From the NCBI RefSeq assembly GCF_004331465.1, contig NZ_SJKB01000007.1, forward strand, positions 62,001 to 126,000: a DNA stretch of 64,000 bases, read 5' to 3'. The DNA comes from Kribbella pittospori (GTDB taxonomy: Bacteria > Actinomycetota > Actinomycetes > Propionibacteriales > Kribbellaceae). The notes below the pieces were generated by a model that worked only from the letters and a program-made list of their open reading frames with translations, had not been told where the DNA came from and did not search any database. The translations under genes and the position numbers were made by a program. Shown here piece by piece: positions 1 to 64,000 of this stretch (positions are counted from its first letter, which is position 1; each line of letters opens with the position of its first letter).

Positions 1-16
1 ATGGGTGACTGTGCGC

Positions 17-36
17 CGAAAACTTTACGAAAACTT
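17..36. promoter_or_regulatory. Direct repeat CGAAAACTT x2, possible regulator site
   Basis: CGAAAACTT occurs at 17-25 and again at 28-36, an 11-base period (one helical turn) in an AT-rich patch upstream of the first gene. Such phased repeats are often binding sites for sugar-responsive regulators in actinomycetes. No regulator can be assigned, and the upstream side lies outside the window. Confidence 0.3.
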
Positions 37-136
37 AGTCGTAACCACCGGCGCGCCAGGTCGTTGATCAGTCAGACAGTTTGTGAGCAAGGGATCGCTG
101 GGGTCCACCGCGCTGGGGAACTGGGAAGGACCGCCC

Positions 137-370
137 GTGCACCGATTCAATCCACCACCTGAGTGGCCTGAGCCGCCGAGTGACACCTGGCGTCCGCCGC
201 CGGGCTGGGAGCCGGACCCGGAGTGGCCGGACGCGCCGGCCGGCTGGGGTTTCTGGCTCAACCGCAGCGGCCGTCCGTCCCGCGGCCCGATCGGCGCCTA
301 CGGAGCCATCGACGCCGGCCGCCTCGAGCTGGCCACCGCCGACCCGGCCCTCGTCCTGATGCACTCCTGA
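137..370 (+). CDS. Small Pro/Trp-rich hypothetical protein
   Basis: A 77-residue protein. GTG at 137 is preferred because GGGAAGGA lies at 123-130, six bases upstream; an in-frame start at 83 has no such site. The N-terminal half is dense in Pro and Trp with the pattern PPPGWEPDPEWPDAPAGW, a motif common at the N-terminus of actinobacterial small or membrane proteins. No membrane segment follows here, so it may be a stand-alone or truncated form. Function unknown. A 12-bp hairpin follows at 410-442. Confidence 0.55.
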   Translation: MHRFNPPPEWPEPPSDTWRPPPGWEPDPEWPDAPAGWGFWLNRSGRPSRGPIGAYGAIDAGRLELATADPALVLMHS

Positions 371-409
371 CAGCTCGCTCAAGCGACCTCCTGCAGCCGG
401 CTGGAGGAA

Positions 410-442
410 CGGCTCCCGCATGCTTCCCAGATGCGGGAGCCG
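410..442 (+). terminator. Terminator-like 12-bp hairpin
   Basis: CGGCTCCCGCAT (410-421) pairs perfectly with ATGCGGGAGCCG (431-442) around a 9-base loop. There is no T-run, so it would be an I-shaped terminator or an mRNA-stabilising hairpin for the gene ending at 370. Confidence 0.5.
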
Positions 443-514
443 CGGTGCGTTCCGCGTGAGATGTGGCCAGGATCGGACGGAGGGCTGGCGTTCTCTTATC
501 GTCTTCTGATGTTA

Positions 515-534
515 TGTTATCAGCGTAGATAACA
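515..534. promoter_or_regulatory. Palindromic operator TGTTATC-N6-GATAACA
   Basis: TGTTATC (515-521) and GATAACA (528-534) form a perfect inverted repeat 20 bases before the first GTG of the polyol operon. A DeoR-family regulator is encoded in the same operon (2539-3339), and DeoR-type operators commonly contain TGTTAT-like half sites, so autoregulation is the simplest reading. The link to that regulator is inferred. Confidence 0.55.
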
Positions 535-554
535 CTCAGTTCGGGAGGCGGCAC

Positions 555-1928
555 GTGGCAGGACCGGCCTGGATCGGCGTCGACCTCGGCACGCAGAGCG
601 TGCGCGCAGTACTGGCCGACTCCGACGGTACTGTCCTGGCCCGCGCGGCCCGGCCACTGACCAGCCATCGCGACGGTGTCCGGCACGAGCAGGACCCGCA
701 GAGCTGGCTCGACGCGGTCGACTCCAGCATCGCCGAAGTCGCTCCGCATGCGGCCCAGTTGGCCGGCATCGCAATCTGTTCCACCTCCGGCACAGTCCTC
801 CTGACCGACCGTTCCGGCCGCCCGGTGACGCCCGCTCTGATGTACGACGACGCCCGCGCGGCCGACCGTCGCGTCCAGATCCTGGACGCCGACCCGGAGC
901 GCTGGTCGACCTCGATGCAGCCCACGTGGGCGCTCCCGAAGATCCTCTCGCTGGTCGCTGACGGTTACGACCTCGCCGACCATCACATCGTCCACAGCGC
1001 CGACTTCGTCGCAGCCCACCTGGTCGGTCACCCGGTCGCCACCGACACGAGCCATGCCCTCAAGACCGGCTACGACCTCGTCGCCGACACCTGGCCGACC
1101 GCAGCCTTCGACAAACTCGGCCTGCCCCTCTCCGCCTTCCCCGAGGTCGTCCTTCCGGGCTCCGAACTCGGCCGCACTCCGGCGGGCGTTCCCGTGTATG
1201 CCGGTATGACTGACGGCTGCGCTGCCCAGATCGCCGCCGGTGCCCTCGCCCCCGGCGCCTGGAACTCAGTCCTTGGTACGACGCTCGTCCTCAAGGGCGT
1301 CAGCAAAGACCTCCTCGGCGACCCCACCGGCGCGGTCTACAGCCACCGCCATCCGGACGGCGGCTGGCTCCCCGGTGGCGCATCGAGCACCGGCGCCGGC
1401 GTACTGACCGAGTTGCTGCCCGGCGAAGATCTCGACGCCTTCGACCGGGCCGCTCGTGAGCTAGGGCCGATCGATGCGGTCATCTACCCGCTGACCAAGA
1501 CCGGTGAGCGGTTCCCGTTCGTCGCACCGCAGGCCGAGCGGTTCACCCTCGGCGACGCCTCCGGCAAGCTGCGGACGTACGCCGCCGTCCTCCAGGGCGT
1601 GGCCTTCATCGAACGACTCGCCTTCGAGCACCTGGTCGGCCTCGGTGCCGACCCCGTCCGTTCCGTCTCTCTCACCGGCGGCGCCATCCGCAGCGGCTAC
1701 TGGAACCAGCTTCGCGCCGACGTCCTCGGCGTGCCCGTCGAACTCCCGGCGGCCCCGGACCCGGCGTACGGGATGGCGGTGCTGGCGGCCTCGGCCGGCG
1801 GCTCGCTGACCGAAACCGCCGGCCGGATGGTCCGGGTCGAGCGCGTCCTCGAGCCGCGACCGCAACCGCTCGACAAGTTGTACGGCGAATTCGTCGCCGA
1901 GCTGGACTGGCGGGGGTACCGCGGATGA
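555..1928 (+). CDS. FGGY-family carbohydrate kinase, D-ribulokinase-like
   Basis: A 457-residue ATP-dependent sugar kinase of the FGGY fold (actin-like ATPase). The N-terminal phosphate loop reads GVDLGTQ (about residues 8-14). The C-terminal half carries the nucleotide-site pattern TGGAIRSGYWNQLRADVLG near residue 375. Internal motifs (ALKTGYD, VYSHRHPDGGWLPGGASSTG, KTGERFPF) resemble the plant/cyanobacterial D-ribulose kinase branch more than classical xylulokinase, from memory of that family. GTG at 555 follows GGGAGG at 543-548. It is the first gene of an operon and overlaps the next gene by ATGA. Substrate is an inference. Confidence 0.8.
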   Translation: MAGPAWIGVDLGTQSVRAVLADSDGTVLARAARPLTSHRDGVRHEQDPQSWLDAVDSSIAEVAPHAAQLAGIAICSTSGTVLLTDRSGRPVTPALMYDDARAADRRVQILDADPERWSTSMQPTWALPKILSLVADGYDLADHHIVHSADFVAAHLVGHPVATDTSHALKTGYDLVADTWPTAAFDKLGLPLSAFPEVVLPGSELGRTPAGVPVYAGMTDGCAAQIAAGALAPGAWNSVLGTTLVLKGVSKDLLGDPTGAVYSHRHPDGGWLPGGASSTGAGVLTELLPGEDLDAFDRAARELGPIDAVIYPLTKTGERFPFVAPQAERFTLGDASGKLRTYAAVLQGVAFIERLAFEHLVGLGADPVRSVSLTGGAIRSGYWNQLRADVLGVPVELPAAPDPAYGMAVLAASAGGSLTETAGRMVRVERVLEPRPQPLDKLYGEFVAELDWRGYRG

Positions 1929-2542
1929 GGACCACGATCGTCCTGGCCCGGCACGGCCGGACCGAATGGCACCACGGCAACCGCTACACCGGGTCGACGG
2001 ACCTTCCGATCGACGAGGTCGGCATACAGCAGGCGCGGCTGCTCAAGGAGTGGGCGGAGGGCTACGCACCGGACGCGCTGTGGTCGTCTCCGATGCTGCG
2101 CGCCCGGCAGACGATCGCGCCGCTCGCCGAGGCCCTCGGCCTCGAGCCGACCGTGGACGCGCGGCTGCGCGAGGTCGACTTCGGTTCCGCCGAGGGCAAG
2201 ATGCTGAGCGAACTTCCGCCCGTCGTCGCCAAGGCGTTCGAGCTGGACCCGGTCAAGGATCACTTCCCGGGTGGTGAGGATCCGGCCGAGGCGGCCGACC
2301 GGGTGCACGAGGTCTTCCATCAGATCGGTAAGCAGCACGAAGGCGGCAGGGTGCTGGTGCTGGCGCACAACACGCTCATCCGGCTGCTGGTGTGCCGGGT
2401 GCTCGGACTGCCGTTGAGCGAGTACCGCAGACTGCTACCTGCGCTCGGTCCCGCGGCGCTGGTGCGTTTCCGCTGGCAGGACGGCACAGTGGGTCTCGAG
2501 GCGTACAACGTTCCCGCTGTCCGAATGGAGACCCTGGCATGA
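1925..2542 (+). CDS. Histidine phosphatase (phosphoglycerate-mutase-like)
   Basis: A 205-residue branch-1 histidine phosphatase. The catalytic LARHGRTEWH motif is at residues 8-17, a family Glu lies in the REVDFGSAEG segment, and the second catalytic His is in LAHNTLIR. It is cytosolic by sequence. It is translationally coupled to the upstream kinase (ATGA) and to the downstream regulator (ATGA). In this setting it could remove phosphate from a sugar phosphate made by the neighbouring kinases, but the substrate cannot be read from sequence. Confidence 0.85.
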   Translation: MRTTIVLARHGRTEWHHGNRYTGSTDLPIDEVGIQQARLLKEWAEGYAPDALWSSPMLRARQTIAPLAEALGLEPTVDARLREVDFGSAEGKMLSELPPVVAKAFELDPVKDHFPGGEDPAEAADRVHEVFHQIGKQHEGGRVLVLAHNTLIRLLVCRVLGLPLSEYRRLLPALGPAALVRFRWQDGTVGLEAYNVPAVRMETLA

Positions 2543-3339
2543 CATCCGATGTCGACGGTGACACCACCGAACTGAGTCGTCCCGCCCGCCGGCAGGCCGA
2601 GATCGCGGCGTACGTCGTGAAGCACGGCTCGGTCTCGGCCAACGACCTGGTCGAGGCGTTCGGGGTGAGCGTGATGACGGTGCACCGCGACCTGGACGAG
2701 CTCGAGCGGCAGGGCGTCGTGCGCAAGTACCGCGGCGGCGTCAGCGCGCAGCCGACCAGTGTCTTCGAGAGCAACGTCGCGTACCGGCTGAACACCGCGA
2801 CCGCCGAGAAGGCCGCGCTGGCCCGGCACGCCCGCGCGATGATCGAGCCCGGGATGTCGGTGATGCTCGACGACTCGACCAGCGCGCTGGCCCTGGTCGA
2901 CCTGTTCGAGGACATCACTCCGTTGACCGTGGCAACGAACTTCCTGCCCGCGATCAGCAAGCTGACCGAGTTGCGCGACATCACCCTGCTTGCACTCGGC
3001 GGCCTGTACTCCGCGACCCACGACTCGTTCGGCGGGATGCCGTGCGCGGAGGCGGTCGAGGCGCTGCACACCGACCTGCTGTTCTGCTCGGTGTCGGCGG
3101 TGTCGGCGACACACGCGTTCCACCAGGAGGAGGAGATCGTCCTGGTGAAGCGAGCGATGCTGCGATCGGCCAAGACCAAGGTCCTGCTGGTCGACCACGG
3201 CAAGCTCCAGCGCACCGCCCTGCACCGCCTCGCCCCACTCACCGACTTCGACGTCGTAGTCGTCGACGAGAAGACCCCAGAGGATTTGATCAAGCCACTA
3301 CGCGACAACGGAGCGACCGTGGAGGTCGCCAAGCTCTAG
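2539..3339 (+). CDS. DeoR-family transcriptional regulator
   Basis: A 266-residue repressor-type regulator. The winged helix-turn-helix is at about residues 18-75, with the DeoR signature SVSANDLVEAFGVSVMTVHRD followed by LERQGVVRKYRGG. The C-terminal sugar-phosphate-sensing domain follows (DDSTSALAL, ATNFLPAISKL, CSVSAVSATHAF). ATG at 2539 overlaps the phosphatase stop, which fixes the start. It lies inside the operon it probably controls. The palindrome at 515-534 is the likely operator, and a phosphorylated ketose or polyol the likely effector. Confidence 0.9.
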   Translation: MTSDVDGDTTELSRPARRQAEIAAYVVKHGSVSANDLVEAFGVSVMTVHRDLDELERQGVVRKYRGGVSAQPTSVFESNVAYRLNTATAEKAALARHARAMIEPGMSVMLDDSTSALALVDLFEDITPLTVATNFLPAISKLTELRDITLLALGGLYSATHDSFGGMPCAEAVEALHTDLLFCSVSAVSATHAFHQEEEIVLVKRAMLRSAKTKVLLVDHGKLQRTALHRLAPLTDFDVVVVDEKTPEDLIKPLRDNGATVEVAKL

Positions 3340-3350
3340 GAGGGGAGCGT

Positions 3351-4811
3351 ATGGACGTCGGAGTCGACGTTGGCACCACTGTCACCAAGGCTGTCGCTTT
3401 CGACGACGACGGACGGCCGGTAGCCGAGGCTTCCCGGCCGACCAGGCTGGTCCGGCCGGCGATCGGGCGGTTCGAGCACGAGACCGCCGAGATCGTTGCC
3501 TCGGTCAACGAGGTGGTCGGTGAGCTGGCCGGCACGGTGGGCGACCGCCCCGGCGTCTTGGCGATCACCGCTCAGGGCGACGGCCTCTGGCTCGTCGACG
3601 CGGACGGTACGGCGGTCCGCCCGGCGATCTCCTGGCTGGACGCGCGCAGCAGCGCGATCCTCGACAGCTGGACCGACGACGGCGTGGCCGAACGCGTCTT
3701 CCGCCGTTCCGGCAACCGGATGTTCCCCGGCGCCTCCGGGCCGCTGCTGGCCGCGGTCCACACCGAGGAGCCCGACGTCATCGCCCGCGCCGGGACAGCG
3801 GCGTACTGCAAGGACGTCGTGATGCAACAGCTCACCGGCGTCCGCGCGACGGACGTGTCGGATGCCTCCGCGCCCTTCCTCGACCCCCGCACGAACCAGT
3901 ACGACGAGGAAGCCCTGAAGGCCACCGGTCTCTCTGAGCTGAGCCATCTGCTCGCGCCGGTCGAGCCCGCCGGACCGGTCGGCGAACTACGCGACAACTC
4001 CACCGGCATGGCCCGCGGCACCAGGGTCTCCGCCGGACCGTACGATCTCCCAGCCGCAGCAGCCGGCGCCGGCGTTCAAGAGCCCGGCGATGCCTTACTT
4101 ACTGTCGGTACGACGCTCGCCTGCCAGGTCGTGACGCGAGAGCTCCCCATTGACGGCGAACCGGCAGGGCTGTTCCTCGGCACCTGGACCCCCGGCGTCT
4201 GGCTACGCGCGATGCCCGCGATGGTCGGCACCGCCGCGCTCGACCGAGTCCTCGCACTCGTCGGCGCCGGCACGGATCAGCTGCCGGGTTTCCTCGCCGA
4301 GAGCCCGGTCGGCGCCAAAGGCGTCACCGTGCTGCCTTACCTGTCCGAGGCCGGCGAGCGCGCGCCGTTCGTCGACACCCGCGCGCGAGGCACGATCGAC
4401 GGGATCTCGCTGTCCACGACCACGGCGGACCTGGTGCGCGCAACCTGCGAAGGCATCGCGTACGCCGCCCGGCACTGTCTCGAGGCAGCCGGATGGAGCG
4501 GCCGCGTCACGGTGTGCGGTGGTGGTGCGCGAAGTACTGAATGGACGCAGATCCTCGCCGACGTGCTGAATGCGCCGCTGCACACGGCCGAGGCCGAGCA
4601 GGTCGCGGCCCGGGGTGCCGTGATCTGCGCCCGGCGTGCGGTCGATCCGGACAGCGCTGGCGGCTGGGTCGCCGAGACCCGTCAGGTCGATCCCGATTCC
4701 GCCCGCGCCGCGTTCTACGCCGAGGGGTACGCCCACTACCTGCGCCGGATCGAGGCAGCCCGCCCGCGCTGGTCTGACCCAGCACCAACCTTCACCTCAG
4801 GAGTTCGATGA
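3351..4811 (+). CDS. FGGY-family kinase, erythritol-kinase (EryA)-like
   Basis: A 486-residue FGGY kinase. The phosphate loop GVDVGTTVTKA is at residues 4-14. The segment ITAQGDGLWLVDADG, then WLDARSSA, CKDVVMQQLTG and SEAGERAPF, matches the erythritol-kinase branch as remembered. The C-terminal ATP-site pattern is VCGGGARSTEWTQILADVL. ATG at 3351 follows AGGAGGGG directly after the DeoR stop. It overlaps the next gene by ATGA. With a second kinase in the same operon, the pathway probably handles a four- or five-carbon polyol or ketose. Exact substrate uncertain. Confidence 0.8.
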   Translation: MDVGVDVGTTVTKAVAFDDDGRPVAEASRPTRLVRPAIGRFEHETAEIVASVNEVVGELAGTVGDRPGVLAITAQGDGLWLVDADGTAVRPAISWLDARSSAILDSWTDDGVAERVFRRSGNRMFPGASGPLLAAVHTEEPDVIARAGTAAYCKDVVMQQLTGVRATDVSDASAPFLDPRTNQYDEEALKATGLSELSHLLAPVEPAGPVGELRDNSTGMARGTRVSAGPYDLPAAAAGAGVQEPGDALLTVGTTLACQVVTRELPIDGEPAGLFLGTWTPGVWLRAMPAMVGTAALDRVLALVGAGTDQLPGFLAESPVGAKGVTVLPYLSEAGERAPFVDTRARGTIDGISLSTTTADLVRATCEGIAYAARHCLEAAGWSGRVTVCGGGARSTEWTQILADVLNAPLHTAEAEQVAARGAVICARRAVDPDSAGGWVAETRQVDPDSARAAFYAEGYAHYLRRIEAARPRWSDPAPTFTSGVR

Positions 4812-5833
4812 GAACCATCAAGACATTGCTTGCCGGCGACCACTTCGTGCGCAACGACCTGCTCGCCACAGCATTGTCCTCCGTCCAGAACGTCACGTTC
4901 GACTTCCGTGAGGTCACACTGCCCTGGCCGCTGACGCCGTACGGGCGGGTGGCCGAGGTGGACGAGGCGAGCGACGCCGAGGATCAGCTGATCGCGGCGC
5001 TGCCCGGGGTCGAGATCGCGGTCACCCAGATGGGCCCGTTCACCGAGCGAGTGCTGGAAGCCGCGCCGGATCTGCGCTTTCTGGTCGTCTGTCGTGGCGG
5101 CCCGGTGAACGTGAACGTGCCCGCGGCCACCAAGCGCGGCATCATCGTGGCCGCCACCCCCGGCCGCAACGCGGTCGCCGCCGCCGAGCACGCGGTCGCG
5201 ATGATGATGGGTGCCCTGCGCAACCTTCCGAGGTTGCAACGGACGCTGGAGCAAGGCGAGTGGCGCAGCGACCTCTATGCGTACGACGAGTGTGGCCTTG
5301 AACTGGACGGGGCCACGGTCGGTCTCGTCGGGTACGGCGCGATCGGGCAACGTGTCGCTCGGGTGATGCTTGCCTTCGGCGCCGAAGTACTCGTGGTCGA
5401 CCCGGCGATCGATCCGGCCAAGGCGCCGGCCGGTGTCGAAGTGGTCGAGTTGAACGACCTGCTGCGGCGGTCGGACGTGGTGAGCCTGCACGCACGGCTG
5501 ACCGATCAGACCCGCGGCATGATCGGTGCCGACCAGATTGCCCTGATGCCGCGAGGCGCCGTACTCGTGAACACAGCGCGTGGTGGGTTGCTCGACTACG
5601 ACGCGACGGTGGATGCGCTGGAGTCCGGTCAGCTCGGTGCGGCCGCCTTCGATGTGTTCCCGGTTGAGCCGGTGCCGGCCGGTGCACGACTACTGACGGC
5701 ACCGAACGTAGTCATGACGCCACACCTCGCCGGTGCGACCAAGCAAACCGCCCTCCGCGCAGGCTCAATCGCCGCCGAAGCCGTCGCGGCGTACCTCGCC
5801 GGGAACGACCCCGCAGGACTGGTCTCGGCGTAG
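4808..5833 (+). CDS. D-2-hydroxyacid dehydrogenase (NAD-dependent, SerA-like)
   Basis: A 341-residue member of the D-isomer-specific 2-hydroxyacid dehydrogenases. The Rossmann motif is GLVGYGAIGQRVA (about residues 174-186). The catalytic Arg is in NTARGGLLD, the Glu is near DVFPVEP, and the catalytic His is in TPHLAGATKQT. It is coupled by ATGA to the EryA-like kinase, so it probably oxidises or reduces a sugar-acid intermediate of that pathway rather than serving serine synthesis; the ACT domain typical of SerA is absent. Cytosolic. Confidence 0.85.
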   Translation: MRTIKTLLAGDHFVRNDLLATALSSVQNVTFDFREVTLPWPLTPYGRVAEVDEASDAEDQLIAALPGVEIAVTQMGPFTERVLEAAPDLRFLVVCRGGPVNVNVPAATKRGIIVAATPGRNAVAAAEHAVAMMMGALRNLPRLQRTLEQGEWRSDLYAYDECGLELDGATVGLVGYGAIGQRVARVMLAFGAEVLVVDPAIDPAKAPAGVEVVELNDLLRRSDVVSLHARLTDQTRGMIGADQIALMPRGAVLVNTARGGLLDYDATVDALESGQLGAAAFDVFPVEPVPAGARLLTAPNVVMTPHLAGATKQTALRAGSIAAEAVAAYLAGNDPAGLVSA

Positions 5834-5852
5834 TTAGGGAACTGGAAGCACC

Positions 5853-6548
5853 ATGCAACTCGTAACATCCACCACCTGGACCGAGCTCGTGTTGCTGCTG
5901 GTCGCGTTCGTGCTGTCGATGGTCATCGGCATCGAGCGGCAGTTGCAGCAGAAGAGCGCGGGGATGCGCACGCACACCCTGGTCGGCACCGGGGCTGCTC
6001 TGTTCACGCTGGTCTCCGGCTTCGGCTTCGACGCCGTCCTGGGGACCGAGGTCAACCTCGATCCGTCGAGGATCGCGGCGCAGGTCGTCTCCGGCGTCGG
6101 ATTCCTCGGCGCCGGGGTGATCTTCATGCGCCGCGACGTGGTCCGCGGGCTGACCACCGCCGCGACGATCTGGATGACGGCCGCGATCGGAATGGCTTGT
6201 GGCGCAGGGATGCCGGTGCTGGCCGTGGCCGCGACCCTGCTGCATCTGGTCGCGGTCGGGCCCTTCGGCCGGCTCGGCCGCTTCCTGCCGTCGCCGGACC
6301 GCCGCCGCATCGTGACCGTTCGCTACGAGGACGGTTCCGGCGTACTGCGGGCGATCCTGTCGACCGCGACGTCGATGGGTTTCGAGGCCTCGGTGCTCGG
6401 AACCGACGTGCACCGGGAGGCCGGCCGGCCGCAGGTACGGGCGTCGATGCGGTTCACCGGCCGGCCCCCGTTGCAGAATCTGGTGCTGGCCCTGGACGAC
6501 CTCGACGGCGTCACCGGTGTCCGTCTGCGGGAGGAAGTCGACGACTGA
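5853..6548 (+). CDS. MgtC/SapB-family membrane protein
   Basis: A 231-residue protein with four to five hydrophobic segments in the first 140 residues, including IGIERQLQQKSAGMRTHTLVG, VVSGVGFLGAGVIF and GLTTAATIWMTAAIG, the conserved blocks of MgtC/SapB proteins. The C-terminal 85 residues form a soluble ACT-like domain. The family is linked to growth under magnesium limitation and acid stress; biochemical function is debated. The start is 19 bases after the dehydrogenase stop, so it is probably the last gene of the operon, although its role there is not obvious. Confidence 0.85.
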   Translation: MQLVTSTTWTELVLLLVAFVLSMVIGIERQLQQKSAGMRTHTLVGTGAALFTLVSGFGFDAVLGTEVNLDPSRIAAQVVSGVGFLGAGVIFMRRDVVRGLTTAATIWMTAAIGMACGAGMPVLAVAATLLHLVAVGPFGRLGRFLPSPDRRRIVTVRYEDGSGVLRAILSTATSMGFEASVLGTDVHREAGRPQVRASMRFTGRPPLQNLVLALDDLDGVTGVRLREEVDD

Positions 6549-6571
6549 GTTGCCTGATCGTTGTGAAGTCC

Positions 6572-6623
6572 GTGAGAAAATCACATAGATTCTCTATACG
6601 TCACCATAGAACGATGATAATTT
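6572..6623 (+). promoter_or_regulatory. AT-rich promoter with nested repeats, leaderless start
   Basis: GTGA-N5-TCAC lies at 6572-6584, ATAGA-TTC-TCTAT at 6585-6597, and TCAC(C)ATAGA is directly repeated at 6581-6589 and 6601-6610. A -10-like TAATTT at 6618-6623 is only six bases from the GTG at 6630, so the transcript is probably leaderless. The inverted repeats are the likely operator of the transport operon downstream. Confidence 0.5.
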
Positions 6624-6629
6624 CACGGC

Positions 6630-7469
6630 GTGCTTAACACTCCGCCCCTCACAGAGCTGCAGACGCTGGCCGTCGGTCTGGCCGCTGCGGCCGGCGAGGA
6701 GTTGCTGGCGCGCCAACCAGGTCTATCCATTGATGCCGTCGGTGTCGAGACCAAGTCCTCGGCCAGTGACCCGGTCAGCGCCGCGGACCGCGCCTCCGAG
6801 AAGCTGATCACCGACGGCCTCACCGCGGCGCGGCCCGGTGACGGCCTGCTCGGCGAGGAGGGTGCCGCGCGGGCCTCGGAGACCGGTCTGACCTGGGTGA
6901 TCGACCCGCTGGACGGGACCGTCAACTACCTCTACGGCCGCCTCGACTGGTGTGTCTCCATCGCGGTCGAGGACGAGGCCGGCGCACTGGTCGGCGTGGT
7001 TCACCAGCCGCGCACGGGCATCACCTGGTCCGCGATCCGCGGCGAGGGCGCGTGGCGCGACGACTTCCGCGAATGTGCACCGCGCGACGTGGTCCCGCTC
7101 GGCCCGCCGCGTGACGTCGTACTGGCGTCGGCCCTGGTGAGCACCGGCTTCTCGTACCTTCCCGAGCGTCGCGCCGAACAGGCCGACCACCTGCTGCGCG
7201 TGCTGCCCGCCGTACGGGATGTGCGCCGCGGCGGATCGGCCGCCCTCGACCTGTGCTCGGTCGCCGACGGTACGGCGGACGCCTATTACGAGCACCTCAT
7301 TCAGCCCTGGGACATCGCCGCCGGCGCCCTGATCGCCCGCGAAGCGGGTGCACAGACGACCGGCGGACCCGGGACCGCACTACCGCATGGCATCCTCGCG
7401 GCCGAGCCCTCCCTGGCCGCCGCACTGATCGAACTGTTAGCCCCGTCAACCCCGAGGAGGCCGGTGTGA
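6630..7469 (+). CDS. Inositol-monophosphatase-family phosphatase
   Basis: A 279-residue Mg-dependent, Li-sensitive-type phosphatase. Metal-site motifs are all present: GEEG near residue 72, WVIDPLDGTVNYLYG near residue 90, and QPWDIAAGALIAREAG near residue 226. The family hydrolyses inositol monophosphate, and in some members histidinol phosphate, fructose bisphosphate or PAP. It is first in an operon with ABC permeases, a binding lipoprotein and a glycerophosphodiesterase (GTGA overlap), so an organic phosphate brought in by that transporter is a reasonable substrate. No Shine-Dalgarno sequence; see the promoter entry. Confidence 0.85.
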   Translation: MLNTPPLTELQTLAVGLAAAAGEELLARQPGLSIDAVGVETKSSASDPVSAADRASEKLITDGLTAARPGDGLLGEEGAARASETGLTWVIDPLDGTVNYLYGRLDWCVSIAVEDEAGALVGVVHQPRTGITWSAIRGEGAWRDDFRECAPRDVVPLGPPRDVVLASALVSTGFSYLPERRAEQADHLLRVLPAVRDVRRGGSAALDLCSVADGTADAYYEHLIQPWDIAAGALIAREAGAQTTGGPGTALPHGILAAEPSLAAALIELLAPSTPRRPV

Positions 7470-8419
7470 CCGCACTGGACCTGCCGGTCCGGACCCATCC
7501 GGACGAACGCGTTCTGGCCGGCGACGCCGACAACCACCGCCGCCGCAGACGCCGCCGCGAGTACGGCCTGTTCGCGCTGCTGGTGGCGCCGAACCTGATC
7601 GTGATCGCGGTCTTCGCGTACTGGCCGATCATCTACAACGCGTTCCTCAGCCTGACCGACTGGAACATGATCGCGGCCCGGCCGACGTTCGTTGGGCTGG
7701 CCAACTACGCCCGTACGCTGAGCGATCCGGCGTTCCACAAGACGCTGTGGATCACGCTCGTGTTCACCGGGCTGATCGTGGTCGGCAGCCTGGTGATCGG
7801 CCTCGCGCTAGCGTTCCTGTTCAACCTGCCGCTGAAGGGCCGGGGCGCGGTCCGGACGATGGCGTTCGCGCCGCACGTGCTGTCCGGTGCCGCGGTCGCC
7901 ACCATCTGGGCGTTCATGTTCGACCCCGGCTACGGCCTGCTGCGAGCACTGATCGAACCGCTCGGTGCCGAGCCGCCGGACTGGATGAACAGCTCCGACT
8001 GGGCGCTGCCGGGACTCGTCATCGTCTACCTGTGGAAGAACGTCGGGTTCGCCGCACTGATCTACCTGGCCGGCCTGCAGGGTCTGCCGAAGGATCTGGA
8101 CGAGGCGGCCGCGATCGACGGCGCGAGCACCTGGACGAGGTTCTGGGCGATCAAGCTGCCGTTGCTTGCCCCGATCACCTTCTTCCTGCTGATCACCACG
8201 GTGATCGGCACCTTCCAGGCGTTCGACGTGATCGCGGTGATGACCGGTGGTGGCCCTGGTGATGCCACCACGACGCTGAGCTGGTCGATCTACAACGAAG
8301 GCTTCAAGGCGTTCAACGCGGGCCGCGCGGCGACGCTGTCGATCATCATGTTCGTCATCCTGCTGGTCGTCACCACCGTCCAGGCCCGGGTGATGGAGAG
8401 GCGGGTGCACTACCGATGA
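7466..8419 (+). CDS. ABC sugar/glycerophosphodiester transporter permease, MalF/UgpA type
   Basis: A 317-residue inner-membrane permease with about six transmembrane segments after a basic, Arg-rich N-terminus (residues 20-30). The EAA loop reads EAAAIDGASTWTRFWAIKLP near residue 212, the contact site for the ATPase. GTG at 7466 overlaps the previous stop and follows GAGGAGG at 7454-7460. It pairs with the next permease. No ATPase gene lies nearby, so a shared MsmK/UgpC-type ATPase encoded elsewhere is expected. Confidence 0.9.
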   Translation: MTALDLPVRTHPDERVLAGDADNHRRRRRRREYGLFALLVAPNLIVIAVFAYWPIIYNAFLSLTDWNMIAARPTFVGLANYARTLSDPAFHKTLWITLVFTGLIVVGSLVIGLALAFLFNLPLKGRGAVRTMAFAPHVLSGAAVATIWAFMFDPGYGLLRALIEPLGAEPPDWMNSSDWALPGLVIVYLWKNVGFAALIYLAGLQGLPKDLDEAAAIDGASTWTRFWAIKLPLLAPITFFLLITTVIGTFQAFDVIAVMTGGGPGDATTTLSWSIYNEGFKAFNAGRAATLSIIMFVILLVVTTVQARVMERRVHYR

Positions 8420-9231
8420 AGGCACGTGCGATCCAGTACGTCGTACTGGTCGGGGTGGCGGCCGTGTTCCTCGGCCCGCTCTACTGGCTGATCAGTACGA
8501 CGGTGAAGCAGCCGACCGAGATCTACCAGTGGCCGCCGTCGTGGTGGCCGGACCACTTCACCTGGGAGAACTTCAAGCTGGCCTGGGAAGCGGCGCCGTT
8601 CGACCGGTTCTTCCTGAACTCGACGATCACGACGGTGCTCGGCACCCTGCTCAAGGTGACGAACGCGGTGCTGACGGCGTACGCGTTCGCGTACCTGCGG
8701 TTCCCGTTCAAGAAGGTGCTGTTCTTCGGGGTGCTCGGCGCGATGATGGTGCCGGGACACGTGACGCTGCTGCCGAACTACCTGACGGTGGCGACGCTGG
8801 GATGGATCAACACCTATGCGGGTCTGATCATCCCGGGCATCGGATCGGCGTTCGCGACGTTCTTGATGCGCCAGCACTTCCTCACCCTGCCGACCGAGGT
8901 GACGGATGCGGCCGCGGTCGACGGGGCCGGGCATCTGCGGACCCTGTGGCGCGTCGTACTGCCGATGTCGCGGCCGATGCTGGTCACGGTCGTGGTGATC
9001 ACCGCGGTGGAGGAGTGGAACAACTTCGTCTGGCCGCTGATCGTGACGAACTCGGCCTCGATGCGGACGCTGCCGATCGGCCTGCTGATCCTGAAGACCG
9101 AAGAGGGCGTGGCGAGCTGGGGCACCATCATGGCCGGCACCTTGATGATGCTGGCGCCGATGCTGGTGATCTTCCTCATCGCGCAGCGCTACATCGTCGG
9201 CGGGCTCACCCAAGGAGCGTTGAAGGGATGA
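8416..9231 (+). CDS. ABC transporter permease, MalG/UgpE type
   Basis: A 271-residue inner-membrane permease with six predicted segments. The EAA loop is TDAAAVDGAGHLRTLWRVVLP near residue 162, and the C-terminus (RYIVGGLTQGALKG) is typical of MalG/UgpE proteins. It overlaps the first permease by ATGA and the binding-protein gene by ATGA, so the three components should be made in step. Confidence 0.9.
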   Translation: MKARAIQYVVLVGVAAVFLGPLYWLISTTVKQPTEIYQWPPSWWPDHFTWENFKLAWEAAPFDRFFLNSTITTVLGTLLKVTNAVLTAYAFAYLRFPFKKVLFFGVLGAMMVPGHVTLLPNYLTVATLGWINTYAGLIIPGIGSAFATFLMRQHFLTLPTEVTDAAAVDGAGHLRTLWRVVLPMSRPMLVTVVVITAVEEWNNFVWPLIVTNSASMRTLPIGLLILKTEEGVASWGTIMAGTLMMLAPMLVIFLIAQRYIVGGLTQGALKG

Positions 9232-10550
9232 CGATGCGACGCAGAATGTTCTTGGGACTTGCCGCCGGTACGACCCTCGCGGGCTGCGGCTATCGGTCGG
9301 TCGACGCGGAGTACTCGCAGCCGCCGGGCGCGGTGCCGGCGAAGTACGGCAACCGGGTCCGGGTCGTGTTCTGGACGTCGTACGGCGGTGCGAACGGCAA
9401 GGCGGTCGACAAGCTCGTTGCCAAGTTCAACGACTCCCAGCAGGACGTGTTCGTCGAGGTGCAGTTCCAGGGCAGCTACGACGACGTCGCCCAGAAGGTC
9501 GCCGCGGCGCTGGTCGCCAAGCAGGCACCGGACCTGGCCATCCTGTCCGACGTGACCTGGGAGCGGTTCTTCCTGAACGACGCACTGGAGCCGCTGAACA
9601 GTTACTTCACCGACGGGTTCGGCCCGGCCGTCTTCCAGCAGAAGCTCTTCGGCGAGTACGTCGTGAAGGGTCAGAGCTGGGCGGTTCCGTTCGCCCGCAG
9701 TACGCCGATCCTCTACTACAACAAGGACGCCTTCGCGAAGGCCGGCCTGCCGGATCGCGCGCCGCGGACCTGGAGCGAGCTGCGGTCCTGGGGACCGGAG
9801 CTGTCGAAGGTGCAGTCCGGCGGACGCTCACTGCGTACGCTCGCGCTCGCCAAGGTCGACGGCGACTGGCAGTTCCAGGGCAACGTCTGGCAGTTCGGCG
9901 GCGCGTACTCCAAGGGCCTCGACGTCACGATCGACCAGGACGGTGCCGTCGCGGCCGGCGAGTGGCAGCGGCAGATGGTGCACGTGGACAAGCTGGCCTA
10001 CATGGCCCACAGCCCGAGCACCGACTTCGCCAACGGGCTGGTCGCGATGATGCAGGAATCGACCGGTGGCCTGAAGAGCATGACCAGTAAGGCGAAGTTT
10101 CCCGTCGGCGCCGGCTTCATCCCATCCGAGGTCGCGTCCGGGCTGGCCACCGGCGGAGGCGGCATCGGGATGATGCGCAACATCTCCACCGAGCGCAAGC
10201 AGGCCGCCGCGACGTTCCTGACCTTCCTCGCCCTGCCGGAGAACTCCGCCTTCTGGACCACACAGACCGGCTACCTGCCGGTGGTGAACGCGGCCCGGGA
10301 GAACCCGGATCTGAAGAAGCTGATCGCCGAGCAGCCGAACTTCGGCGTCGCGATCGCGCAGCTCACCAACGCCCGGCAGCAGGACGCCATCCGGCTCTAC
10401 GGCCGGAACGCGAACGTCGCGATCTACACCGGGCTGCAGCAGATCTACGCCGACAACACAGCGGTGAAGAAGGTGTTCGGCTCGGTCGCCAAGCGGCTCG
10501 AGGCGATCGGCGACGAGGTCAAGCGACTCTACGAGGAGAAAGTTCTGTGA
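9228..10550 (+). CDS. ABC transporter substrate-binding lipoprotein, UgpB-like
   Basis: A 440-residue extracytoplasmic binding protein. The N-terminus is a lipoprotein signal (MRRRMFLGLAAGTTLAGC) with the lipobox Cys near residue 20. The mature part is a type-2 periplasmic-binding fold of the family-1 solute-binding group; QGSYDDVAQKVAAALVAKQAPDLAIL and NKDAFAKAGLPDRAPRTWSEL are typical of UgpB/MalE-like proteins. Followed directly by a glycerophosphodiesterase, it most likely binds a glycerophosphodiester or glycerol 3-phosphate, though a sugar is possible. Confidence 0.85.
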   Translation: MTMRRRMFLGLAAGTTLAGCGYRSVDAEYSQPPGAVPAKYGNRVRVVFWTSYGGANGKAVDKLVAKFNDSQQDVFVEVQFQGSYDDVAQKVAAALVAKQAPDLAILSDVTWERFFLNDALEPLNSYFTDGFGPAVFQQKLFGEYVVKGQSWAVPFARSTPILYYNKDAFAKAGLPDRAPRTWSELRSWGPELSKVQSGGRSLRTLALAKVDGDWQFQGNVWQFGGAYSKGLDVTIDQDGAVAAGEWQRQMVHVDKLAYMAHSPSTDFANGLVAMMQESTGGLKSMTSKAKFPVGAGFIPSEVASGLATGGGGIGMMRNISTERKQAAATFLTFLALPENSAFWTTQTGYLPVVNAARENPDLKKLIAEQPNFGVAIAQLTNARQQDAIRLYGRNANVAIYTGLQQIYADNTAVKKVFGSVAKRLEAIGDEVKRLYEEKVL

Positions 10551-11224
10551 TCATCACCGGCCACCGCGGCGCACTCGGCACCGAACCCGAGAACACGCTG
10601 CGGTCCTTCCGGCGCGCGGTCGTCGACGGCTGCGACGAGATCGAGCTGGACCTGCGGGTCACGGCCGACGGGGAGCTCGTGATCATGCACGACGCCACCG
10701 TCGACCGGACGACGTCGGGGTCCGGCGAGGTCGCCGCGATGTCGTACGACGAGGTGCGGTCGCTCGACGCCGGTCTCGGTGAAGTGGTGCCGACCTGGGC
10801 CGAGACGGTCGCCGAGATCGGCGTCCGCTTTCAGGCCGAGGTGAAGGCGGTGGACGCCATACCGCTGCTGGTCGAGTCGCTGCAGGCGGATCCGTCGCTG
10901 GCGGCGCGGACGATGGTCACGTCGTTCCATCCGGAGATCCTGCTCGCGGTACGGCGCGCGTTGCCGACCGCGTCGACCGGCCGGATCTTCGGGCGTACTC
11001 CCGCGATCTCCGACGTACTCATGCTGACGAAGGAGGCCGAGGCAGGTGCGGCGCTCTGCGGGATCGCCGGCCTGACCGCGGACGGTGTGGCGGAGCTCCA
11101 GGCCACGGGGCTGGAGGTCACCGCCTGGCCGGTACCGGACCAGGACACCCTGGTCCGGGCAGCCGCCCTAGCCGTCAACGGCATCACCACAGACAACCCC
11201 CACCTCCTGCACCGCGTGGGATAG
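10547..11224 (+). CDS. Glycerophosphodiester phosphodiesterase (GDPD, UgpQ-like)
   Basis: A 225-residue TIM-barrel hydrolase. It shows GHRG (residues 5-8), PENTLRSF, EIELDLRVTADGELVIMHD with metal-binding Glu/Asp and the catalytic His, and EVKAV. There is no signal peptide, so it works in the cytosol on imported diesters, giving an alcohol and glycerol 3-phosphate. It is coupled by GTGA to the binding protein. The last codons and the TAG stop fall in the first copy of a 37-bp duplication that continues into the non-coding DNA. Confidence 0.9.
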   Translation: MIITGHRGALGTEPENTLRSFRRAVVDGCDEIELDLRVTADGELVIMHDATVDRTTSGSGEVAAMSYDEVRSLDAGLGEVVPTWAETVAEIGVRFQAEVKAVDAIPLLVESLQADPSLAARTMVTSFHPEILLAVRRALPTASTGRIFGRTPAISDVLMLTKEAEAGAALCGIAGLTADGVAELQATGLEVTAWPVPDQDTLVRAAALAVNGITTDNPHLLHRVG

Positions 11225-11352
11225 CGGACCGCTACCCCACCTCCTGCAGCCGGTGGGGTAGCGGACCGCCAGGCCATCACATGTGTTCCATCTCGCCACC
11301 CCGCAGCGCGCCTCACCTGCGGTCCTGCGCATTGTGATGGCCTGGCGGTCCG
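11201..11352. repeat. 37-bp tandem duplication and 20-bp inverted repeat
   Basis: CACCTCCTGC begins at 11201 and again at 11238, the two copies of a 37-bp unit. Copy one contains the end of the GDPD gene. CCGCTACCCCACC pairs with GGTGGGGTAGCGG (about 11230-11263) as a 13-bp hairpin. CGGACCGCCAGGCCATCACA (11262-11281) is perfectly inverted at 11333-11352. This may act as the operon terminator. Confidence 0.7.
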
Positions 11353-11640
11353 GACCACACTTCCAACGTCCGCACCTCTTCACAGGGCGCGTGGGCTGGA
11401 TCAGACATTCCAGCGTCTGCACCGTCCCCGCATCCCCGCGGGGCGCGTGGTCCGGATCAGGCATTCGAGCGTCCGCACCCTCCTCGCGTCCCCGCAGGGT
11501 GGGTGGGCTGGATCAGGCATTCCAGCGTCCGCACCCTCCTCGCCTCCCGCAGGGCGGGTGGGCTGGATCAGGCATTCCAGCGTCCGCACCCTCCTCGCCT
11601 CCCGCAGGGCGCGTGGTCTGGATCACACATTCCAACGTCT
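11353..11640. repeat. Minisatellite: 55-56-bp tandem repeat, about five copies
   Basis: The block GGATCAGGCATTCCAGCGTC followed by CGCACC..CTCGC..CCGCAGGGCG recurs with ATTC anchors at 11407, 11463, 11519, 11574 and 11629, plus a degenerate copy at 11359. Copies differ at scattered bases. The open frames through it on both strands are repeat-driven, so this is read as non-coding. It ends about 45 bases before the oxidoreductase start. Confidence 0.75.
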
Positions 11641-11647
11641 GAATTTG

Positions 11648-11663
11648 TTCTTCCGTGGAAGAA
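11648..11663. promoter_or_regulatory. Palindrome TTCTTCC-GT-GGAAGAA, probable operator
   Basis: The inverted repeat lies in an AT-rich patch 22 bases before the oxidoreductase ATG and immediately after the tandem repeats. It is the only AT-rich DNA nearby, so it probably marks the promoter. The cognate regulator is unknown. Confidence 0.45.
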
Positions 11664-11685
11664 AAATGTGTGATTGCCTATCCGC

Positions 11686-12882
11686 ATGGGATTCAGCATC
11701 GGTGTGGTCGGCGCCGGCCAGTTCGCCCCTTCGTTCCTGCGGCTGTGGTCCGCGCACCCGGACGTGTCCGACGTGCGACTGACCGACGTACTGCCCGAAC
11801 GGACCGCTGAGATGGCGGCCAAGCAGGGTGTCTCGATCACCTACCAGTCGTTCGAGGAGATGCTCGCCTCCGACGTGGACGCGGTCGCGATCTTCACCCA
11901 GCGGTGGCTGCACGGTGAGATGGCGATCCGCGCGCTCGAGGCCGGCAAGCACGTCTACTCGACCGTGCCGATGGCGATCGAGGCGGACCAGATCGCGCGC
12001 ATCATCGAGCTGGTGAAGGAGACCGGCCTGACCTACATGATGGGCGAAACCAGCTTCTACTACCCCTCGTCGGTGTACTGCCGGCAGAAGCTCGCCAACG
12101 GTGAGTTCGGCCGCGTCTTCTACTGCGAAGGCGACTACGTCCACGACATGGACCTCGGCTTCTACGCCGCGTACCAGTACAGCGGCGGCGAAGACTGGAA
12201 GAAGACCGCGTCGTTCCCGCCCATGCTCTACCCGACGCATGCCGTCGGCAACGTTCTCTCGGTGACCGGCCAGCACGCCACGCACGTGTCCTGCATCGGT
12301 GTGAAGGACGACCGCGGCGACGGCGTCTTCGACAAAGACGTCAGCCAGTTCGACAACGACTTCAGCAACGCGACTGCCCTGTTCAAGCTGGCCGACGGCG
12401 GCGTGATGCGGACGAACGAGATGCGCCGCGTCGGCTATCCGTCGCACATCCGTGAGTCGCGGCTGCGGGTCTTCGGCACCGAGGGCAGCTTCGAGCAGCT
12501 CGCCACCACCACGGTCTGGCAGACCAAGGAGGGCGTCGAGGACATCAGCCAACTGATGGAGACGAAGCCGAGCAGCTCGATGGACGACGCCGACCTGGCG
12601 AACGTCGACCCGGCACTACGCGACGCATTCCGCTCCGGCCTGTCGCCGGTACACGACCGCAGCCGGCTGCCCGCCGAGTTCGACGGCATGCACAACGGCC
12701 ACGAGGGCTCCCACCACTTCCTCGCCGACGACTTCGTCCGCGCGGTCGCCGACAAGACCCTCCCGCCGGTGAACGCCTGGGTCGCTGCCCGCTACACCCT
12801 CCCCGGCATCTACGCCCATCAGTCGGCCCTACAGGGCGGCGTACAACTAGAGATCCCCGACCACGGAGACGCTCCCGTCTAA
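11686..12882 (+). CDS. Gfo/Idh/MocA-family oxidoreductase
   Basis: A 398-residue protein with an N-terminal Rossmann domain (IGVVGAGQFAPSFL, residues 5-18) and a C-terminal alpha/beta domain (about 130-340) typical of NAD(P)-dependent sugar or inositol dehydrogenases. The usual EKP motif is replaced by STVPMAIEADQ near residue 92, so the conserved catalytic Lys is missing; some family members with altered chemistry also lack it. ATG at 11686 is used because an in-frame TTG at 11674 has no support. It stands alone between two repeat-rich stretches. Substrate unknown. Confidence 0.85.
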   Translation: MGFSIGVVGAGQFAPSFLRLWSAHPDVSDVRLTDVLPERTAEMAAKQGVSITYQSFEEMLASDVDAVAIFTQRWLHGEMAIRALEAGKHVYSTVPMAIEADQIARIIELVKETGLTYMMGETSFYYPSSVYCRQKLANGEFGRVFYCEGDYVHDMDLGFYAAYQYSGGEDWKKTASFPPMLYPTHAVGNVLSVTGQHATHVSCIGVKDDRGDGVFDKDVSQFDNDFSNATALFKLADGGVMRTNEMRRVGYPSHIRESRLRVFGTEGSFEQLATTTVWQTKEGVEDISQLMETKPSSSMDDADLANVDPALRDAFRSGLSPVHDRSRLPAEFDGMHNGHEGSHHFLADDFVRAVADKTLPPVNAWVAARYTLPGIYAHQSALQGGVQLEIPDHGDAPV

Positions 12883-13410
12883 CCGGGTGTGGTGCGGGAA
12901 CACCAGGTGTGGTGGGGGACCCCCCGCGTGCTCCCGCTCCTGCGCTGCGACCGCTTCGCGCGCCTGGGGACCCCACGCGTGCTCCCGCGGCGGCTCCTTC
13001 GTCGCGACCGCTTCGCGCGCTCCCACCCACCCCCGGCTCATCGCCGGTGCGATGCTTGCCGGCTGCCGCCCGGGCGGTGTGGATTCCTGCCGGCTGCCGC
13101 CGGCGGTTCGCGGCCTTATCGCCCAAGATGCCGCTGTGTGCGGGCTCATCGCCCGACTTGCCGGCTGCCACCGGCGGTGTGTGGGCTTGTCGCCCACGTC
13201 GCCACTGTTCTCTCGCGGGGAGCTCCTTCGGGAGCACACGGGTGGGCGAGCCCCCGTGTGCTGCCGCGGCAGCTCCTTCCACCGAGCACACGGATGGGAA
13301 GCCCCGCGGGCCGCGCCGCAACTCTGCAGGTGCGCACAGCGAGCCCTTCGGACAGCGTCACCGGTCGACGAACTCACACACGGGCGCGACCCGCTCCCGG
13401 GCCTAGGCCG
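12883..13410. repeat. Repeat- and hairpin-rich non-coding region
   Basis: There is an imperfect 52-57-bp tandem duplication (12914-12964 and 12966-13020) carrying CCCGCGTGCTCCCGC and GACCGCTTCGCGCGC. Three versions of TTGCCGGCTGCC..CGGTGTG follow at 13050-13190, and then a hairpin AGCACACGGG/CCCGTGTGCT near 13230-13265. The GTGCTCCCGC element reappears inverted at 14880-14902. The long overlapping frames on both strands are compositional and are not called as genes. Confidence 0.6.
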
Positions 13411-13606
13411 TGTTGCTGAAAGGACTTGGTGAGCCGGGCGCACCCCAGTTTTCGCCATCGAGTGCCGTCTCACGGCATGGACCACGCCTCCCGCCTGCGA
13501 CAGTGCGGACGTGTCCATCTCGCCGCGTAGCCTGTTGGCTCGTGTTGCTGTCCGTGACGTCAACGCGCGCACTGACGGTTACCCGTTCGATCCGAAGGAC
13601 AGAGCT

Positions 13607-13930
13607 GTGCCTGACCGACCTGAGATTGTGTGCATCTGCGGCTCCACCCGGTTCGTGGACGAGATGCGCGCGGCGAACCGCGACTTGACCTTTGCAGGCG
13701 TCATCGTCGTCGCGCCAGGCGTCTTCCGGCGCGCCGAGGATCACGAAGCAAACGAGGTGATCACCAACGAGCAGAAGACCGCGTTGGGCGCCCTCCACCT
13801 GCGCAAGATCGACCTGGCTGACCGCGTTCTGGTCGTCAACCCCGGCGGGTATATCGGCGAGTCCACGAGCCGGGAGATCGCATACGCCCGCGCCACCGGC
13901 AAGCCGATCTCGTTCACCGATCCCGTCTGA
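13607..13930 (+). CDS. Nucleoside 2-deoxyribosyltransferase-like / DUF4406-like protein
   Basis: A 107-residue protein. GTG at 13607 follows AAGGA at 13595-13599, and upstream codons do not look coding. IVCICGSTRFVDEM at residues 5-18 and LADRVLVVNPGGYIGESTSREIAYARATGKPI resemble small Rossmann-like nucleoside deoxyribosyltransferase or DUF4406 proteins. The Ser/Glu pair in GESTSREI is where that fold places catalytic and nucleotide-contact residues. It stands alone between the repeats and a pair of VOC genes. Activity not certain. Confidence 0.7.
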   Translation: MPDRPEIVCICGSTRFVDEMRAANRDLTFAGVIVVAPGVFRRAEDHEANEVITNEQKTALGALHLRKIDLADRVLVVNPGGYIGESTSREIAYARATGKPISFTDPV

Positions 13931-14030
13931 TCAGTCGACGCTTCGTGGTGCGCGGGCAACGGGTCTCGGTCCATCACCTGGCGTGTTGCCAGAGGGGCTT
14001 TGATGTCGCCGGGCGCACGGATGCCCCTGC

Positions 14031-14411
14031 CTAGAGGTAGTTGCTGAGTTCGATCAGGTTCTGGTCGGGGTCGCGTAGATAGACGCTCAAGATCGGGCCG
14101 GTCGCACCCGTACGCTCGACCGGGCCTTCCTCAACCTCGACGCCGTGAGCGATCAGCTCCGCGTGTACCTGCTCGATCGGGTCGTCCACGATGAAACACA
14201 GATCGGCGGTGCCGGACCCCGGATGCTGCGCCTTGGGCTCGAACTCGTGTCCGACCTGATGCAGGTTGATCTTGCTCGTTCCGAAGCCGAGTGCCCGCCG
14301 CCCGCCTTTGAACGTGATCGGTTCCATCCCCAGCACGCGCCGGTAGAAGTCCACCGTCACATCCAGATCGGCCACCGTCAGGACCAGGTGATCCAGTCGA
14401 TTCACCTTCAT
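14031..14411 (-). CDS. VOC (glyoxalase/bleomycin-resistance) family protein
   Basis: A 126-residue single-domain VOC protein made of two beta-alpha-beta-beta-beta halves. HLVLTVADLDVTVDFYRRVLGM at residues 8-29 opens the first half and YLRDPDQNLIELSNYL ends the second. His8, Glu in the last strand and other polar residues could bind a divalent metal. It is divergent from the next VOC gene with only 27 bases between starts, and TAGGGT lies six bases upstream of its ATG, so it is probably leaderless. Substrate unknown. Confidence 0.8.
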   Translation of the reverse strand: MKVNRLDHLVLTVADLDVTVDFYRRVLGMEPITFKGGRRALGFGTSKINLHQVGHEFEPKAQHPGSGTADLCFIVDDPIEQVHAELIAHGVEVEEGPVERTGATGPILSVYLRDPDQNLIELSNYL

Positions 14412-14438
14412 ACCCCCACCCTATTTGTAGGATCCGGT
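14412..14438. promoter_or_regulatory. Back-to-back leaderless promoters
   Basis: Only 27 bases separate two divergent start codons. On the plus strand TAGGAT (14428-14433) is five bases before ATG 14439. On the minus strand TAGGGT (14423-14418) is six bases before the ATG at 14411. Both are -10-like boxes at the distance seen for leaderless transcripts, and each gene's -35 region would lie inside the other gene. Confidence 0.55.
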
Positions 14439-14783
14439 ATGGCTCTGGACTTGTTCGCCGGGATCTCGGTCAGTGACTACGCGGCCGCGGTCGACTGGTA
14501 CACGAAGCTGCTGGGGGCGCCACCGAGCTTCCTGCCGAACGACATCGAGGCGGTCTGGGAGGTCGGCGAACACCAGTACCTCTACATCGAGGTCGTCCCC
14601 GAGCACGCCGGCCACGCTCAGCACACCCTCTTCGTCGAGGACTTCGAAGCCCGCATCCAGGCAATCTCCGAGCGCGGCATCGAACCCGCCAAACGCGAGA
14701 CCTACGAGAACGGCGTCCGCCACGTCACCTACTTCGACCCAGAGGGCAACGAGATCTCGTACGGCGGCGCCCCGGTGGAGTAA
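14439..14783 (+). CDS. VOC-family protein
   Basis: A 114-residue VOC protein. FAGISVSDYAAAVDWYTKLLG at residues 6-26 is the usual opening strand-helix, and VTYFDPEGNEISYGG closes the fold. It is shorter than typical dimeric glyoxalases, and a metal-binding His is not evident at the first position. It is divergent from a different VOC gene. The C-terminus is complete. Function unknown; members often bind small hydrophobic or thiol-linked compounds. Confidence 0.75.
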   Translation: MALDLFAGISVSDYAAAVDWYTKLLGAPPSFLPNDIEAVWEVGEHQYLYIEVVPEHAGHAQHTLFVEDFEARIQAISERGIEPAKRETYENGVRHVTYFDPEGNEISYGGAPVE

Positions 14784-14907
14784 TCAGCCCGGGGGACTGG
14801 AGTTTCTCGACAACATGCGAGCGCGAGGACTCGTCCAACCCGTGCGCCCGAGGAACAGCCTGTGCGAGAGCACGCAAACCGCGGGAGCACGCGTGGGGGA
14901 CCTTCCC

Positions 14908-15576
14908 TCAGGGTTCGTGATCCGCGCGGTGGCGGACCAGGTCGGGAAGGAAGTTCTCCAGATTGCCGATCTCCTCGATGTGGTGACGGATCCAGGCCGC
15001 GAGCTTCGGAGCCGGAAACGCGCGGTTGTGCGCCACGCTGTTGAAGACCAAAGACCCCAGCAGCGTGCTGTCGCCCAGCGTCAACCGAGTCGTGTAGCGA
15101 CTGCCGCCGTGGTACGGCTCGAACTCGTTCTCTAACCGGACGATCGACGTACCGAGGACGCGTTTGGAGATGATCGCAACCTGCTGGTCGACTGTTTCGA
15201 CCGCGACCTGGAGATCGATCAGCTTCTCGGGGTCGCGGCCCAATGCCTCCTTGATATGCAGCCGCGCGCCGGGTGCGACCACGTGCCCAGGGGTGGTCAG
15301 CTCGTACGAGATGTGGTCCAGCGGGTGCCAGACGAGGTACCGCGGCCAGGTGGCACCGGCGTACCGCATCGTCCCCGGGACGTGGCCGTACCACCAGGCG
15401 AGCATCTCCGGTGTCACCTGGTCGAGCGGCGCGTGCCGGATCGTGACGACGGTTTGCCCGCCGTCGGGCGACGTCGACACCTGCGCCGACTCCGTGGGCC
15501 GCAACGGCCACAGAACAGGCCGCGGAGCAGGGAGTTCCACAGCATCCATCTCCCCGTCGTGCCCTAACCCCACCAC
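14908..15576 (-). CDS. DAPG-hydrolase (PhlG)-like domain protein
   Basis: About 222 residues; an internal ATG at 15549 is an equally likely start. The segment MLAWWYGHVPGTMRYAG then YLVWHPLDHISYE, with spaced His and Glu residues, resembles the PhlG-type hydrolase fold that cleaves carbon-carbon bonds in acylphloroglucinols with a bound zinc. The C-terminal helix (FPAPKLAAWIRHHIEEIGNLENFLPDLV) is also typical. It lies downstream of a ParB-like gene and a GntR regulator on the same strand. The substrate is unlikely to be inferable from context. Confidence 0.65.
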   Translation of the reverse strand: MVGLGHDGEMDAVELPAPRPVLWPLRPTESAQVSTSPDGGQTVVTIRHAPLDQVTPEMLAWWYGHVPGTMRYAGATWPRYLVWHPLDHISYELTTPGHVVAPGARLHIKEALGRDPEKLIDLQVAVETVDQQVAIISKRVLGTSIVRLENEFEPYHGGSRYTTRLTLGDSTLLGSLVFNSVAHNRAFPAPKLAAWIRHHIEEIGNLENFLPDLVRHRADHEP

Positions 15577-15585
15577 CCCAAACCC

Positions 15586-16002
15586 TCAGTCTCGAACCGA
15601 GATCCGATCCAGCAAATCCCACGGCAGAACACGTACGTCGACCGCCGTCCGCCCCTCGAGCTCGGCCCGCAACAACCGGTGGATCCCATCGAGGATCGTC
15701 ACCCGTCCGTCCGGTCGGCGTACGGTGTCCAGCGGGTGGCTCAGGTCGGCCGCCATCGTCCGGTCGTACTGCGCCCGATAGACCACTGGATCGGCCGCGA
15801 CCTGGTGCGGAGTGACCTGGAACGGCCGGCCGTCATACGCCCAGAACGGCAGATCGAGATGCCCGGCGAGCTCACCGAGCGGAACGCGACGGGTCGGCAG
15901 TTCCAGCTGGTGGAGAAGCGAGAGGTCCCAGTGGAAGTCGAGGATGTACGACGACAGCTCGGGTGGGACCTGATCCGCCAGGGGGAAGGGACGGCGGGTC
16001 AC
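15586..16002 (-). CDS. ParB-like fold hypothetical protein
   Basis: A 138-residue protein. GTG at 16002 overlaps the GntR stop (GTGA), which supports that start. VYRAQYDRTMAADLSHPLDTVRRPDGRVTILDGIHRLLRAELEGR resembles the ParB/sulfiredoxin-type fold (a DGxHR motif: DGIHRLL) found in many small stand-alone actinobacterial proteins. The pattern L..DG.HR suggests nucleotide binding. Nothing links it to chromosome partitioning. It is probably co-transcribed with the GntR gene upstream. Confidence 0.6.
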   Translation of the reverse strand: MTRRPFPLADQVPPELSSYILDFHWDLSLLHQLELPTRRVPLGELAGHLDLPFWAYDGRPFQVTPHQVAADPVVYRAQYDRTMAADLSHPLDTVRRPDGRVTILDGIHRLLRAELEGRTAVDVRVLPWDLLDRISVRD

Positions 16003-16691
16003 TCGTAGATCTTGCGCAACCGCAGTGTCATCGAGTTCTCGATGTGTTGAGTCATGGCGGATTCGGCGGCGGTGGAGTTGCCGGAGGTGATGGCGTCGAC
16101 CAGCGTGCGGTGTTCGGTGAGGACCTCGGGGCCGATGTCCCGGTCGTAGTGGAGGCGGAAGATGTGCAGGTGGCAGTGGGTGCGCTCGAACGCGAGCCGG
16201 ACCTGCTCGCTGCCGGACAGCCCCGCGATCAGCGAGTGGAAGCGGTTGTCGTGCGCGGTCAGCGACTTGTAGCCGGCGTAGTCGACCGACGTCGGTTCGA
16301 CCGCGTTCGCCAGTTCGGTTCGCAGCCGGTCGCGGCCGTGGTCGTCGATCAGTTCGGCCGCCCGCCGGGCCGCCCACGGCTCCAGCAGTAGCCGGAACCG
16401 GTACAGGTCGTCGAACTCCTCCAGCGTGAGCAGCGGCGTCGCGCGATACCCCTTGAGCGGCTCCTTGACCGCCAGCCCCTCCGACTCGAGCCGGGCCAGC
16501 GCCTCCCGCACCGGCGTCGACGACACCTGGAACTCCCGCGCCAGCCCGTCGATCGAGATCCGGGCGCCGGGCCGGATGACGTGGTCCATCAGCATCGTCT
16601 TGATCGCCTCGTACACGTCGTCGGCGAGCATCTGCCGCCGGAGCAGCCGCCGGTCCTGCGGCGCCACGGTCCCGAGGGTGGGTTCCGTCAT
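15999..16691 (-). CDS. GntR/FadR-family transcriptional regulator
   Basis: A 230-residue regulator. The N-terminal winged helix (about residues 20-90) includes DGLAREFQVSSTPVREALARLESEGL, the GntR signature. The C-terminal FCD domain (95-230) is all-helical with the metal/ligand pattern D..FH (AHDNRFHSLIAG) and HRTLVDAI. ATG at 16691 follows GGAGAGA; a longer reading to 16769 would run into the operator palindrome. It is divergent from the sugar-acid operon and most likely represses it until a sugar acid binds. Confidence 0.9.
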   Translation of the reverse strand: MTEPTLGTVAPQDRRLLRRQMLADDVYEAIKTMLMDHVIRPGARISIDGLAREFQVSSTPVREALARLESEGLAVKEPLKGYRATPLLTLEEFDDLYRFRLLLEPWAARRAAELIDDHGRDRLRTELANAVEPTSVDYAGYKSLTAHDNRFHSLIAGLSGSEQVRLAFERTHCHLHIFRLHYDRDIGPEVLTEHRTLVDAITSGNSTAAESAMTQHIENSMTLRLRKIYE

Positions 16692-16756
16692 CGGCTCTCT
16701 CCGGATCCTGGTCGCGGTCTTGACCCGGCCGGTCGTCTTCGGCAGGGTGGCACTGT

Positions 16757-16777
16757 AATCATGCATCATGCACGATT
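16757..16777. promoter_or_regulatory. GntR operator: TGCATCATGCA palindrome
   Basis: TGCAT-C-ATGCA (16762-16772) is perfectly symmetric and is flanked by AATC on the left and GATT on the right, giving a 21-base near-perfect dyad. It sits between the GntR gene and the divergent dehydratase gene, 36 bases from the latter's ATG. FadR/VanR-type regulators bind sites of this form, so it probably controls both directions. Confidence 0.65.
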
Positions 16778-16812
16778 CGACCCCGGGCTAGCTACGGGAA
16801 GGCAGAAAACGA

Positions 16813-19527
16813 ATGGTGAGGTTCGAACAGGTTGGGGTCCTGCCCGAGCCAGGGGACAACGTTGCAATCGCCTCCCGCCGGCTCGACGCCGGGACGGAGA
16901 TCGAGCTCGGCGGCGCTGTGGTCACGCTGCCACACACCGTGCTCGAGGGGCATCGCTTCGTAGTCACCCCGGTCGCTCCCGGCGGCGCGCTCACGTCCTG
17001 GAACACCCCGTTCGCCCGCGCGTCCCGCGACCTGGTCCCCGGCGACTATGTGTGTACGCCGACCAGCCTCGCGGCAGTCACCGCCCGCGGAGTCGAGGGC
17101 CTTCCGGACGAGGCTTCGGCCACCAATGAGCCGCTCGACCCGTACGAGCTGGACGAGTCCGCGCTGAACTTCGGCGCGCAGGTGACCAGCGTCGAGCAGC
17201 CCGGAACGTTCCTCGGCTACCCCCGCGAGCAGGGCCCGGCCGGCACCCGCAACCACGTCGTCCTGATGGCGACCAGTTCCCGCAACAGTGGGTTCGTCAC
17301 CGAGCTCGCCCGCCGCTTCGACGGCGCGGCTGCCGGGGATGGCGTCGTACCGGTGGCTCACACCGAGGGCGGCGAGGACGAGGTCCCGAACAACCTGCAC
17401 TTCCTGCTCGCGACGCTGGCCGGCTTCACCCTGAATCCGAACGTCGGCGCCGTACTGATCGTCGACACCGAGGACGACGTGGTGTCCGGCCAGGCGATCA
17501 AGGATTTCATGGCGGAGCACGGCTACCCGTCGATCAAGGTCCCGTTCGCGTACTTCACCCGCCGGGCAGGGTTCGAGCACGATCTCACGGAAGCCGGCGC
17601 ACTCGTCGAGCCGTGGTTGCCGATTGTCGACAATCAGACTCGAGTGAAGGTCCCGCTCGCCGACCTCAAGATCGCCTTGCAGTGCGGCGGATCCGACGCG
17701 TTCTCGGGCATCTCCGCCAACCCGCTGGCCGGTCTGGTCGGTGCGGAGGTGATCAAGCACGGTGGCGCCGCCGTACTCGCGGAGACCGACGAGCTGATCG
17801 GCGCGGAACCCTATGTACTGAAGAACGTCCGCGACCTCGCGACCGCGCAGCGGTTCCTCGCCACCATCCGCTCGTTCAAGGAACGCGTCGGCTGGCACGG
17901 TCACACCGCGGAGGGCAACCCATCGGGCGGCAACGTGTACCGCGGCCTCTACAACATCGTCCTGAAGTCGATCGGCGCCGCGCGGAAGCTGCCGCGCGAG
18001 GTGCGGCTGGACCACGTGATCGACTACGGCGAACCGCTGCCCGGCAACGGCTACATCTTCATGGACAGTCCCGGCAACGACCTCGAGTCGGTCGCCGGCC
18101 AGATCGGCAGCGGCTGCAACCTGATCTTCTTCACCACCGGGAACGGCTCGATCACGAACTTCCCGTTCGTGCCGACGCTGAAGTTCGTCACCACCCACGA
18201 CCGGTACGAGCGCCTGCACGCCGAGATGGACGTGGACGCGGGCCGCTACCTCACCGGTACGTCGATGGCCGAGCTGACCGCGGACACCTTTGACCTCACG
18301 GTCCGGGTCGCGTCCGGTGAGCCGAGCGCGGGGGAGCGGGCCGGCCACAGCCAGGTCTCGATCTGGCGCAACTGGAAGCAGAGCGGGCCGCGCGAGGGTA
18401 TTTCGATCACCACCGACGGCCGGATGAGCCGCAAGCTGATCGACCTCCCGGCCGAGGACCGCGACGCTCCGCTGGACGGTCTCCCGATGACCGGTCTTGG
18501 CACCAACGACCGGACCGCCGTACGGCTGTTGCAGGTTGATGACCGGCTGGTGCCGGAGGCTGTTGGGCTGATCCTGCCGACCAGCCTGTGCTCGGGGCAG
18601 ATCGCGCTGCGGCTCGCGGCGCAAGGAGAGCTGGAGAAGTGGGCCGGTGACGCGGTCACGCGGATGGTCGCGCTGCCGCACACCGAGGGCTGCGGCAGCA
18701 GCGGTGGCGCCTCCGAGGAGACGTTCGCCCGGACGATGCTCGGCTATCTTCTCCACCCCAACACGCGGATGGCGCTCCTGCTCGAGCACGGCTGCGAGAA
18801 GACCCACAACGACTACTTCCGGTCGCGCCTTGTCGAGGCCGGCGCGGATCCGTCCCGCTTCGGCTGGGCCAGCATCCAGGCCGACGGCGGCCTCGACGCG
18901 GTCGGCGCGCGAGTGAAGGACTGGTTCGGCAGCTTCGATCTGAGCAGCCCGATCGAGCACGCCGGGACCCTCGGCGAGCTCACCATCGGGCTGGAGGCTC
19001 GCGGTCCGTTGACCGACGAGACCGCTGAGGCGCTGGCGTTGGTCGGCCGGGAGATCGTCGGTTCCGGTGGATCCGTTGTCCTCTCGTCCCGAGGTGGACT
19101 GGTCGCGCACGACGGCTTCCGTCGTACGGCGTTCGGCTCCGACACGGCCCTCGGCCCGACGATCGCGCATGGGCAGCGGTTCGTGGCGCCGGGGTGGCAC
19201 GTGATGCGGATGCCTGGCACGGACTGGATGGAGACAGCGACGGGCTTCGGTGCGTCCGGCGTTCAGCAGATCCTCGCGCACGTTGCCGGCGGCACCTTGT
19301 CCGCGCAGCGCTTCGTCCCGGTCGTTGAGTTCAGCAACGATCCGGAGACGGTGGCGAAGTACGGCGACGACCTCGACGCGGTGGCCACCGGCAACGCTGC
19401 GGACCAGGCCCGGATCGGTCTGGACACCATCGCTTCGGTGGCGAGCCGGCAGTTCGTTCCCAAGGCGGTTGCGTCAGGCAACGTCGGCTTCCAGATCACC
19501 CGCGGTCTCCTCGGCACCTCGATGTGA
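16813..19527 (+). CDS. UxaA-family altronate/galactarate dehydratase, double-module fusion
   Basis: A 904-residue protein, nearly twice the usual 500. Residues about 8-90 are a SAF domain. Residues 120-530 are a full UxaA-like module (NQTRVKVP, ALQCGGSDAFSGISANPLAG, GNPSGGN, SPGNDLESVA, TTGNGS). Residues 545-904 are a second, shorter module. In the first module the Cys-containing metal motifs are degenerate (VAHTEGGEDEV, IVDTEDD). In the second they are intact (LPHTEGCGSSGG, LEHGCEKTHND). Dehydration of a sugar acid is expected. It is first in the operon, GGGAAGG lies upstream, and the GntR operator lies before it. Confidence 0.85.
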   Translation: MVRFEQVGVLPEPGDNVAIASRRLDAGTEIELGGAVVTLPHTVLEGHRFVVTPVAPGGALTSWNTPFARASRDLVPGDYVCTPTSLAAVTARGVEGLPDEASATNEPLDPYELDESALNFGAQVTSVEQPGTFLGYPREQGPAGTRNHVVLMATSSRNSGFVTELARRFDGAAAGDGVVPVAHTEGGEDEVPNNLHFLLATLAGFTLNPNVGAVLIVDTEDDVVSGQAIKDFMAEHGYPSIKVPFAYFTRRAGFEHDLTEAGALVEPWLPIVDNQTRVKVPLADLKIALQCGGSDAFSGISANPLAGLVGAEVIKHGGAAVLAETDELIGAEPYVLKNVRDLATAQRFLATIRSFKERVGWHGHTAEGNPSGGNVYRGLYNIVLKSIGAARKLPREVRLDHVIDYGEPLPGNGYIFMDSPGNDLESVAGQIGSGCNLIFFTTGNGSITNFPFVPTLKFVTTHDRYERLHAEMDVDAGRYLTGTSMAELTADTFDLTVRVASGEPSAGERAGHSQVSIWRNWKQSGPREGISITTDGRMSRKLIDLPAEDRDAPLDGLPMTGLGTNDRTAVRLLQVDDRLVPEAVGLILPTSLCSGQIALRLAAQGELEKWAGDAVTRMVALPHTEGCGSSGGASEETFARTMLGYLLHPNTRMALLLEHGCEKTHNDYFRSRLVEAGADPSRFGWASIQADGGLDAVGARVKDWFGSFDLSSPIEHAGTLGELTIGLEARGPLTDETAEALALVGREIVGSGGSVVLSSRGGLVAHDGFRRTAFGSDTALGPTIAHGQRFVAPGWHVMRMPGTDWMETATGFGASGVQQILAHVAGGTLSAQRFVPVVEFSNDPETVAKYGDDLDAVATGNAADQARIGLDTIASVASRQFVPKAVASGNVGFQITRGLLGTSM

Positions 19528-19538
19528 AAGGCAGCTCT

Positions 19539-20429
19539 ATGCATTTGGTCCGTTACCAGTCCCCGGACGGTCGGCCCGTTGTCGGTGTGCGTACCGATGA
19601 CACCGTGGCGCCGGTCGAAGGCGTCGGCAGTTTCGCGGAGCTGCTGTGGCTCCCGCTCGACGAGCTGAAGACAGCTGTCGCCAAGCTCGGGGAGCCGGCC
19701 CCGGTCGACGGCTTGAAGTTCCTGCCGCCGCTCGACGGGCGGGGTGAGGTCTGGTGCGCGGGCGTGACGTATGAGCGATCGCGCGGCGCCCGGATGGAGG
19801 AGAGCACCGAGCAGTCCGTGTACGACAAGGTCTACACGGCTGGTCGGCCCGAGCTCTTCCAGAAGGCCCCGGCCTGGCGCGTGGTCGCCGACGGGGAGCC
19901 GGTCGGAATCCGGGCCGACTCGGGGCACGACGTACCCGAGCCTGAGCTCGCGGTCGTTGCCAACAGCCACGGTGAGATCGTCGGCTTCACGGTCTGCAAC
20001 GACATGAGCTCGCGGTCGATCGAGGGCGTGAACCCGCTGTACGTACCGCAAGCCAAGCTGTTCGCGGGCGGCTGCTCGCTGGCGGCCGGCATTCGGCCCG
20101 CCTGGGAGGTCGCGGACCCGAAGGACCTGAGCATCGACCTCGTCATCGAGCGCGCCGGCGACGAGGTGTTCGCGGGTACGACGTCCACCGCGAAGCTGGT
20201 GCGGGAGCTGCAGGACCTGATCGACGTACTGTTCGTGCCGAACGACTTCCCGGACGGCGTGATCCTGGCGACCGGTACCGGGATCGTGCCCGAGCTGGAC
20301 TTCGCGCTGGCCGAGGGTGACGTCATCACGATCACGATCGCCGAGGTCGGCACGCTGACCAATACGGTGGCCGTCGGCCGGGAACCGTTCGCGTTCCTGG
20401 CGACCGAGAACCTGGAGGAGAAGCGATGA
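19539..20429 (+). CDS. FAH-family 2-keto-3-deoxy-acid dehydratase
   Basis: A 296-residue fumarylacetoacetate-hydrolase-fold enzyme. The metal-binding set is visible as PEPELAVVANSHGEIVGFTVCNDMSSRSIEGVNPLY (Glu, Glu, Asp spaced as in the family) near residues 137-172. ATG at 19539 follows AAAGG; the longer GTG at 19524 overlaps the previous stop and is less likely. Placed between a sugar-acid dehydratase and a semialdehyde dehydrogenase, it most likely converts 2-keto-3-deoxypentonate to 2-oxoglutarate semialdehyde. It overlaps the next gene by ATGA. Confidence 0.8.
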   Translation: MHLVRYQSPDGRPVVGVRTDDTVAPVEGVGSFAELLWLPLDELKTAVAKLGEPAPVDGLKFLPPLDGRGEVWCAGVTYERSRGARMEESTEQSVYDKVYTAGRPELFQKAPAWRVVADGEPVGIRADSGHDVPEPELAVVANSHGEIVGFTVCNDMSSRSIEGVNPLYVPQAKLFAGGCSLAAGIRPAWEVADPKDLSIDLVIERAGDEVFAGTTSTAKLVRELQDLIDVLFVPNDFPDGVILATGTGIVPELDFALAEGDVITITIAEVGTLTNTVAVGREPFAFLATENLEEKR

Positions 20430-21873
20430 TCCCGGACACCACCCCCGTCGAGCTCGAGCAGGCGCTTGCCGCTGCGGCGGTCGCCGCGCCGGCATTCGGC
20501 ACCTCGGAGCCTGCCGTCCGGGCCGGGTGGATCCGCACGGTTGCGGATGCGCTGGACGGCGCCGCGGACGAGCTCGTGCCGATCGCGATGCGGGAGACGT
20601 CGCTGCCGGAGGCGCGGCTGCGTGGCGAGGTCGCGCGGAGTACCGGCCAGCTGCGGATGTTCGCCGAGGTGCTGGAAGAGGGCTCGCTGCTCGAGGTCAT
20701 CATCGACACGGCGGACGCGCAGGCGAAGCCGGTACCGCGGCCGGATCTGCGCCGCGTCCTGGTCCCGCTCGGGCCGGTGCTGGTGTTCGCCGCTAGCAAC
20801 TTCCCGTTCGCCTTCAGCGTCTGCGGTGGTGACACCGCGTCCGCGCTGGCTGCTGGGTGTCCGGTGATCGTCAAGGCGCACCCTGGTCATCCCGAGCTGT
20901 CCGCGCGCACCGCCGAGGTGATGATCGCGGCGCTGGCTTCGGCCGGTGCACCGGCTGGATCGTTCGGCCTGATCCAGGGCTTCGACGTCGGCGTGACCGC
21001 GCTCAAGGACCCGCGGATCACCGCGGCCGGGTTCACCGGTTCGGTCCCGGCCGGCAAGGCGCTGCACGAGATCGCCGTCACCCGGCCGGAGCCGATCCCG
21101 TTCTACGGCGAGCTCGGCAGCCTGAACCCGGTCTTCGTCACCCAGGCCGCGATCGATGCCCGGGGCAAGGATATCGCGACCGGGTACGTCGGCTCGTTCA
21201 CCCTCGGCGTCGGACAGTTCTGCACCAAGCCGGGTCTGCTCTTCCTGCCGGCCGCCCACGGTCTGCAGGAGCAGCTGGCGGCAGTGGTCGGCGGAGTCGC
21301 CGAGGCGCCGATGCTGAACGACCGCATCAAGGACGGTTTCGGCTCAGGCCGCGACCGCCTGCAGAAGGTCGACGGCATCCGGGTCTTGGCGTCCGGTAGT
21401 GCGACGTTGCTGCAGACAACCGTCCCCGAGCTGCTCGCACGGCGTGACGAGATTCTCGAGGAGTGCTTCGGGCCGGTCTCGATCGTTGTCGAGTACAACG
21501 GTCTGGAGGAGCTCCGCGCTGCTGTCGAGGCCTTTGAAGGCAATCTGACCGCGACGCTGCACGCGGAGGGCTCTGACACCGAATTGGCCGCGGAGCTGCT
21601 GCCGTTGCTGACGGCAAGGGCCGGGCGGGTGCTGTGGAACGGCTGGCCGACCGGCGTCGCCGTGTCCTGGGCTCAGCATCACGGCGGTCCGTTCCCGTCG
21701 ACCGTCGGCTCGATCCACACCAGCGTCGGCGTGACCGCGGCCCGCCGGTTCCAGCGACCGGTTGCCTACCAGGACACGCCGGATGCGGTGCTGCCCGACG
21801 TACTGAAGGATGCGAACCCGAGCGGCATCAGCCGCCGGGTGAACGGGACCGTGACTACAGGTGAGGTGTCTCG

Positions 21874-21877
<4 letters not shown>
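20426..21877 (+). CDS. Aldehyde dehydrogenase, 2-oxoglutarate-semialdehyde (KGSADH) type
   Basis: A 483-residue NAD(P)-dependent aldehyde dehydrogenase. The catalytic Cys is in GVGQFCTKPG (near residue 270) and the general-base Glu in FYGELGSLNP (near residue 231). The cofactor loop is FTGSVPAGKAL. This combination (GQFCTKPG, ASNFPFAFSVCGGD) is characteristic of the oxovalerate/ketoglutarate-semialdehyde branch. It would oxidise the semialdehyde to 2-oxoglutarate, linking sugar-acid breakdown to the TCA cycle. Coupled by ATGA on both sides. Confidence 0.85.
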
Positions 21878-23729
<1,852 letters not shown>

Positions 23730-23730
<1 letters not shown>

Positions 23731-25034
23731 TGTCCTGGGGACCGTTTGAGGCTGTTCGGGGGCTTCGGCCCAACGGCGTGATCCCGCAAGTTACGCCGAT
23801 TCGCCGGTTGCTCTCGGATGTCCCGACCTCAGCAGATCCGTACGCCGAAGCGCAGGCAGCTCTCGAACCCCTGCGATCCCGCATCGCACCCGACGCGCGG
23901 ATCGCAGTGACCGCGGGCAGCCGTGGCATCCACGACCTCGTTCCCGTGGTCAAGGCGGCTGTCGACTGGCTGAAGTCTGTGGGCGCCGCGCCGTTCGTCA
24001 TCCCCGCGATGGGATCGCACGGCGGCGCGACCGCGGCCGGTCAGATCGAGATGCTGGACGGTTTGGGGATCACTGAGGCGTCGGTCGGCTGCCCGATCGA
24101 GGCGACCATGGAGACAGTGGTCGTCGGCACGCTGCCCGACGGCACCGACATCCACCACGACGCGATTGCCGCCAAGGCGGACGGCGTACTCCTGGTGAAC
24201 CGGGTCAAGCCGCACACCGACTTCCGAGGCCCGATCGAGAGCGGGATCGCCAAAATCCTCGCGATCGGCCTCGGCAACCACGTCGGTGCGGCCTCCCTCC
24301 ACGCCGGCGGCATCCCGTCACTCGGTGGGAACATCGAGGCGGCCGCTCGCATGGTCGTTGCGCAGGGCAAGATCCTTGGTGGGCTGGCGATCCTGGAGAA
24401 CGCGCGGGAGAAGACCGCCGCGGTCGAGCTGCTCGAGCCGGACGGCATCGCTGGTGTGGCCGAGCAGGCGTTGCTGCAGCGGGCGGGCGGCTTGCTCGGC
24501 CGGTTGCCGTTCGACGAGCTGGACGTGCTGGTGATCGATGAACTGGGCAAGGACAAGTCCGGGGCCGGCATGGACACGAACGTGATCGGCCGGTGCTGGG
24601 TGCACGGGATCCCCGAGTTCGAGTCGCCGTCGATCGCGACGATCAGCGTGCACTCCCTGACCCCGGCGTCGCACGGGAACGCGTCCGGTCTCGGCCTGGC
24701 GGATGTCATCCCGGCACGTCTGCTGGAGCAGGTGGATTTCCGGGTCAGCTACGTCAACGCCCTGACGTCCGGCGCCGGGGGAGCCCGCCGCTCCCGGCTG
24801 CCGATGGTGATGGAAGACGACGAGGCCACCGTGCTCGCCGCCGCGACGATGTGCGGCCGGCGCGACTGGTCCGAACTCCGGCTGGCCCGGATCAAGGACA
24901 CCTTGTCCCCGAACGAGTTGATGGTGACGCCGGCACTGCTGACCGAGGTGAGTGACCGCTTCGACCTGGAGATCACCGGGCCGGCGCGAGACCTGACAGC
25001 GGCCGGCCGGCTCGGACCCTGGAGTGACGCATGA
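23730..25034 (+). CDS. LarA-like (DUF2088) nickel-pincer racemase-type protein
   Basis: A 434-residue LarA-fold protein. GSRGIHDLVPVVKA near residue 55 and VNRVKPHTDFRGPIESGIAK near residue 155 are conserved LarA blocks. Characterised LarA homologues racemise or epimerise 2-hydroxyacids with a nickel-pincer nucleotide built by LarB, LarC and LarE; none of those genes is in the window. With a FAD-dependent 2-hydroxyacid oxidase two genes later, conversion of one hydroxyacid epimer to the oxidisable form is a plausible job. Start overlaps the dehydratase stop. Confidence 0.75.
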
Positions 25035-25897
25035 ACCTTCGCGAGGCACACGCACTGCTGGCTGATCGTGGTTTCCGCCCGGGCGGCGCGTCCGCGCGGA
25101 CGTTCCCGGACGACGCGCCGTACAAGGTGGAAATCCCTTCGTGTGAAGGGCCGCGGGTGATGACCGCGGTGCTGGAGGAAGCCAAGACCCGCGGTGTGCG
25201 GATCGACCGGGTCTCGCAGGGCAGCGGCGTGATGATGCTGACCGACGGCGAGATCGAGGAGATGCTCTCGCTCGGTACGTCGGCCGGCGTCGAGGTCTGT
25301 CTGTTCCTCGGTCCGCGCGGTGCGTGGGACATCGGTGGTCAGGCCAAGGTGTCCGCTGCCGTCGGTGGTGTTGCGCGGGGCAACGAGATGGTTGCCGCGT
25401 CGCTCTGTGATGCGTTCCGGGCGGTCGAACTCGGCGTACGGAGCCTGCTGGTCGGGGACATCGGCGTACTGGAGATCCTTGGTGAGCTGAAGGTCGACGG
25501 ATCGTTGCCGTCGGACCTGGTGCTGAAGACGTCGGTGCTGATGCCGCTGCCCAATGCCCCGACTGCTCGGTTGTACGAGCGGCTGGGGGCGACGAGTCTG
25601 AACGTGTCGACCGACCTGCCGGTGCCGGTGCTGGCGGAGATCCGGTCGGTGACGTCGGTGCCGATCGACATGTACATCGAGGTGCCTGACGACCAGGGTG
25701 GGCATGTGCGGTTCTACGACGTACCGGAGATCGTCCGGGTCGCGGCCCCGGTCTACCTGAAGATGGGACTGCGGAATGCGCCGAACATCTACCCGGTGGG
25801 TGCGCATCTGACCGGTACGGCGGAGGCACTCGGGCGGGAACGGGTACGGCGGGCGGAGTTGATCCTGCGGCTGCTGGCCGAACAGGATGAGGCATGA
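25031..25897 (+). CDS. TIM-barrel-like protein (peptidase U32-like), function unknown
   Basis: A 288-residue soluble protein linked by ATGA to both neighbours. Alternating strand-helix patterns (VEVCLFLGPRGAWD, LGVRSLLVGDIGVLEIL, VPIDMYIEVPDDQGGHVRFYDVPEIV, APVYLKMGLRN) fit a TIM barrel, with some resemblance to U32-peptidase-type barrels. No catalytic motif can be assigned with confidence. Being locked between LarA-like and FAD-oxidase genes suggests a role in handling the same hydroxyacid, perhaps as an aldolase, isomerase or metal-binding partner. Confidence 0.55.
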   Translation: MNLREAHALLADRGFRPGGASARTFPDDAPYKVEIPSCEGPRVMTAVLEEAKTRGVRIDRVSQGSGVMMLTDGEIEEMLSLGTSAGVEVCLFLGPRGAWDIGGQAKVSAAVGGVARGNEMVAASLCDAFRAVELGVRSLLVGDIGVLEILGELKVDGSLPSDLVLKTSVLMPLPNAPTARLYERLGATSLNVSTDLPVPVLAEIRSVTSVPIDMYIEVPDDQGGHVRFYDVPEIVRVAAPVYLKMGLRNAPNIYPVGAHLTGTAEALGRERVRRAELILRLLAEQDEA

Positions 25898-27273
25898 CGC
25901 CCGCCGATCCACTCGTCACCCGGTTGCGCTCGTCGCTGGGCGACAATGCGGTTGTCGACGATCCCGACGTACTGGACAGTCATCGCAATGACCACGCGAC
26001 CTTCTGTACGGCGGGAGTGCCGCGGCTGCTCGTACGGCCGTCGTCGACCGCTGAGGTCTCGGAGGTTCTGAAGGCTGCTGGGTCCTTCGGTGTGCCTGTG
26101 GTGACGCAGGGCGCCCGGACAGGGTTGTCGGGTGCGGCGAACGCGTTGGACGGCTGTCTGCTGCTGTCGACGGCTCGGATGAACCAGATCCTGGAGGTCT
26201 CGGTCGAGGACCAGGTCGCGGTGGTGCAGCCGGGTGTCGTGAACGCCGATCTGTCCCGGGCCGTGCTCGAGAAGGACCTCTTCTATCCGCCGGATCCGTC
26301 GTCGTGGGAAATGTCCACGGTGGGTGGCAACATCGCGACCAACGCCGGTGGGCTGTGTTGTGTGAAGTACGGCGTGACGTCGGACTTCGTGCGTGGACTG
26401 GAGGTGGTGCTGGCGTCGGGCGAGGTCGTCCGTACCGGCCGGCGGTCGGCGAAGGGCGTCGCTGGGTACGACCTGACGCGGTTGATCGTCGGATCCGAAG
26501 GCACGTTGGGCGTGGTCACCGAGGCAACGCTCGCGCTCCGGCCTGCCCCCGAAGCCTCGTTGACCGCGGCGGCTACCTTCCTGTCGATCGAGGAGGGGAT
26601 CGCGGCCGCGGCAGCTGTCATGGCTTCCGGCCTTCGACCGTCCCTGCTCGAATTCCTGGATCGTCCGACCTTGCGGGCCATCCAGGACTATCGCGACATG
26701 GGACTCCCCGCCGACGTCGGATCGATGTTGATCGCGCAGTCGGACCGCGGTCTGCGTGCCGCTGATGATGTGGCGCGCATCGCGGCGATCTGCACCGAGC
26801 ATGGTGCCATCGACGTCGCCGAGGCGTCGGACGCCGAGGAGTCCCGGATGCTTCTCGAAGCCCGTCGCCTGGTCAATTCGGCGCTTGAACCTCTCGGTGT
26901 CACGCTCATCGACGACGTCGCCGTACCGCGCTCGAAGCTGGTCGCATTGCTGCGCGGAATCGCCGAGATCGGCACGAAGTACGACGTACTGATCTGCTGT
27001 CCCGGCCACGTCGGCGACGGCAACATGCACCCCACCGTCGTCTTCGACCGCGACGATCCCGACGCCGAAGCCCGTGCCCTGCAGGCCTTCGGCGCCGTGA
27101 TGGAACTGGGCCTGTCGCTCGGCGGCACCATCACCGGCGAACACGGCATCGGCAAACTCAAACGCCAGTGGCTCGCGCAGGAACTGGGGTCGGTGGGCTT
27201 GCGCCTGCAACGCGAGGTCAAAGCCGTCTTCGATCCCAACAACCTTCTGAACCCCGACAAGCTCTTCCTCTGA
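25894..27273 (+). CDS. FAD-binding 2-hydroxyacid oxidase/dehydrogenase (GlcD / D-lactate type)
   Basis: A 459-residue protein with an N-terminal PCMH-type FAD domain (GARTGLSGAANAL near residue 72, PPDPSSWEMSTVGGNIATNAGG near 130) and a C-terminal oxidase domain ending in GNMHPTVVFDRDD, GEHGIGKLKRQWL and FDPNNLLNPDKLF, all classic GlcD/DLD blocks. It should oxidise glycolate, D-lactate or another D-2-hydroxyacid to the keto acid. Last gene of the operon; a tRNA-like sequence on the opposite strand starts two bases after the stop. Confidence 0.9.
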   Translation: MTPADPLVTRLRSSLGDNAVVDDPDVLDSHRNDHATFCTAGVPRLLVRPSSTAEVSEVLKAAGSFGVPVVTQGARTGLSGAANALDGCLLLSTARMNQILEVSVEDQVAVVQPGVVNADLSRAVLEKDLFYPPDPSSWEMSTVGGNIATNAGGLCCVKYGVTSDFVRGLEVVLASGEVVRTGRRSAKGVAGYDLTRLIVGSEGTLGVVTEATLALRPAPEASLTAAATFLSIEEGIAAAAAVMASGLRPSLLEFLDRPTLRAIQDYRDMGLPADVGSMLIAQSDRGLRAADDVARIAAICTEHGAIDVAEASDAEESRMLLEARRLVNSALEPLGVTLIDDVAVPRSKLVALLRGIAEIGTKYDVLICCPGHVGDGNMHPTVVFDRDDPDAEARALQAFGAVMELGLSLGGTITGEHGIGKLKRQWLAQELGSVGLRLQREVKAVFDPNNLLNPDKLFL

Positions 27274-27274
27274 G

Positions 27275-27343
27275 TCCCCCTGCCCGGAGTCGAACCAGGA
27301 ACCCAGCCTTCGGAAAGCCGGGCGAGAATCCGTCACCAGAGGG
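27275..27343 (-). tRNA. Atypical tRNA-like gene, Arg (anticodon CCG)
   Basis: A 69-base cloverleaf. Acceptor CCCTCTG pairs with CAGGGGG, discriminator A; the T arm has TTCGACT; the anticodon loop TTCCGAA gives CCG (Arg, codon CGG). The D stem GTGA/TCGC starts directly after the acceptor, so the usual U8-N9 connector is missing and the gene is short. No encoded CCA. It could be a divergent functional tRNA or a decaying copy. Last member of the minus-strand tRNA array. Confidence 0.55.
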
Positions 27344-27347
27344 ATTC

Positions 27348-27377
27348 GGGTACGCCGCCCCCGTTGGCGGCGTACCC
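27348..27377. terminator. 12-bp perfect hairpin
   Basis: GGGTACGCCGCC (27348-27359) pairs with GGCGGCGTACCC (27366-27377) around a 6-base loop. It lies just after the stop of the small minus-strand gene (27385) and before the Arg tRNA-like sequence. No T-run; it may be a terminator or a processing signal between coding and tRNA parts of one transcript. Confidence 0.55.
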
Positions 27378-27384
27378 GCAGCGC

Positions 27385-27579
27385 TTACTCCTCGACTGAG
27401 ACGACGCGGACCCAGTCGGAGCAGTCGGCTTCACACCAGACGTGATCGCCGCGGTGCGCGATCCGATCACGCTGCACATGCCCACAGGCAAGCTGCACCC
27501 GGCGCAGCGCGTGACCCTGCTTCACTGGAGCACCGGTCCTACCGCCGGGCACTCGCTTTCTGTTCCTGAGGTCGGCCAT
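27385..27579 (-). CDS. Small Cys/His protein in tRNA array
   Basis: A 64-residue basic protein. ATG at 27579 has a strong GAGGAGG eleven bases upstream. LACGHVQRD and WCEADCSDW supply Cys-x-His and Cys-x3-Cys pairs about 22 residues apart, which could form a small zinc site. The N-terminal half is rich in Arg and Lys, suggesting nucleic-acid binding. It sits between tRNA-Tyr and an atypical tRNA-Arg on the same strand, so a role with RNA is possible. No family recognised. Confidence 0.6.
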   Translation of the reverse strand: MADLRNRKRVPGGRTGAPVKQGHALRRVQLACGHVQRDRIAHRGDHVWCEADCSDWVRVVSVEE

Positions 27580-27641
27580 GGCCGGTCCTCCTCTCTTTCG
27601 TATTGCTGTTGATTGCCCAAGGCACCTTTGCCAGGGGTCCG

Positions 27642-27725
27642 TACAGGAGGCAGGATTCGAACCTGCTGAGCCCGAAGGCAACGGGTTTACAGCCCGCCCC
27701 GCCCCTCCCACGACGGCGCTCCTGT
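27642..27725 (-). tRNA. tRNA-Tyr (anticodon GTA)
   Basis: An 84-base class II tRNA. Acceptor ACAGGAG/CTCCTGT is perfectly paired, discriminator A; anticodon loop CTGTAAA; a long variable arm typical of bacterial tRNA-Tyr; T arm GCAGG-TTCGAAT-CCTGC. Position 8 is C rather than the near-universal U. No encoded CCA. The 5' end abuts the stop codon of the methyltransferase-like gene (27726), so it is probably cut from that mRNA. Confidence 0.85.
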
Positions 27726-28142
27726 TCAACGCTGGGGGAAGTAGCGTCCAACCTTCACCGAGTACCGCCGGTACTCGTTCCCGAACCTCTCCTCGAGCCG
27801 CCGTTCCTCGCGCAGCACCTCCCGGTGCACCACCGCGCCGACCAACGGCATGCTCACCAACACCCACCCGGAGCCGGCGATCACCCCGATCCCCAGCTGC
27901 AGCAGCCCCCATCCGACGTACATCGGATTGCGAGTCCACGCGTACGGCCCGGCGGTCACCAGCCGTTCGGGAGTCGCGAGCTCGTTGGTCCCCGCTGCTT
28001 TGAGTGAGCCCGCGATGACGCCGGCACCTGCCGCAACGATCGGCCACCCGACGTTCCTGGGGAGCGGCAGCGGCAACCGCCACACTTGTTCCAACGCACC
28101 AGCAGCCGCGATCCCGGCCAGACTTGCCTCCGGCACGGGCAC
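27726..28142 (-). CDS. Isoprenylcysteine-carboxyl-methyltransferase-like membrane protein
   Basis: A 138-residue membrane protein with three to four hydrophobic segments. GPYAWTRNPMYVGW near residues 65-78 and the C-terminal REERRLEERFGNEYRRYSVKVGRYFP are the conserved blocks of the ICMT/phospholipid N-methyltransferase family, with SAM bound at the C-terminal Glu/Arg region. Starts 17 bases after the alpha/beta hydrolase and is followed without a gap by tRNA-Tyr. Substrate unknown; lipid or small-molecule methylation is usual. Confidence 0.75.
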   Translation of the reverse strand: MPVPEASLAGIAAAGALEQVWRLPLPLPRNVGWPIVAAGAGVIAGSLKAAGTNELATPERLVTAGPYAWTRNPMYVGWGLLQLGIGVIAGSGWVLVSMPLVGAVVHREVLREERRLEERFGNEYRRYSVKVGRYFPQR

Positions 28143-28159
28143 GTTCCGCAGAATGGCGA

Positions 28160-29002
28160 TCAGTGCGGGGTTCGTGTGAACTCCTCGATCGCCTGTGTGA
28201 AGGCGGCCGGCTGCTCGATGTGCGGGACATGTCCGGACGCATCGATCACCTGCAACGGCCAGCCGAACCGATCCCTCGCCGCCGTGGCAAGCCCCACCGG
28301 TACGAACCGGTCGTGGGCGCCCCAGAGCAGCGTCGTCGGAACGTCGCTGCGCTCGCGGACCTGTTTGGTGCCTGAGGCCACCAGTTGGCGCATCGTCCGC
28401 TTGACGTGCGGCACAAGTGCACGGCTCCGCGCGTAGCCGGTGAACGCGTCGAGCCAGTCCGGGTCTCGCCGCCGTACCCGGTCGAGGTCGTCGAAGGCCC
28501 AGCGCGCGAACCGCTCCATGTTCTCCTCGGAAGGTCGCACCGCGAGCCTGATCGCCACAACCCGGAGCCCGATCGGCATCCGGTACGCCCCCACGCCTGG
28601 CGCACCGTAGAGCACCAACCGCTGCAACAGTTCGCCGTGGTGTACCGCGAATCGCGCGGCAAGGGTCCCCAGCTGGGAATGCGCGATCAGTATTGGTGAC
28701 TGGTCACAGGTCAACCGAAGCAAGCCCGTCAACCACTCGTCGAAGGTCGCCAGATCGAATCGGTCAAACGGATCCGACTCACCCAGCCCTGGTACGTCGG
28801 GAACGACGAGCCGATGCTTCTCCGCGAGCCGGGAGATCACCGGCGCCCAGTAGACACCTCCGCACTCGATTCCCCCATGGAGCAAGACCAAGGGCGGGCC
28901 GTCACCGGCCGTCAGCACCGTCGTACGAACGCCGCCGATCTTGACCTGTCTCTCGTCAACAGCAAGTCCTCGCAGCAACCGCGCCCTGTTGTCCATCGCC
29001 AC
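28160..29002 (-). CDS. Alpha/beta hydrolase
   Basis: A 280-residue alpha/beta-hydrolase-fold protein. The oxyanion segment LLHGGIECGG is near residue 40, the nucleophile elbow reads IAHSQLG near residue 107 (usually GHSxG, here AHSxxG-like), the acid is likely in LWGAHDRFVPV, and the catalytic His is in DASGHVPHIEQP. Cytosolic. The elbow is non-standard but Ser, Asp and His are all present. It lies between tRNA-Glu and the methyltransferase-like gene on the array strand; a link with tRNA biology is not evident. Confidence 0.8.
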   Translation of the reverse strand: MAMDNRARLLRGLAVDERQVKIGGVRTTVLTAGDGPPLVLLHGGIECGGVYWAPVISRLAEKHRLVVPDVPGLGESDPFDRFDLATFDEWLTGLLRLTCDQSPILIAHSQLGTLAARFAVHHGELLQRLVLYGAPGVGAYRMPIGLRVVAIRLAVRPSEENMERFARWAFDDLDRVRRRDPDWLDAFTGYARSRALVPHVKRTMRQLVASGTKQVRERSDVPTTLLWGAHDRFVPVGLATAARDRFGWPLQVIDASGHVPHIEQPAAFTQAIEEFTRTPH

Positions 29003-29093
29003 ATCACCCCGCGACCGACGCTAGACGGCAGGACCCGTCCCCCGCTTCCGAAGAACCACGCAATCCGGCGCCCCGGACCTGCGCAGAACCATG

Positions 29094-29166
29094 TACCCCG
29101 TACCGGATTCGAACCGGTGATCTTCCGGATGAGAACCGGACGTCCTGACCTCTAGACCAACGGGGC
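29094..29166 (-). tRNA. tRNA-Glu (anticodon CTC)
   Basis: A 73-base tRNA. Acceptor GCCCCGT/ACGGGGT (G1 pairs with U72 as wobble); D arm GGTCTAGAGGTCAGGAC as in bacterial tRNA-Glu; anticodon stem TCCGG/CCGGA with loop TTCTCAT; T arm ACCGG-TTCGAAT-CCGGT. Discriminator A, no encoded CCA. Confidence 0.9.
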
Positions 29167-29201
29167 TGGCAGGGGCGGCCGGTCCATCCCGACCGCCCCA
29201 G

Positions 29202-29289
29202 CGGTGAGAGCGAGATTCGAACTCGCGGACGAAGCGGGCTCCGTCGACGGTTTAGCAAACCGCTGCCCCTCCCTACAGGCGACCTCACC
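29202..29289 (-). tRNA. tRNA-Ser (anticodon GCT)
   Basis: An 88-base class II tRNA with a long variable arm. Acceptor GGTGAGG/TCTCACC, discriminator G; anticodon loop TTGCTAA; T arm GCGAG-TTCGAAT-CTCGC. U8 is present. No encoded CCA. A 13-bp hairpin (29300-29334) lies just upstream. Confidence 0.9.
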
Positions 29290-29299
29290 CCTCGCACCC

Positions 29300-29334
29300 G
29301 CCGCCCGCCGTCTCCCCTGCCGACGGCGGGCGGC
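29300..29334. terminator. 13-bp hairpin, first of a repeated pair
   Basis: GCCGCCCGCCGTC (29300-29312) pairs with GACGGCGGGCGGC (29322-29334). Nearly the same hairpin recurs at 29515-29549. It lies upstream of tRNA-Ser(GCT). A repeated terminator or RNA-processing element is likely. Confidence 0.6.
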
Positions 29335-29340
29335 GCATCC

Positions 29341-29349
29341 TGTGGATAA
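29341..29349 (-). promoter_or_regulatory. Single perfect DnaA box TTATCCACA
   Basis: TGTGGATAA on the plus strand equals the consensus DnaA box on the minus strand. It stands alone between two copies of a strong hairpin. No second box or AT-rich unwinding region is visible, so an origin is not supported. Confidence 0.3.
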
Positions 29350-29514
29350 CTCCCACGTCCTCGACCCCCGCACTTGTACGCTTAGTGCAAAGGAAGAGGC
29401 GCACAGCAGGCAGACCCACGACGGACGGGCCTACCGCAGGCAGCCCGACGGCCGCAGGCCACGACGGACCCCTCGCCGCCTCGGCCGATGCCCATGCCGG
29501 ACCCCCTCGCTCCC

Positions 29515-29549
29515 GCCGCCCGCCGTCTCTCGTGACGACGGTGGGCGGC
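29515..29549 (-). terminator. 13-bp hairpin after RtcB, second copy
   Basis: GCCGCCCGCCGTC (29515-29527) pairs with GACGGTGGGCGGC (29537-29549), with one G-U type pair. It begins six bases after the rtcB stop (minus strand). The stem matches 29300-29334. About 180 bases lie between the two copies with no gene. Confidence 0.6.
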
Positions 29550-29555
29550 GTACTA

Positions 29556-30752
29556 CTAGCCCTTCACGCAGATGACCTGCTTGAGGTGGGCTACGACCTC
29601 GACCAGGTCCGACTGGGCCGCGATGACCGACTCGATGTCCTTGTACGCCGCGGGGATCTCGTCGATCACTCCGGCGTCCTTGCGGGACTCGACCCCCGTG
29701 GTCTGCGCGACCAGGTCGTCGACCGTGTACCGGCGCTTCGCCTCGTTGCGGCTCATCCGCCGGCCTGCCCCGTGCGAGGCCGAGTAGAACGACCGCTCCG
29801 ACCCGAGACCGCGGACGACGTACGACCCGGTGCCCATCGACCCCGGGATCAGCCCGAGGTCTCCGCGCCCGGCCCGGATCGCACCCTTGCGGGTGACGAG
29901 CAGGTCGAGCCCGTCGATGCTCTCCTCGGCCACGTAGTTGTGGTGACACGAGATCGGCTGCTCGAACCGCACCTCCTGCTCGAACGACTCCCGCACCGCC
30001 TGCATCACCAGCGCCAGCATCACCGCACGGTTGCCCGACGCGTACCGCTGCGCCCACGTGAGGTCCCGCCGGTACGCCTCCATCTCCGGCGTACCCGACA
30101 GGAACACGGCGAGATCACGGTCAGGCAGGTCCGCGTTGTGCGGCAGGTCCCGCGCGATCCGCATGTGCCGCTCGGCGAGTTCCTTGCCGATGTTGCGGCT
30201 ACCCGAGTGCAGCATCAGCCACACGCGGTCCTCGTCGTCGAGGCACACCTCGATGAAGTGATTGCCGCCACCCAGCGAACCCATCTGCTTCTTCGCCTTC
30301 GACTCCCGGTCCTGCACCCCGTCGTGCAGGCTGGTGAACGACCCCCACAGTCGCTCCCATCCCCGCGGGTCCAGCCCGAGCCGACGGATGCTCACCGGGT
30401 CCTCATGCGCCCGGAACCCAACCGGTACGGCGGCCTCGATCCGCGAACGGATCGCCGACAGGTCATCCGGCAGGTCCGCGGCCGTCAGCGAGGTCAGGAC
30501 GCCTTCCATCCCGCACCCGATGTCGACCCCGACCGCGGCCGGCGACACCGCCTGGTACATCGCGATCACCGACCCGACGGTCGCGCCCTTGCCGAGGTGC
30601 ACATCCGGCATCACCCGGACGCCGTACACCCACGGCAGGGCCGCGATGTTCCGCAGCTGCTGCAGCGCCTGCGCACCCACTTCGTGCTCCTGCGCCCACA
30701 TGAGCGTGGAGCTCTTGGCCCCGCTCAGCTCCACCGGAAACTCCACGTTCAT
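29556..30752 (-). CDS. rtcB: RNA-splicing ligase RtcB
   Basis: A 398-residue GTP/Mn-dependent ligase that joins 2',3'-cyclic-phosphate (or 3'-phosphate) and 5'-OH RNA ends, the ends left by many tRNA-cutting toxins. Visible motifs: MPDVHLGKGATVGSV, VGVDIGCGM (metal Cys), SLGGGNHFIEV, HSGSRNIG, HHNYV, the GTP-site GSMGTGSYVVRG, and the guanylated His in SASHGAGRRMSR. ATG at 30752 follows GAGGAGG; the longer reading would enter tRNA-Ser. No RtcA or archease nearby. Embedded in the tRNA array, its likely role is repair of cleaved tRNAs. Confidence 0.95.
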   Translation of the reverse strand: MNVEFPVELSGAKSSTLMWAQEHEVGAQALQQLRNIAALPWVYGVRVMPDVHLGKGATVGSVIAMYQAVSPAAVGVDIGCGMEGVLTSLTAADLPDDLSAIRSRIEAAVPVGFRAHEDPVSIRRLGLDPRGWERLWGSFTSLHDGVQDRESKAKKQMGSLGGGNHFIEVCLDDEDRVWLMLHSGSRNIGKELAERHMRIARDLPHNADLPDRDLAVFLSGTPEMEAYRRDLTWAQRYASGNRAVMLALVMQAVRESFEQEVRFEQPISCHHNYVAEESIDGLDLLVTRKGAIRAGRGDLGLIPGSMGTGSYVVRGLGSERSFYSASHGAGRRMSRNEAKRRYTVDDLVAQTTGVESRKDAGVIDEIPAAYKDIESVIAAQSDLVEVVAHLKQVICVKG

Positions 30753-30780
30753 CTCCTCACCCTCCTCGTTCGTGTGCATG

Positions 30781-30872
30781 CGGTGGAAGTGGGACTCGAA
30801 CCCACACATCCGGTGAAGGATCGACCGTTTTCGAGACGGTTGCCGGTAGGCCAACGCTCGGCTTATTCCACC
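30781..30872 (-). tRNA. tRNA-Ser (anticodon CGA)
   Basis: A 92-base class II tRNA. Acceptor GGTGGAA/TTCCACC perfectly paired, discriminator G; anticodon stem ACCGT/ACGGT with loop CTCGAAA; long variable arm; T arm GTGGG-TTCGAGT-CCCAC. No encoded CCA. It ends 28 bases before the rtcB start. Confidence 0.9.
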
Positions 30873-30878
30873 TGAGAG

Positions 30879-30951
30879 CTGCCAGGGCAGGGCTCGAACC
30901 TGCGGGACCTCGGGTCAGAACCGAGGGTGGGTCACCGTCGCCCACCTGGCA
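30879..30951 (-). tRNA. tRNA-Gln (anticodon CTG)
   Basis: A 73-base tRNA. Acceptor TGCCAGG/CCTGGCA with U1-A72, as is typical of tRNA-Gln; discriminator G; anticodon stem CTCGG/CCGAG with loop TTCTGAC; T arm GCAGG-TTCGAGC-CCTGC. No encoded CCA. Six bases separate it from tRNA-Ser(CGA). Confidence 0.9.
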
Positions 30952-30987
30952 TCACGCTCCGGCGCGACACCCAGGTGGGTGGTCGCG

Positions 30988-31434
30988 TCAGAGCGCCAAC
31001 TCGGCACGGGAAGGGATCCACGGCTGCCACAACAGCGGCATACCGGCCTCTTCGGGCGTGCGTGAGCCCTTCTTCTCGTTGCAGGACGAGTGTGCGGCGA
31101 CAGCGTTCAGCCACTCGCCGCGTCCACCACGCGACCGCGGAACCACGTGGTCCATGGTCGTGGCACCGGGCTTACCGCAGTACGCGCAGGTGTACTTGTC
31201 CCGCTTCAGTACGCCGGCCCGCGTGTACTGCAGCCGGCCGGACGCGTACCGCCACTTCGTCACGACGTACCGGACGAGACGCAGTACCCGGGGGAGGGGG
31301 AATGGTCCGATGCTCGCGCCGTCATGCGCTTCCTCGACGACGGCGACCTCCCGGACGAGCATCCGGATGGCGTGCTGGACCGACACGACATGCAGTTGCT
31401 CGTACGAGGCGTTGAGCACGATCACACCGCTCAT
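30988..31434 (-). CDS. HNH endonuclease
   Basis: A 148-residue HNH-family nuclease. ATG at 31434 has GGAGGAGG upstream. The core reads CAYCGKPGATTMDHVVPRSRGG, then N at WLNAVAAHSSCNEKKG, giving the Cys pairs for structural zinc, the DH pair, Asn and a final Cys-x-x-Asn. The N-terminal part (VIVLNASYEQLHVVSVQHAIRMLVREVA) matches a widely found actinobacterial HNH family. Substrate, DNA or RNA, is unknown. It sits inside the tRNA array between tRNA-Gln and the UAG-anticodon tRNA. Confidence 0.9.
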   Translation of the reverse strand: MSGVIVLNASYEQLHVVSVQHAIRMLVREVAVVEEAHDGASIGPFPLPRVLRLVRYVVTKWRYASGRLQYTRAGVLKRDKYTCAYCGKPGATTMDHVVPRSRGGRGEWLNAVAAHSSCNEKKGSRTPEEAGMPLLWQPWIPSRAELAL

Positions 31435-31504
31435 GTGGTTCCTCCTCCCATCCAGTGTGCCCGACAGCTCGCAGTCAGGTCGGGTGATCTCGGTGTCGGT
31501 CGTG

Positions 31505-31581
31505 TGGTGCGGCCCCAGGGACTCGAACCCTGAACCTCCTGGTCCTAAGCCAGGCGCCTCTCCCAATTGGGCCAGAGCCGC
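31505..31581 (-). tRNA. Class I tRNA with UAG anticodon (reads Leu codon CUA)
   Basis: A 74-base cloverleaf plus encoded CCA (31505-31507). Acceptor GCGGCTC/GGGCCGC, discriminator A; U8; D arm GGCCCAATTGGGAGAGGC; anticodon stem CCTGG/CCAGG with loop CTTAGGA; T arm CAGGG-TTCGAGT-CCCTG. The variable loop is only five bases (AGGTT). Bacterial tRNA-Leu has a long variable arm, so a short-armed tRNA with a Leu anticodon is odd and its amino acid is uncertain. Confidence 0.85.
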
Positions 31582-31652
31582 AGGTACTGCGCTTTGTCAC
31601 GTACGGCGACCGGTCCGGGGGCAACTGCGCCCGGCTGACCGTCGTACCTGAG

Positions 31653-31726
31653 GGTGTCCGGCGGGGCTCGAACCCGCTTCCTCCGGGTCCACATCCCGGC
31701 GCCTCGCCCGCTTCAGCCTCGGACAC
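31653..31726 (-). tRNA. tRNA-His (anticodon GTG)
   Basis: A 74-base tRNA. Acceptor GTGTCCG/CGGACAC perfectly paired, discriminator C as expected for His; anticodon stem CCGGG/CCCGG with loop ATGTGGA; T arm GCGGG-TTCGAGC-CCCGC. The base before position 1 is T, so the usual encoded G-1 is absent. No encoded CCA. Confidence 0.85.
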
Positions 31727-31728
31727 AG

Positions 31729-31802
31729 CACGCCCGGCAGGACTTGAACCTGCACGCTCCTGCTTCGTAGGCAGGTGCTCTCTCCGGTTGAGCCACGGGC
31801 GC
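31729..31802 (-). tRNA. tRNA-Arg (anticodon ACG)
   Basis: A 74-base tRNA. Acceptor GCGCCCG/CGGGCGT (G1-U72 wobble), discriminator G; D arm GGCTCAACCGGAGAGAGC; anticodon stem CCTGC/GCAGG with loop CTACGAA; T arm GCAGG-TTCAAGT-CCTGC. A34 would become inosine to read CGU, CGC and CGA. No encoded CCA. Two bases from tRNA-His. Confidence 0.9.
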
Positions 31803-31894
31803 TGAGCGCCCTGCGCCGGATGCGGTGCGGATTTCCGTCACAGGGCACGTTCGTGGCGCCCGCTCGGCCGGTAGCAGAGCATCCTGCGGGCGCC

Positions 31895-31970
31895 TGGTCC
31901 AGCTGGAGGGACTCGAACCCCCGTCATCCTCATCCCAAATGAGGTGGCCTAGCCACTGGCCCACAGCTGG
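31895..31970 (-). tRNA. tRNA-Pro (anticodon TGG)
   Basis: A 73-base tRNA plus encoded CCA (31895-31897). Acceptor CCAGCTG/CAGCTGG, discriminator A; anticodon stem CCTCA/TGAGG with loop TTTGGGA; T arm GGGGG-TTCGAGT-CCCTC. A hairpin-rich spacer (31803-31894, GGCGCCCGC/GCGGGCGCC) separates it from tRNA-Arg. Confidence 0.9.
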
Positions 31971-32172
31971 CTGACGTCCCCGGGGCGTTCCGGCCCCAGG
32001 GACGGGTGCCCGAGCCCACCCGGCTCGTGCGGCCGGCAGTCTCGGGCGTCTTCCCCGGCGCACGGGCGGCGCCGCAGGGAAGGTCTCCCGGGCCGTCGGT
32101 GACCCGGGAGAAAATGCGATGAATGTCCAGTTGTCAATTGTTCGAGCCGATATCCGTGAATACCGGAAAAAG

Positions 32173-32241
32173 CATCGGTGGAAGGAGTCGAACCCTCGTG
32201 ACGCGGGTTTGGAATCCGGTCCGCAACCATTGCGCACCGAC
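32173..32241 (-). tRNA. Atypical tRNA-Trp (anticodon CCA)
   Basis: A 69-base cloverleaf. Acceptor GTCGGTG/CACCGAT (G1-U72), discriminator G; anticodon loop TTCCAAA; T arm GAGGG-TTCGACT-CCTTC. The D arm CGCAA-TGG-TTGCG begins right after the acceptor, without U8-N9, and the anticodon stem has A-C and C-C mismatches at its ends. No encoded CCA. It is the first tRNA after the terminator, 16 bases downstream of the U-tract. Confidence 0.6.
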
Positions 32242-32257
32242 GTGGTCAAATGCGGGC

Positions 32258-32303
32258 AAAAGAAAAGAGCCGCCTGCTGCCGGTGGCCCGGCTCAGACGG
32301 CTC
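32258..32303 (-). terminator. Intrinsic terminator with U-tract before the tRNA array (attenuator)
   Basis: On the minus-strand transcript GAGCCG (32303-32298) is repeated as GAGCCG (32294-32289). Either copy can pair with CGGCTC (32272-32267), which is followed by UUUUCUUUU (32266-32258). Two competing donors for one terminator arm, downstream of a leader ORF, are what an attenuator needs. The first tRNA starts 16 bases later, so this terminator would silence the array unless it is bypassed. Confidence 0.75.
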
Positions 32304-32309
32304 CTGGGA

Positions 32310-32329
32310 TGATCTCCCGCTGGAGATCA
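32310..32329 (-). promoter_or_regulatory. 8-bp hairpin covering the leader stop codon
   Basis: TGATCTCC (32310-32317) and GGAGATCA (32322-32329) pair perfectly around a 4-base loop. The UGA stop of the leader ORF is the first three bases of the stem on the RNA, so a terminating ribosome would keep this hairpin open. Confidence 0.7.
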
Positions 32330-32473
32330 CACAGGTGGGCCGCCCGGACTCGGGCTCAGTTCGGTCCCGCTGAGCTGGTGGTAGAAGGCATCGATGTGCA
32401 CTGATTGCAGGCACGCCGACAAAGCCATGGCATCCAACCGCCAGGCTTTCCTCGGGTTCCACTCTCGGTACAC
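32327..32473 (-). CDS. 48-residue leader peptide of the tRNA/RtcB array
   Basis: GTG at 32473 follows AGGAG at 32483-32479 with five-base spacing. The peptide begins MYREWNPRKAW and ends GGPPV. It has two Trp codons (residues 5 and 11). Each of the ten array tRNAs with conventional identities has at least one matching codon here (UAC, CGA, GAG, UGG, CCG/CCA, CGG, UCG, CAC, CAG, AGC); several of these codons are common in GC-rich genes. It is followed by a stop-codon hairpin and a U-tailed terminator. It is probably a regulatory leader, though the sequence looks protein-like enough to act itself. Confidence 0.65.
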   Translation of the reverse strand: MYREWNPRKAWRLDAMALSACLQSVHIDAFYHQLSGTELSPSPGGPPV

Positions 32474-32508
32474 GATCACTCCTAGGTCTGTAGTTCCTTG
32501 CGGGGATT

Positions 32509-32538
32509 AGTCTGACCCATCCCTCACAACCACGTCAA
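32509..32538 (-). promoter_or_regulatory. Promoter of leader/tRNA array
   Basis: On the minus strand TTGACG (32538-32533) is a good -35, and CAGACT (32514-32509) is an 18-bp-spaced weak -10 with A2 and T6. AAAT lies three bases before the -35; an AT-rich block at that place is the hallmark of WhiB7-dependent promoters. The start site would be near 32502, giving about 30 bases before the leader GTG. Confidence 0.5.
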
Positions 32539-32579
32539 CGCATTTGCCGTTGCAATTGTTCCTGAGCCATTTCCTGCCC

Positions 32580-32740
32580 CTTCCGACGTACCCAACCTCC
32601 AACAGGTTCCGCCCCCTCCACCAACCGCCCGCCGTACCCCAACCCCCACCGCGACCGCCCCGCCGTCCCCCGGACCTCCACCGCTACCGACCGCCCGCCG
32701 TACCCCCGACCTCCACCGCTACCGACGGCCACCACCCACT
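32580..32740. repeat. Low-complexity C-rich region with direct repeats
   Basis: GACCTCCACCGCTACCGAC occurs twice (about 32670 and 32708) and CCGCCCGCCGTACCCC twice. The plus strand is strikingly pyrimidine-rich. No convincing gene; frames on both strands are repeats of Pro, Arg or Gly. It lies between the array promoter and the tRNA-Thr promoter (TACACT at 32826-32831). Confidence 0.5.
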
Positions 32741-32855
32741 AACCGCCCACCCCGCCCGGACGCCCCCACCCCCTCTCGACCGCCTCTGATCCCTATCCGA
32801 TTCGGAATCACCCCCACCCTCCCGCTACACTCTTGCCTCGGCGTCCGCGCCACCC

Positions 32856-32931
32856 GCCGCCTTAGCTCAGTCGGCAGAGCGTCTCACTCGTAATGAGAAG
32901 GTCGTCGGTTCGATTCCGACAGGCGGCTCCA
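32856..32931 (+). tRNA. tRNA-Thr (anticodon CGT)
   Basis: A 73-base tRNA with encoded CCA (32929-32931). Acceptor GCCGCCT/AGGCGGC, discriminator T; D arm TAGCTCAGTCGGCAGAGC; anticodon stem TCTCA/TGAGA with loop CTCGTAA; T arm GTCGG-TTCGATT-CCGAC. It is fully canonical and looks like a housekeeping tRNA, unlike several members of the opposite-strand array. TACACT at 32826-32831 is its likely -10. Confidence 0.97.
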
Positions 32932-32938
32932 CCCGAAC

Positions 32939-32983
32939 CCCCAGGTCAGAGGCCACTTTCTGACTCTGGGGTCTTCTTCTTCC
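32939..32983 (+). terminator. Intrinsic terminator after tRNA-Thr
   Basis: CCCCAG-GTCAGA (32939-32950) pairs with TCTGAC-T-CTGGGG (32959-32971), a 12-bp stem with one bulged T and an 8-base loop. A T-rich tail (TCTTCTTCTT) follows. Confidence 0.85.
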
Positions 32984-33084
32984 TACACCCCGTGGTGCGG
33001 GTCGTGGTGCGAGACGCCCGTAAGCTGCCTGGCCCCTCGCTCCCGGTGATAGTGCGCCACAGCACCGCACTCACCGCCGGGGGT

Positions 33085-33102
33085 CGGGCCGATATCGGCC
33101 CG
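33085..33102. repeat. 18-bp perfect palindrome centred on GATATC
   Basis: CGGGCCGATATCGGCCCG is fully self-complementary, flanked at a distance by CTCCCGG and CCGGGAG. It sits in a 520-base stretch (32984-33506) with no confident gene. It could be a protein-binding site; no partner is evident. Confidence 0.45.
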
Positions 33103-33167
33103 CCGGGAGCGGTCGGGGGTTGTTGATGGCTGACTGGTAGTCGGGCGATCGAGGTGCAGGGTCGGCG

Positions 33168-33314
33168 GTGGTGCCGAGGTGGGGCTCGCTGCAGCCGGTC
33201 ACGTCGGCCGACATCCTCAATGGTTTCGAGAAGCGCGGCTACACCCTGATCGGCCAGTATGGCGACCCGCTCGTCCACGGCGGCCGCCAACTCAACGTCC
33301 TGAAAAGAAAGTGA
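33168..33314 (+). pseudogene. Possible gene remnant (C-terminal fragment)
   Basis: An open frame of 48 codons from GTG 33168, open back to 33141. Its reading (VTSADILNGFEKRGYTLIGQYGDPLVHGG) has normal protein composition and no low complexity, unlike the surrounding frames. No Shine-Dalgarno sequence and no identifiable family. It may be the tail of a lost gene or a short real gene. Confidence 0.3.
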
Positions 33315-33506
33315 CGCAAGCGGGTTCTCGCAGGGCGGGTCCGCCGCGGAGTGGCTGAGATCGGCCAGCCAGCCCACCGCTCGAAGGCAGAACCTGCGGC
33401 CTAAACGCTGCGCGATGTCCTGGACTCTGCCCTCTTCAGGCGCCGCCAGTGTCGTTGCGTGCCTCTCTAGCCGACATGTACAGGACGGGTGTGCTGATAC
33501 TGGGTC

Positions 33507-34148
33507 ATGGATGACTGCTGTGATCCGAAGGGGTATCAGGCTGTGTTCTCGTCGCGGTTCGCGCGGCGGGTGGCCCGGCGGTACTCCAAGCGTGGGTTGA
33601 GTCCGGCGGCGGCGCGGATGGCCGGTTTCGTCAGCGAGCGGGGGCTCGAGGGCGCCACGGTCCTGGAGATCGGTGGCGGCGTCGGGGAACTGCAGGTCGA
33701 GCTACTTCGCCGGGGCGCGGCGCGGGTAACCAACCTGGAGATCTCCACCAGCTACGAGGTCGAAGCCAAGGCTCTCCTGGAGCGGTCGGGTCTGAGCGAT
33801 CGGGTCACCCGGCGCTTCGGGGACATCGCCACCGAACCGGAGTTGGCCGAGCCGGCCGACGTGGTCGTCCTGCATCGGGTGGTGTGCTGTTACCCGGACT
33901 ACCAGCTCCTGCTCTCGGTCGCGGCGAACCACGCGCGCCGGCTGCTCGTCTACAGCCACCCCGCGGACAACGTCGTGGTCAGGGCGGCCATCGGGTCCGA
34001 GAACCTCGTACGCCGGCTTCAGCGCAACCCGTTCCGCGCCTTCGTCCATCCGCCCGACGCCATGGTCGCCGCCGCGGAAGGCGACGGCCTGCGCACGGAG
34101 TACCGGCATCGCGCCAAGGACTGGCAGGTCGTCGGGCTCGTGCGCTGA
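33507..34148 (+). CDS. SAM-dependent methyltransferase
   Basis: A 213-residue class I methyltransferase. The SAM-binding motif VLEIGGGVGELQVELL is at residues 51-66, the acidic post-I residue is in VTNLEIS, and motif IV-like VVVLHRVVCCYPDY follows near 118-131. It resembles small proteins annotated near Mg-protoporphyrin methyltransferases, but chlorophyll-type chemistry is not expected here. GATACT at 33496-33501 lies five bases before the ATG, so it is probably leaderless. Confidence 0.8.
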   Translation: MDDCCDPKGYQAVFSSRFARRVARRYSKRGLSPAAARMAGFVSERGLEGATVLEIGGGVGELQVELLRRGAARVTNLEISTSYEVEAKALLERSGLSDRVTRRFGDIATEPELAEPADVVVLHRVVCCYPDYQLLLSVAANHARRLLVYSHPADNVVVRAAIGSENLVRRLQRNPFRAFVHPPDAMVAAAEGDGLRTEYRHRAKDWQVVGLVR

Positions 34149-34353
34149 CAGTTGGATCTGCAGCGATGCGTGCAGGTCCACCGTCGACCGTTCAGATCAC
34201 TGACTGAGCTTGGTCAGCCGGGTGAACCAGTTGCGCCGGCTCGTGCGAGTGCCGCCGTACTAGTGCGGGGGTCCGGGACGCCGCGCAGATGACGGTGTCG
34301 CGGTGGGCGCCCCATCCACAGCTCTTGGGCAGCCCGGGCCTGGACTGACGGCT

Positions 34354-34968
34354 TCAGCCGAGGGAGAGGAGGCGTTCCTCCAGGAGGGGGCCGATCTGGT
34401 CGATGGATTCGCCCAGGTCGAGCCAGGACTGCTCATGCGGGGCCGGCTCGTCCATCTTGGCCACGGCCAGACTGAACACGCCCGTCAGGACGTCCCGCGG
34501 GCCATCCGGCCGGACCACCGACAGGCCGAACTGCACGGCAAGAGCGGTCCGTACCACCTGCGCCTTGCCTGGATCATCCGCCAGCGGCTTGCCACCTGTG
34601 AGGAACTTCGGCTCCTCGGTGATCTTCAACCACTCGACCTTGGCCCCTTCGACCTGCTGCGCCAGCAACTCCTCGATCCTGTCGCGCACCGCTCGGCCGG
34701 GCTGATCTCCCAGCCAGTCGAGCCAATGATCTGGCTTGGTGAGCAACTCGAAGTCGTCCCGCGGGCGCCCATGGCCCTTGTTGGACACGAACTCACCAGT
34801 GAGCTGCCCGGCCTCGTCGACCCGCCAACCCCCGCGAATCGCCTCTGGCGGCACATAACCGTTCGGATCGTCGACCCAGTCCCCATCGATCTCGTAGACC
34901 CACCCACCCGGATTCCGAGCCGCCTCAGCCACCAGCCCGGCAGGCGGTCGACGCCGCCGCTTGAACAT
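34354..34968 (-). CDS. Hypothetical protein, actinobacterial
   Basis: A 204-residue protein starting at ATG 34968 (FKRRRRPP follows), with a longer start at 35007 possible. It is acidic and rich in Trp ([28 protein letters not shown] near residues 20-45), a pattern of surface-exposed or carbohydrate-linked domains but not a known catalytic motif. No signal peptide or membrane segment. It is divergent from the MFS gene with about 140 bases between. Function unknown. Confidence 0.6.
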
Positions 34969-35110
34969 GCTCACCCGGCTCAGTCTGCCCCACGGCGGTC
35001 GGCTCACTCTTCAGAGCGGGTTCTCGACGGAAGCCGGTGTCGGCGGCATACTGCGAGTTGATGCTGGTGGAGTTGCTCCTGCACTGACTGATTGCCCGCT
35101 TGGGGGGCGC

Positions 35111-37141
35111 ATGGCCACAGAGGTGATGCCGTCGGCTCCATCTGTGGCACCGTTGGGGCGCCGTCAGATCAATCTTGTCTTCGGCACGATCCTGCTGGGG
35201 ATGCTGCTGGCGGCGCTTGACCAGACCATCGTGTCCACGGCGCTTCCGACCATCGTCGGCGATCTTGGCGGTGGCGGGCATGTGTCATGGGTGGTCACGT
35301 CGTACCTGCTGACCGACACGATCGCTACCGTCCTGGCCGGCAAGTTCGGCGACCTGTTCGGTCGCAAACTGATCTTTCAGATCAGCGCCGCAACCTTCGT
35401 CGGCGCGTCCGCGATGTGCGCGCTCGCAGGCTCGATGGCGTGGTTGGTGGGCTGGCGAGCAGTGCAAGGAGTTGGCGCAGGTGGGCTGATGGTGACAGCC
35501 ACCGCGTTGATCGCCGATGTGGTCCCACTGCGGGAGCGAGGCAAGTATCAAGGTGCACTCGGAGCTGTCTTCGGAGTGACGACCGTGATCGGGCCGCTGC
35601 TCGGTGGCTTGTTCACCGACCACCTGTCGTGGCGATGGTGCTTCCTGGTCAACGTGCCGATCGGCATCCTGGTGATCGCGATCGCCGCCAGGACCATGCC
35701 GTCGGTGCGCGCGCCCAACAGACCGGTGATCGACTACTCCGGGATTGCGGCGATCTCGGTGGCTGCCGGTGGGCTGACGCTCGCGACGAGTCTCGGCGGC
35801 ACGCAGTACGACTGGACCTCGCCATTCATCATCGGTCTGTTCGTCGCCTCGGTCCTTGGTGTCCTCGCATTCATCTACGTCGAGCGTCGCGCGGCCGAGC
35901 CCATGCTTCCGCTGCGACTGTTCGCCAACACGGTGTTCTCCCTGTCCTCGGTGATCAGCTTCGTGGTGGGCTTCGCCATGCTCGGCGCCCTGACCTTCCT
36001 GCCCACCTACCTCCAATACGTCCAAGGTGTGTCGGCGACGTCGTCCGGGCTGCGCACCCTACCGATGGTGGTCGGCCTGTTGTCCGCCTCGATCCTGGCC
36101 GGGGTCGTCGTCGGACGGACTGGTCACTACAAGACATTTCCGATCGTCGGTTCGCTCCTGATGACTGCAGGACTCTGGCTGATGTCGACGATGGATGAGC
36201 ACACCGGCTTCCTCACGATCTCGTTGTTCATGTTGGTACTCGGTGTCGGGATCGGCCTGTGCATGCAGATTCTCGTGATCATCGTCCAGAACACCTGCGA
36301 CTACAGGGATCTCGGCGTCGCAACGTCAGGGGTGACCTTCTTCCGCGCCTTGGGCAGTTCATTCGGCGCCGCGATCTTTGGCGCGATCTACTCCGCTCAC
36401 CTCGAGGACAAACTGCCCGCCGCGATCGCCGCCTCACCCGGCCTGTCTCCTGACGACGTCTCCTCTCCCGAGCGATTGCACAGTCAGTCCGCTGACCTGA
36501 TCGCTCCGGTCGTCAGTGCCTATTCCGACGTGCTGCACTCGGTCTTCTTGTACGCCGCACCGGTCGGCATCGTCGCATTCCTGCTGGCCTTGTTCCTGCC
36601 GCAGGTCCCGTTGCGCGATGCCGCTCGGGCGGGTGCTACCGACCTGGGTGACGGATTTGCGATGGCTGAGAACGCCGATTCGGATCGCGCCCTGGAAACG
36701 CTCGTCGCGCGGCTCATGCAGCGAGAGGGCCGGCGCGCCCTCCCCGCCATCCGGATCGCTTCCGGTACGGCGCTCGATGGGGCCGAGACCTGGTGCGTCG
36801 CACAAGTGTTGCTGCGCCGGCGCCACGGGTTGCCCGCGGACCTCGACTCGATCGCGGAAGGGACTCGCGTTCCGGCCAGCGTGCTGCTGCCGGCCTTCCA
36901 GCAGACCAAGGATGCGGGCTACCTCACTGGTGATGCCAGCGGCTGGGATGTCACCGAGCCGGCGGTCGTGCAATGGGAACTGTTCGTGGTCGAGCTCAAA
37001 GGCTGGTTGCTCGATCAGTTGCAGGATCCCGACGTACGACCGTCGCCAGGTCCGCACGAACTCGAGGTCGCGCTCAGACGGATGACAGGGCAGTTGCTGG
37101 GCGAGGAGACGACGGCAGGTCCGACCGGCCGCTCCGCCTGA
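35111..37141 (+). CDS. MFS multidrug efflux transporter (DHA2/14-TMS) with C-terminal extension
   Basis: A 676-residue exporter. The first 500 residues hold about 14 membrane segments; [19 protein letters not shown] (motif D1 of the 14-TMS drug-proton antiporters), [13 protein letters not shown] (motif A) and [14 protein letters not shown] (motif C) are clear. Residues about 530-676 are soluble and end in a winged-helix-like stretch ([30 protein letters not shown]). ATG at 35111 has GGGGGG upstream. Substrates are probably toxic organic compounds. The role of the cytosolic tail is unknown. Confidence 0.9.
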
Positions 37142-37238
37142 ACCCCCAGGTCAGCGGCAGGTTCCTCGCCCGGGTTTGTCGTCTCGGGCCGGTGGAATCG
37201 CGATGCGCCGGCGGAGGGTTGGTCGTATCGTCTCGGCC

Positions 37239-38018
37239 ATGTCGGAGCAGACGAGCGTCGTGGTTGACAACCAGCGGTACTGGGAGGCCTTGGCGCCGTA
37301 CCGCTCAGGGGAGTCGGTCGAGTCCTTGCGGTCCGGCGCGAGGGTGCTCAACGAGCATGAGTGGGCCGCGGTCGGCGATGTTCGCGGACGCCGGGTCCTG
37401 CAGTTGGCGTGCTCAGTGGGCGACGAGGCGCTGACGTTCGCTCAACTGGGGGCACACGTCACTGCTGTCGACCTCGCACCGAGCCATCTGGCCACGGGAA
37501 GGGCGAAAGCCGAAGCATTGGGCTTGGCCGTGGACTTTCAAGAGCAGGACATGATGAACCTGGACCCGGATGTGACCGGGTTCGACCTGGTGTTCATCTC
37601 CTGGGGCGGCTTGTGCTGGGCACCGGACATCGACGCTTGGGCACGGCTGGTCGCCCAACGGCTCAATCCCGGCGGGGTGCTGGTCATCAGTGAGCATCAT
37701 CCGTTGTGGGAGGTGCTGACCGTCGCGGATCAGGGCCAGCTGAGTGTCAGCGGCGACTACTTCAATTCGGGTCGCGACGGGTACGTCGATCCGCTCAAGG
37801 CGCCGGAGATCACCAGGAGTCTAGGCGTTCCGGATCTTCCGCACCGGAGCTTTGTCTGGAGCATCGGCAGCGTTGTCAGCGCCGTACTGGCGGCCGGCTT
37901 GACGGTTCGGTCGTTGCAGGAGTTCGCCGAAGCGGACATGTACCCCGGTCTTGGTGACGGCGCCGGTTGTATCCCGGCCACCTATCTCCTGACCGCCGTT
38001 CGAAGGACTCAGCCATGA
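37239..38018 (+). CDS. SAM-dependent methyltransferase
   Basis: A 259-residue class I methyltransferase. The SAM motif reads VLQLACSVGDEALTFAQLGAHVTAVDLA near residues 55-82, followed by FDLVFISWGGLCWAPD (motif II/post-II) and the strand-helix LNPGGVLVISEHH. ATG at 37239 is chosen because TATCGT at 37226-37231 lies seven bases upstream, a leaderless arrangement. It overlaps the RibD-fusion gene by ATGA, so the two are co-translated. Substrate unknown. Confidence 0.8.
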   Translation: MSEQTSVVVDNQRYWEALAPYRSGESVESLRSGARVLNEHEWAAVGDVRGRRVLQLACSVGDEALTFAQLGAHVTAVDLAPSHLATGRAKAEALGLAVDFQEQDMMNLDPDVTGFDLVFISWGGLCWAPDIDAWARLVAQRLNPGGVLVISEHHPLWEVLTVADQGQLSVSGDYFNSGRDGYVDPLKAPEITRSLGVPDLPHRSFVWSIGSVVSAVLAAGLTVRSLQEFAEADMYPGLGDGAGCIPATYLLTAVRRTQP

Positions 38019-39013
38019 GCCGCGTCGTCGTGATCAACTTCATCTCCTTGGACGGAATCGTCCAGGCGCCGCTGCGGGCGGACGAGGATGCCGACGGCGA
38101 CTTCGCCCACGGTGGCTGGGTCCAGCCGTTCATGGACGAGACCGTGGCCACGTTCATGGGAAACGCGACCAGCAAGGCGGCCGGCCTTCTACTGGGCCGC
38201 CGTACGTATGAGAACTTCGTCGTGGACTGGGAACAGACCGACGCTACCGACCCGGCGATCGCCGCGATGAACCGGATCCCCAAGTATCTGGTGTCGCAGA
38301 CGCTGACCGATCCGTCCTGGAACAACACAGTACGGCTCGGGCCGGACCTGCGGGCCGAGGTCGAAAGGCTTCGGGGCGGTGGCGACGGCGAGATCGTGGT
38401 GTTCGGCAGCGGGGAGTTGGTGCGGTTCCTGCACCAGCATGATCTTGTTGACGAGTATCGATTGCTGATCTTCCCGGTCCTGCTTGGTGGCGGGAAGCGG
38501 ATGTTCGCCGACACGGCTGGGCTGATCAACTTCCGGCTCACCGACAGCCAGGTCAGCGACTCGGGGGTCACGATCAACTCCTACCAGCGCGCCCATTCCG
38601 CGCTACCGAACCCCAAGCTCGTCGAGTTGACCGAGCGCATGAGCGGACAGTGGCGAGTCAACGGACCGGGAATCGACGGCAGGGCCGAATACAAGTCTCT
38701 GCGCGACGGTCTTCTTCTGGTCATGAACGTCGATTTTGTTGTCAACGGCACCGAAATGAAGGTCATCCAGCACATCACCCACGATCCGGACACCGACGTA
38801 CTGCGGGCCCACTACATGGACACCATGGGCGACGACTCCACCTACGAATGGGTGCTGGACGGGCAGAATCTCCGCGTCAGCCTGAGTGACAAGGCCTCGG
38901 ACACGTTCTTCGAGGCCAGCTTCAACGACGACAACTCCGAGTACGCGGGCACCTGGCACTACCCCGACGACGACGTACCCGAAGAGCGGATTGTCTACAG
39001 CCGAATCGAGTGA
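38015..39013 (+). CDS. RibD/dihydrofolate-reductase-like domain fused to calycin-like domain
   Basis: A 332-residue protein. Residues 1-190 are a RibD_C/DHFR-like domain (VVVINFISLDGIVQAP, LLLGRRTYENFV, GSGELVRFLHQHDLVDEYRLLIFPVLLGGGKRMF) that in relatives binds NADPH. Residues 195-332 form a second beta-rich domain (WRVNGPGIDGRAEYKSLRDGLLLVMNVDF, TYEWVLDGQNLRVSL) like DUF1579/calycin barrels that bind small molecules. The fusion is uncommon. Overlap with the methyltransferase suggests a shared substrate. Activity unproven. Confidence 0.75.
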   Translation: MSRVVVINFISLDGIVQAPLRADEDADGDFAHGGWVQPFMDETVATFMGNATSKAAGLLLGRRTYENFVVDWEQTDATDPAIAAMNRIPKYLVSQTLTDPSWNNTVRLGPDLRAEVERLRGGGDGEIVVFGSGELVRFLHQHDLVDEYRLLIFPVLLGGGKRMFADTAGLINFRLTDSQVSDSGVTINSYQRAHSALPNPKLVELTERMSGQWRVNGPGIDGRAEYKSLRDGLLLVMNVDFVVNGTEMKVIQHITHDPDTDVLRAHYMDTMGDDSTYEWVLDGQNLRVSLSDKASDTFFEASFNDDNSEYAGTWHYPDDDVPEERIVYSRIE

Positions 39014-39019
39014 AGCGGG

Positions 39020-39643
39020 TCAGCGCAGGTGCTCGGTCTCGTTCAGGGTGACGACCTGGTGGCTGAAGTGGGTGTCGTTGCGGACGAGAGTGGTGATGCT
39101 GCCCGACTTCAGGGGAAAGAATCCCCGGTCTGTCGACGTCATGGGCATGCCGATCCAGGCGGCAATCAGATAGCTCGATGCGGACCCGTGGGACACCACG
39201 ATCTGGTTCGCGACTGGTCGGCGGAGGATGTCGTCGAGGGCGGGGTACAGGCGTTCGACCAACGCCATTCGTGTCTCCGCACCCGTTGGTCCGTCGTGGT
39301 GGCCGAGGCGATCGCCGTACTCCGGAAGGGGGATGCGCCGCTCGGCGAGCCACGCTTGGGGACGCCCGTCAGCCTCACCGTTGGACCTCTCGCGAAGCCG
39401 CGGATCAGTCTGAACCTCGACGGAGAACCTCCGAGCAATTCGCTCCGCCGCCTGGCTGGCTCGACGCAGATCAGAGGAGTAGACCTCGACCGGCTGGGAT
39501 TGGATTCTGCTCGCCAGGACCTCGGCGATGCGTTCGGCCTGCTGGTACCCACGGGCTGTCAGAACTGAGTCGTGCCAGCCGCCGACGACTCCGTCGACGT
39601 GATGCTGTGCCTCGGGATGCGTGACGAGGTAGACGCGTCTCAT
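39020..39643 (-). CDS. Histidine-phosphatase-fold protein with altered RHG motif
   Basis: A 207-residue branch-1 phosphatase fold. The first motif reads YLVTHPEAQHHV instead of L(V)RHGxT, keeping the His but replacing Arg with Thr and Gly with Pro. The second catalytic region VVSHGSASSYLIAAW is intact. The LxxRGYQQA and SSDLRRASQAAERIA segments match the family. It may be a non-canonical phosphatase or a binding protein. It is convergent with the RibD fusion, six bases apart. Start ATG 39643. Confidence 0.75.
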   Translation of the reverse strand: MRRVYLVTHPEAQHHVDGVVGGWHDSVLTARGYQQAERIAEVLASRIQSQPVEVYSSDLRRASQAAERIARRFSVEVQTDPRLRERSNGEADGRPQAWLAERRIPLPEYGDRLGHHDGPTGAETRMALVERLYPALDDILRRPVANQIVVSHGSASSYLIAAWIGMPMTSTDRGFFPLKSGSITTLVRNDTHFSHQVVTLNETEHLR

Positions 39644-39774
39644 GACCCTCCCTCGGCCGACCTGTGCAGGATCAGAGCCTCTCACGAGTACGACCTGGGT
39701 CTGATGTGAGCTCAGGGGGTGTCTGGGCGGAAACCCTGATGTGGTGGTCCTCCGAGCGGGGATAGCTTGCTGGA

Positions 39775-40086
39775 GTGGAGACTTTCGAGGTGAGGATCGC
39801 GGGGTTCGCCGACGTGGACGAGGCGTTGGCGATGCAGGAGACAGTCGCGCGTGTGCTGTGCCCGGAGCAGGAGCACAACGGGCCGTGTGAGGTGCCGTGG
39901 GGCTTCTCGGTGGACGGTCCGGATCAGCTGGTCCTCGGAATCTACGCAACCGCCGAGAAGGCGGCCTCAGTCGTCGAGGACGTACGGCCCGCAGTGGAGC
40001 CACGAGAGGTCACGCTGATGAACGGTACGCCGGGCCGCTTCGACGAACTCGCCGACCAGTACCGCATCGAGCACCCCGCCCGGTAG
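39775..40086 (+). CDS. Small hypothetical protein
   Basis: A 103-residue acidic protein starting at GTG 39775; TAGCTT at 39763-39768 is six bases upstream, so it is probably leaderless. Patterns of alternating strand and helix (FEVRIAGFADVDEALAMQETVARVL, QLVLGIYATAEKAASVVEDVRPAVEPREVTLMNG) suggest a ferredoxin-like alpha/beta fold, and one Cys pair is present (VLCPEQEHNGPCEV). No catalytic motif. It lies 22 bases before a methyltransferase gene and may be co-transcribed. Confidence 0.5.
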   Translation: METFEVRIAGFADVDEALAMQETVARVLCPEQEHNGPCEVPWGFSVDGPDQLVLGIYATAEKAASVVEDVRPAVEPREVTLMNGTPGRFDELADQYRIEHPAR

Positions 40087-40108
40087 TCGAGCGACCGGGG
40101 AGGGCTGC

Positions 40109-40828
40109 ATGAGGTACTACTACGGCGAGCACGAGGCGGGTTATAGACGGCTTCGGCAGGCGGGTATGACCCAGTGGAGCGACCTGTTCGGGGAGACGGA
40201 GACGTTCGACGCGTTTCCGAATCGGGGGTTTCTCGAAGAGGTGCTTGGTCGGCTCGATTTGGGGTCGCCGGCTGAGGTCGACGTACTGGAGTATGGGTGT
40301 GGGACTGGGCCGGCGGCTTGTTTTCTGGCGGCGCGGGGGTTTCGGGTGGATGCGGTTGATCTGATTCCTGAGGCGATTGAGCTGGCTCGGCGGTTTGCGC
40401 AGGAGCGGGGTGTGGAGGTCACCTTCGGCGTACAGGACATTTGTGTCTTGGCGGATGAGCCGGTCAGGAAGCGGTACGACCTCATCGTTGACAGCTACTG
40501 TCTTCAATCGATCGTTACCGATGCTGACAGAGCTCGGGTCTTCGCCGCTGTCCGTGCGCGGCTGAAGGACAACGGCTACTACCTCGTTTCGACGGCCATG
40601 TATGAGCCGGAGCGCAGCTACGAAGACGGCTTCCGGTACGACGAGGAAACTGGCATCTGTTATCAGGAAAGCGGAACGGGACCGGATGCGGTCGAGATCG
40701 ACGGAGTTTGGTACGTCCCGCACCGGCGCCACCTGTCATCAACAGCGTTGCGAGCTGAACTCGAGCGCGCAGAGCTAAAGGTCGTATCGCAGGAAGATGG
40801 CAATCTCGTGTGCACACGGAGCAGTTGA
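40109..40828 (+). CDS. SAM-dependent methyltransferase
   Basis: A 239-residue class I methyltransferase. The SAM motif VLEYGCGTGPAACFLAARGFRVDAVDLI is at residues 53-80, then YDLIVDSYCLQSIVTDADRARVFAAVRARLKDNGYYLVSTAMYEP. GGGGAGGG lies upstream of ATG 40109. The sequence is typical of small-molecule or peptide methyltransferases of the Methyltransf_25 group. The tail (VVSQEDGNLVCTRSS) is complete. The next gene begins 62 bases downstream. Confidence 0.85.
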   Translation: MRYYYGEHEAGYRRLRQAGMTQWSDLFGETETFDAFPNRGFLEEVLGRLDLGSPAEVDVLEYGCGTGPAACFLAARGFRVDAVDLIPEAIELARRFAQERGVEVTFGVQDICVLADEPVRKRYDLIVDSYCLQSIVTDADRARVFAAVRARLKDNGYYLVSTAMYEPERSYEDGFRYDEETGICYQESGTGPDAVEIDGVWYVPHRRHLSSTALRAELERAELKVVSQEDGNLVCTRSS

Positions 40829-40890
40829 CGGGGGTAGGTCGGGGCCTCAGGCTCAAAGCGGGGAGGTTCCAGCCAGGGGAGGGGCGCGGG

Positions 40891-41577
40891 ATGAAGGTCT
40901 GCATCGTGGGGGCGTCGGGGAAGCTCGGGCGGTACATGGTTCAGCATGCGCTGGATCGTGGTTATGAGGTGGTCGGTGTCTGCCGGCCGGAGAGCGTGGA
41001 GAAGCTCGCGGCGTTCAGCGGGCGGATGACCGTGTTCCCGGGGCGGACGGACGACGCCGCGGTCATCGAGCAGGCGGTCGCCGGCTGCGACGGCGTACTG
41101 GTCGTGCTGGTCCCCCGAGGCGTCCACGGGTACTCCACCGGAACGGTCCAGGCCGTACTCGATCACGCGCAACCCGGTGCTCGTCTCGTGTTCTCGTGCG
41201 GATGGCACATCACGCTCGACGGCCAGGACAAGTACTCGCTGAAGCTCAAGGTGGTCGTGAAGGTGTTCGGCCCGGTCGCGCGCCTGTTCCGATTCGCCGA
41301 CCTGGACGATCAGGTCGAGGCGTGCCGGCGAGTGTTCGCCAGCGACACCCGATGGACCGTTGTCCGCGGCAGTGACCTCGAGGAGGGCGACAGCCAGGGC
41401 CTACCGGTCTGGAGCCGGCACGTCGGCGATCCCATTCTGGAGAGCAACCTGACGCGCCGCGTGGACTTCGCCCTGTTCATGGTCGACGCCCTCGAGCGAG
41501 ACGAACTCATCCACGAGGCCCCGGCCATCGTCGGCCGGCAAACCCCTTCGGCGCTGGCCCATGCGGGCAGCAGTTAG
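40891..41577 (+). CDS. NAD(P)H-binding protein (NmrA/atypical SDR)
   Basis: A 228-residue Rossmann protein. CIVGASGKLGRYMVQHALDRGYEVVGVCR at residues 3-31 is the glycine-rich NAD(P) site in the GxxGxxG form. It is typical of atypical short-chain dehydrogenase/NmrA-like proteins that often lack the YxxxK catalytic pair; no YxxxK is obvious here, so it may sense cofactor rather than reduce a substrate. ATG at 40891 follows GGGGAGGGGCGCGGG. Its stop is one base from the converging ABC permease stop. Confidence 0.75.
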   Translation: MKVCIVGASGKLGRYMVQHALDRGYEVVGVCRPESVEKLAAFSGRMTVFPGRTDDAAVIEQAVAGCDGVLVVLVPRGVHGYSTGTVQAVLDHAQPGARLVFSCGWHITLDGQDKYSLKLKVVVKVFGPVARLFRFADLDDQVEACRRVFASDTRWTVVRGSDLEEGDSQGLPVWSRHVGDPILESNLTRRVDFALFMVDALERDELIHEAPAIVGRQTPSALAHAGSS

Positions 41578-41578
41578 C

Positions 41579-44119
41579 TCAGTCGGCGACCACCGCCTGG
41601 AGTACGTCGACCTTGGATGCGGAATGGGCCGGGCCGAGGGCCGCGAGTACGCCGGCCACCGCGGCCAACACGACGTACAGCGTGACCTGTAGGCCGGGGA
41701 TCGAGATCGCCTCGATGCCCTCGTCCGCGAGGGCCTGGGAGAGTGCCAGACCGAGGCCGATCCCGAGGGCGGCGCCGGTCAGCGCGCCGATCAGGGAGAT
41801 CACGACCGACTCCCAGCGCACCATCGATCGGACCTGGCCGCGGGTCATGCCGACCGCGCGGAGCAGTCCGAGCTCGCGGGTTCGCTCGAACACCGACAGC
41901 ACCAAGGTGTTGACGATGCCCAGCAGCGCGATCAGCACCGCCAGCGCGAGCATCACCGTGACGAAGGCGAGCAGATTGTCGATGAAGCCGCTGGCATCCT
42001 TCTCGAATCCCTTCCGATCGAGCACCTTCGCGTCCGGGTGGTTGCCCAGAGCACCGGTGATGGCGTTCTGTACGTCGCCCTTGTCGGCACCGTCCGCGAG
42101 TGTGATCAGCCCCGACGCGGTCAGCTGCTGTCCGGCGGCGGCCGTCTGAGCGGCGATGCTGATGACGTAGTCGTCGCCGATCCAGCCCTTGCTGTCGTAA
42201 ACACCGACGACATGCAGCACGTGCTTCCCGGTTTCGGCGAACTCCGACGTGATGGCGTCGCCGAGCTTCCAGCCGTGCGAGGTCGCAGCCGACTGGGCCA
42301 CGATCACGCCATCGGCGCCAAGGGCCGAGAGCGCGCCGGCCGACAGCCGCAGATTGAGGCCGTCCGCCGCCGCGGGGTCGATCGCGGAGTAGCTGGAGTC
42401 CGCACCGTTGAAGCGTGCTTCACCAAAGCCGCTGGGCGACACCTGCCGTACGCCGTTCACGCCGCTGACCACCGCGATGACCTCGGGGCTGAAGCCGGGC
42501 GCCTGGGCGCTCGCGGGCGTGACGAACAGTTCGGCGTTGGTCGAGTCGCCGATGATGTCGCTGAACGACGACTTCAGCGAGGACGCGAACACGCCCATGC
42601 CCACGACCAATGTCAGCCCGATCATCAGTGCCGCCGCCGTCGAGGCGGTACGACGCGGATTGCGCATCGCGTTCTGCCTGGCCAGTTCGCCGGACAGTCC
42701 ACGAAGGCGCAGGGGTACGCCGATCAGCGACGCAAGCGGCCGGGCACCAACCGGCAACAGCGTGATGATGCCGACGATGATCGCGAGCAGACTTGGGCCG
42801 AACGCCTTCATCGACAGACCGCCGTACAAGGAAGTGAACAGTCCGGCCAGCCCGAGTGCTGTCAGGACGGATCCGATGGCGATGCGCCGCTTCGAGGGTT
42901 TGCCCGCGCCCGGCACCGCGTCGCGCAGTGCCTCGACCGGCAGGACCTTCGTGGCCCGCATCGCCGGGACGAGGGCCGCCACGACGGTGACGATCGTGCC
43001 GACCAGCAGCGACAGCCAGATGGTGCGTGGCTCGACCTGCAAGGACGTACTGGGCAGAGTGAATCCCACGGCGTCCATCAGTAGGTTGAGTCCCTTGGCG
43101 ACGACGAGTCCGAGGCCGATACCGAGGGCCGAGGCGAGTACGCCAAGCAGCAGCGCCTCGATGAGCAGGCTACGGGCGACCTGACGCCGGGTAGCGCCGA
43201 TGGCACGCAGCAGCGCGATTTCGCGAGACCGTTGCGTCACGGTCATCGTGAACGTGTTCCAGATGATGAACGAGCCGACGAACAACGCGATGCCGGCGAA
43301 GACCATGAAAACGATCCGGACGACCCGGAGGTCCTCGTCGATCGCGTCCGCGGATTCCTTCACCACGGTGGCTCCGGTGACCGCCTCCGTGCCCTTCGGC
43401 AGGGTCGCGTCGATCCGCCGGACGAGCTCGGCCTGGCTCACGCCGTCGGCCGCGCTGACGTTGATCGAATCGAAGACGGCCGGAGAACCGAGGACCTGCT
43501 GAGCGGTCGTAGGGTCGAAGTACGCCGACGTCGTACCGCCGAGGTTCTTCTCGCCGCCGAAGCCGACGGTACCGACCACGTTGAACTCCTGCGTCGGTCC
43601 CTGGAACAGCACCTTGATCGTGGAGCCGAGCGCGATGTGATGCTCCTCGGCGCTGGTGGCGTCGATCGCGACCTGGTGCGGCGCCGATGGTGCGGTGCCG
43701 GTGAGGATCTTGACGTCGCCGCGCAGGGTGGTGTCGGCCGGCATGCTGTAGCCCATGGTCGGGGCTCCGCCGCTGGTCAGTACGGCGCGGCCGGCGTTGT
43801 CGGTGAGCAGCGCGTATCCGCTGATGGAACCCTCGGCCGCCCGTACGCCGTCGACGCCGCGGACCTGCTGAAGGACCGAGGCCGGGATCGGACCCCGGGT
43901 GGTGCCGGTGCCTTCGGACTGGGTGTACGCCGCCTCGGCGCGGACGACCGCATCGGTGCCGGCGGAGACCTTGCCGAACAGTTGGTCGAACGCCAGGCGC
44001 ATGGTGTCGGTCAGGACCAGCGTGCCGGCCAGGAACGAGACTCCGAGCGCGATCGATGCCACGGTCAGCACCAGGCGCAGCTTGTGCGCGAGCATGCCGC
44101 GCAGGGTTGCGGTGAACAT
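41579..44119 (-). CDS. ABC transporter permease (FtsX/MacB type, two FtsX domains)
   Basis: An 846-residue membrane protein. An N-terminal segment (LVLTVASIALGVSFLAGTLVL) precedes a large extracytoplasmic domain, then FtsX-type segments near residues 265-395; a second half repeats the plan with segments near 420-500 and 720-846 and another external domain between. Blocks such as SREIALLRAIGATRRQVARSL and TRELGLLRAVGMTRGQVRSMV are the FtsX signatures. It works with the ATPase encoded 4 bases upstream, probably in lipoprotein or lipid/peptide export. Confidence 0.9.
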   Translation of the reverse strand: MFTATLRGMLAHKLRLVLTVASIALGVSFLAGTLVLTDTMRLAFDQLFGKVSAGTDAVVRAEAAYTQSEGTGTTRGPIPASVLQQVRGVDGVRAAEGSISGYALLTDNAGRAVLTSGGAPTMGYSMPADTTLRGDVKILTGTAPSAPHQVAIDATSAEEHHIALGSTIKVLFQGPTQEFNVVGTVGFGGEKNLGGTTSAYFDPTTAQQVLGSPAVFDSINVSAADGVSQAELVRRIDATLPKGTEAVTGATVVKESADAIDEDLRVVRIVFMVFAGIALFVGSFIIWNTFTMTVTQRSREIALLRAIGATRRQVARSLLIEALLLGVLASALGIGLGLVVAKGLNLLMDAVGFTLPSTSLQVEPRTIWLSLLVGTIVTVVAALVPAMRATKVLPVEALRDAVPGAGKPSKRRIAIGSVLTALGLAGLFTSLYGGLSMKAFGPSLLAIIVGIITLLPVGARPLASLIGVPLRLRGLSGELARQNAMRNPRRTASTAAALMIGLTLVVGMGVFASSLKSSFSDIIGDSTNAELFVTPASAQAPGFSPEVIAVVSGVNGVRQVSPSGFGEARFNGADSSYSAIDPAAADGLNLRLSAGALSALGADGVIVAQSAATSHGWKLGDAITSEFAETGKHVLHVVGVYDSKGWIGDDYVISIAAQTAAAGQQLTASGLITLADGADKGDVQNAITGALGNHPDAKVLDRKGFEKDASGFIDNLLAFVTVMLALAVLIALLGIVNTLVLSVFERTRELGLLRAVGMTRGQVRSMVRWESVVISLIGALTGAALGIGLGLALSQALADEGIEAISIPGLQVTLYVVLAAVAGVLAALGPAHSASKVDVLQAVVAD

Positions 44120-44123
44120 GACG

Positions 44124-44876
44124 TCAACCGCCTAAATGCTTCATGAAATCGAGTACGGCGTCCGCGGTCGGCTCCTCCATCTCGTCGACGACGTGGCCGT
44201 CGGCAAGGAAGAGCACCCGGTCGGCGTAGCTCGCCGCGGTCGGGTCGTGGGTCACCATGACGACGGTCTGGCCGAGTTCCTTGACCGCTGTCCGCAGGAA
44301 GCCGAGCAGTTCGGTGCCCGAGGTCGAGTCGAGGGCGCCGGTCGGCTCGTCGGCGAAGATGATCTGTGGCCGGGACGCGAGGGCGCGGGCAGCGGCCACT
44401 CGTTGCTGCTGGCCTCCGGACAACTCGGTGGGACGGTGGTCGAGCCGATCGGCGAGTCCGAGTTTGTCGACAATCGACTGCACCCAGGCCGTGTCGGGTT
44501 TGCGGCCGGCGATGCGGATCGGGAGCACGATGTTCTCGGCCGCGCTCATCGTCGGCAGCAGGTTGAACGACTGGAAGACAAAGCCGATCTGGTCCCGCCG
44601 CAGCAGCGTGAGCGCCTTGTCGTTGAGTGCGGTGATCAGCGTGTCGCCGACGTACACCTGGCCCGACGACGGCCGGTCGAGGCCGGCGAGCATGTGCAGC
44701 AGGGTCGACTTGCCGGACCCGGACGGCCCCATGATGGCGGTGAATCTGCCGGCTTCGAGCTCGACGTCGACATCTTTGAGCGCGGCAACGACTGCGTCCC
44801 CGGTGCCGTAGAACTTGCTGACCCCTTCGGCCCGAGCGGCCGTGGTTCGAACGGTGATACTGGTCGTGATGGCCAT
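44124..44876 (-). CDS. ABC transporter ATPase (LolD/MacB type)
   Basis: A 250-residue ATPase. Walker A is GPSGSGKST near residue 51, the Q-loop FVFQSFNLLPT, the signature LSGGQQQRVA, Walker B IIFADEPTGALD, and the H-loop VTHDP. It is the partner of the FtsX-type permease (four-base gap). The family powers conformational changes that move lipoproteins or peptides across or along the membrane; no substrate gene is adjacent. A broken SRPBCC gene lies upstream on the same strand. Confidence 0.95.
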   Translation of the reverse strand: MAITTSITVRTTAARAEGVSKFYGTGDAVVAALKDVDVELEAGRFTAIMGPSGSGKSTLLHMLAGLDRPSSGQVYVGDTLITALNDKALTLLRRDQIGFVFQSFNLLPTMSAAENIVLPIRIAGRKPDTAWVQSIVDKLGLADRLDHRPTELSGGQQQRVAAARALASRPQIIFADEPTGALDSTSGTELLGFLRTAVKELGQTVVMVTHDPTAASYADRVLFLADGHVVDEMEEPTADAVLDFMKHLGG

Positions 44877-44907
44877 ATCTCCCCCTGAGTAGGAATTCGT
44901 GTGCGGA

Positions 44908-45211
44908 TCAGATGCGGCTGGGACTGTGTCGCCGTTCGGCCTCGACCTTGAGGTGGTCGAGAACGTTGTGGAGCGTGCGGTCCAGCGTCTTCTTCAGTGG
45001 CTTGCGCAGCAGCTTCGGCACGGCTTTGAAGCTGAACGTCGTGCCTTCCTCGATGTCACCCGCAACCGAGCGGCAGCCACGTCCGGATCCCAGGCCAGTT
45101 GCCGATGTCGGTCAGTAGCTCGCAGACCAGGTCGGCCGGTGCCGCGATGTCGATATCGCGGGCGCTGAGGACGGGGAGTCGCTGGTCGAGGAGGTCGGTC
45201 GGATCTTGCAT
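44908..45211 (-). pseudogene. Disrupted SRPBCC (polyketide-cyclase-like) gene
   Basis: From ATG 45211 the frame reads an SRPBCC start (DIDIAAPADLVCELLTDIGNW) and then hits a stop at 45056. Other frames continue the same protein: WDPDVAAARLR, then DIEEGTTFSFKA, then the C-terminal helix VPKLLRKPLKKTLDRTLHNV ending at 44908. So at least two frameshifts are present, and the middle strands are missing (roughly 50 residues by comparison with family lengths). Intact members bind hydrophobic ligands. Clearly non-functional unless sequencing errors explain it. Confidence 0.75.
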
Positions 45212-45234
45212 GTCGTCGCCTCGGCTCGGTTGGG

Positions 45235-46428
45235 TCAGCCGCAGTACGCCTTGAGGAGGACGTTGCGCATCGCCTGGGTGATGGGGTGGTCGTGGGGTAG
45301 GCCGTCCTGGTTGACGACTACGACGACCTGACGGCTGCCGTCCTTGCTGTTCCAGGCCGCGGTCATGTAGCCGGGGATCTCCGAGTCGTGGCCCCAGGCG
45401 TCACCACAGGGGAACGTCTCGCGAAGCAGGCCCAGGCCCCAGCCGCCGCCGGGGATGCCCGAGTCGATCGACCCGGGTGGATCCGTGGCAACCGCGTCGA
45501 TTGTCTGCATGGCCCGCAGTTGGGCGGGTTTGAGCAGGTGGCCGCGCAGCAGCGCGCGATAGAAGCGAGTGACGTCCTCAGGGTTGGACAGGATTGCTCC
45601 GGCCGCGCCGAGCAGCGTGGGGCTGAGCGCTGTGAAGTCGATCGGATCCGGTCCGCCGATGACCCAGTAGCCGTGGACATAGGAGCCGGGGATCGCCGAC
45701 GTGGTCGGGTAGCTGGTGTGGTCGAGGCCGAGTGGTTTGAAGATGCGGCGACGTAGTTCGGCGCCGAACGAGTTGCCGGTGGCCGCCTCGACGATCATCG
45801 CGAGCAGGAGCGTGTTGGTGTTCGAGTAGTTCCAGCCGGTTCCCGGTGCGTAGAGAGGACCGTGTTCGGCCGCGATCCGGACTCCCTCGCGAGGATCGAA
45901 GATCAGGGTCAGGTCGCCACTTTCGAAGTACGGCGCGAAGACCCGTTCGTCCTGTGCGTAGTCGAAGATTCCGCTGGTGTGGTTGAGCAGTTGGCGGATG
46001 GTGATGCCCGCCCCGTTGGGGAAGACACCCGGGAGCCACTTTTCGACGGAGTCGTTGAGTTTCAGCACCCGATCGCCGGCCAGTTGCAGAACCAAAGTGG
46101 CGGTGAAGGTCTTCGTCACGCCACCGATCCGCGATCGGTCGGCGACCCGGATCGGTGTCAGCGGCGCGAGGTTGCCGTACCCGCTGGAGTAGCGGTACGT
46201 GCGATCACCCACCCGCACGTACGCGACCGCGCCCGGCGCGCCGGCCGCGACGACCTGATCGAGCGCGGCCTGAACTCCGCGGGGCTGACTGGTCGAGGAC
46301 CGTGCCGGGGCTGAGGGCGATGCCGAGACGACCGGTGCTGTGGCCAGGCCGGCGGCGGTGGCGAGTGCGATGACCGCCACCCACCGGCCACGGCGCGGCC
46401 GGGCAGACTTGTCCACTGAGAACGACAT
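45235..46428 (-). CDS. Serine-hydrolase (beta-lactamase/DD-peptidase fold), nucleophile replaced
   Basis: A 397-residue exported protein. The signal peptide is residues 1-38 (WVAVIALATAAGLATAPVVSA). The class C beta-lactamase-like fold follows: the usual SxxK motif reads RIGGVTKTF, so the nucleophile Ser is Gly (codon GGC) while Lys is kept. The YxN motif is intact (YSNTN). The third motif is weak (WGHDSE). Probably without hydrolase activity, perhaps a binding protein. ATG at 46428 follows AAGGAG. Second of a run of minus-strand genes. Confidence 0.8.
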   Translation of the reverse strand: MSFSVDKSARPRRGRWVAVIALATAAGLATAPVVSASPSAPARSSTSQPRGVQAALDQVVAAGAPGAVAYVRVGDRTYRYSSGYGNLAPLTPIRVADRSRIGGVTKTFTATLVLQLAGDRVLKLNDSVEKWLPGVFPNGAGITIRQLLNHTSGIFDYAQDERVFAPYFESGDLTLIFDPREGVRIAAEHGPLYAPGTGWNYSNTNTLLLAMIVEAATGNSFGAELRRRIFKPLGLDHTSYPTTSAIPGSYVHGYWVIGGPDPIDFTALSPTLLGAAGAILSNPEDVTRFYRALLRGHLLKPAQLRAMQTIDAVATDPPGSIDSGIPGGGWGLGLLRETFPCGDAWGHDSEIPGYMTAAWNSKDGSRQVVVVVNQDGLPHDHPITQAMRNVLLKAYCG

Positions 46429-46439
46429 GAACGGGCTCC

Positions 46440-47192
46440 TTACGGTGCCGGGATCTGGCCTGGTGCGGGCTGCACCGGCCTGCGGACGGTACGTCGGGTC
46501 GCGACGGTGACCGTGATGAGCACGATTCCGAGAATGAGCAGTACGCCGCCCACGACGAGTGCGGCGATGGCGATCGGTAGGACGATCGGCAGGGTGCCAC
46601 CGACGCTGACGTCGGCGTCGACACCCTGTGACCCGTCGGCGTTCATCACGACGACGGACCAGTTGCCGTCGGCAACGTCCCAGCTGAGGGTGCGCGGGCC
46701 GGTACCGCTGTCGGACGCGACCCAGAAGGTCTGCGCGGCGGGATCGGCGCTGGGCGCGTCGCCCGGGTGCGGAACGTAGCTGACCCTGAACGGATCGACG
46801 TCGAAGTCCGAGACCTCCGAGTGGCCGACGCCGTCGAGGTACTTGGCGACATCGGTCGCCGGGCCGATGCCGATGAACAGCGGTGTCTCCGCGTTCCTCG
46901 ACTCGAGCGAGATCCGTACGTCGCCGAGCAGGTCGTTCGCGTAGAGCGCGTCGGGGCCGGTGATGCCGACATCGAGTGACGGCGCGGTCAACGCGTAGGC
47001 ATCGGTGCTCACGCGTTCGGGGCCGGCGGTGTGATAGCCGTTGGCATCGCGTTGACTGTGCGCCCACAGTCCGATCCCGCCGCCGACCAGCAGGCCGCCG
47101 CCGAGCAGGATGAGCAGGCTGCCGAGGATCACCCAGACCGTGCGCCAGGCGCTCCAGGAACGACGTACCGGTGCATCAGGAGTGGTGGTCAT
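46440..47192 (-). CDS. Membrane protein with large external domain, two TM segments
   Basis: A 250-residue protein. One transmembrane helix lies near residues 17-42 (VWVILGSLLILLGGGLLVGG) and one near 205-235 (IVLPIAIAALVVGGVLLILGIVLI). Between them, about 160 residues of beta-rich sequence would face outside (SVYAL.., GPRTLSWDVADGNWSVVVMNADGS). It overlaps the upstream membrane-protein gene by ATGA and lies 11 bases before the serine-hydrolase-fold gene, so they are co-expressed. Function unknown. Confidence 0.7.
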   Translation of the reverse strand: MTTTPDAPVRRSWSAWRTVWVILGSLLILLGGGLLVGGGIGLWAHSQRDANGYHTAGPERVSTDAYALTAPSLDVGITGPDALYANDLLGDVRISLESRNAETPLFIGIGPATDVAKYLDGVGHSEVSDFDVDPFRVSYVPHPGDAPSADPAAQTFWVASDSGTGPRTLSWDVADGNWSVVVMNADGSQGVDADVSVGGTLPIVLPIAIAALVVGGVLLILGIVLITVTVATRRTVRRPVQPAPGQIPAP

Positions 47193-47839
47193 GAGACGAC
47201 CTCCGCAGCTCCGGGGGTCCTGATCATCCAGATGCCCAGCCAGATCATCGCCAGCCCGAGCACAATCCCGAACGGCGGCAGCAAGGACTGGAAGCCGACC
47301 AGCCCGCCGATCACGATGGCGATGCAGATGGCGCGCGGGAAGACACCGGCGCGGAAGCTCGCGAGGCCGAACAGTGCCCAGCCGATCGCGAACAGGATGT
47401 AGCTGGACACCGCGCCGATCACGATCAGACCGGCCGGATCGGCGTCGAGAACCTCAGGTGCAGTGTCGGCCAGGTAGGTGACGTAGAACGTCTCGAACCA
47501 CAGGTCGCCGCCGAGGAACATCGTGCCCACCAACGCGCCGAACAGCCCCACGACACCGAAGCGGCCGGCCTTGTGCGCCTGCCAGCTGTACGCTGCGACC
47601 GCGGCGAGCAGCAGCAGACAGAAGGCCACGAAGTACACGACGCCGCTGACCCGGTAGACCGAGTCGGTCGACGTACCGACGTGATCGTCGCGATCGACGA
47701 TCGGGAAGATCACTATCTCGACCACGACCATCAACACGCCGGCGGTCAGGGCGAGCGGCCCGGCCAGCTGGGTGAGTGGTGCGCGGGATGCGGTGTTACC
47801 GCTGCTTGGTTGCTTCTTCGATGCGTCCAGATTCGTCAT
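47189..47839 (-). CDS. Polytopic membrane protein
   Basis: A 216-residue protein with about six hydrophobic segments (for example GPLALTAGVLMVVVEIVIF, VVYFVAFCLLLLAAVAAYS, VVGLFGALVGTMFLGG, LIVIGAVSSYILFAIGWALFG, ICIAIVIGGLVGFQSLL, IVLGLAMIWLGIWMI). No family motif recognised. Start ATG 47839. It is the first gene of a three-gene set divergent from a TetR regulator, with the nested palindrome between, so it is probably under TetR control. Transport or membrane stress are possible roles. Confidence 0.7.
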   Translation of the reverse strand: MTNLDASKKQPSSGNTASRAPLTQLAGPLALTAGVLMVVVEIVIFPIVDRDDHVGTSTDSVYRVSGVVYFVAFCLLLLAAVAAYSWQAHKAGRFGVVGLFGALVGTMFLGGDLWFETFYVTYLADTAPEVLDADPAGLIVIGAVSSYILFAIGWALFGLASFRAGVFPRAICIAIVIGGLVGFQSLLPPFGIVLGLAMIWLGIWMIRTPGAAEVVS

Positions 47840-47941
47840 GCTGGACTGCCCCCTCAGCGAGCGGGACCGGCGTTTCCCCCACCAGGTCCCCAGAACGAAT
47901 GGACCTCCGGTGGTCCGCCCCGTCCCCGACTGCCAAAGGTG

Positions 47942-47964
47942 AGACCCGGTGACCGGGTCTTTTT
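47942..47964 (+). terminator. Orphan intrinsic terminator, plus direction
   Basis: AGACCCGG (47942-47949) pairs with CCGGGTCT (47953-47960) and TTTT follows. No plus-strand gene ends nearby; it lies just before the TetR operator. It may shield the tetR promoter from upstream transcription. Confidence 0.6.
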
Positions 47965-47994
47965 GTACTCTGTCCATAATATGGACGGTGTACA
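47964..47994. promoter_or_regulatory. TetR operator: nested palindrome
   Basis: TGTAC (47964-47968) and GTACA (47990-47994) enclose GTCCAT-AAT-ATGGAC (47972-47986); both repeats share the centre base 47979. CATAAT inside the core could also be a -10 for tetR. It is placed between the membrane-protein set and the TetR gene, so control of both is likely. Confidence 0.65.
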
Positions 47995-48016
47995 GAAAGT
48001 CAACAGCGGAGGTTCG

Positions 48017-48691
48017 ATGGCGACACCGACGGGCCGGCGGACCGGTCGGCCGCGGGCGGTCACGGAACAGGCGATCCTCGACGCGGCCCTGTGGCAGTTG
48101 GACGGCGGGGGCGCGGACGCGGTATCGATCCGGGGCATCGCTGCTCAGGTGGGCATCGCGCCGAACGCCGTGTACACCTATTTCCCCAGCAAGGCCGCGG
48201 TACTGCGTGCACTGGTCGAGCGGTTCCTGGGCGACGTCAACCACGACCGGTTCATCGACCGGGGGCTGCCCTGGCGAGATCGAGTCGAGGCGCTCGCGCT
48301 GGAGCTTCGGACCCTTCTCGTCGCACACCGCGGCGCCGTTCAGCTTCTCCTCGGCGGACCGATGGACGGCCCGAACGCTCTGACCTTGCGCGAGTCCCTC
48401 AGCGAGGTCCTCGCCGACGGTGGCTCGACCCCGGATGACGCCGCCCGTGCGTCGTACGTGCTGCTGGTCTACATCTTCGGCGCGATCGCACTCGAGGTCG
48501 CCGAACTCGACCAGCGCCGCATCCCTCCGACCGAACGCGACCGCGTCTCCACCCGTCGCGCCGTACTCGACACCATCTCCGCCGAGGCCTACCCACGCAC
48601 CACCGAGACAGCCGGCACCATCTCGAAAGACTTCACCACCGAACAGTTCCTCTGGGGCCTGACCCGAATCCTCAACGGCCTCCAGACCTGA
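48017..48691 (+). CDS. TetR-family transcriptional regulator
   Basis: A 224-residue regulator. The N-terminal three-helix HTH spans about residues 15-62 (AVTEQAILDAALWQLDGGGADAVSIRGIAAQVGIAPNAVYTYFPSKAAVLRALV), the standard TetR block. The C-terminal ligand domain is closer to the TetR_C/AcrR-like group that covers small hydrophobic inducers. ATG at 48017 follows GGAGG. It probably represses itself and the divergent membrane-protein genes. Confidence 0.9.
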   Translation: MATPTGRRTGRPRAVTEQAILDAALWQLDGGGADAVSIRGIAAQVGIAPNAVYTYFPSKAAVLRALVERFLGDVNHDRFIDRGLPWRDRVEALALELRTLLVAHRGAVQLLLGGPMDGPNALTLRESLSEVLADGGSTPDDAARASYVLLVYIFGAIALEVAELDQRRIPPTERDRVSTRRAVLDTISAEAYPRTTETAGTISKDFTTEQFLWGLTRILNGLQT

Positions 48692-48776
48692 GAGCGTTCA
48701 CGAACTGCCGGCAGGAGTAGACGCGGGCGAACTCCTTGCGCAGGGCGTCCTCGTGGTCGGTCCAGGCGTGTGATTG

Positions 48777-49211
48777 TCAGGGGGTGGCGTCCAGGACGGC
48801 TTGCATGGTGTCGAGGGCTACGGGGAGGGAGATGTGTTCGTGGGTGATCAGCCACTGGGTGTCGGTGCGTTCGAGGCAGACGGTGGAGCGGAGCCAGAGG
48901 CTGCGGCTCGGTGATCCGTCTTCCTGCATCGCGCCGGTGTCCAGGTGGAGCATGTGGGCGATCGCCACGTTGTCGCTCGCCGCGACCTTTAGCTGGTGCG
49001 TCTCCAGGCCGATCGGGCCGTCGTACTCGTCGAACCAGCGGAGGAAGTTCTTCCGTACGGCGTCAGATCCGGAGAAGTGCAGCGGCGGGACGACATCGAA
49101 GTAGATGATGTCGGGGGAGTACAGCGACATCAGCCGCTCAATGTCCTTGTCCCGGCAGGCCTGCTCGCGACTCTCCAACAGAGCCCCAACCTCGTGCTCG
49201 GCGTTACTCAT
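48777..49211 (-). CDS. SnoaL-like / nuclear-transport-factor-2-fold protein
   Basis: A 144-residue protein. ALLESREQACRDKDIERLMSLYSPDIIYFDVVPPL near the N-terminus is the helix-helix-strand opening of the NTF2/SnoaL cone fold, and WLRSTVCLERTDTQWLITHEHISLP its closing strands. Such proteins bind small ligands or act on steroids and polyketides; a ketosteroid-isomerase-type activity is possible. Acidic pocket residues are present but not diagnostic. AGAGGAAC lies upstream of ATG 49211. Confidence 0.8.
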   Translation of the reverse strand: MSNAEHEVGALLESREQACRDKDIERLMSLYSPDIIYFDVVPPLHFSGSDAVRKNFLRWFDEYDGPIGLETHQLKVAASDNVAIAHMLHLDTGAMQEDGSPSRSLWLRSTVCLERTDTQWLITHEHISLPVALDTMQAVLDATP

Positions 49212-49290
49212 AGCGAGTGCGTTCCTCTCGTCCGGATTTCGTCGTCCCTAGTACGACGAGACGAACCCTCGGAGTGTGAGGGTGGTTCTC

Positions 49291-49869
49291 ATGAGTGATC
49301 TCAGGGCGAGAGCAGACGCGCGGCTGAGCACGGCGTACGAACTCGTGCGTGAGCTGGATCTGCTCGGACGGTGGAGCCAGTACGGCGACGTGGACATCGT
49401 CGGCTCCGTCGGGATCGGGGTCGTAGTGGCACCCGACATCGATCTGGAGATCCACTCGGACGACCCGCAGGTGGCGGACGGGTTCGCGGTGATGCAGCCG
49501 CTGGCGGAGCTGCCGAAGTCGCGGCGGATCACATACCTCGACGCCCGGGATCGGCACGAACGAGGGCAGTACTGGAAGCTCGAGTACGAGCTCACACCGG
49601 ACGAGATGTGGACGATCGACATGTGGGTGATGAAGCGCGGTGCCTCAAGCGGTGCGCCGTTGACCGCGGCCGTCCGGGATGCGCTGACCCCGGAGTTGCG
49701 TGATCGCGTGCTGGGCATCAAGGAAGAAGCTGTTGCGATCGGGGAGCGGGCGTACGGCTATTGGCTGTACCAGGCGGTGCTGGACGCCGGCGTACGGAGC
49801 TATGCCGAGTACCGGACCTGGCTCGGCGATCGGAACATCTACGAGCGTACAGGCTGGATACCGCGCTGA
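49291..49869 (+). CDS. Nucleotidyltransferase-fold-like protein
   Basis: A 192-residue protein starting at ATG 49291, although an upstream in-frame GTG at 49276 exists. DIVGSVGIGVVVAPDIDLEIHSDD near residues 32-55 resembles the GS..x(7-12)D.D motif of minimal nucleotidyltransferases, with Asp pairs placed to bind Mg. The remainder is helical (LTPELRDRVLGIKEEAVAI). Comparable proteins modify antibiotics or RNA. It is divergent from the SnoaL-like gene. Substrate unknown. Confidence 0.65.
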   Translation: MSDLRARADARLSTAYELVRELDLLGRWSQYGDVDIVGSVGIGVVVAPDIDLEIHSDDPQVADGFAVMQPLAELPKSRRITYLDARDRHERGQYWKLEYELTPDEMWTIDMWVMKRGASSGAPLTAAVRDALTPELRDRVLGIKEEAVAIGERAYGYWLYQAVLDAGVRSYAEYRTWLGDRNIYERTGWIPR

Positions 49870-49870
49870 C

Positions 49871-50308
49871 TCAGGGTCTCTTCGAGGTGCCGCCCCAGGA
49901 TTCAGACGGTACGTCGTTGAGGGTTTGGTAGATGGTCCAGCGGTGGCCGGCGAGGTCCTCGGCGGTGTACTGGCGGGCGCCGTACGGATAGTCGGCCGGC
50001 TCGCTCAGGATGGTGGCGCCGGCTTGGCGGGCGTGGGCGTGGTGGGCGTCGGCGTCCTCGACGTTCAGCATGACGCCGTGGCAATGCGTCGTCGCACTAG
50101 GATCCGGGGCACGCCGGCCGTACTCCTCGGCCGCGTCGGACACCGCGACGATCCCGTTCCCGTACCGGATCCGCGCCCGATGGTTGCCGACTCGCCACAT
50201 CTCCGTGAAGCCGAAGGCCTCACACAACCAGTCGACGGCCTTGCCCACATCCGGATACACCAGCTCCGGTACGACGCTCGCCGTACCCATCGTCACGTTC
50301 TCGCTCAT
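49871..50308 (-). CDS. VOC-family protein
   Basis: A 145-residue VOC protein. VVPELVYPDVGKAVDWLCEAFGFTEMWRV near the start and EDLAGHRWTIYQTLNDV at the end are the YcgJ/PhnB-like form of the fold, often bound to a metal in relatives; a His (THCHGVML) and Glu (ILSEPADY) could serve. It is convergent with the nucleotidyltransferase-like gene one base away. Function unknown. Confidence 0.75.
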   Translation of the reverse strand: MSENVTMGTASVVPELVYPDVGKAVDWLCEAFGFTEMWRVGNHRARIRYGNGIVAVSDAAEEYGRRAPDPSATTHCHGVMLNVEDADAHHAHARQAGATILSEPADYPYGARQYTAEDLAGHRWTIYQTLNDVPSESWGGTSKRP

Positions 50309-50335
50309 GACTCCATGCTCGCGCAGACCGGGCCC

Positions 50336-50827
50336 TCAGGCTTGAACAATTGGGAAGTGGGACCAGCCCCACCGGCCGTCATTGGCGGGCGTGAAGTTCC
50401 AGACCAGCCGTTCGGCGGTCTGCAGGAAGTGGCTGGATGGTACGGCGAGCGGCGGGTACGGGACCTGCCGCAGCAGCCGTACGGCGTCCTCGACCGCAAA
50501 CCACCGCGCATCCTTGATGTACCCGTCGGGATCGTCGATGCAGAACGACGGATCGCCCACCGAAGCCACGTAGTTCCACGACTCCGTCGCCGCGTTGCCG
50601 TCAACCGTCGAGATCGTCCGCCACACCAACTCGAGCGCGCCCTCCTCGACCCGGAGCCCCGTCTCCTCCCGCAACTCCCGCACCGCACCACCCGCCGGCG
50701 TCTCCCCGTCCTCCACAGCCCCACTCGGCAAATTCCAGTACTCCGCATCCCAAGCGTCATACCGCTCCCGCACCAACGCCACCTGCCCGTCATACCTCGC
50801 AATCACCCCGCAGTACCGCGCCGTCAC
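50336..50827 (-). CDS. NUDIX hydrolase
   Basis: A 163-residue protein with a complete Nudix box (GAVEDGETPAGGAVRELREETGLRVEE near residues 36-62, matching GX5EX7REUXEEXGU), so it hydrolyses a nucleoside diphosphate linked to another moiety, or a capped RNA end. Its start overlaps the DUF2199 stop (ATGA). The substrate cannot be assigned; the surrounding Trp-rich loops (DAWDAEYWNLPSG) are typical of the ADP-ribose/dNTP-type members. Confidence 0.9.
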   Translation of the reverse strand: MTARYCGVIARYDGQVALVRERYDAWDAEYWNLPSGAVEDGETPAGGAVRELREETGLRVEEGALELVWRTISTVDGNAATESWNYVASVGDPSFCIDDPDGYIKDARWFAVEDAVRLLRQVPYPPLAVPSSHFLQTAERLVWNFTPANDGRWGWSHFPIVQA

Positions 50828-51309
50828 GACAGCACCTCGTCGTGCGGCCAGACGTCTCCGATAACGCGCGCCATCAGCGGGTCCGAGGACTCAGTCAGGT
50901 ACGGCGTCTCATCCGGATCGCGGACCGTCGCCGTGACAGGCACGCCGAGCAGACCCCACGGCGCGATCGTGTTCGCAAGACGCCCCTCGACCCGGAGCTC
51001 GTCGTACTCCGGCGACCACCACGCCGCGAACGTCCGCTGCAGGTCGTCCGGATGGATCCCCAGCCAAGCGCCGTACGTGAGCGTGTAGCCGTCCTCCAGC
51101 TGGATCGGCAACAGAACCCGGACGAACGCCCCGAACCCGGGCACCTGCATCATCACCGACTCCCGCGGAGTCCCATGACTCAACCACGTCCCCGGCGTTC
51201 GCTCCCGTTCCGGGAGATCCCAGATCGGTGTCGGCAGCTCGAAGCGAACATGCCGATCGTGCTCATCCAGGGCCCGTCCGCAGGTGCAGGTCTCTCCGCT
51301 GATCGTCAC
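50824..51309 (-). CDS. DUF2199-family protein
   Basis: A 161-residue protein. GTG at 51309 with TACTCT on the minus strand seven bases upstream indicates a leaderless start. CTCGRALDEHD near residues 7-17 has a Cys pair that could bind zinc, and the following region (MQVPGFGAFVRVLLPIQLEDGYTLTYGAWLGI) is typical of DUF2199 proteins, whose function is not established. It is coupled to the NUDIX gene. Confidence 0.75.
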   Translation of the reverse strand: MTISGETCTCGRALDEHDRHVRFELPTPIWDLPERERTPGTWLSHGTPRESVMMQVPGFGAFVRVLLPIQLEDGYTLTYGAWLGIHPDDLQRTFAAWWSPEYDELRVEGRLANTIAPWGLLGVPVTATVRDPDETPYLTESSDPLMARVIGDVWPHDEVLS

Positions 51310-51372
51310 TTGGAAGAGAGTAGTGGTTGTTCCGGAAGGGGAGTGTCCGGAATGGGGTTTACGGTGGCGGGC
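51310..51372. promoter_or_regulatory. Divergent leaderless promoters
   Basis: Minus strand: TACTCT (51322-51317) seven bases before GTG 51309. Plus strand: TACGGT (51360-51365) seven bases before ATG 51373. Both boxes fit -10 elements of leaderless transcripts, as at 14412-14438. Confidence 0.55.
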
Positions 51373-51951
51373 ATGAGCTTGATTCCGTGGGAACCGCCGG
51401 TGGCGGGTGATGAGGTTGCGCAACTGGTTGGGGCGCTCGAGCGGTTGCGTACGACGTTCCGGTTCAAGGCGGACGAGTTGGATGCGGCCGGGATGCAGGC
51501 TCGGATCGGCGCGTCGACGCTGACGATCGGCGGGTTGCTGAAGCACCTGGCCGCGAACGAGGACTACATGTTCAAGGTCAAGTTCCGCGGTGAACCGATG
51601 GGGGAGCCGTGGACCGTGAACGGGTGGCGTGACGACAACGACTGGGAGTTCAACTCCGCCGTCGACGACACACCCGAGGAGCTGTACGCGTGGTGGGACG
51701 GCGCGGTCGAGCGGTCCCGGGCGACCCTTCAGGCCGCGGTCGCCGACGGCGGGCTCGACCAGCCTGCGCACATCGCGTGGCCGGACGGGCAGCACGCCAG
51801 CCTGCGCCGCCTGGTCTGCGACCTGATCGAGGAGTACGGGCGTCACACCGGCCACGCCGATCTCATCCGCGAATCCATCGACGGACGGGTCGGCGAAGAC
51901 CCGCCCGACGGCTGGCACCCCGTCGGCGCCAAGACCTCGCAACCTGCCTGA
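51373..51951 (+). CDS. DinB/DUF664-like protein
   Basis: A 192-residue protein starting at ATG 51373. LKHLAANEDYMFKVKFRG near residue 57 and the C-terminal YGRHTGHADLIRESIDG are the His positions of the DinB-like four-helix bundle, which holds a Ni or Zn ion in relatives and is often mycothiol-linked in actinomycetes. Chemistry: thiol transfer or maleylpyruvate-type isomerisation are known in the superfamily. It ends three bases before the converging heparinase-like gene. Confidence 0.75.
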   Translation: MSLIPWEPPVAGDEVAQLVGALERLRTTFRFKADELDAAGMQARIGASTLTIGGLLKHLAANEDYMFKVKFRGEPMGEPWTVNGWRDDNDWEFNSAVDDTPEELYAWWDGAVERSRATLQAAVADGGLDQPAHIAWPDGQHASLRRLVCDLIEEYGRHTGHADLIRESIDGRVGEDPPDGWHPVGAKTSQPA

Positions 51952-51954
51952 CGC

Positions 51955-53859
51955 TCACTTGATCCGCTGCAGGGTCCCGTCCGGAGCGACCGCGACCGTG
52001 GTCGTGACCTGGTCGACCTTGAGGTTGATCAGCATCCGCGATCCCTGCCACGACGTGGTGTAGCTGATCCGTGCGTTGGAGCGCGTCGGCACGATGACCG
52101 ACAGGATCGACGCGCTCCGCCCGGACCGCGTGAACTTCACCACCGGCGCCGGCTTGCGCTTGTCGATGGTCAGGAAGTGCCAGCCCTGGATCGGATCGGT
52201 CTTGCCGGTCGCAACCTGGATCGGGGTCGCGTCCTGCTGGAACGGGATCTGCAGCAGCGTGGTCTTGGTCCGGTCGCCCGGCGCCAGTGCGACGGCCTGC
52301 GCGCCTTGCACCGTCACCTTCTGGTCCGATGGCAGGTGCCACAACGTCTGGTAGTCCTCGTTCGACGACGACGTACCGCGGTCGAGCACGACCATCAGAT
52401 CCGGATCCCTCATCACCAGCACGCTGCGGTCCCGCTCGATGCCGCTGCCCAGCGAGTCGCTCAGTTCGTAGAACTCCGAGGTCTTCGCGATCGACGACCG
52501 CTCCAGCTTTGTCGTGGGGCGCGCCGAGTCCGTCCCCAGCACTGTCATTTCGTTGTGGGCGAACTCGCTCTTCGCCCACACCCGCCAGTCGTCGTTCTTG
52601 TACCCGGCGTGCCCACCATCGACGAGGATGTCGCGGCCGTGCGACGTGTACGTGATCGACGTGTGGTCGTCGTGCCCATGCAACGCCCGCGCCGGCCCGA
52701 ACCGGATGCTGTACGACGACTCCTGCGTGAACGGCCTGGTCTCGCTCCACCCGGTCCGGCCGAAGATGTACCCGGCATCGAAGATCCCGATCCGCTCGGT
52801 CGGCCGGATCCCGTGGGTTCCGAGGCTGCCGGCGTACTCGAGGGCTCCGGTCCCGGGGAACGGGTACGTCTTGACCACCTCGGTGTCGCCGATCTGGTGC
52901 AGGCGGCCGAGTGAGTTGGTGCCGAGCGCGAGCCACTTCGCGAGCTCGAGCCGGCGCGCCTTGATCGTCGTACCCGCGTCGACGCCACACTGCTGCAGTA
53001 CGTCGACTGCCCGGCCCCAGAGCGAGTAGTTGAACTGCGCGTACGAGGTGGACTGTTCGTTGGTCGAACCCTGCGCGTCGATCGAGGTCGTGATCGCGCT
53101 GGTCAACCGGCTGACGGCGAGCTTCTTCAGATCGCTGCGGCCGAGCGTGCAGCCGACGCCGAATAGCGCGATGCTCTCGTCGGTGCCGTGGTTCCAGGCG
53201 CCGCTCCAGTTCTTTTGCAGGAACCACGCGTGGTCGAGCAACGCCTTGTCCAGCCAGGAATAGTTCAGCGGCAGCCGGGACACGTGCAGTGCGGACAATG
53301 TTGCCTGCCGCAAGCAGATCAGTACGTTCGTCCGGTGCATGGTCGACTCGTACGCGCCGACGTCACCCTTCCACGAGTGCGGATTGTCGTTCACCCAGTC
53401 ATGTGCGATCGCAGCGACCCGGGCCAGCGCGTTCCGATCGCCCTTGCCGGCCGCGGTGATCCCCTGCCCAAGCCAGCGCAGCGAGTGCAGCCACATGTAC
53501 CAGCTGGGGTTGTTGTCCGGGTTCACTCGCCAGTTGATGTTTCCCTTGCCGTCCCCGACCTTGTACGGCGCTGTGGTCCCCCAGGTGAACGTGTCGCGGT
53601 AGAGGTCGGCCAGCGGATTCGGCCGATCGATCCCGGAGTACGTCGGGCACGCGTAGCCGTCGCGATGCGGCGGTGCCGGTTTCGTCGACGGGACCGGCGA
53701 CGGTTCGGGGGTCCGTACGGCCGTGGGGTCCGGTGCGGCCTCCGGAGTGGAGTCGTTCGAGGGGATCACCAGGGTGGCCACGACGACGACCGCGCTCAGC
53801 AGCAGGGCGAGGCTGAGTCGCACGGTCGTGCCGGCCAGGCGAAGGCGGTGCGCGGGCAT
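51955..53859 (-). CDS. Heparinase II/III-like exported polysaccharide lyase
   Basis: A 634-residue exported protein. A hydrophobic N-terminal segment (residues 12-34) looks like a signal anchor or signal peptide, followed by a Pro-rich linker. Residues about 90-370 are an alpha/alpha toroid, and the Heparinase_II_III domain follows: ALHGHDDHTSITYTSHGRDILVDGGHAGY near residue 390 carries the catalytic-type His and Asp/Tyr set. It would act on surface or environmental polysaccharides. AACGTTG motifs are shared with the SGNH gene upstream. Confidence 0.8.
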   Translation of the reverse strand: MPAHRLRLAGTTVRLSLALLLSAVVVVATLVIPSNDSTPEAAPDPTAVRTPEPSPVPSTKPAPPHRDGYACPTYSGIDRPNPLADLYRDTFTWGTTAPYKVGDGKGNINWRVNPDNNPSWYMWLHSLRWLGQGITAAGKGDRNALARVAAIAHDWVNDNPHSWKGDVGAYESTMHRTNVLICLRQATLSALHVSRLPLNYSWLDKALLDHAWFLQKNWSGAWNHGTDESIALFGVGCTLGRSDLKKLAVSRLTSAITTSIDAQGSTNEQSTSYAQFNYSLWGRAVDVLQQCGVDAGTTIKARRLELAKWLALGTNSLGRLHQIGDTEVVKTYPFPGTGALEYAGSLGTHGIRPTERIGIFDAGYIFGRTGWSETRPFTQESSYSIRFGPARALHGHDDHTSITYTSHGRDILVDGGHAGYKNDDWRVWAKSEFAHNEMTVLGTDSARPTTKLERSSIAKTSEFYELSDSLGSGIERDRSVLVMRDPDLMVVLDRGTSSSNEDYQTLWHLPSDQKVTVQGAQAVALAPGDRTKTTLLQIPFQQDATPIQVATGKTDPIQGWHFLTIDKRKPAPVVKFTRSGRSASILSVIVPTRSNARISYTTSWQGSRMLINLKVDQVTTTVAVAPDGTLQRIK

Positions 53860-54035
53860 GGTCGTTCCTCACTGCACACTCACAAGGGCATGCGTATTTA
53901 TGGTCTAGACCTGAATCAGGACAGACGTATCCCGTGGACTGGTCCGGTGATGGTGACGCCAAGGCCGGCGGCGGGGCCGCGGCCCGTGCGTGTGGTTGTT
54001 GCGCCCTTACCCGGTCAACGCCGGGAGACCCCGGA

Positions 54036-54042
54036 AACGTTG
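54036..54042. promoter_or_regulatory. AACGTTG motif upstream of heparinase-like gene
   Basis: AACGTTG at 54036-54042, in the context GGAAACGTTGCG, lies 177 bases before the heparinase-like start. The same core occurs twice upstream of the SGNH gene (55098 and 55117). The region 53860-54192 otherwise shows an AT-rich promoter-like patch near 53895-53925 and no gene. Confidence 0.4.
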
Positions 54043-54192
54043 CGTGGCAGCGGGTGTGCGGTGCCTACTCGAGCTTCGCCGTCATCTTCCCCCCAAGGTG
54101 AATGCCTCGTCTGTGTGTTTGATGATTCGACCCACAGAAAAGGTTGTCCGGATCCCCTACTTCGGTTCCCGGAGTGCCCGGAAGGGCAAGAC

Positions 54193-55047
54193 TCAGTGGC
54201 CCTGGATCGCCTTCAGGATCAGCGTGTTGCGGGCGTCCTGGCCGACCGGCTCAGTCGTGTGTACGCCGTCGCGCAGGTACGTCGCGGGCCCGCTCGGCTG
54301 TGTGGCGAGGTACTCGGCCCAACGCACGATCTTCAGATTCGGATGGCGCGCCGCGGCCTGGTCGAGCTGCTGGTTGATCCAGGCGCTGTTCCGCTCGTCG
54401 GCGGCCCGGACGGTGGCCGACTTCTTGAAGCGGCCGGCGTGCACGTTCACCCAGTACACGGTCCGCACCGGGCCCACGATCTCCATCGTGCGCTCGACCT
54501 GCGCCGCGAACGCCGGCGGGTCGAAGATGTCGTTGGTGCCGACCGCCATCACGATCCGGCCGGGCAGGCCGTAGCGGTGCGACCACTCCGCCAGCGCGTC
54601 GACCGCGGCTGAGGCCGGCTCACCGGACCAGTCGTGGCTGGCGATCGAGTCGCCGGTCTGCGCGGTCACCATGCGCTCGAGGGCCGCACCGTCCTGGACC
54701 GAGATGCTGTCGCCGAACATGAAGATCCCGTTGAACATCAGCGTGTCCCGGATCCGGTCCTCCGACGCGATCCGGCGGGCCAGGTTCTGCCAGGAACCCA
54801 GCTTCCCCGACCCGTAGTCGTCCTGGGCCGGCGCGGGATCGGCCGGCTCCGGCGCGCCGCCGATAGACGGCTCGGACGGAGGGCCGGTGGAGGGATCGGG
54901 TGCGATGACGTTGCTGATCGCGGTGCCCGGACGCGGCGGCTCCAGCAGAACCAGCAGGCCGCCGATAAGGGTCAGGACCGCAAGCGTCACCGTGATGGCG
55001 ACGATCGGGTCGATGACATGCTCACGCAGCCGGCGTCGCTGACTCAA
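54193..55047 (-). CDS. SGNH/GDSL hydrolase, membrane-anchored
   Basis: A 284-residue protein. One transmembrane segment (residues 14-36, PIVAITVTLAVLTLIGGLLVLLE) precedes a Pro-rich linker, then the SGNH domain: FMFGDSISVQDGAALE (block I, Ser), IVMAVGTNDIFDPP (block III, Asn), and DGVHTTEPVG (block V, Asp and His). Likely an extracellular esterase or acetyl hydrolase acting on a cell-surface polymer. It precedes the heparinase-like gene on the same strand, and both have AACGTTG sites. Confidence 0.85.
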   Translation of the reverse strand: MSQRRRLREHVIDPIVAITVTLAVLTLIGGLLVLLEPPRPGTAISNVIAPDPSTGPPSEPSIGGAPEPADPAPAQDDYGSGKLGSWQNLARRIASEDRIRDTLMFNGIFMFGDSISVQDGAALERMVTAQTGDSIASHDWSGEPASAAVDALAEWSHRYGLPGRIVMAVGTNDIFDPPAFAAQVERTMEIVGPVRTVYWVNVHAGRFKKSATVRAADERNSAWINQQLDQAAARHPNLKIVRWAEYLATQPSGPATYLRDGVHTTEPVGQDARNTLILKAIQGH

Positions 55048-55097
55048 CAGCCGTCACTCCCCCCAGACTCACGCTTACTGACCCCTCTATTGCGTTC

Positions 55098-55125
55098 AAC
55101 GTTGGGAACCCTGCAAAACGTTGCA
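55098..55125. promoter_or_regulatory. Tandem AACGTTG operators before SGNH gene
   Basis: AACGTTG lies at 55098-55104 and 55117-55123, 19 bases apart. The second is inside TGCAA-AACG-TTGCA, a palindrome with 5-bp arms, similar to LacI-type sites. The region continues to 55410 without a gene; GC-rich hairpins appear near 55300-55335. Confidence 0.5.
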
Positions 55126-55410
55126 TGTTCCGCGGGCGCCTGCCCGAACAGAGACTAGACAAGCCGGACAAGCAAGCAGTCGGCCGACGCCTCTACCTAT
55201 CTGATGTCTGGGCGGCGCGGAAAGTTGCATACGACGGGTGTAGGAGGCTGTCCCACGCATCCGCTACGCGCTCCTGGCGTCGCGTGCTCGCGGACGCTCC
55301 CGCCCGCCCGGCCTTGAGGGCGGGCTGCCGCCCGCAGTCGACTACGGATGTGGTCGCGGCGCCGGTGTGTGCACCTGAGGCGGCTGTGGTCAGAGCCTGC
55401 CCGGTCAGGG

Positions 55411-55539
55411 TCAGTGCTTGAGGGTGAAGCCGTCGCTGGTTAGGCGCGCGCGGAGGTCCTTGACCTCGGCGGGGGGACGTTGGCGCGGCGTCGTGTCACG
55501 CTCTTCCGGGTCCTTCTTCTTTCGCCTGAACCACTTCAT
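55411..55539 (-). CDS. Small basic protein (42 residues)
   Basis: ATG at 55539 opens MKWFRRKKKDPEERD and ends TSDGFTLKH, a compact charged peptide. CATCCT six bases before the ATG could be a leaderless -10. Too short for a family call. It overlaps nothing else, and its codons look normal for the genome. It might be a cytoplasmic adaptor or a chance ORF. Confidence 0.4.
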   Translation of the reverse strand: MKWFRRKKKDPEERDTTPRQRPPAEVKDLRARLTSDGFTLKH

Positions 55540-55585
55540 GAGTCGAGGATGCCGGACGAACTGGGCGAACGGTAGGTTTTCGACG

Positions 55586-55957
55586 GTGGAAGCTGACAGG
55601 TTGCGAACCATCGAGCGGGACCGGTTGACGTTCCTGGTGGACCGCAGGATTGCCGAGGCCGACGCGGTGCACGCGGACGACTTCGTCATCGTGACGCCGA
55701 GCGGGCTCGCTTGGACCAAGGCGGAGTACCTCGGCGGCATCGAGTCCGGCGAGATCGACTACCGGCGGTTCGAGCCGATCACCGAGATCGACGTGATGCT
55801 CGACGGTGATGTCGCCGTACTGCGGTATCGGTCCGCGATCGAGATCTCGGTCGGCGGTCGCGAACCCGGGGACCTCGAGGCCTGGCATCTCGACTGCTAT
55901 CGCCGTACGGCCGACGGCTGGCAGATTCGCTGGTCGCAGGCCACGGCGATCACGTGA
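55586..55957 (+). CDS. DUF4440 / NTF2-like protein
   Basis: A 123-residue protein. GTG at 55586 has TAGGTT seven bases upstream (leaderless). ERDRLTFLVDRRIAEADAVHADDFVIVTPSGLAWTKAEYLGGI near the start and AWHLDCYRRTADGWQIRWSQATAI at the end are the DUF4440/SnoaL pattern of an NTF2-type cone that binds small ligands. It is coupled (GTGA) to a 45-codon ORF that follows. Function unknown. Confidence 0.8.
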   Translation: MEADRLRTIERDRLTFLVDRRIAEADAVHADDFVIVTPSGLAWTKAEYLGGIESGEIDYRRFEPITEIDVMLDGDVAVLRYRSAIEISVGGREPGDLEAWHLDCYRRTADGWQIRWSQATAIT

Positions 55958-56091
55958 GGGAGCGGTACACCCCGGCTGGGGCGTTCCGTCGTACGCCGGA
56001 GGAGCGGGCGGACCAGGAGTTGTTCCATCCCGATCCCCGCCCGCGCGCCCGCGCCTACCTCGACCGCTTCCCGCCCAGCCCCGATGCCTGA
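55954..56091 (+). CDS. Small ORF coupled to DUF4440 gene
   Basis: A 45-residue protein: GTG at 55954 overlaps the stop (GTGA). It has a Pro/Arg-rich reading (FRRTPEERADQELFHPDPRPRARAYLDRFPPSP). No known family. The coupling argues that it is translated; composition alone does not. Confidence 0.35.
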   Translation: MRERYTPAGAFRRTPEERADQELFHPDPRPRARAYLDRFPPSPDA

Positions 56092-56141
56092 CAAGCCGCC
56101 GGGACGTGTCAGGAACGGCTGCGGCCAGTGAGCGACGAGCG

Positions 56142-56516
56142 TCAGGACGAGCGTTCGGCCTCGCTGCGTTCGATGCAGAACTCGTTGCGCTCGGGGTCGA
56201 GCATGGTGACCCAGCCGCGGCCGTCGGGCAGGCGGTGGTCCTCGTGGATGCCGGCGCCGAGGCCGAGCAGGCGCTCGACCTCCTCGTCGCGGGTCCGCTC
56301 GGTCGGCACCCAGTCGATGTGCACGCGGTTCTTGACCGACTTCGCCTCGGGAACGGCGATGAACAGCATCCCGGGGATCGGCGCGGGCGCGTCGACCAGG
56401 ACCTCGTCGTCGCCCGGCTCGTCGCCTTCGCCCAGCGGCCAGCCGGTGACGGCGCACCAGAACTGCGCGATCTCGTACGGGTTCGCGGCATCGATGGTGA
56501 TGTGTCGCAGGATCAT
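56142..56516 (-). CDS. VOC-family protein
   Basis: A 124-residue VOC protein. ILRHITIDAANPYEIAQFWCAVTGWPLG opens the fold and RVHIDWVPTERTRDEEVERLLGLGAGIHED.. GWVTMLDPERNEFCIERSEAERS closes it. This glyoxalase-like group (His in HITIDA, His in HIDWVP, Glu near the end) can bind a metal. It is divergent from another VOC-like gene with a 100-base gap. Confidence 0.8.
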   Translation of the reverse strand: MILRHITIDAANPYEIAQFWCAVTGWPLGEGDEPGDDEVLVDAPAPIPGMLFIAVPEAKSVKNRVHIDWVPTERTRDEEVERLLGLGAGIHEDHRLPDGRGWVTMLDPERNEFCIERSEAERSS

Positions 56517-56615
56517 GCGCCGACCCTAACCGCCGCACGGTCTCGCGGACTGTCGGCGGCGGGGTCTACTGTGCGGGCAAAGAGCGGTTTTCGTAGGGGG
56601 AAGGGGAGATTTCCA

Positions 56616-57026
56616 ATGGCGTCTCGACTCAATCCGTATATCCAGTTCGAGAGCAGCGCACGGGAGGCGATGGAGTTCTACCAGAGCGTGTTCGGGGGCG
56701 AGGTGCAGTCGAACACGTTCGCCGAGTTCGGTGCGAGCCACGGACCGGACGACGACAACAAACTCATGCACAGCCAACTGGAGACGCCGAGCGGGTTCAC
56801 CCTGATGGCGGCCGACACCCCGCAGGGGATGCCGTACAACCCCGGCGAGAACATGGCGATCAGCCTCAGCGGTGACGACGGCGACGACCTGCGCGGCTGG
56901 TACGCGAAGCTGTCCGAGGGCGGCAAGGTGACGGTCCCGCTGGAGAAGCAGATGTGGGGCGACGAGTTCGGCATGGTCACCGACAAGTTCGGCGTCAACT
57001 GGATGGTGAACGTCGCCGGCAGCTGA
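56616..57026 (+). CDS. VOC/PhnB-like protein
   Basis: A 136-residue protein of the PhnB/DUF899-type VOC group. LNPYIQFESSAREAMEFYQSVFGGEVQSNTFAEFG near residues 5-39 and MWGDEFGMVTDKFGVNWMVNVAGS at the end are typical. GGGGAG lies upstream of ATG 56616. Members are common in actinomycetes; functions are largely untested. It ends 19 bases before an alpha/beta hydrolase. Confidence 0.85.
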   Translation: MASRLNPYIQFESSAREAMEFYQSVFGGEVQSNTFAEFGASHGPDDDNKLMHSQLETPSGFTLMAADTPQGMPYNPGENMAISLSGDDGDDLRGWYAKLSEGGKVTVPLEKQMWGDEFGMVTDKFGVNWMVNVAGS

Positions 57027-57045
57027 TTCGCGGGCGGACGCAGGG

Positions 57046-57924
57046 GTGCGGCTGGGGGACGGTCGCTGGGTCCAGATCTGGTCCGGCGGCTCTCCCGGCG
57101 GCACGCCGGTGCTGTTCCTGCCAGGCTGCCCGGATACCCGGCATGCCGCGTATCCGGGCCAGCAGGCCGCGCTGCGAGCCGTCGTACGTCTCGTCGCGGT
57201 GAACCGTCCGGGCTACGGGCGGTCGGATCCGCACGGGTCGACGCACCTGTCGGTGGCGGACGATGTCGTGGCGGTCGCGGATGCGCTCGGGATCGACCGA
57301 TTCGCCGTACTCGGAATGTCGATCGGCGGCCCGTACGCACTGGCCTGCGCCGCGCGGCATCCCGACCGCGTGACCGCAGTCGGTGTACTCGCGAGCCCAG
57401 CCAACGTTCCCGAGTTGGACCCGCCGTACCACCGCGACGACTTCGGCCCGGACGAGCAAGCCTTCTTCGCGCAGCTCGCGAGCATGACTCCGGACGAGGC
57501 CGTCGAGCACATGCGCGCTGACTTCCAGCAGTACGTCGACCGTCTCAACCCGAGCGATCCCGACGACGAAGCCCTGGTACGTCGCTTCGTCGCGCAACTA
57601 CCGCCGTACGACGAGGACATCGCCACCAGGCAAGGAACAACGGCCGCTGCGGCCGCGGTCCGCGAAGCACTCGCGAACCCGGACGGTTACCTTCGCGACG
57701 CCGCGATCTCCTTCAGGCGTTGGGATTTCAGCCCCGATGAGATCATCTGTCCCACTTTCCTCTGGTACGGCGAACTCGACGCGAACGCCTCCGTCCGCAA
57801 CGGCCATTGGCTCGCAACGCACCTCCCGCACGCGACCCTGATCGTCCGCGAGCAGACGACGCATCTCGCCGTACTGCACGACTACTGGGGCGACGTCCTG
57901 ACCACGCTGACCAGCGGAAATTGA
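57046..57924 (+). CDS. Alpha/beta hydrolase
   Basis: A 292-residue alpha/beta-hydrolase. The nucleophile elbow is GMSIGGPYAL near residue 91 (Ser), the acid is probably in LWYGELDANAS near residue 245, and the catalytic His is in EQTTHLAVLHDYWG near residue 276. The start is GTG 57046, with no clear Shine-Dalgarno sequence. No signal peptide. Epoxide hydrolase or esterase activity would fit; the cap region (residues 125-220) is helical and substrate-specific. Confidence 0.85.
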   Translation: MRLGDGRWVQIWSGGSPGGTPVLFLPGCPDTRHAAYPGQQAALRAVVRLVAVNRPGYGRSDPHGSTHLSVADDVVAVADALGIDRFAVLGMSIGGPYALACAARHPDRVTAVGVLASPANVPELDPPYHRDDFGPDEQAFFAQLASMTPDEAVEHMRADFQQYVDRLNPSDPDDEALVRRFVAQLPPYDEDIATRQGTTAAAAAVREALANPDGYLRDAAISFRRWDFSPDEIICPTFLWYGELDANASVRNGHWLATHLPHATLIVREQTTHLAVLHDYWGDVLTTLTSGN

Positions 57925-57960
57925 GTACAGGAACGCGATGCGTCCGGTCTAGCCTGGAGT

Positions 57961-58470
57961 ATGGGACTCAATGATGTGCTGTATGACCCGATCCGCCACA
58001 ACAACTGGGCGACCAAGAGCCTGATCCAGTTCTGCCGGGCGCAGGGCCTGACCGCCGAGCAACTCGAGGTCACCGGCGTCGGTACGTACGGCGGGATCGT
58101 GGCGACGCTGGATCACATCGTCCGCTGCGACGGCAGCTACGTACGCCGCATCGCCGACAGCCCTCTCGATTTCGTCGACAGCGAAGAGACGCCGGACTTC
58201 GACGCGCTCGAACGCTGGAACGGCGAGGCCGGCGCGGTCTGGGAGGACGTCCTCTCCAAGCCGATCGACGTCGAGCGCATCATCATCGTCGACAACAACA
58301 CCCGCGGTACCAGGCTGGGCATCTTCATCGCGCAGGCGATCAACCACGCCAACCACCACCGCGAGCAGGTCTGCGCGATCCTCACCGGCTTCGGCATCGA
58401 GCCCCCCGACATCCAGGCCTGGGAATACGCCTGGGAGACCGAGCGAATCTGGGATCTGCCTACGTCGTGA
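57961..58470 (+). CDS. DinB-family protein
   Basis: A 169-residue DinB-fold protein. NDVLYDPIRHNNWATKSLIQFCRAQG near residues 4-29 has the first metal His; the second block reads GIVATLDHIVRCDGSYVRRI with its His; the third AQAINHANHHREQVCAIL contains two. TAGCCT five bases before ATG 57961 suggests a leaderless transcript. Probably a metal-dependent thiol-handling enzyme. It overlaps the converging dehydrogenase gene by 11 bases. Confidence 0.85.
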   Translation: MGLNDVLYDPIRHNNWATKSLIQFCRAQGLTAEQLEVTGVGTYGGIVATLDHIVRCDGSYVRRIADSPLDFVDSEETPDFDALERWNGEAGAVWEDVLSKPIDVERIIIVDNNTRGTRLGIFIAQAINHANHHREQVCAILTGFGIEPPDIQAWEYAWETERIWDLPTS

Positions 58471-59422
58471 GCGGGATGGACTCCGGGACCGGGGTGAGTG
58501 GGGCGTTGTAGGCGAACCAGTTGGTCAGGTTCTCGACGACCAAGCCCGCCATTGCGTTGCGGGTGGGGATGGTGGCCGAGCCGACGTGCGGTAGAAGGAC
58601 GGCGTTCGGCAGCGTCAGCAGGTCGGGGTGGACCTTCGGCTCGTGTTCGAAGACGTCGAGGCCGGCCGCGAGAATGGTGCCGTCGCGGAGGGCGTCGACG
58701 AGGGCTTGTTCGTCGACGACCGAGCCGCGGGCCACGTTGATGACGATGCCGTCCGGACCCAGTGCCGCCAGGATCTCGGCGTTCACGAGGTGGCGGGTGG
58801 AGTCGCCGCCGGGGATGACAATCATGAGCGTGTCGACGTCGCGCGCCATGTCCAGCAGCGACGGGTAGTAGCGGTAGCCGACGTCCTTGCGACGGCGGTT
58901 GTGGTAGGCAACGGAGATGCCGAACGGAGCGACCCGGTCCGCGATCGCCTGCCCGATCCGGCCGAGGCCGAGGATGCCCATCCGGCGGCCGTGCATCGTT
59001 GCCTTGGTCAACGGGTAGGCGCCGTCCTCCTGCCACTTCCCGGCCCGCAGGTAGCGCTCGGCCTGGGGCAGTTCGCGGACCGTCATCAGCAGCAGCCCAA
59101 GCGCGGTGTCGGCCACCTCGTCGTCCAGAACGCCAGGCGTGTTCGTCACCACGACGCCGCGCTCGGCCGCCGCGGCCGCGTCGATCCGGTCGTACCCGAC
59201 GCCGAAGCTCGCCACGATGCGTACGGCGGGCAACCGGTCCAGAAATGCGCCGTCGATCAGCGAACCACCGGTGGCGACGGCAACGATCTCGTCGCGCCGG
59301 GCGGCGAGGACGGCGTCCGGGTCGCTCTCCTCCCAGAGCCGGATCAGCTCACAGTGACCGTCCAGACGCGCCGCGACCGCCGGGTGCATCGGTCCCGGCA
59401 TCAGCACCACTGGTAGTCCCAT
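58460..59422 (-). CDS. D-2-hydroxyacid dehydrogenase
   Basis: A 320-residue NAD(P)-dependent dehydrogenase. The Rossmann motif MGILGLGRIGQAIA is at about residues 147-160, the catalytic Arg in NVARGSVVDE, Glu in GLDVFEHEPKV, and His in LPHVGSATIPTR. ATG at 59422 follows AGGAGGA. It resembles glyoxylate/hydroxypyruvate reductases. It stands apart from the sugar-acid operon, so it is probably a separate metabolic gene. Confidence 0.88.
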   Translation of the reverse strand: MGLPVVLMPGPMHPAVAARLDGHCELIRLWEESDPDAVLAARRDEIVAVATGGSLIDGAFLDRLPAVRIVASFGVGYDRIDAAAAAERGVVVTNTPGVLDDEVADTALGLLLMTVRELPQAERYLRAGKWQEDGAYPLTKATMHGRRMGILGLGRIGQAIADRVAPFGISVAYHNRRRKDVGYRYYPSLLDMARDVDTLMIVIPGGDSTRHLVNAEILAALGPDGIVINVARGSVVDEQALVDALRDGTILAAGLDVFEHEPKVHPDLLTLPNAVLLPHVGSATIPTRNAMAGLVVENLTNWFAYNAPLTPVPESIPLTT

Positions 59423-59525
59423 CAGAGTCCTCCTCGCGCGTCCTGCACCGATGTTCACCGCCGCTTTCCCGCCCAACCCTATTTCCCGCCGCCGGAACGG
59501 ACGACGATCGGGGGAGGAGGTCATC

Positions 59526-60527
59526 ATGATCATCGACTGCGCTTACTACCGGGACGGACACCGCCAGCACACCGGGGCGATGTCGGTCGAGGATGCCGCC
59601 GCCCACTGCAAGCAGGGCGGATTCGTCTGGCTGGGCATGTTCGAGCCCACCGGAGAGGAACTCGTCCAGGTCCGGGAGAGCTTCGGCCTGCACGAACTGG
59701 CCGTCGAGGACGCGCAGACCTTCCACCTCCGCCCCAAGGTCGAGCCGTACGAGGGCAACATCCGCCTGGTCATCCTGCGCACCGCCCGGTACGACGACCA
59801 GCGGGAGGAGGTGGACTTCGGCGAGGTGAGTGTGTTCGTCGGACCGTCGTTCGTGATCACGGTCCGCCAGGGCGTCGCCAGCGACCTGCACGACGCCCGG
59901 ATCCGTCTCGAGCAACGGCCCGAGCTGCTGGAGGTCGGCACGAACTCCGTGTTGTGGGCGATCCTGGATCAGGTGGTCGACGGCTATGGCCCGGTCGTGG
60001 CCGAGCTGGAACGCGACATCGAGCAGGTCGAGCGGACCGTCTTCGCGGGCTCGGTCGCGCCGACCGAGCGGATCTACTTCCTCCGTCGCGAGGTCACCGA
60101 CTTCTATCGCGCGGTCCACCCGTTGCTCGCCGTACTCGCGACCATCGAGCGGGGTGCGCGCAACACCGTCCTGCTGCCGTACTTCCGCGACGTGCACGAC
60201 CACCTGGTGCTGGTGAACGAGGAGGTCGCCGCCCAGCGGGACCTGCTCGCCACCGTGCTGGAGGCGAACATGGCGGTGATCTCGGTCGAGCAGACCAAGG
60301 TCAGCGTGCGGCAGAACGCGACCATCGAGCAGCTGACCATCCTGGCCACGGTGTTCCTGCCGCTGACCTTCGTCACCGGGTTCTTCGGCCAGAACTTCGG
60401 CTGGCTGGTCGACCACATCGGCGCCGAGTGGGACTTCCTCGTCCTCGGGGTCGGCGGCCTGCTGATTCCCTGCCTCGCCCTGTTCGTCTGGTTCCGCCGG
60501 CAGCGAGCGGCCCGGCAACCTACCTGA
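59526..60527 (+). CDS. CorA-family divalent-metal transporter
   Basis: A 333-residue membrane protein. About 270 residues of cytosolic alpha/beta domain and a long helix precede two C-terminal membrane segments (LTILATVFLPLTFVTGFFGQNF near residue 272, and FLVLGVGGLLIPCLALFVWF). The CorA selectivity motif is normally YGMNF; here it is FGQNF, so Met is replaced by Gln, as in some non-Mg relatives. GGAGGAGG lies upstream of ATG 59526. Likely a Mg, Co or Zn channel/transporter. Confidence 0.85.
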   Translation: MIIDCAYYRDGHRQHTGAMSVEDAAAHCKQGGFVWLGMFEPTGEELVQVRESFGLHELAVEDAQTFHLRPKVEPYEGNIRLVILRTARYDDQREEVDFGEVSVFVGPSFVITVRQGVASDLHDARIRLEQRPELLEVGTNSVLWAILDQVVDGYGPVVAELERDIEQVERTVFAGSVAPTERIYFLRREVTDFYRAVHPLLAVLATIERGARNTVLLPYFRDVHDHLVLVNEEVAAQRDLLATVLEANMAVISVEQTKVSVRQNATIEQLTILATVFLPLTFVTGFFGQNFGWLVDHIGAEWDFLVLGVGGLLIPCLALFVWFRRQRAARQPT

Positions 60528-60613
60528 CGCGGCAGGTTCATGCGGCCGTCCGCGGTCGTTCCCGTGCGGCACCGAGGGTCGGGGAGCAGGATCCATCCCC
60601 CCGGAGGTTTGTG

Positions 60614-61594
60614 ATGCGAAAGCTCCCCACCCTCATCGCCGCGACGGCCGTCCTGGCCGCTGTGGCGATCCCGTCCGCCTCGGCCGTCCGTCCCGCGGCC
60701 CCGGCTCCCGCTGCGGCCCCGGCTCCCGCTGCGGCCCCGGCGCCCGCTGCGCAGGCCAGTGCGACGGCCGAGCCGCCGTCGTACCCGGCGACGCAGCTCA
60801 CGTCGTACGCCGCCTTCGACGCGAACCAGGCGATCGCGGTCGACGCGAAGTACTTCTACGCTGTCAACAATCGGACGATCACCAAGCACGACCGCCGCAC
60901 CGGCGAGCCGCTGCTGCAGTTCGCCGGCGACGCCGCCGGCCCGTTCATCCACATGGACAGTGGTGTGGTCGTCGGTTCGAAGCTGTACGCCGTCCACTCG
61001 AACTACTCCGACTGGCCGATGGAGAGCTCCATCGAGGTGTTCGACACCAAGACGATGAAGCACATCGACTCGTACTCGTTCGGCATCTACCGCGGTTCAC
61101 TCACCTGGCTGGACCGGCACGACGGCGCGTGGTGGGCCGGGTTCGCCAACTACGACGAGATCTCGGACGAGACCGGTGAACCGTACGGCCAGACGTACAA
61201 CACCCAGATCGTGAAGCTGAACGACAAGTTCGAGCCGCTCGCGTCGTACACGATCCCGAAGCCGATCCTGGACCGGTTCAAGCCGATGTCGAACTCCGGT
61301 GGCTCATGGGGCCCGGACGGCCGGCTCTGGCTGACCGGTCACGACCTCGGTGAGGCGTACGTGATGGAGTTGCCGACGGCGGGCGCCGAACTGCGCTGGA
61401 TCGCCACCGTCGACCTGCCCGACGTGCAGGGCCAGGGCATCGCGTGGGACCGCTCGAACCCGCGGAACCCGACGTTCTGGGCGATCAGCCGGCCGAACAA
61501 GGTCGTGCACACGTTCGTGATGCCGCTCGACCTGATCAAGACGCCGACCACCAAGGGCTGGCAGGTCCTCGGCCCGGGCCAGTTCCAGAAGTAG
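60614..61594 (+). CDS. Exported protein with Ala-Pro repeats and beta-propeller-like domain
   Basis: A 326-residue secreted protein. The signal peptide is residues 1-26 (PTLIAATAVLAAVAIPSASA). Residues 28-50 are Ala-Pro repeats from three 18-base units. The rest has WD/Asp-box-like repeats (GSKLYAVHSNYSDWPMESSIEVFDTKTMK, GSWGPDGRLWLTGHD) suggesting a beta-propeller. GGAGG lies before ATG 60614; GTG 60611 is also possible. Relatives are uncharacterised surface proteins. Confidence 0.8.
   Translation: MRKLPTLIAATAVLAAVAIPSASAVRPAAPAPAAAPAPAAAPAPAAQASATAEPPSYPATQLTSYAAFDANQAIAVDAKYFYAVNNRTITKHDRRTGEPLLQFAGDAAGPFIHMDSGVVVGSKLYAVHSNYSDWPMESSIEVFDTKTMKHIDSYSFGIYRGSLTWLDRHDGAWWAGFANYDEISDETGEPYGQTYNTQIVKLNDKFEPLASYTIPKPILDRFKPMSNSGGSWGPDGRLWLTGHDLGEAYVMELPTAGAELRWIATVDLPDVQGQGIAWDRSNPRNPTFWAISRPNKVVHTFVMPLDLIKTPTTKGWQVLGPGQFQK
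60695..60748. repeat. 18-bp tandem repeat x3 (Ala-Pro linker)
   Basis: GCGGCCCCGGCTCCCGCT at 60695-60712, again at 60713-60730, and with one change at 60731-60748. It encodes AAPAPA three times; copy number could change by slippage without a frameshift. Confidence 0.8.
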
Positions 61595-61603
61595 TCGAAG
61601 GGT

Positions 61604-61640
61604 GATCGAGTAGCGGACGAAACCTGTCCGCTACTCGATC
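61604..61640 (+). terminator. 15-bp terminator-like hairpin
   Basis: GATCGAGTAGCGGAC (61604-61618) pairs with GTCCGCTACTCGATC (61626-61640) around a 7-base loop. No T-run. It lies between two genes and reaches to within 12 bases of the next ATG. Confidence 0.6.
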
Positions 61641-61652
61641 GATCCTGGGTAC

Positions 61653-62068
61653 ATGACTACTTCAGCAACGTTCCACGCGTACTTCGGCTACCGCGACGCG
61701 TTCGGCGCCCTCCGCTGGCTGGAGAAGGCCTTCGGCTTCGAGACCACGATGGAGGTTCCGGACGACAAGGGCGGCATCATGCACGCCGAGATGCGGTACG
61801 GCGGCGTCGCCTTCACGCTCTTCACCGACGAGGAAGGCTACGACAGGCCCACCCGCAAGGGCGACACCGTCGGCCACGGCACCTACATCGCCTTCGACAC
61901 CGAGGCCGAGGTCAACGCCGTCGACGCCACCGCGGTAGCCGCCGGCGCCGACTCCATCTGGACCCCAGCCACCACCGAGTGGGGCAACTACCGCTGCCGA
62001 GTAGCCGCCCCGAAGGCTACGAATGGACCTTCGGCACCCACCACCCCGGCCTCTCCACCACCTGGTAG
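61653..62068 (+). pseudogene. VOC gene with apparent 1-base frameshift
   Basis: From ATG 61653 the reading TSATFHAYFGYRDAFGALRWLEKAFGF is a normal VOC start, and TTEWGNYRCRVA continues it. Near 62007 the frame is lost: the uninterrupted frame goes into PKATNGPSAP, while another frame gives PEGYEWTFGTHHPGLSTTW and a stop at 62068, the normal VOC ending. Deletion of one base (as for Asp, GAC) explains this. In the uninterrupted frame the protein would be fused to the kinase after it. The shift could be real or a sequencing error. Confidence 0.7.
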
Positions 62069-62078
62069 ACAACTACGG

Positions 62079-62627
62079 GTGGATCCCCGGCTGATCGTGA
62101 TCAGAGGTAACTCTGGCTCAGGCAAGAGTTCGATTGTTGAAGGTGTTCGGGCGGCGTATGGGCCTGGGGTTGCTTGGATCGAGCAGGACTATGTGCGGCG
62201 GATCATCTTTCAGGAGCCGGGGCGGCCGGATGACGCGAGCATTCCGATGATCGGGCAGATTGCGCGGCATGCGCTCGGGCGGGGCTTTCATGCTGTGGTC
62301 GAGGGCATCATGCCGACACTCGGGTACGCCGAGATGTTCGCGGAGCTGGCCCGTGACTACGCGGGGTCGGCGTACTTCTACTACCTGGACATTCCGTTCG
62401 AGGAGACCGTTCGGCGGCATGGGATGCGGGAGAAGGCTTCGGCGTTCACGGCCGAGGCCATGGCGGAGTGGTACCGGCCGCAGGATCTGCTGGACTGGCC
62501 GCGCGAGACGGTGATCGATCAGACCAGCTCGCTCGAGGCGACCGTCCAGCAGATCCTTCGTGAGACCGGGTTAGACCCAGCCGCCCAGCTCGAGGTCGGC
62601 GATGACGACCGGCTGACCGGTGGCTAG
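62079..62627 (+). CDS. P-loop kinase (AAA/zeta-toxin/CPT-like)
   Basis: A 182-residue protein from GTG 62079. Walker A is IRGNSGSGKSSIVEGV near residues 7-22; IEQDYVRRIIF and YFYYLDIPFEETVRRH are further nucleotide/phosphate-site blocks as in chloramphenicol-phosphotransferase-like and zeta-type kinases. Without the frameshift upstream it would be a separate gene. Its last 57 bases overlap the oppositely oriented oxidoreductase, so the final residues (DPAAQLEVGDDD) may be an extension. Substrate unknown. Confidence 0.7.
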   Translation: MDPRLIVIRGNSGSGKSSIVEGVRAAYGPGVAWIEQDYVRRIIFQEPGRPDDASIPMIGQIARHALGRGFHAVVEGIMPTLGYAEMFAELARDYAGSAYFYYLDIPFEETVRRHGMREKASAFTAEAMAEWYRPQDLLDWPRETVIDQTSSLEATVQQILRETGLDPAAQLEVGDDDRLTGG

Positions 62628-63884
62628 GGACTGGTTGGCGGCGATGCCGACGGCAACGGCGCGGACGCCGTCGTGGACATCGGCGGCACGCCCGAGCGGG
62701 TCGTTGCCCGGGCCCTTGAACAGGTCGTCGTAGAGCAGGCGGTCGCCGCCGCCGTGCCCACCCACGCCGCGGGGGATCTCGACCTCAACCGCGGGTGCCC
62801 AGTGCTTCTGCAGGAGCAGCCGTTCGCCGTTGGAGCGCACGTCGCCCGAGATCACCCGGTCGGACGGGTAGCTCGGGTCGATTTGATCATCGATCACGGC
62901 CGCCCGCTCGATGACCTCGAGCTCGGCGCGGCCCTCGGTGCCGTTGACCGACACCCGATAGCCCTCCCACGGCGAGTGCGCGTTCAGCGAGTAGCTCAGC
63001 CGGGCGCCACTCGCGTACTCCGCGACGACGGCCATGTTGTCCTCGATCGTGATCCCCGGACCGAACACATCCTGGTCGCGCAGATAACCGTCGTACTGCT
63101 CGCTGTCCAGGTACAGCTGCCGGTTGATCTCGTCGGTGCGCAGATCCAGCAGCCACGGATCGTTGGCCGAACCCTCGATCGTGCCCCGGGCGGGTCGTTG
63201 CCCAAGGCCACGGGCTGCCGCGTTGTCCGCGCCGTAGAAGAACAGGCCGCCGGACGCGTACACCTTGGTCGGCTTCGACGCAATCCACCAGTTCACCAGG
63301 TCGAAGTGGTGCGAGGCCTTGTGCACCATCAGGCCGCCGGAGTTCTTCTTCTCGCGGTGCCAGCGGCGGAAGTAGTCCGCGCCGTGCCGGGTGTCGAGCA
63401 CCCACTGGAACTCGACGCTGGTGACGGTGCCGATCTCGCCGTCCGCGATCACCTGCCGCAGCGCGCTGTTTCGCGGCGAGTAGCGGTAGTTGAAGGTGAC
63501 GACCACGGACTTGCCGGACTCGTTCATCGCGGCGACGATCTGCCGGGTGCCGTCCGCGTCGATGGTCAGCGGCTTCTCGACGATCACGTCGGCGCCGGCG
63601 CGCAGGATCCGGGACACGACCGCTGCGTGCGTGTAGTCGGGGCTCGTCACGACGACCCGGTCGACGGACTGCTCCTTGATCATCCGCTCGAGATCGTCGG
63701 CGCCGTACTGCGGCAGCTCGGGACCACCGAGCTCCTTGACGTACCGCTGGTGAAAGGCGAGGCGGCCCTGGTTCGGGTCGAGCAGGGCGACCAGTTGCGC
63801 CTCCTCGGGGTGCTCCTCGAAGATCGCGCGGACGTACGCCCGCGCTCGCGACCCGGTTCCGGCGACTGCATAACGTCTGGGCAC
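62571..63884 (-). CDS. Gfo/Idh/MocA-family oxidoreductase
   Basis: A 437-residue protein. The Rossmann motif YAVAGTGSRARAYVRAI is near residues 5-21, EKPLTIDADGTRQIV carries the conserved EKP Lys (unlike the gene at 11686), and GGLMVHKASHHFDLVNWW is the substrate-domain block with its His. It probably oxidises a sugar or its derivative with NAD. It is divergent from a LacI-family gene at the window edge, so it is likely the first gene of a repressor-controlled unit. Overlaps the kinase end by 57 bases. Confidence 0.88.
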   Translation of the reverse strand: MPRRYAVAGTGSRARAYVRAIFEEHPEEAQLVALLDPNQGRLAFHQRYVKELGGPELPQYGADDLERMIKEQSVDRVVVTSPDYTHAAVVSRILRAGADVIVEKPLTIDADGTRQIVAAMNESGKSVVVTFNYRYSPRNSALRQVIADGEIGTVTSVEFQWVLDTRHGADYFRRWHREKKNSGGLMVHKASHHFDLVNWWIASKPTKVYASGGLFFYGADNAAARGLGQRPARGTIEGSANDPWLLDLRTDEINRQLYLDSEQYDGYLRDQDVFGPGITIEDNMAVVAEYASGARLSYSLNAHSPWEGYRVSVNGTEGRAELEVIERAAVIDDQIDPSYPSDRVISGDVRSNGERLLLQKHWAPAVEVEIPRGVGGHGGGDRLLYDDLFKGPGNDPLGRAADVHDGVRAVAVGIAANQSLATGQPVVIADLELGGWV

Positions 63885-63894
63885 GGCGGACCCT

Positions 63895-63910
63895 TTCTAC
63901 TCGTGTAGAA
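63895..63910. promoter_or_regulatory. Palindrome TTCTAC-TCGT-GTAGAA
   Basis: A 16-base dyad 10 bases upstream of the oxidoreductase start. LacI-like AACCG half sites also occur between 63918 and 63950 (CAACCG..CCGGTCAACCG). With a LacI gene divergent, these are candidate operators. Confidence 0.55.
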
Positions 63911-63962
63911 CAGCACGCTAGCAACCGCTTTCCAAACCGGTCAACCGTCGTACCATCGGCTC

Positions 63963-64000
63963 ATGCCGAAAGCGCCGGTCACCCGGAACGACGTCGCGGA
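63963..64000 (+). CDS. LacI-family transcriptional regulator (partial, N-terminus)
   Basis: ATG at 63963 starts MPKAPVTRNDVA, the classic LacI-family opening that leads into the helix-turn-helix (VTxxDVAxxAGVS). The window ends 38 bases in, so the rest is not seen. It is expected to repress the divergent oxidoreductase gene. Confidence 0.8.
   Translation, partial: MPKAPVTRNDVA

Follow-up and report, generated by a model that had tools for sequence, protein, structure and literature searches.

An attenuator-like leader conserved upstream of a backup tRNA and RNA-repair operon in Kribbella

Introduction

When does a bacterium that carries a spare set of tRNA genes switch them on? Bacterial tRNA arrays are known, and within the literature searched it has been worked out only for Anabaena when and why such an array is turned on. 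There, translation inhibitors induce the trn operon, which is under the control of the repressor TrcR, as are rtcB and an HNH gene (PMC10272220). Here, we analysed a stretch of 64,000 nucleotides from the soil bacterium Kribbella pittospori (contig NZ_SJKB01000007.1, positions 62,001 to 126,000), which we call the window and in whose coordinates all positions are given. It contains a tRNA array with genes for an HNH endonuclease-like protein and the RNA ligase RtcB. An initial annotation of the sequence had drawn attention to a short open reading frame (ORF), a stop-codon hairpin and a terminator directly upstream of this array.

We describe the anatomy of this leader, its conservation, predicted folds that exclude each other and a parallel architecture in Micromonospora. 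The attenuator-like unit before the backup tRNA and RNA-repair operon is real and conserved, and a role as attenuator is well supported by sequence comparison. The proposal can be tested base by base and ties translation of the leader to tRNA replacement and repair. If it is true, the loss of functional tRNAs would turn on the genes that replace them, and cells might in this way notice toxins or defence nucleases that cleave tRNAs, with no need for a dedicated receptor.

Results

The array lies on the minus strand and comprises, in the order of transcription, the following features:

32172 to 32241, minus strand: array tRNA-Trp(CCA), 23.5 bits with the Rfam tRNA model (below gathering) and 81 bits with the family profile; 43 of 74 positions identical to the housekeeping copy
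32121 to 32166, minus strand: second conserved element, a hairpin plus GAACAATTGACAACTGGACATTC between tRNA-Trp and tRNA-Pro, present in nearly all 37 Kribbella arrays
31895 to 31970, minus strand: array tRNA-Pro(UGG)
31728 to 31802, minus strand: array tRNA-Arg(ACG), in 37 of 37 arrays
31652 to 31726, minus strand: array tRNA-His(GUG)
31505 to 31581, minus strand: array tRNA-Leu(UAG)
30988 to 31434, minus strand: HNH endonuclease-like gene (Pfam HNH, 6.8e-12)
30878 to 30951, minus strand: array tRNA-Gln(CUG), in 37 of 37 arrays
30780 to 30872, minus strand: array tRNA-Ser(CGA)
29556 to 30752, minus strand: RtcB RNA ligase (Pfam RtcB, 1.1e-122)
29201 to 29289, minus strand: array tRNA-Ser(GCU)
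29093 to 29166, minus strand: array tRNA-Glu(CUC)
27641 to 27725, minus strand: array tRNA-Tyr(GUA)
27274 to 27345, minus strand: tRNA-Arg(CCG), probably the last array tRNA, since relatives also have it at the end of their arrays; a further copy of the C44 gene

Every array isoacceptor has a housekeeping copy elsewhere in the genome, to which the array copy is only 54–74% identical. Hence, the array tRNAs appear to be diverged spares, and the locus holds second isoacceptor copies like a redundant stress tRNA operon of the Anabaena trn type. Genes for an alpha/beta hydrolase and a methyltransferase of the PEMT/ICMT type lie inside the array at 27726–29002, between tRNA-Glu and tRNA-Tyr. The second conserved element consists of a hairpin followed by GAANAATTGACAACTGGAYAT, and its stem has undergone compensatory changes in most of the 37 arrays. 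Behind the leader, both Rhizocola (TTGAGAATTCCACAGTGGACAG) and Micromonospora (TTCTCAACTCCACAGTGGACGG) have blocks similar to the rrn leader TTGAGAACTCAACAGCGTG; this sequence was taken from two Kribbella relatives, since a 16S search of the assembly itself gave no hit. These blocks and the Kribbella element, whose similarity is weak, are possibly rrn-like antitermination sites.

Upstream of the array, a GTG-started ORF, a stop-codon hairpin and a U-tailed terminator follow one another on the minus strand:

32533 to 32538, minus strand: −35-like TTGACG of the candidate leader promoter, 18 nt 5' of the −10-like hexamer; TTGAC invariant in 33 aligned leaders
32509 to 32514, minus strand: −10-like CAGACT, its column block kept as (G/C)A(G/A/C)ACT in the alignment; putative promoter element
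32479 to 32483, minus strand: Shine-Dalgarno sequence AGGAG just 5' of the start codon, nearly invariant among leaders
32327 to 32473, minus strand: leader ORF of 48 codons plus stop, from GTG at 32473 to TGA at 32327 (MYREWNPRKAWRLDAMALSACLQSVHIDAFYHQLSGTELSPSPGGPPV), with homologues in 37 of 38 Kribbella genomes
32310 to 32329, minus strand: stop-codon hairpin UGAUCUCC/GGGAGAUCA, a predicted fold that forms the inner part of the antiterminator
32258 to 32303, minus strand: intrinsic terminator, a hairpin rich in G+C followed by a U tract; its dG ranges across 33 species from about −25 to −34 kcal/mol

The 48-codon ORF with its good ribosome-binding site, as claimed in the initial annotation, is borne out by this anatomy, and in one homologue (L137) an ATG replaces the GTG at exactly the same start position. 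The hairpin that encloses the stop codon likewise folds as described. The terminator consists of GAGCCGUCUG..CAGGCGGCUC plus UCUUUUCUUUU and ends at 32258, 16 nt before tRNA-Trp (32241), in agreement with its earlier placement. Transcription would start about 30 nt upstream of the 48-codon ORF. Strict consensus scans listed neither the leader promoter nor the leader terminator; both rest on conservation and folding.

The idea would have failed if homologous arrays lacked both ORF and terminator, and this is not what we found. Searched with the peptide, 33 of 38 Kribbella genomes proved to carry the leader; it lies directly 5' of the homologous array in the 30 loci that were read first and also in the other three. 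Four divergent leaders were added by profile search and locus reading, so that 37 of 38 Kribbella genomes carry ORF and terminator before a homologous array. Shine-Dalgarno sequence, start codon and frame of this translatable ORF just 5' of the terminator are kept in all 37 species, and a hairpin with U tract lies between ORF and first structural gene in all aligned species. Because it is conserved across the genus, the leader unit goes beyond a chance arrangement. No homologue was found in 256 other genomes of the order, where the best match (E = 1.7e-4) lies inside a 286-aa frame, or in a class-wide sample of 395 genomes. Within Kribbella, the leader occurs in eight lengths (42, 43, 44, 47, 48, 49, 52 and 59 codons), in each case with the reading frame uninterrupted between start and stop. 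With medians of 0.57 for dN and 0.61 for dS, dN/dS is about 0.94 and reveals no constraint at the protein level, on which ground a functional micropeptide was rejected. The leader thus looks translated while the peptide itself is not conserved, as expected of an attenuator leader. In the longest homologue (L201, genome G017, positions 2020–2200), the codons CTG CGA TCC (Leu-Arg-Ser) are repeated in tandem and stretch the ORF to 59 codons.

But how could translation of such a leader act on the terminator? The following elements of the predicted antiterminator connect the end of the ORF to the terminator:

32339 to 32346, minus strand: 5' arm of the outer helix (CGGGCGGC, codons 43–45), pairing with 32294–32301 in the RNAalifold consensus
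32332 to 32335, minus strand: 5' side of the middle helix (CCUG), pairing with CAGG at 32303–32306
32294 to 32304, minus strand: shared arm GGAGCCGUCUG, which is both 3' arm of the antiterminator and 5' arm of the terminator (folding and RNAalifold)

The last leader codons, GGC GGY CCR CCU, fold over the stop-codon hairpin onto the 5' arm of the terminator: GGCGGY of the leader pairs with RCCGYC of this arm and CCUG with CAGG, with the stop-codon hairpin enclosed. The RNAalifold consensus of 33 aligned 3' ends is this antiterminator and not the terminator, and its outer helix is part of the minimum free energy structure of the truncated leader transcript in 37 of 37 species. Both structures have similar predicted energies (−22 to −33 kcal/mol for the antiterminator, −25 to −34 kcal/mol for the terminator). 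In the full-length RNA, the terminator state is more stable by 0–9 kcal/mol; a switch between the two must therefore be kinetic and decided during RNA synthesis.

The initial annotation had placed the competition elsewhere, in two GAGCCG arms. Both are present, but the second copy is not conserved, so we rejected them as the switch; the conserved competitor is the codon stretch for Gly-Gly-Pro-Pro at the end of the leader. Third bases in this stretch are constrained only where they pair: C is found in codon −5 in 37 of 37 leaders, C or U in codon −4 in 35 of 37 (the partner being G), and the third base of codon −3, in the unpaired loop, is free. Codon −2 is CCU in 33 of 37 leaders, compared with 6% of Pro codons in the background. 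Covariation by columns is weak, with one double change (C-G to U-A in the middle helix of homologue L123) and a score no better than that of shuffles, because the arms barely vary and most pairs never change. Arms form better pairs with their own partner than with a swapped one (13 of 20,000 permutations; 137 of 20,000 with 13 divergent representatives). Fold energies compared with random codon strings gave a mean z of about −2.3 in Kribbella and in Micromonospora, and P = 0.005 for the window. The number of sequestered arm bases was discarded as proof of an antiterminator, as GC-rich random leaders often sequester the terminator arm in part and random GC-rich codons reach the observed count in 3–39% of the Kribbella tests; we relied on energy and third-base conservation instead. 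Assignment of the leader to a known RNA family was rejected: within the window, there was no match to the Rfam T-box covariance model, and neither Trp_leader nor another curated Rfam leader appeared at gathering score or at E ≤ 5.

To model the ribosome, the RNA was masked up to 12 nt past the start of the A-site codon and the transcript was folded once the 5' arm of the terminator had emerged. With the ribosome at codons 2–41, the leader codons hold the terminator arm, and with the ribosome at codon 44 through the stop codon, the arm is free. The stalled and unstalled states, for which folding had been recommended, are hence predicted to be mutually exclusive, with the position of the ribosome deciding between them. 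A leader free of ribosomes folds into the antiterminator as well, so that failed initiation should likewise open the array.

Two codons of the leader stand out:

32441 to 32443, minus strand: Trp codon 11 (UGG), in 34 of 37 leaders; the three leaders that lack it also lack array tRNA-Trp
32405 to 32407, minus strand: codon 23, CAA in the window strain and CGA in nearly all relatives; CGA enriched 4.7-fold in leaders compared with the background

Of the two Trp codons reported earlier, at positions 5 and 11, both exist and only codon 11 is conserved. Also kept across the Kribbella leaders are the CGA at about codon 23, the UGC CUG preceding it and the last codons; an alignment of homologues had been proposed as a test for such conservation of codons and pairing. 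In the window strain, the CGA at about codon 23 has mutated to CAA, and a CGA is present at codon 3. For UGC, a conserved Cys codon, most species have no cognate tRNA in the array. As had been noticed, the window leader holds a codon for each array tRNA (11 of 11 with the outlying Arg-CCG gene counted), and it encodes all 20 amino acids; the codons that match array tRNAs all fall within the sensing part. This overlap had been suspected to be partly chance; among random 47-codon segments of neighbouring genes, 2.0% match all 11 tRNAs and 0.16% contain all 20 amino acids. Of the 37 species, 28 have a complete match, and 11 gaps are spread over the other nine; combined, these figures lend modest support to a fit between leader codons and the tRNAs that the array supplies. 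Association between a codon and its array tRNA is significant for Trp only (naive P = 0.02). Three Kribbella species without Trp codons in the leader have no array tRNA-Trp, and in eight species the array tRNA-Trp has been lost and the Trp codon retained.

Are such leaders confined to Kribbella? Among 75 other rtcB loci, the nine that lie next to array tRNAs (seven Micromonospora, Rhizocola and Asanoa) all have an upstream ribosome-binding site, an ORF of 40–44 codons and a strong terminator, compared with about 3 of the 66 loci without tRNAs; these counts are uncorrected for phylogeny and all nine loci belong to the Micromonosporaceae. The Micromonospora leader, MSQ..RP.PRGG...GW(R/W)RD, is unrelated in sequence to that of Kribbella and was found by profile search in 68 of 121 Micromonospora genomes, seven of which (G673, G677, G680, G703, G722, G726 and G762) have two matches each. 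Here too, the end of the ORF (last codons GGGUGGC) is complementary to the 5' arm of the terminator (GCCGCCC), and the two pair with a stop-codon hairpin between them, in the same topology as in Kribbella. These leaders carry 0–4 Trp codons, with more where tRNA-Trp follows (naive P = 0.0008, uncorrected for phylogeny). The Asanoa leader has three Cys codons 5' of a tRNA with Cys anticodon (P = 0.002). At the single loci of Rhizocola, Asanoa and Arthrobacter, the antiterminator did not rise above random codon strings.

Some of these loci are peculiar in other respects. The array tRNA of Asanoa (L088, 5872–5957) combines the Cys anticodon GCA with a long variable arm like that of selenocysteine tRNA (Rfam tRNA-Sec, 52 bits). 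A Trp-like tRNA with an enlarged anticodon loop of 8 nt lies directly 3' of a leader terminator in Micromonospora (L087, 5573–5650). In Arthrobacter (L082, 5560–5770), a 47-codon ORF and a terminator precede an rtcB without array tRNAs; the locus was rejected as tRNA-linked since the one tRNA gene there, for Thr, is distant and lies 5' of the leader, and leaders of this kind may control rtcB alone.

Discussion

We consider it probable that the Kribbella leader is a ribosome-mediated transcription attenuator of the backup tRNA operon. A ribosome that reads to the stop codon would cover the last codons and free the arm GGAGCCGUCUG, whereupon the terminator (32303–32258) would form and the array stay off. 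If a needed tRNA is missing, cleaved or uncharged, the ribosome would stall at or before about codon 41; the GGC GGY CCR CCU codons, the stop-codon hairpin and the shared arm could then form one long antiterminator hairpin, and the polymerase would continue through the divergent tRNAs and the genes for HNH and RtcB. With a codon for each array tRNA, the ORF could work as an OR gate that responds to many different tRNAs, and its conserved sensing sites would be Trp codon 11 and the CGA at about codon 23. We infer that termination would occur in vivo, with stalling as the switch and tRNA loss as the signal. The logic put forward at the outset, in which a stalled ribosome blocks the terminator before replacement tRNAs and RtcB, thus gains support from the conserved antiterminator, from conservation throughout the genus and from the parallel system in Micromonospora; the structure with two GAGCCG arms was given up.

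Could the codons be incidental? A general translation-stress attenuator, which any ribosome-slowing antibiotic or loss of translation would open in the manner of multi-drug sensory upstream ORFs, is a less likely reading, yet the strongest of the rivals. It would account for the antiterminator on a ribosome-free leader and for the modest codon coverage (P = 0.02), and it has precedents in the induction of the Anabaena trn operon by ribosome-targeting antibiotics (PMC10272220) and in an upstream ORF that senses five antibiotic classes (PMC12121999). However, Trp codon 11 and a near-invariant CGA are kept in a peptide without constraint at the protein level, and Trp codons track tRNA-Trp in one Kribbella clade and, by count, in Micromonospora (on the naive P given above). 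This favours sensing of specific tRNA loss over general translation stress and does not prove it.

Control by tryptophan, in the manner of a trp leader acting mainly on tRNA-Trp as the first array gene, seems improbable to us. Such a device would explain why codon 11 is conserved, why the first tRNA is Trp in Kribbella and Rhizocola and why Micromonospora leaders have more Trp codons where tRNA-Trp is present, but leader and terminator persist in the eight species that lost tRNA-Trp, the attenuator is kept in the three species without Trp codons, and the Cys-rich Asanoa leader precedes a tRNA of the Cys type. Slightly more improbable still is a small functional protein with its own terminator and an array transcribed from another promoter, e.g. 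in the conserved element after tRNA-Trp: a TTGACA-like block is kept there and a few peptide residues are retained, but dN/dS is about 0.94 over lengths of 42–59 residues, third-base constraint follows RNA pairing, no −10 is conserved near the TTGACA, whose first T is absent in several species, and the distance from the terminator to tRNA-Trp is only 16 nt.

Returning to tRNA-specific attenuation, which tRNA would be under attack? The codon CGA is read by tRNA-Arg(ICG). Colicin D cleaves tRNA-Arg and induces rtcBA in Escherichia coli (PMC7790460). The conserved CGA codon and the invariant array tRNA-Arg(ACG) would fit a colicin D-like threat. In a wider sense, one may propose an actinobacterial class of tRNA-health attenuators, in which one leader ORF serves as OR gate: when any one of many tRNAs is depleted, diverged replacement tRNAs and RtcB are turned on. 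The same stop-codon-enclosing antiterminator would then have arisen from unrelated sequences in two or more families; we regard this proposal as about equally likely to be right or wrong.

The initial annotation knew of no described attenuator of a tRNA array, and none was found in the literature searched, whose coverage excludes most subscription journals. Related systems share single features with the Kribbella locus. The Anabaena trn operon is likewise a redundant tRNA operon, and there rtcB and an HNH gene are co-regulated with it and translational stress induces it, as would be the case for the Kribbella array; its control differs in that a DNA-binding repressor acts at the promoter, a leader attenuator has not been described and rtcB lies at another locus (PMC10272220). 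The RtcR-controlled rtcBA operon is comparable in that an RNA-repair ligase is turned on by tRNA damage, which is a proposal in Kribbella, but there a transcriptional activator with CARF domain senses tRNA fragments, whereas our proposal involves leader translation and co-expressed spare tRNAs (PMC7790460). The sensory upstream ORF toiL of topAI-yjhQ is also a single short ORF in which stalls at several different positions elicit a response; it belongs to E. coli, acts by occluding a ribosome-binding site and through Rho, and does not control tRNAs (PMC12121999). Phage tRNAs that evade anticodon nucleases are diverged extra tRNAs able to replace cleaved host tRNAs, yet these are phage genes, while the Kribbella leader attenuator resides on a bacterial chromosome (PMC10264068). 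Closest in design are the attenuators of amino-acid operons (trp, his, leu and ilv leaders; actinobacterial cases in PMC1262725), which also combine a ribosome-binding site, a short ORF and an antiterminator competing with an intrinsic terminator before the controlled genes, and in which, as proposed here, a stall would give readthrough. In contrast to these, the Kribbella leader precedes tRNA genes and an RNA ligase instead of biosynthesis genes, it contains codons for many different tRNAs rather than a row of codons for a single one, and its antiterminator is built with the last leader codons and has the stop codon inside, with no separate protector hairpin identified. The Kribbella leader would thus represent a new variant: a known type of mechanism, ribosome-mediated attenuation, applied to a target, a tRNA array with RtcB, that is new to the literature searched.
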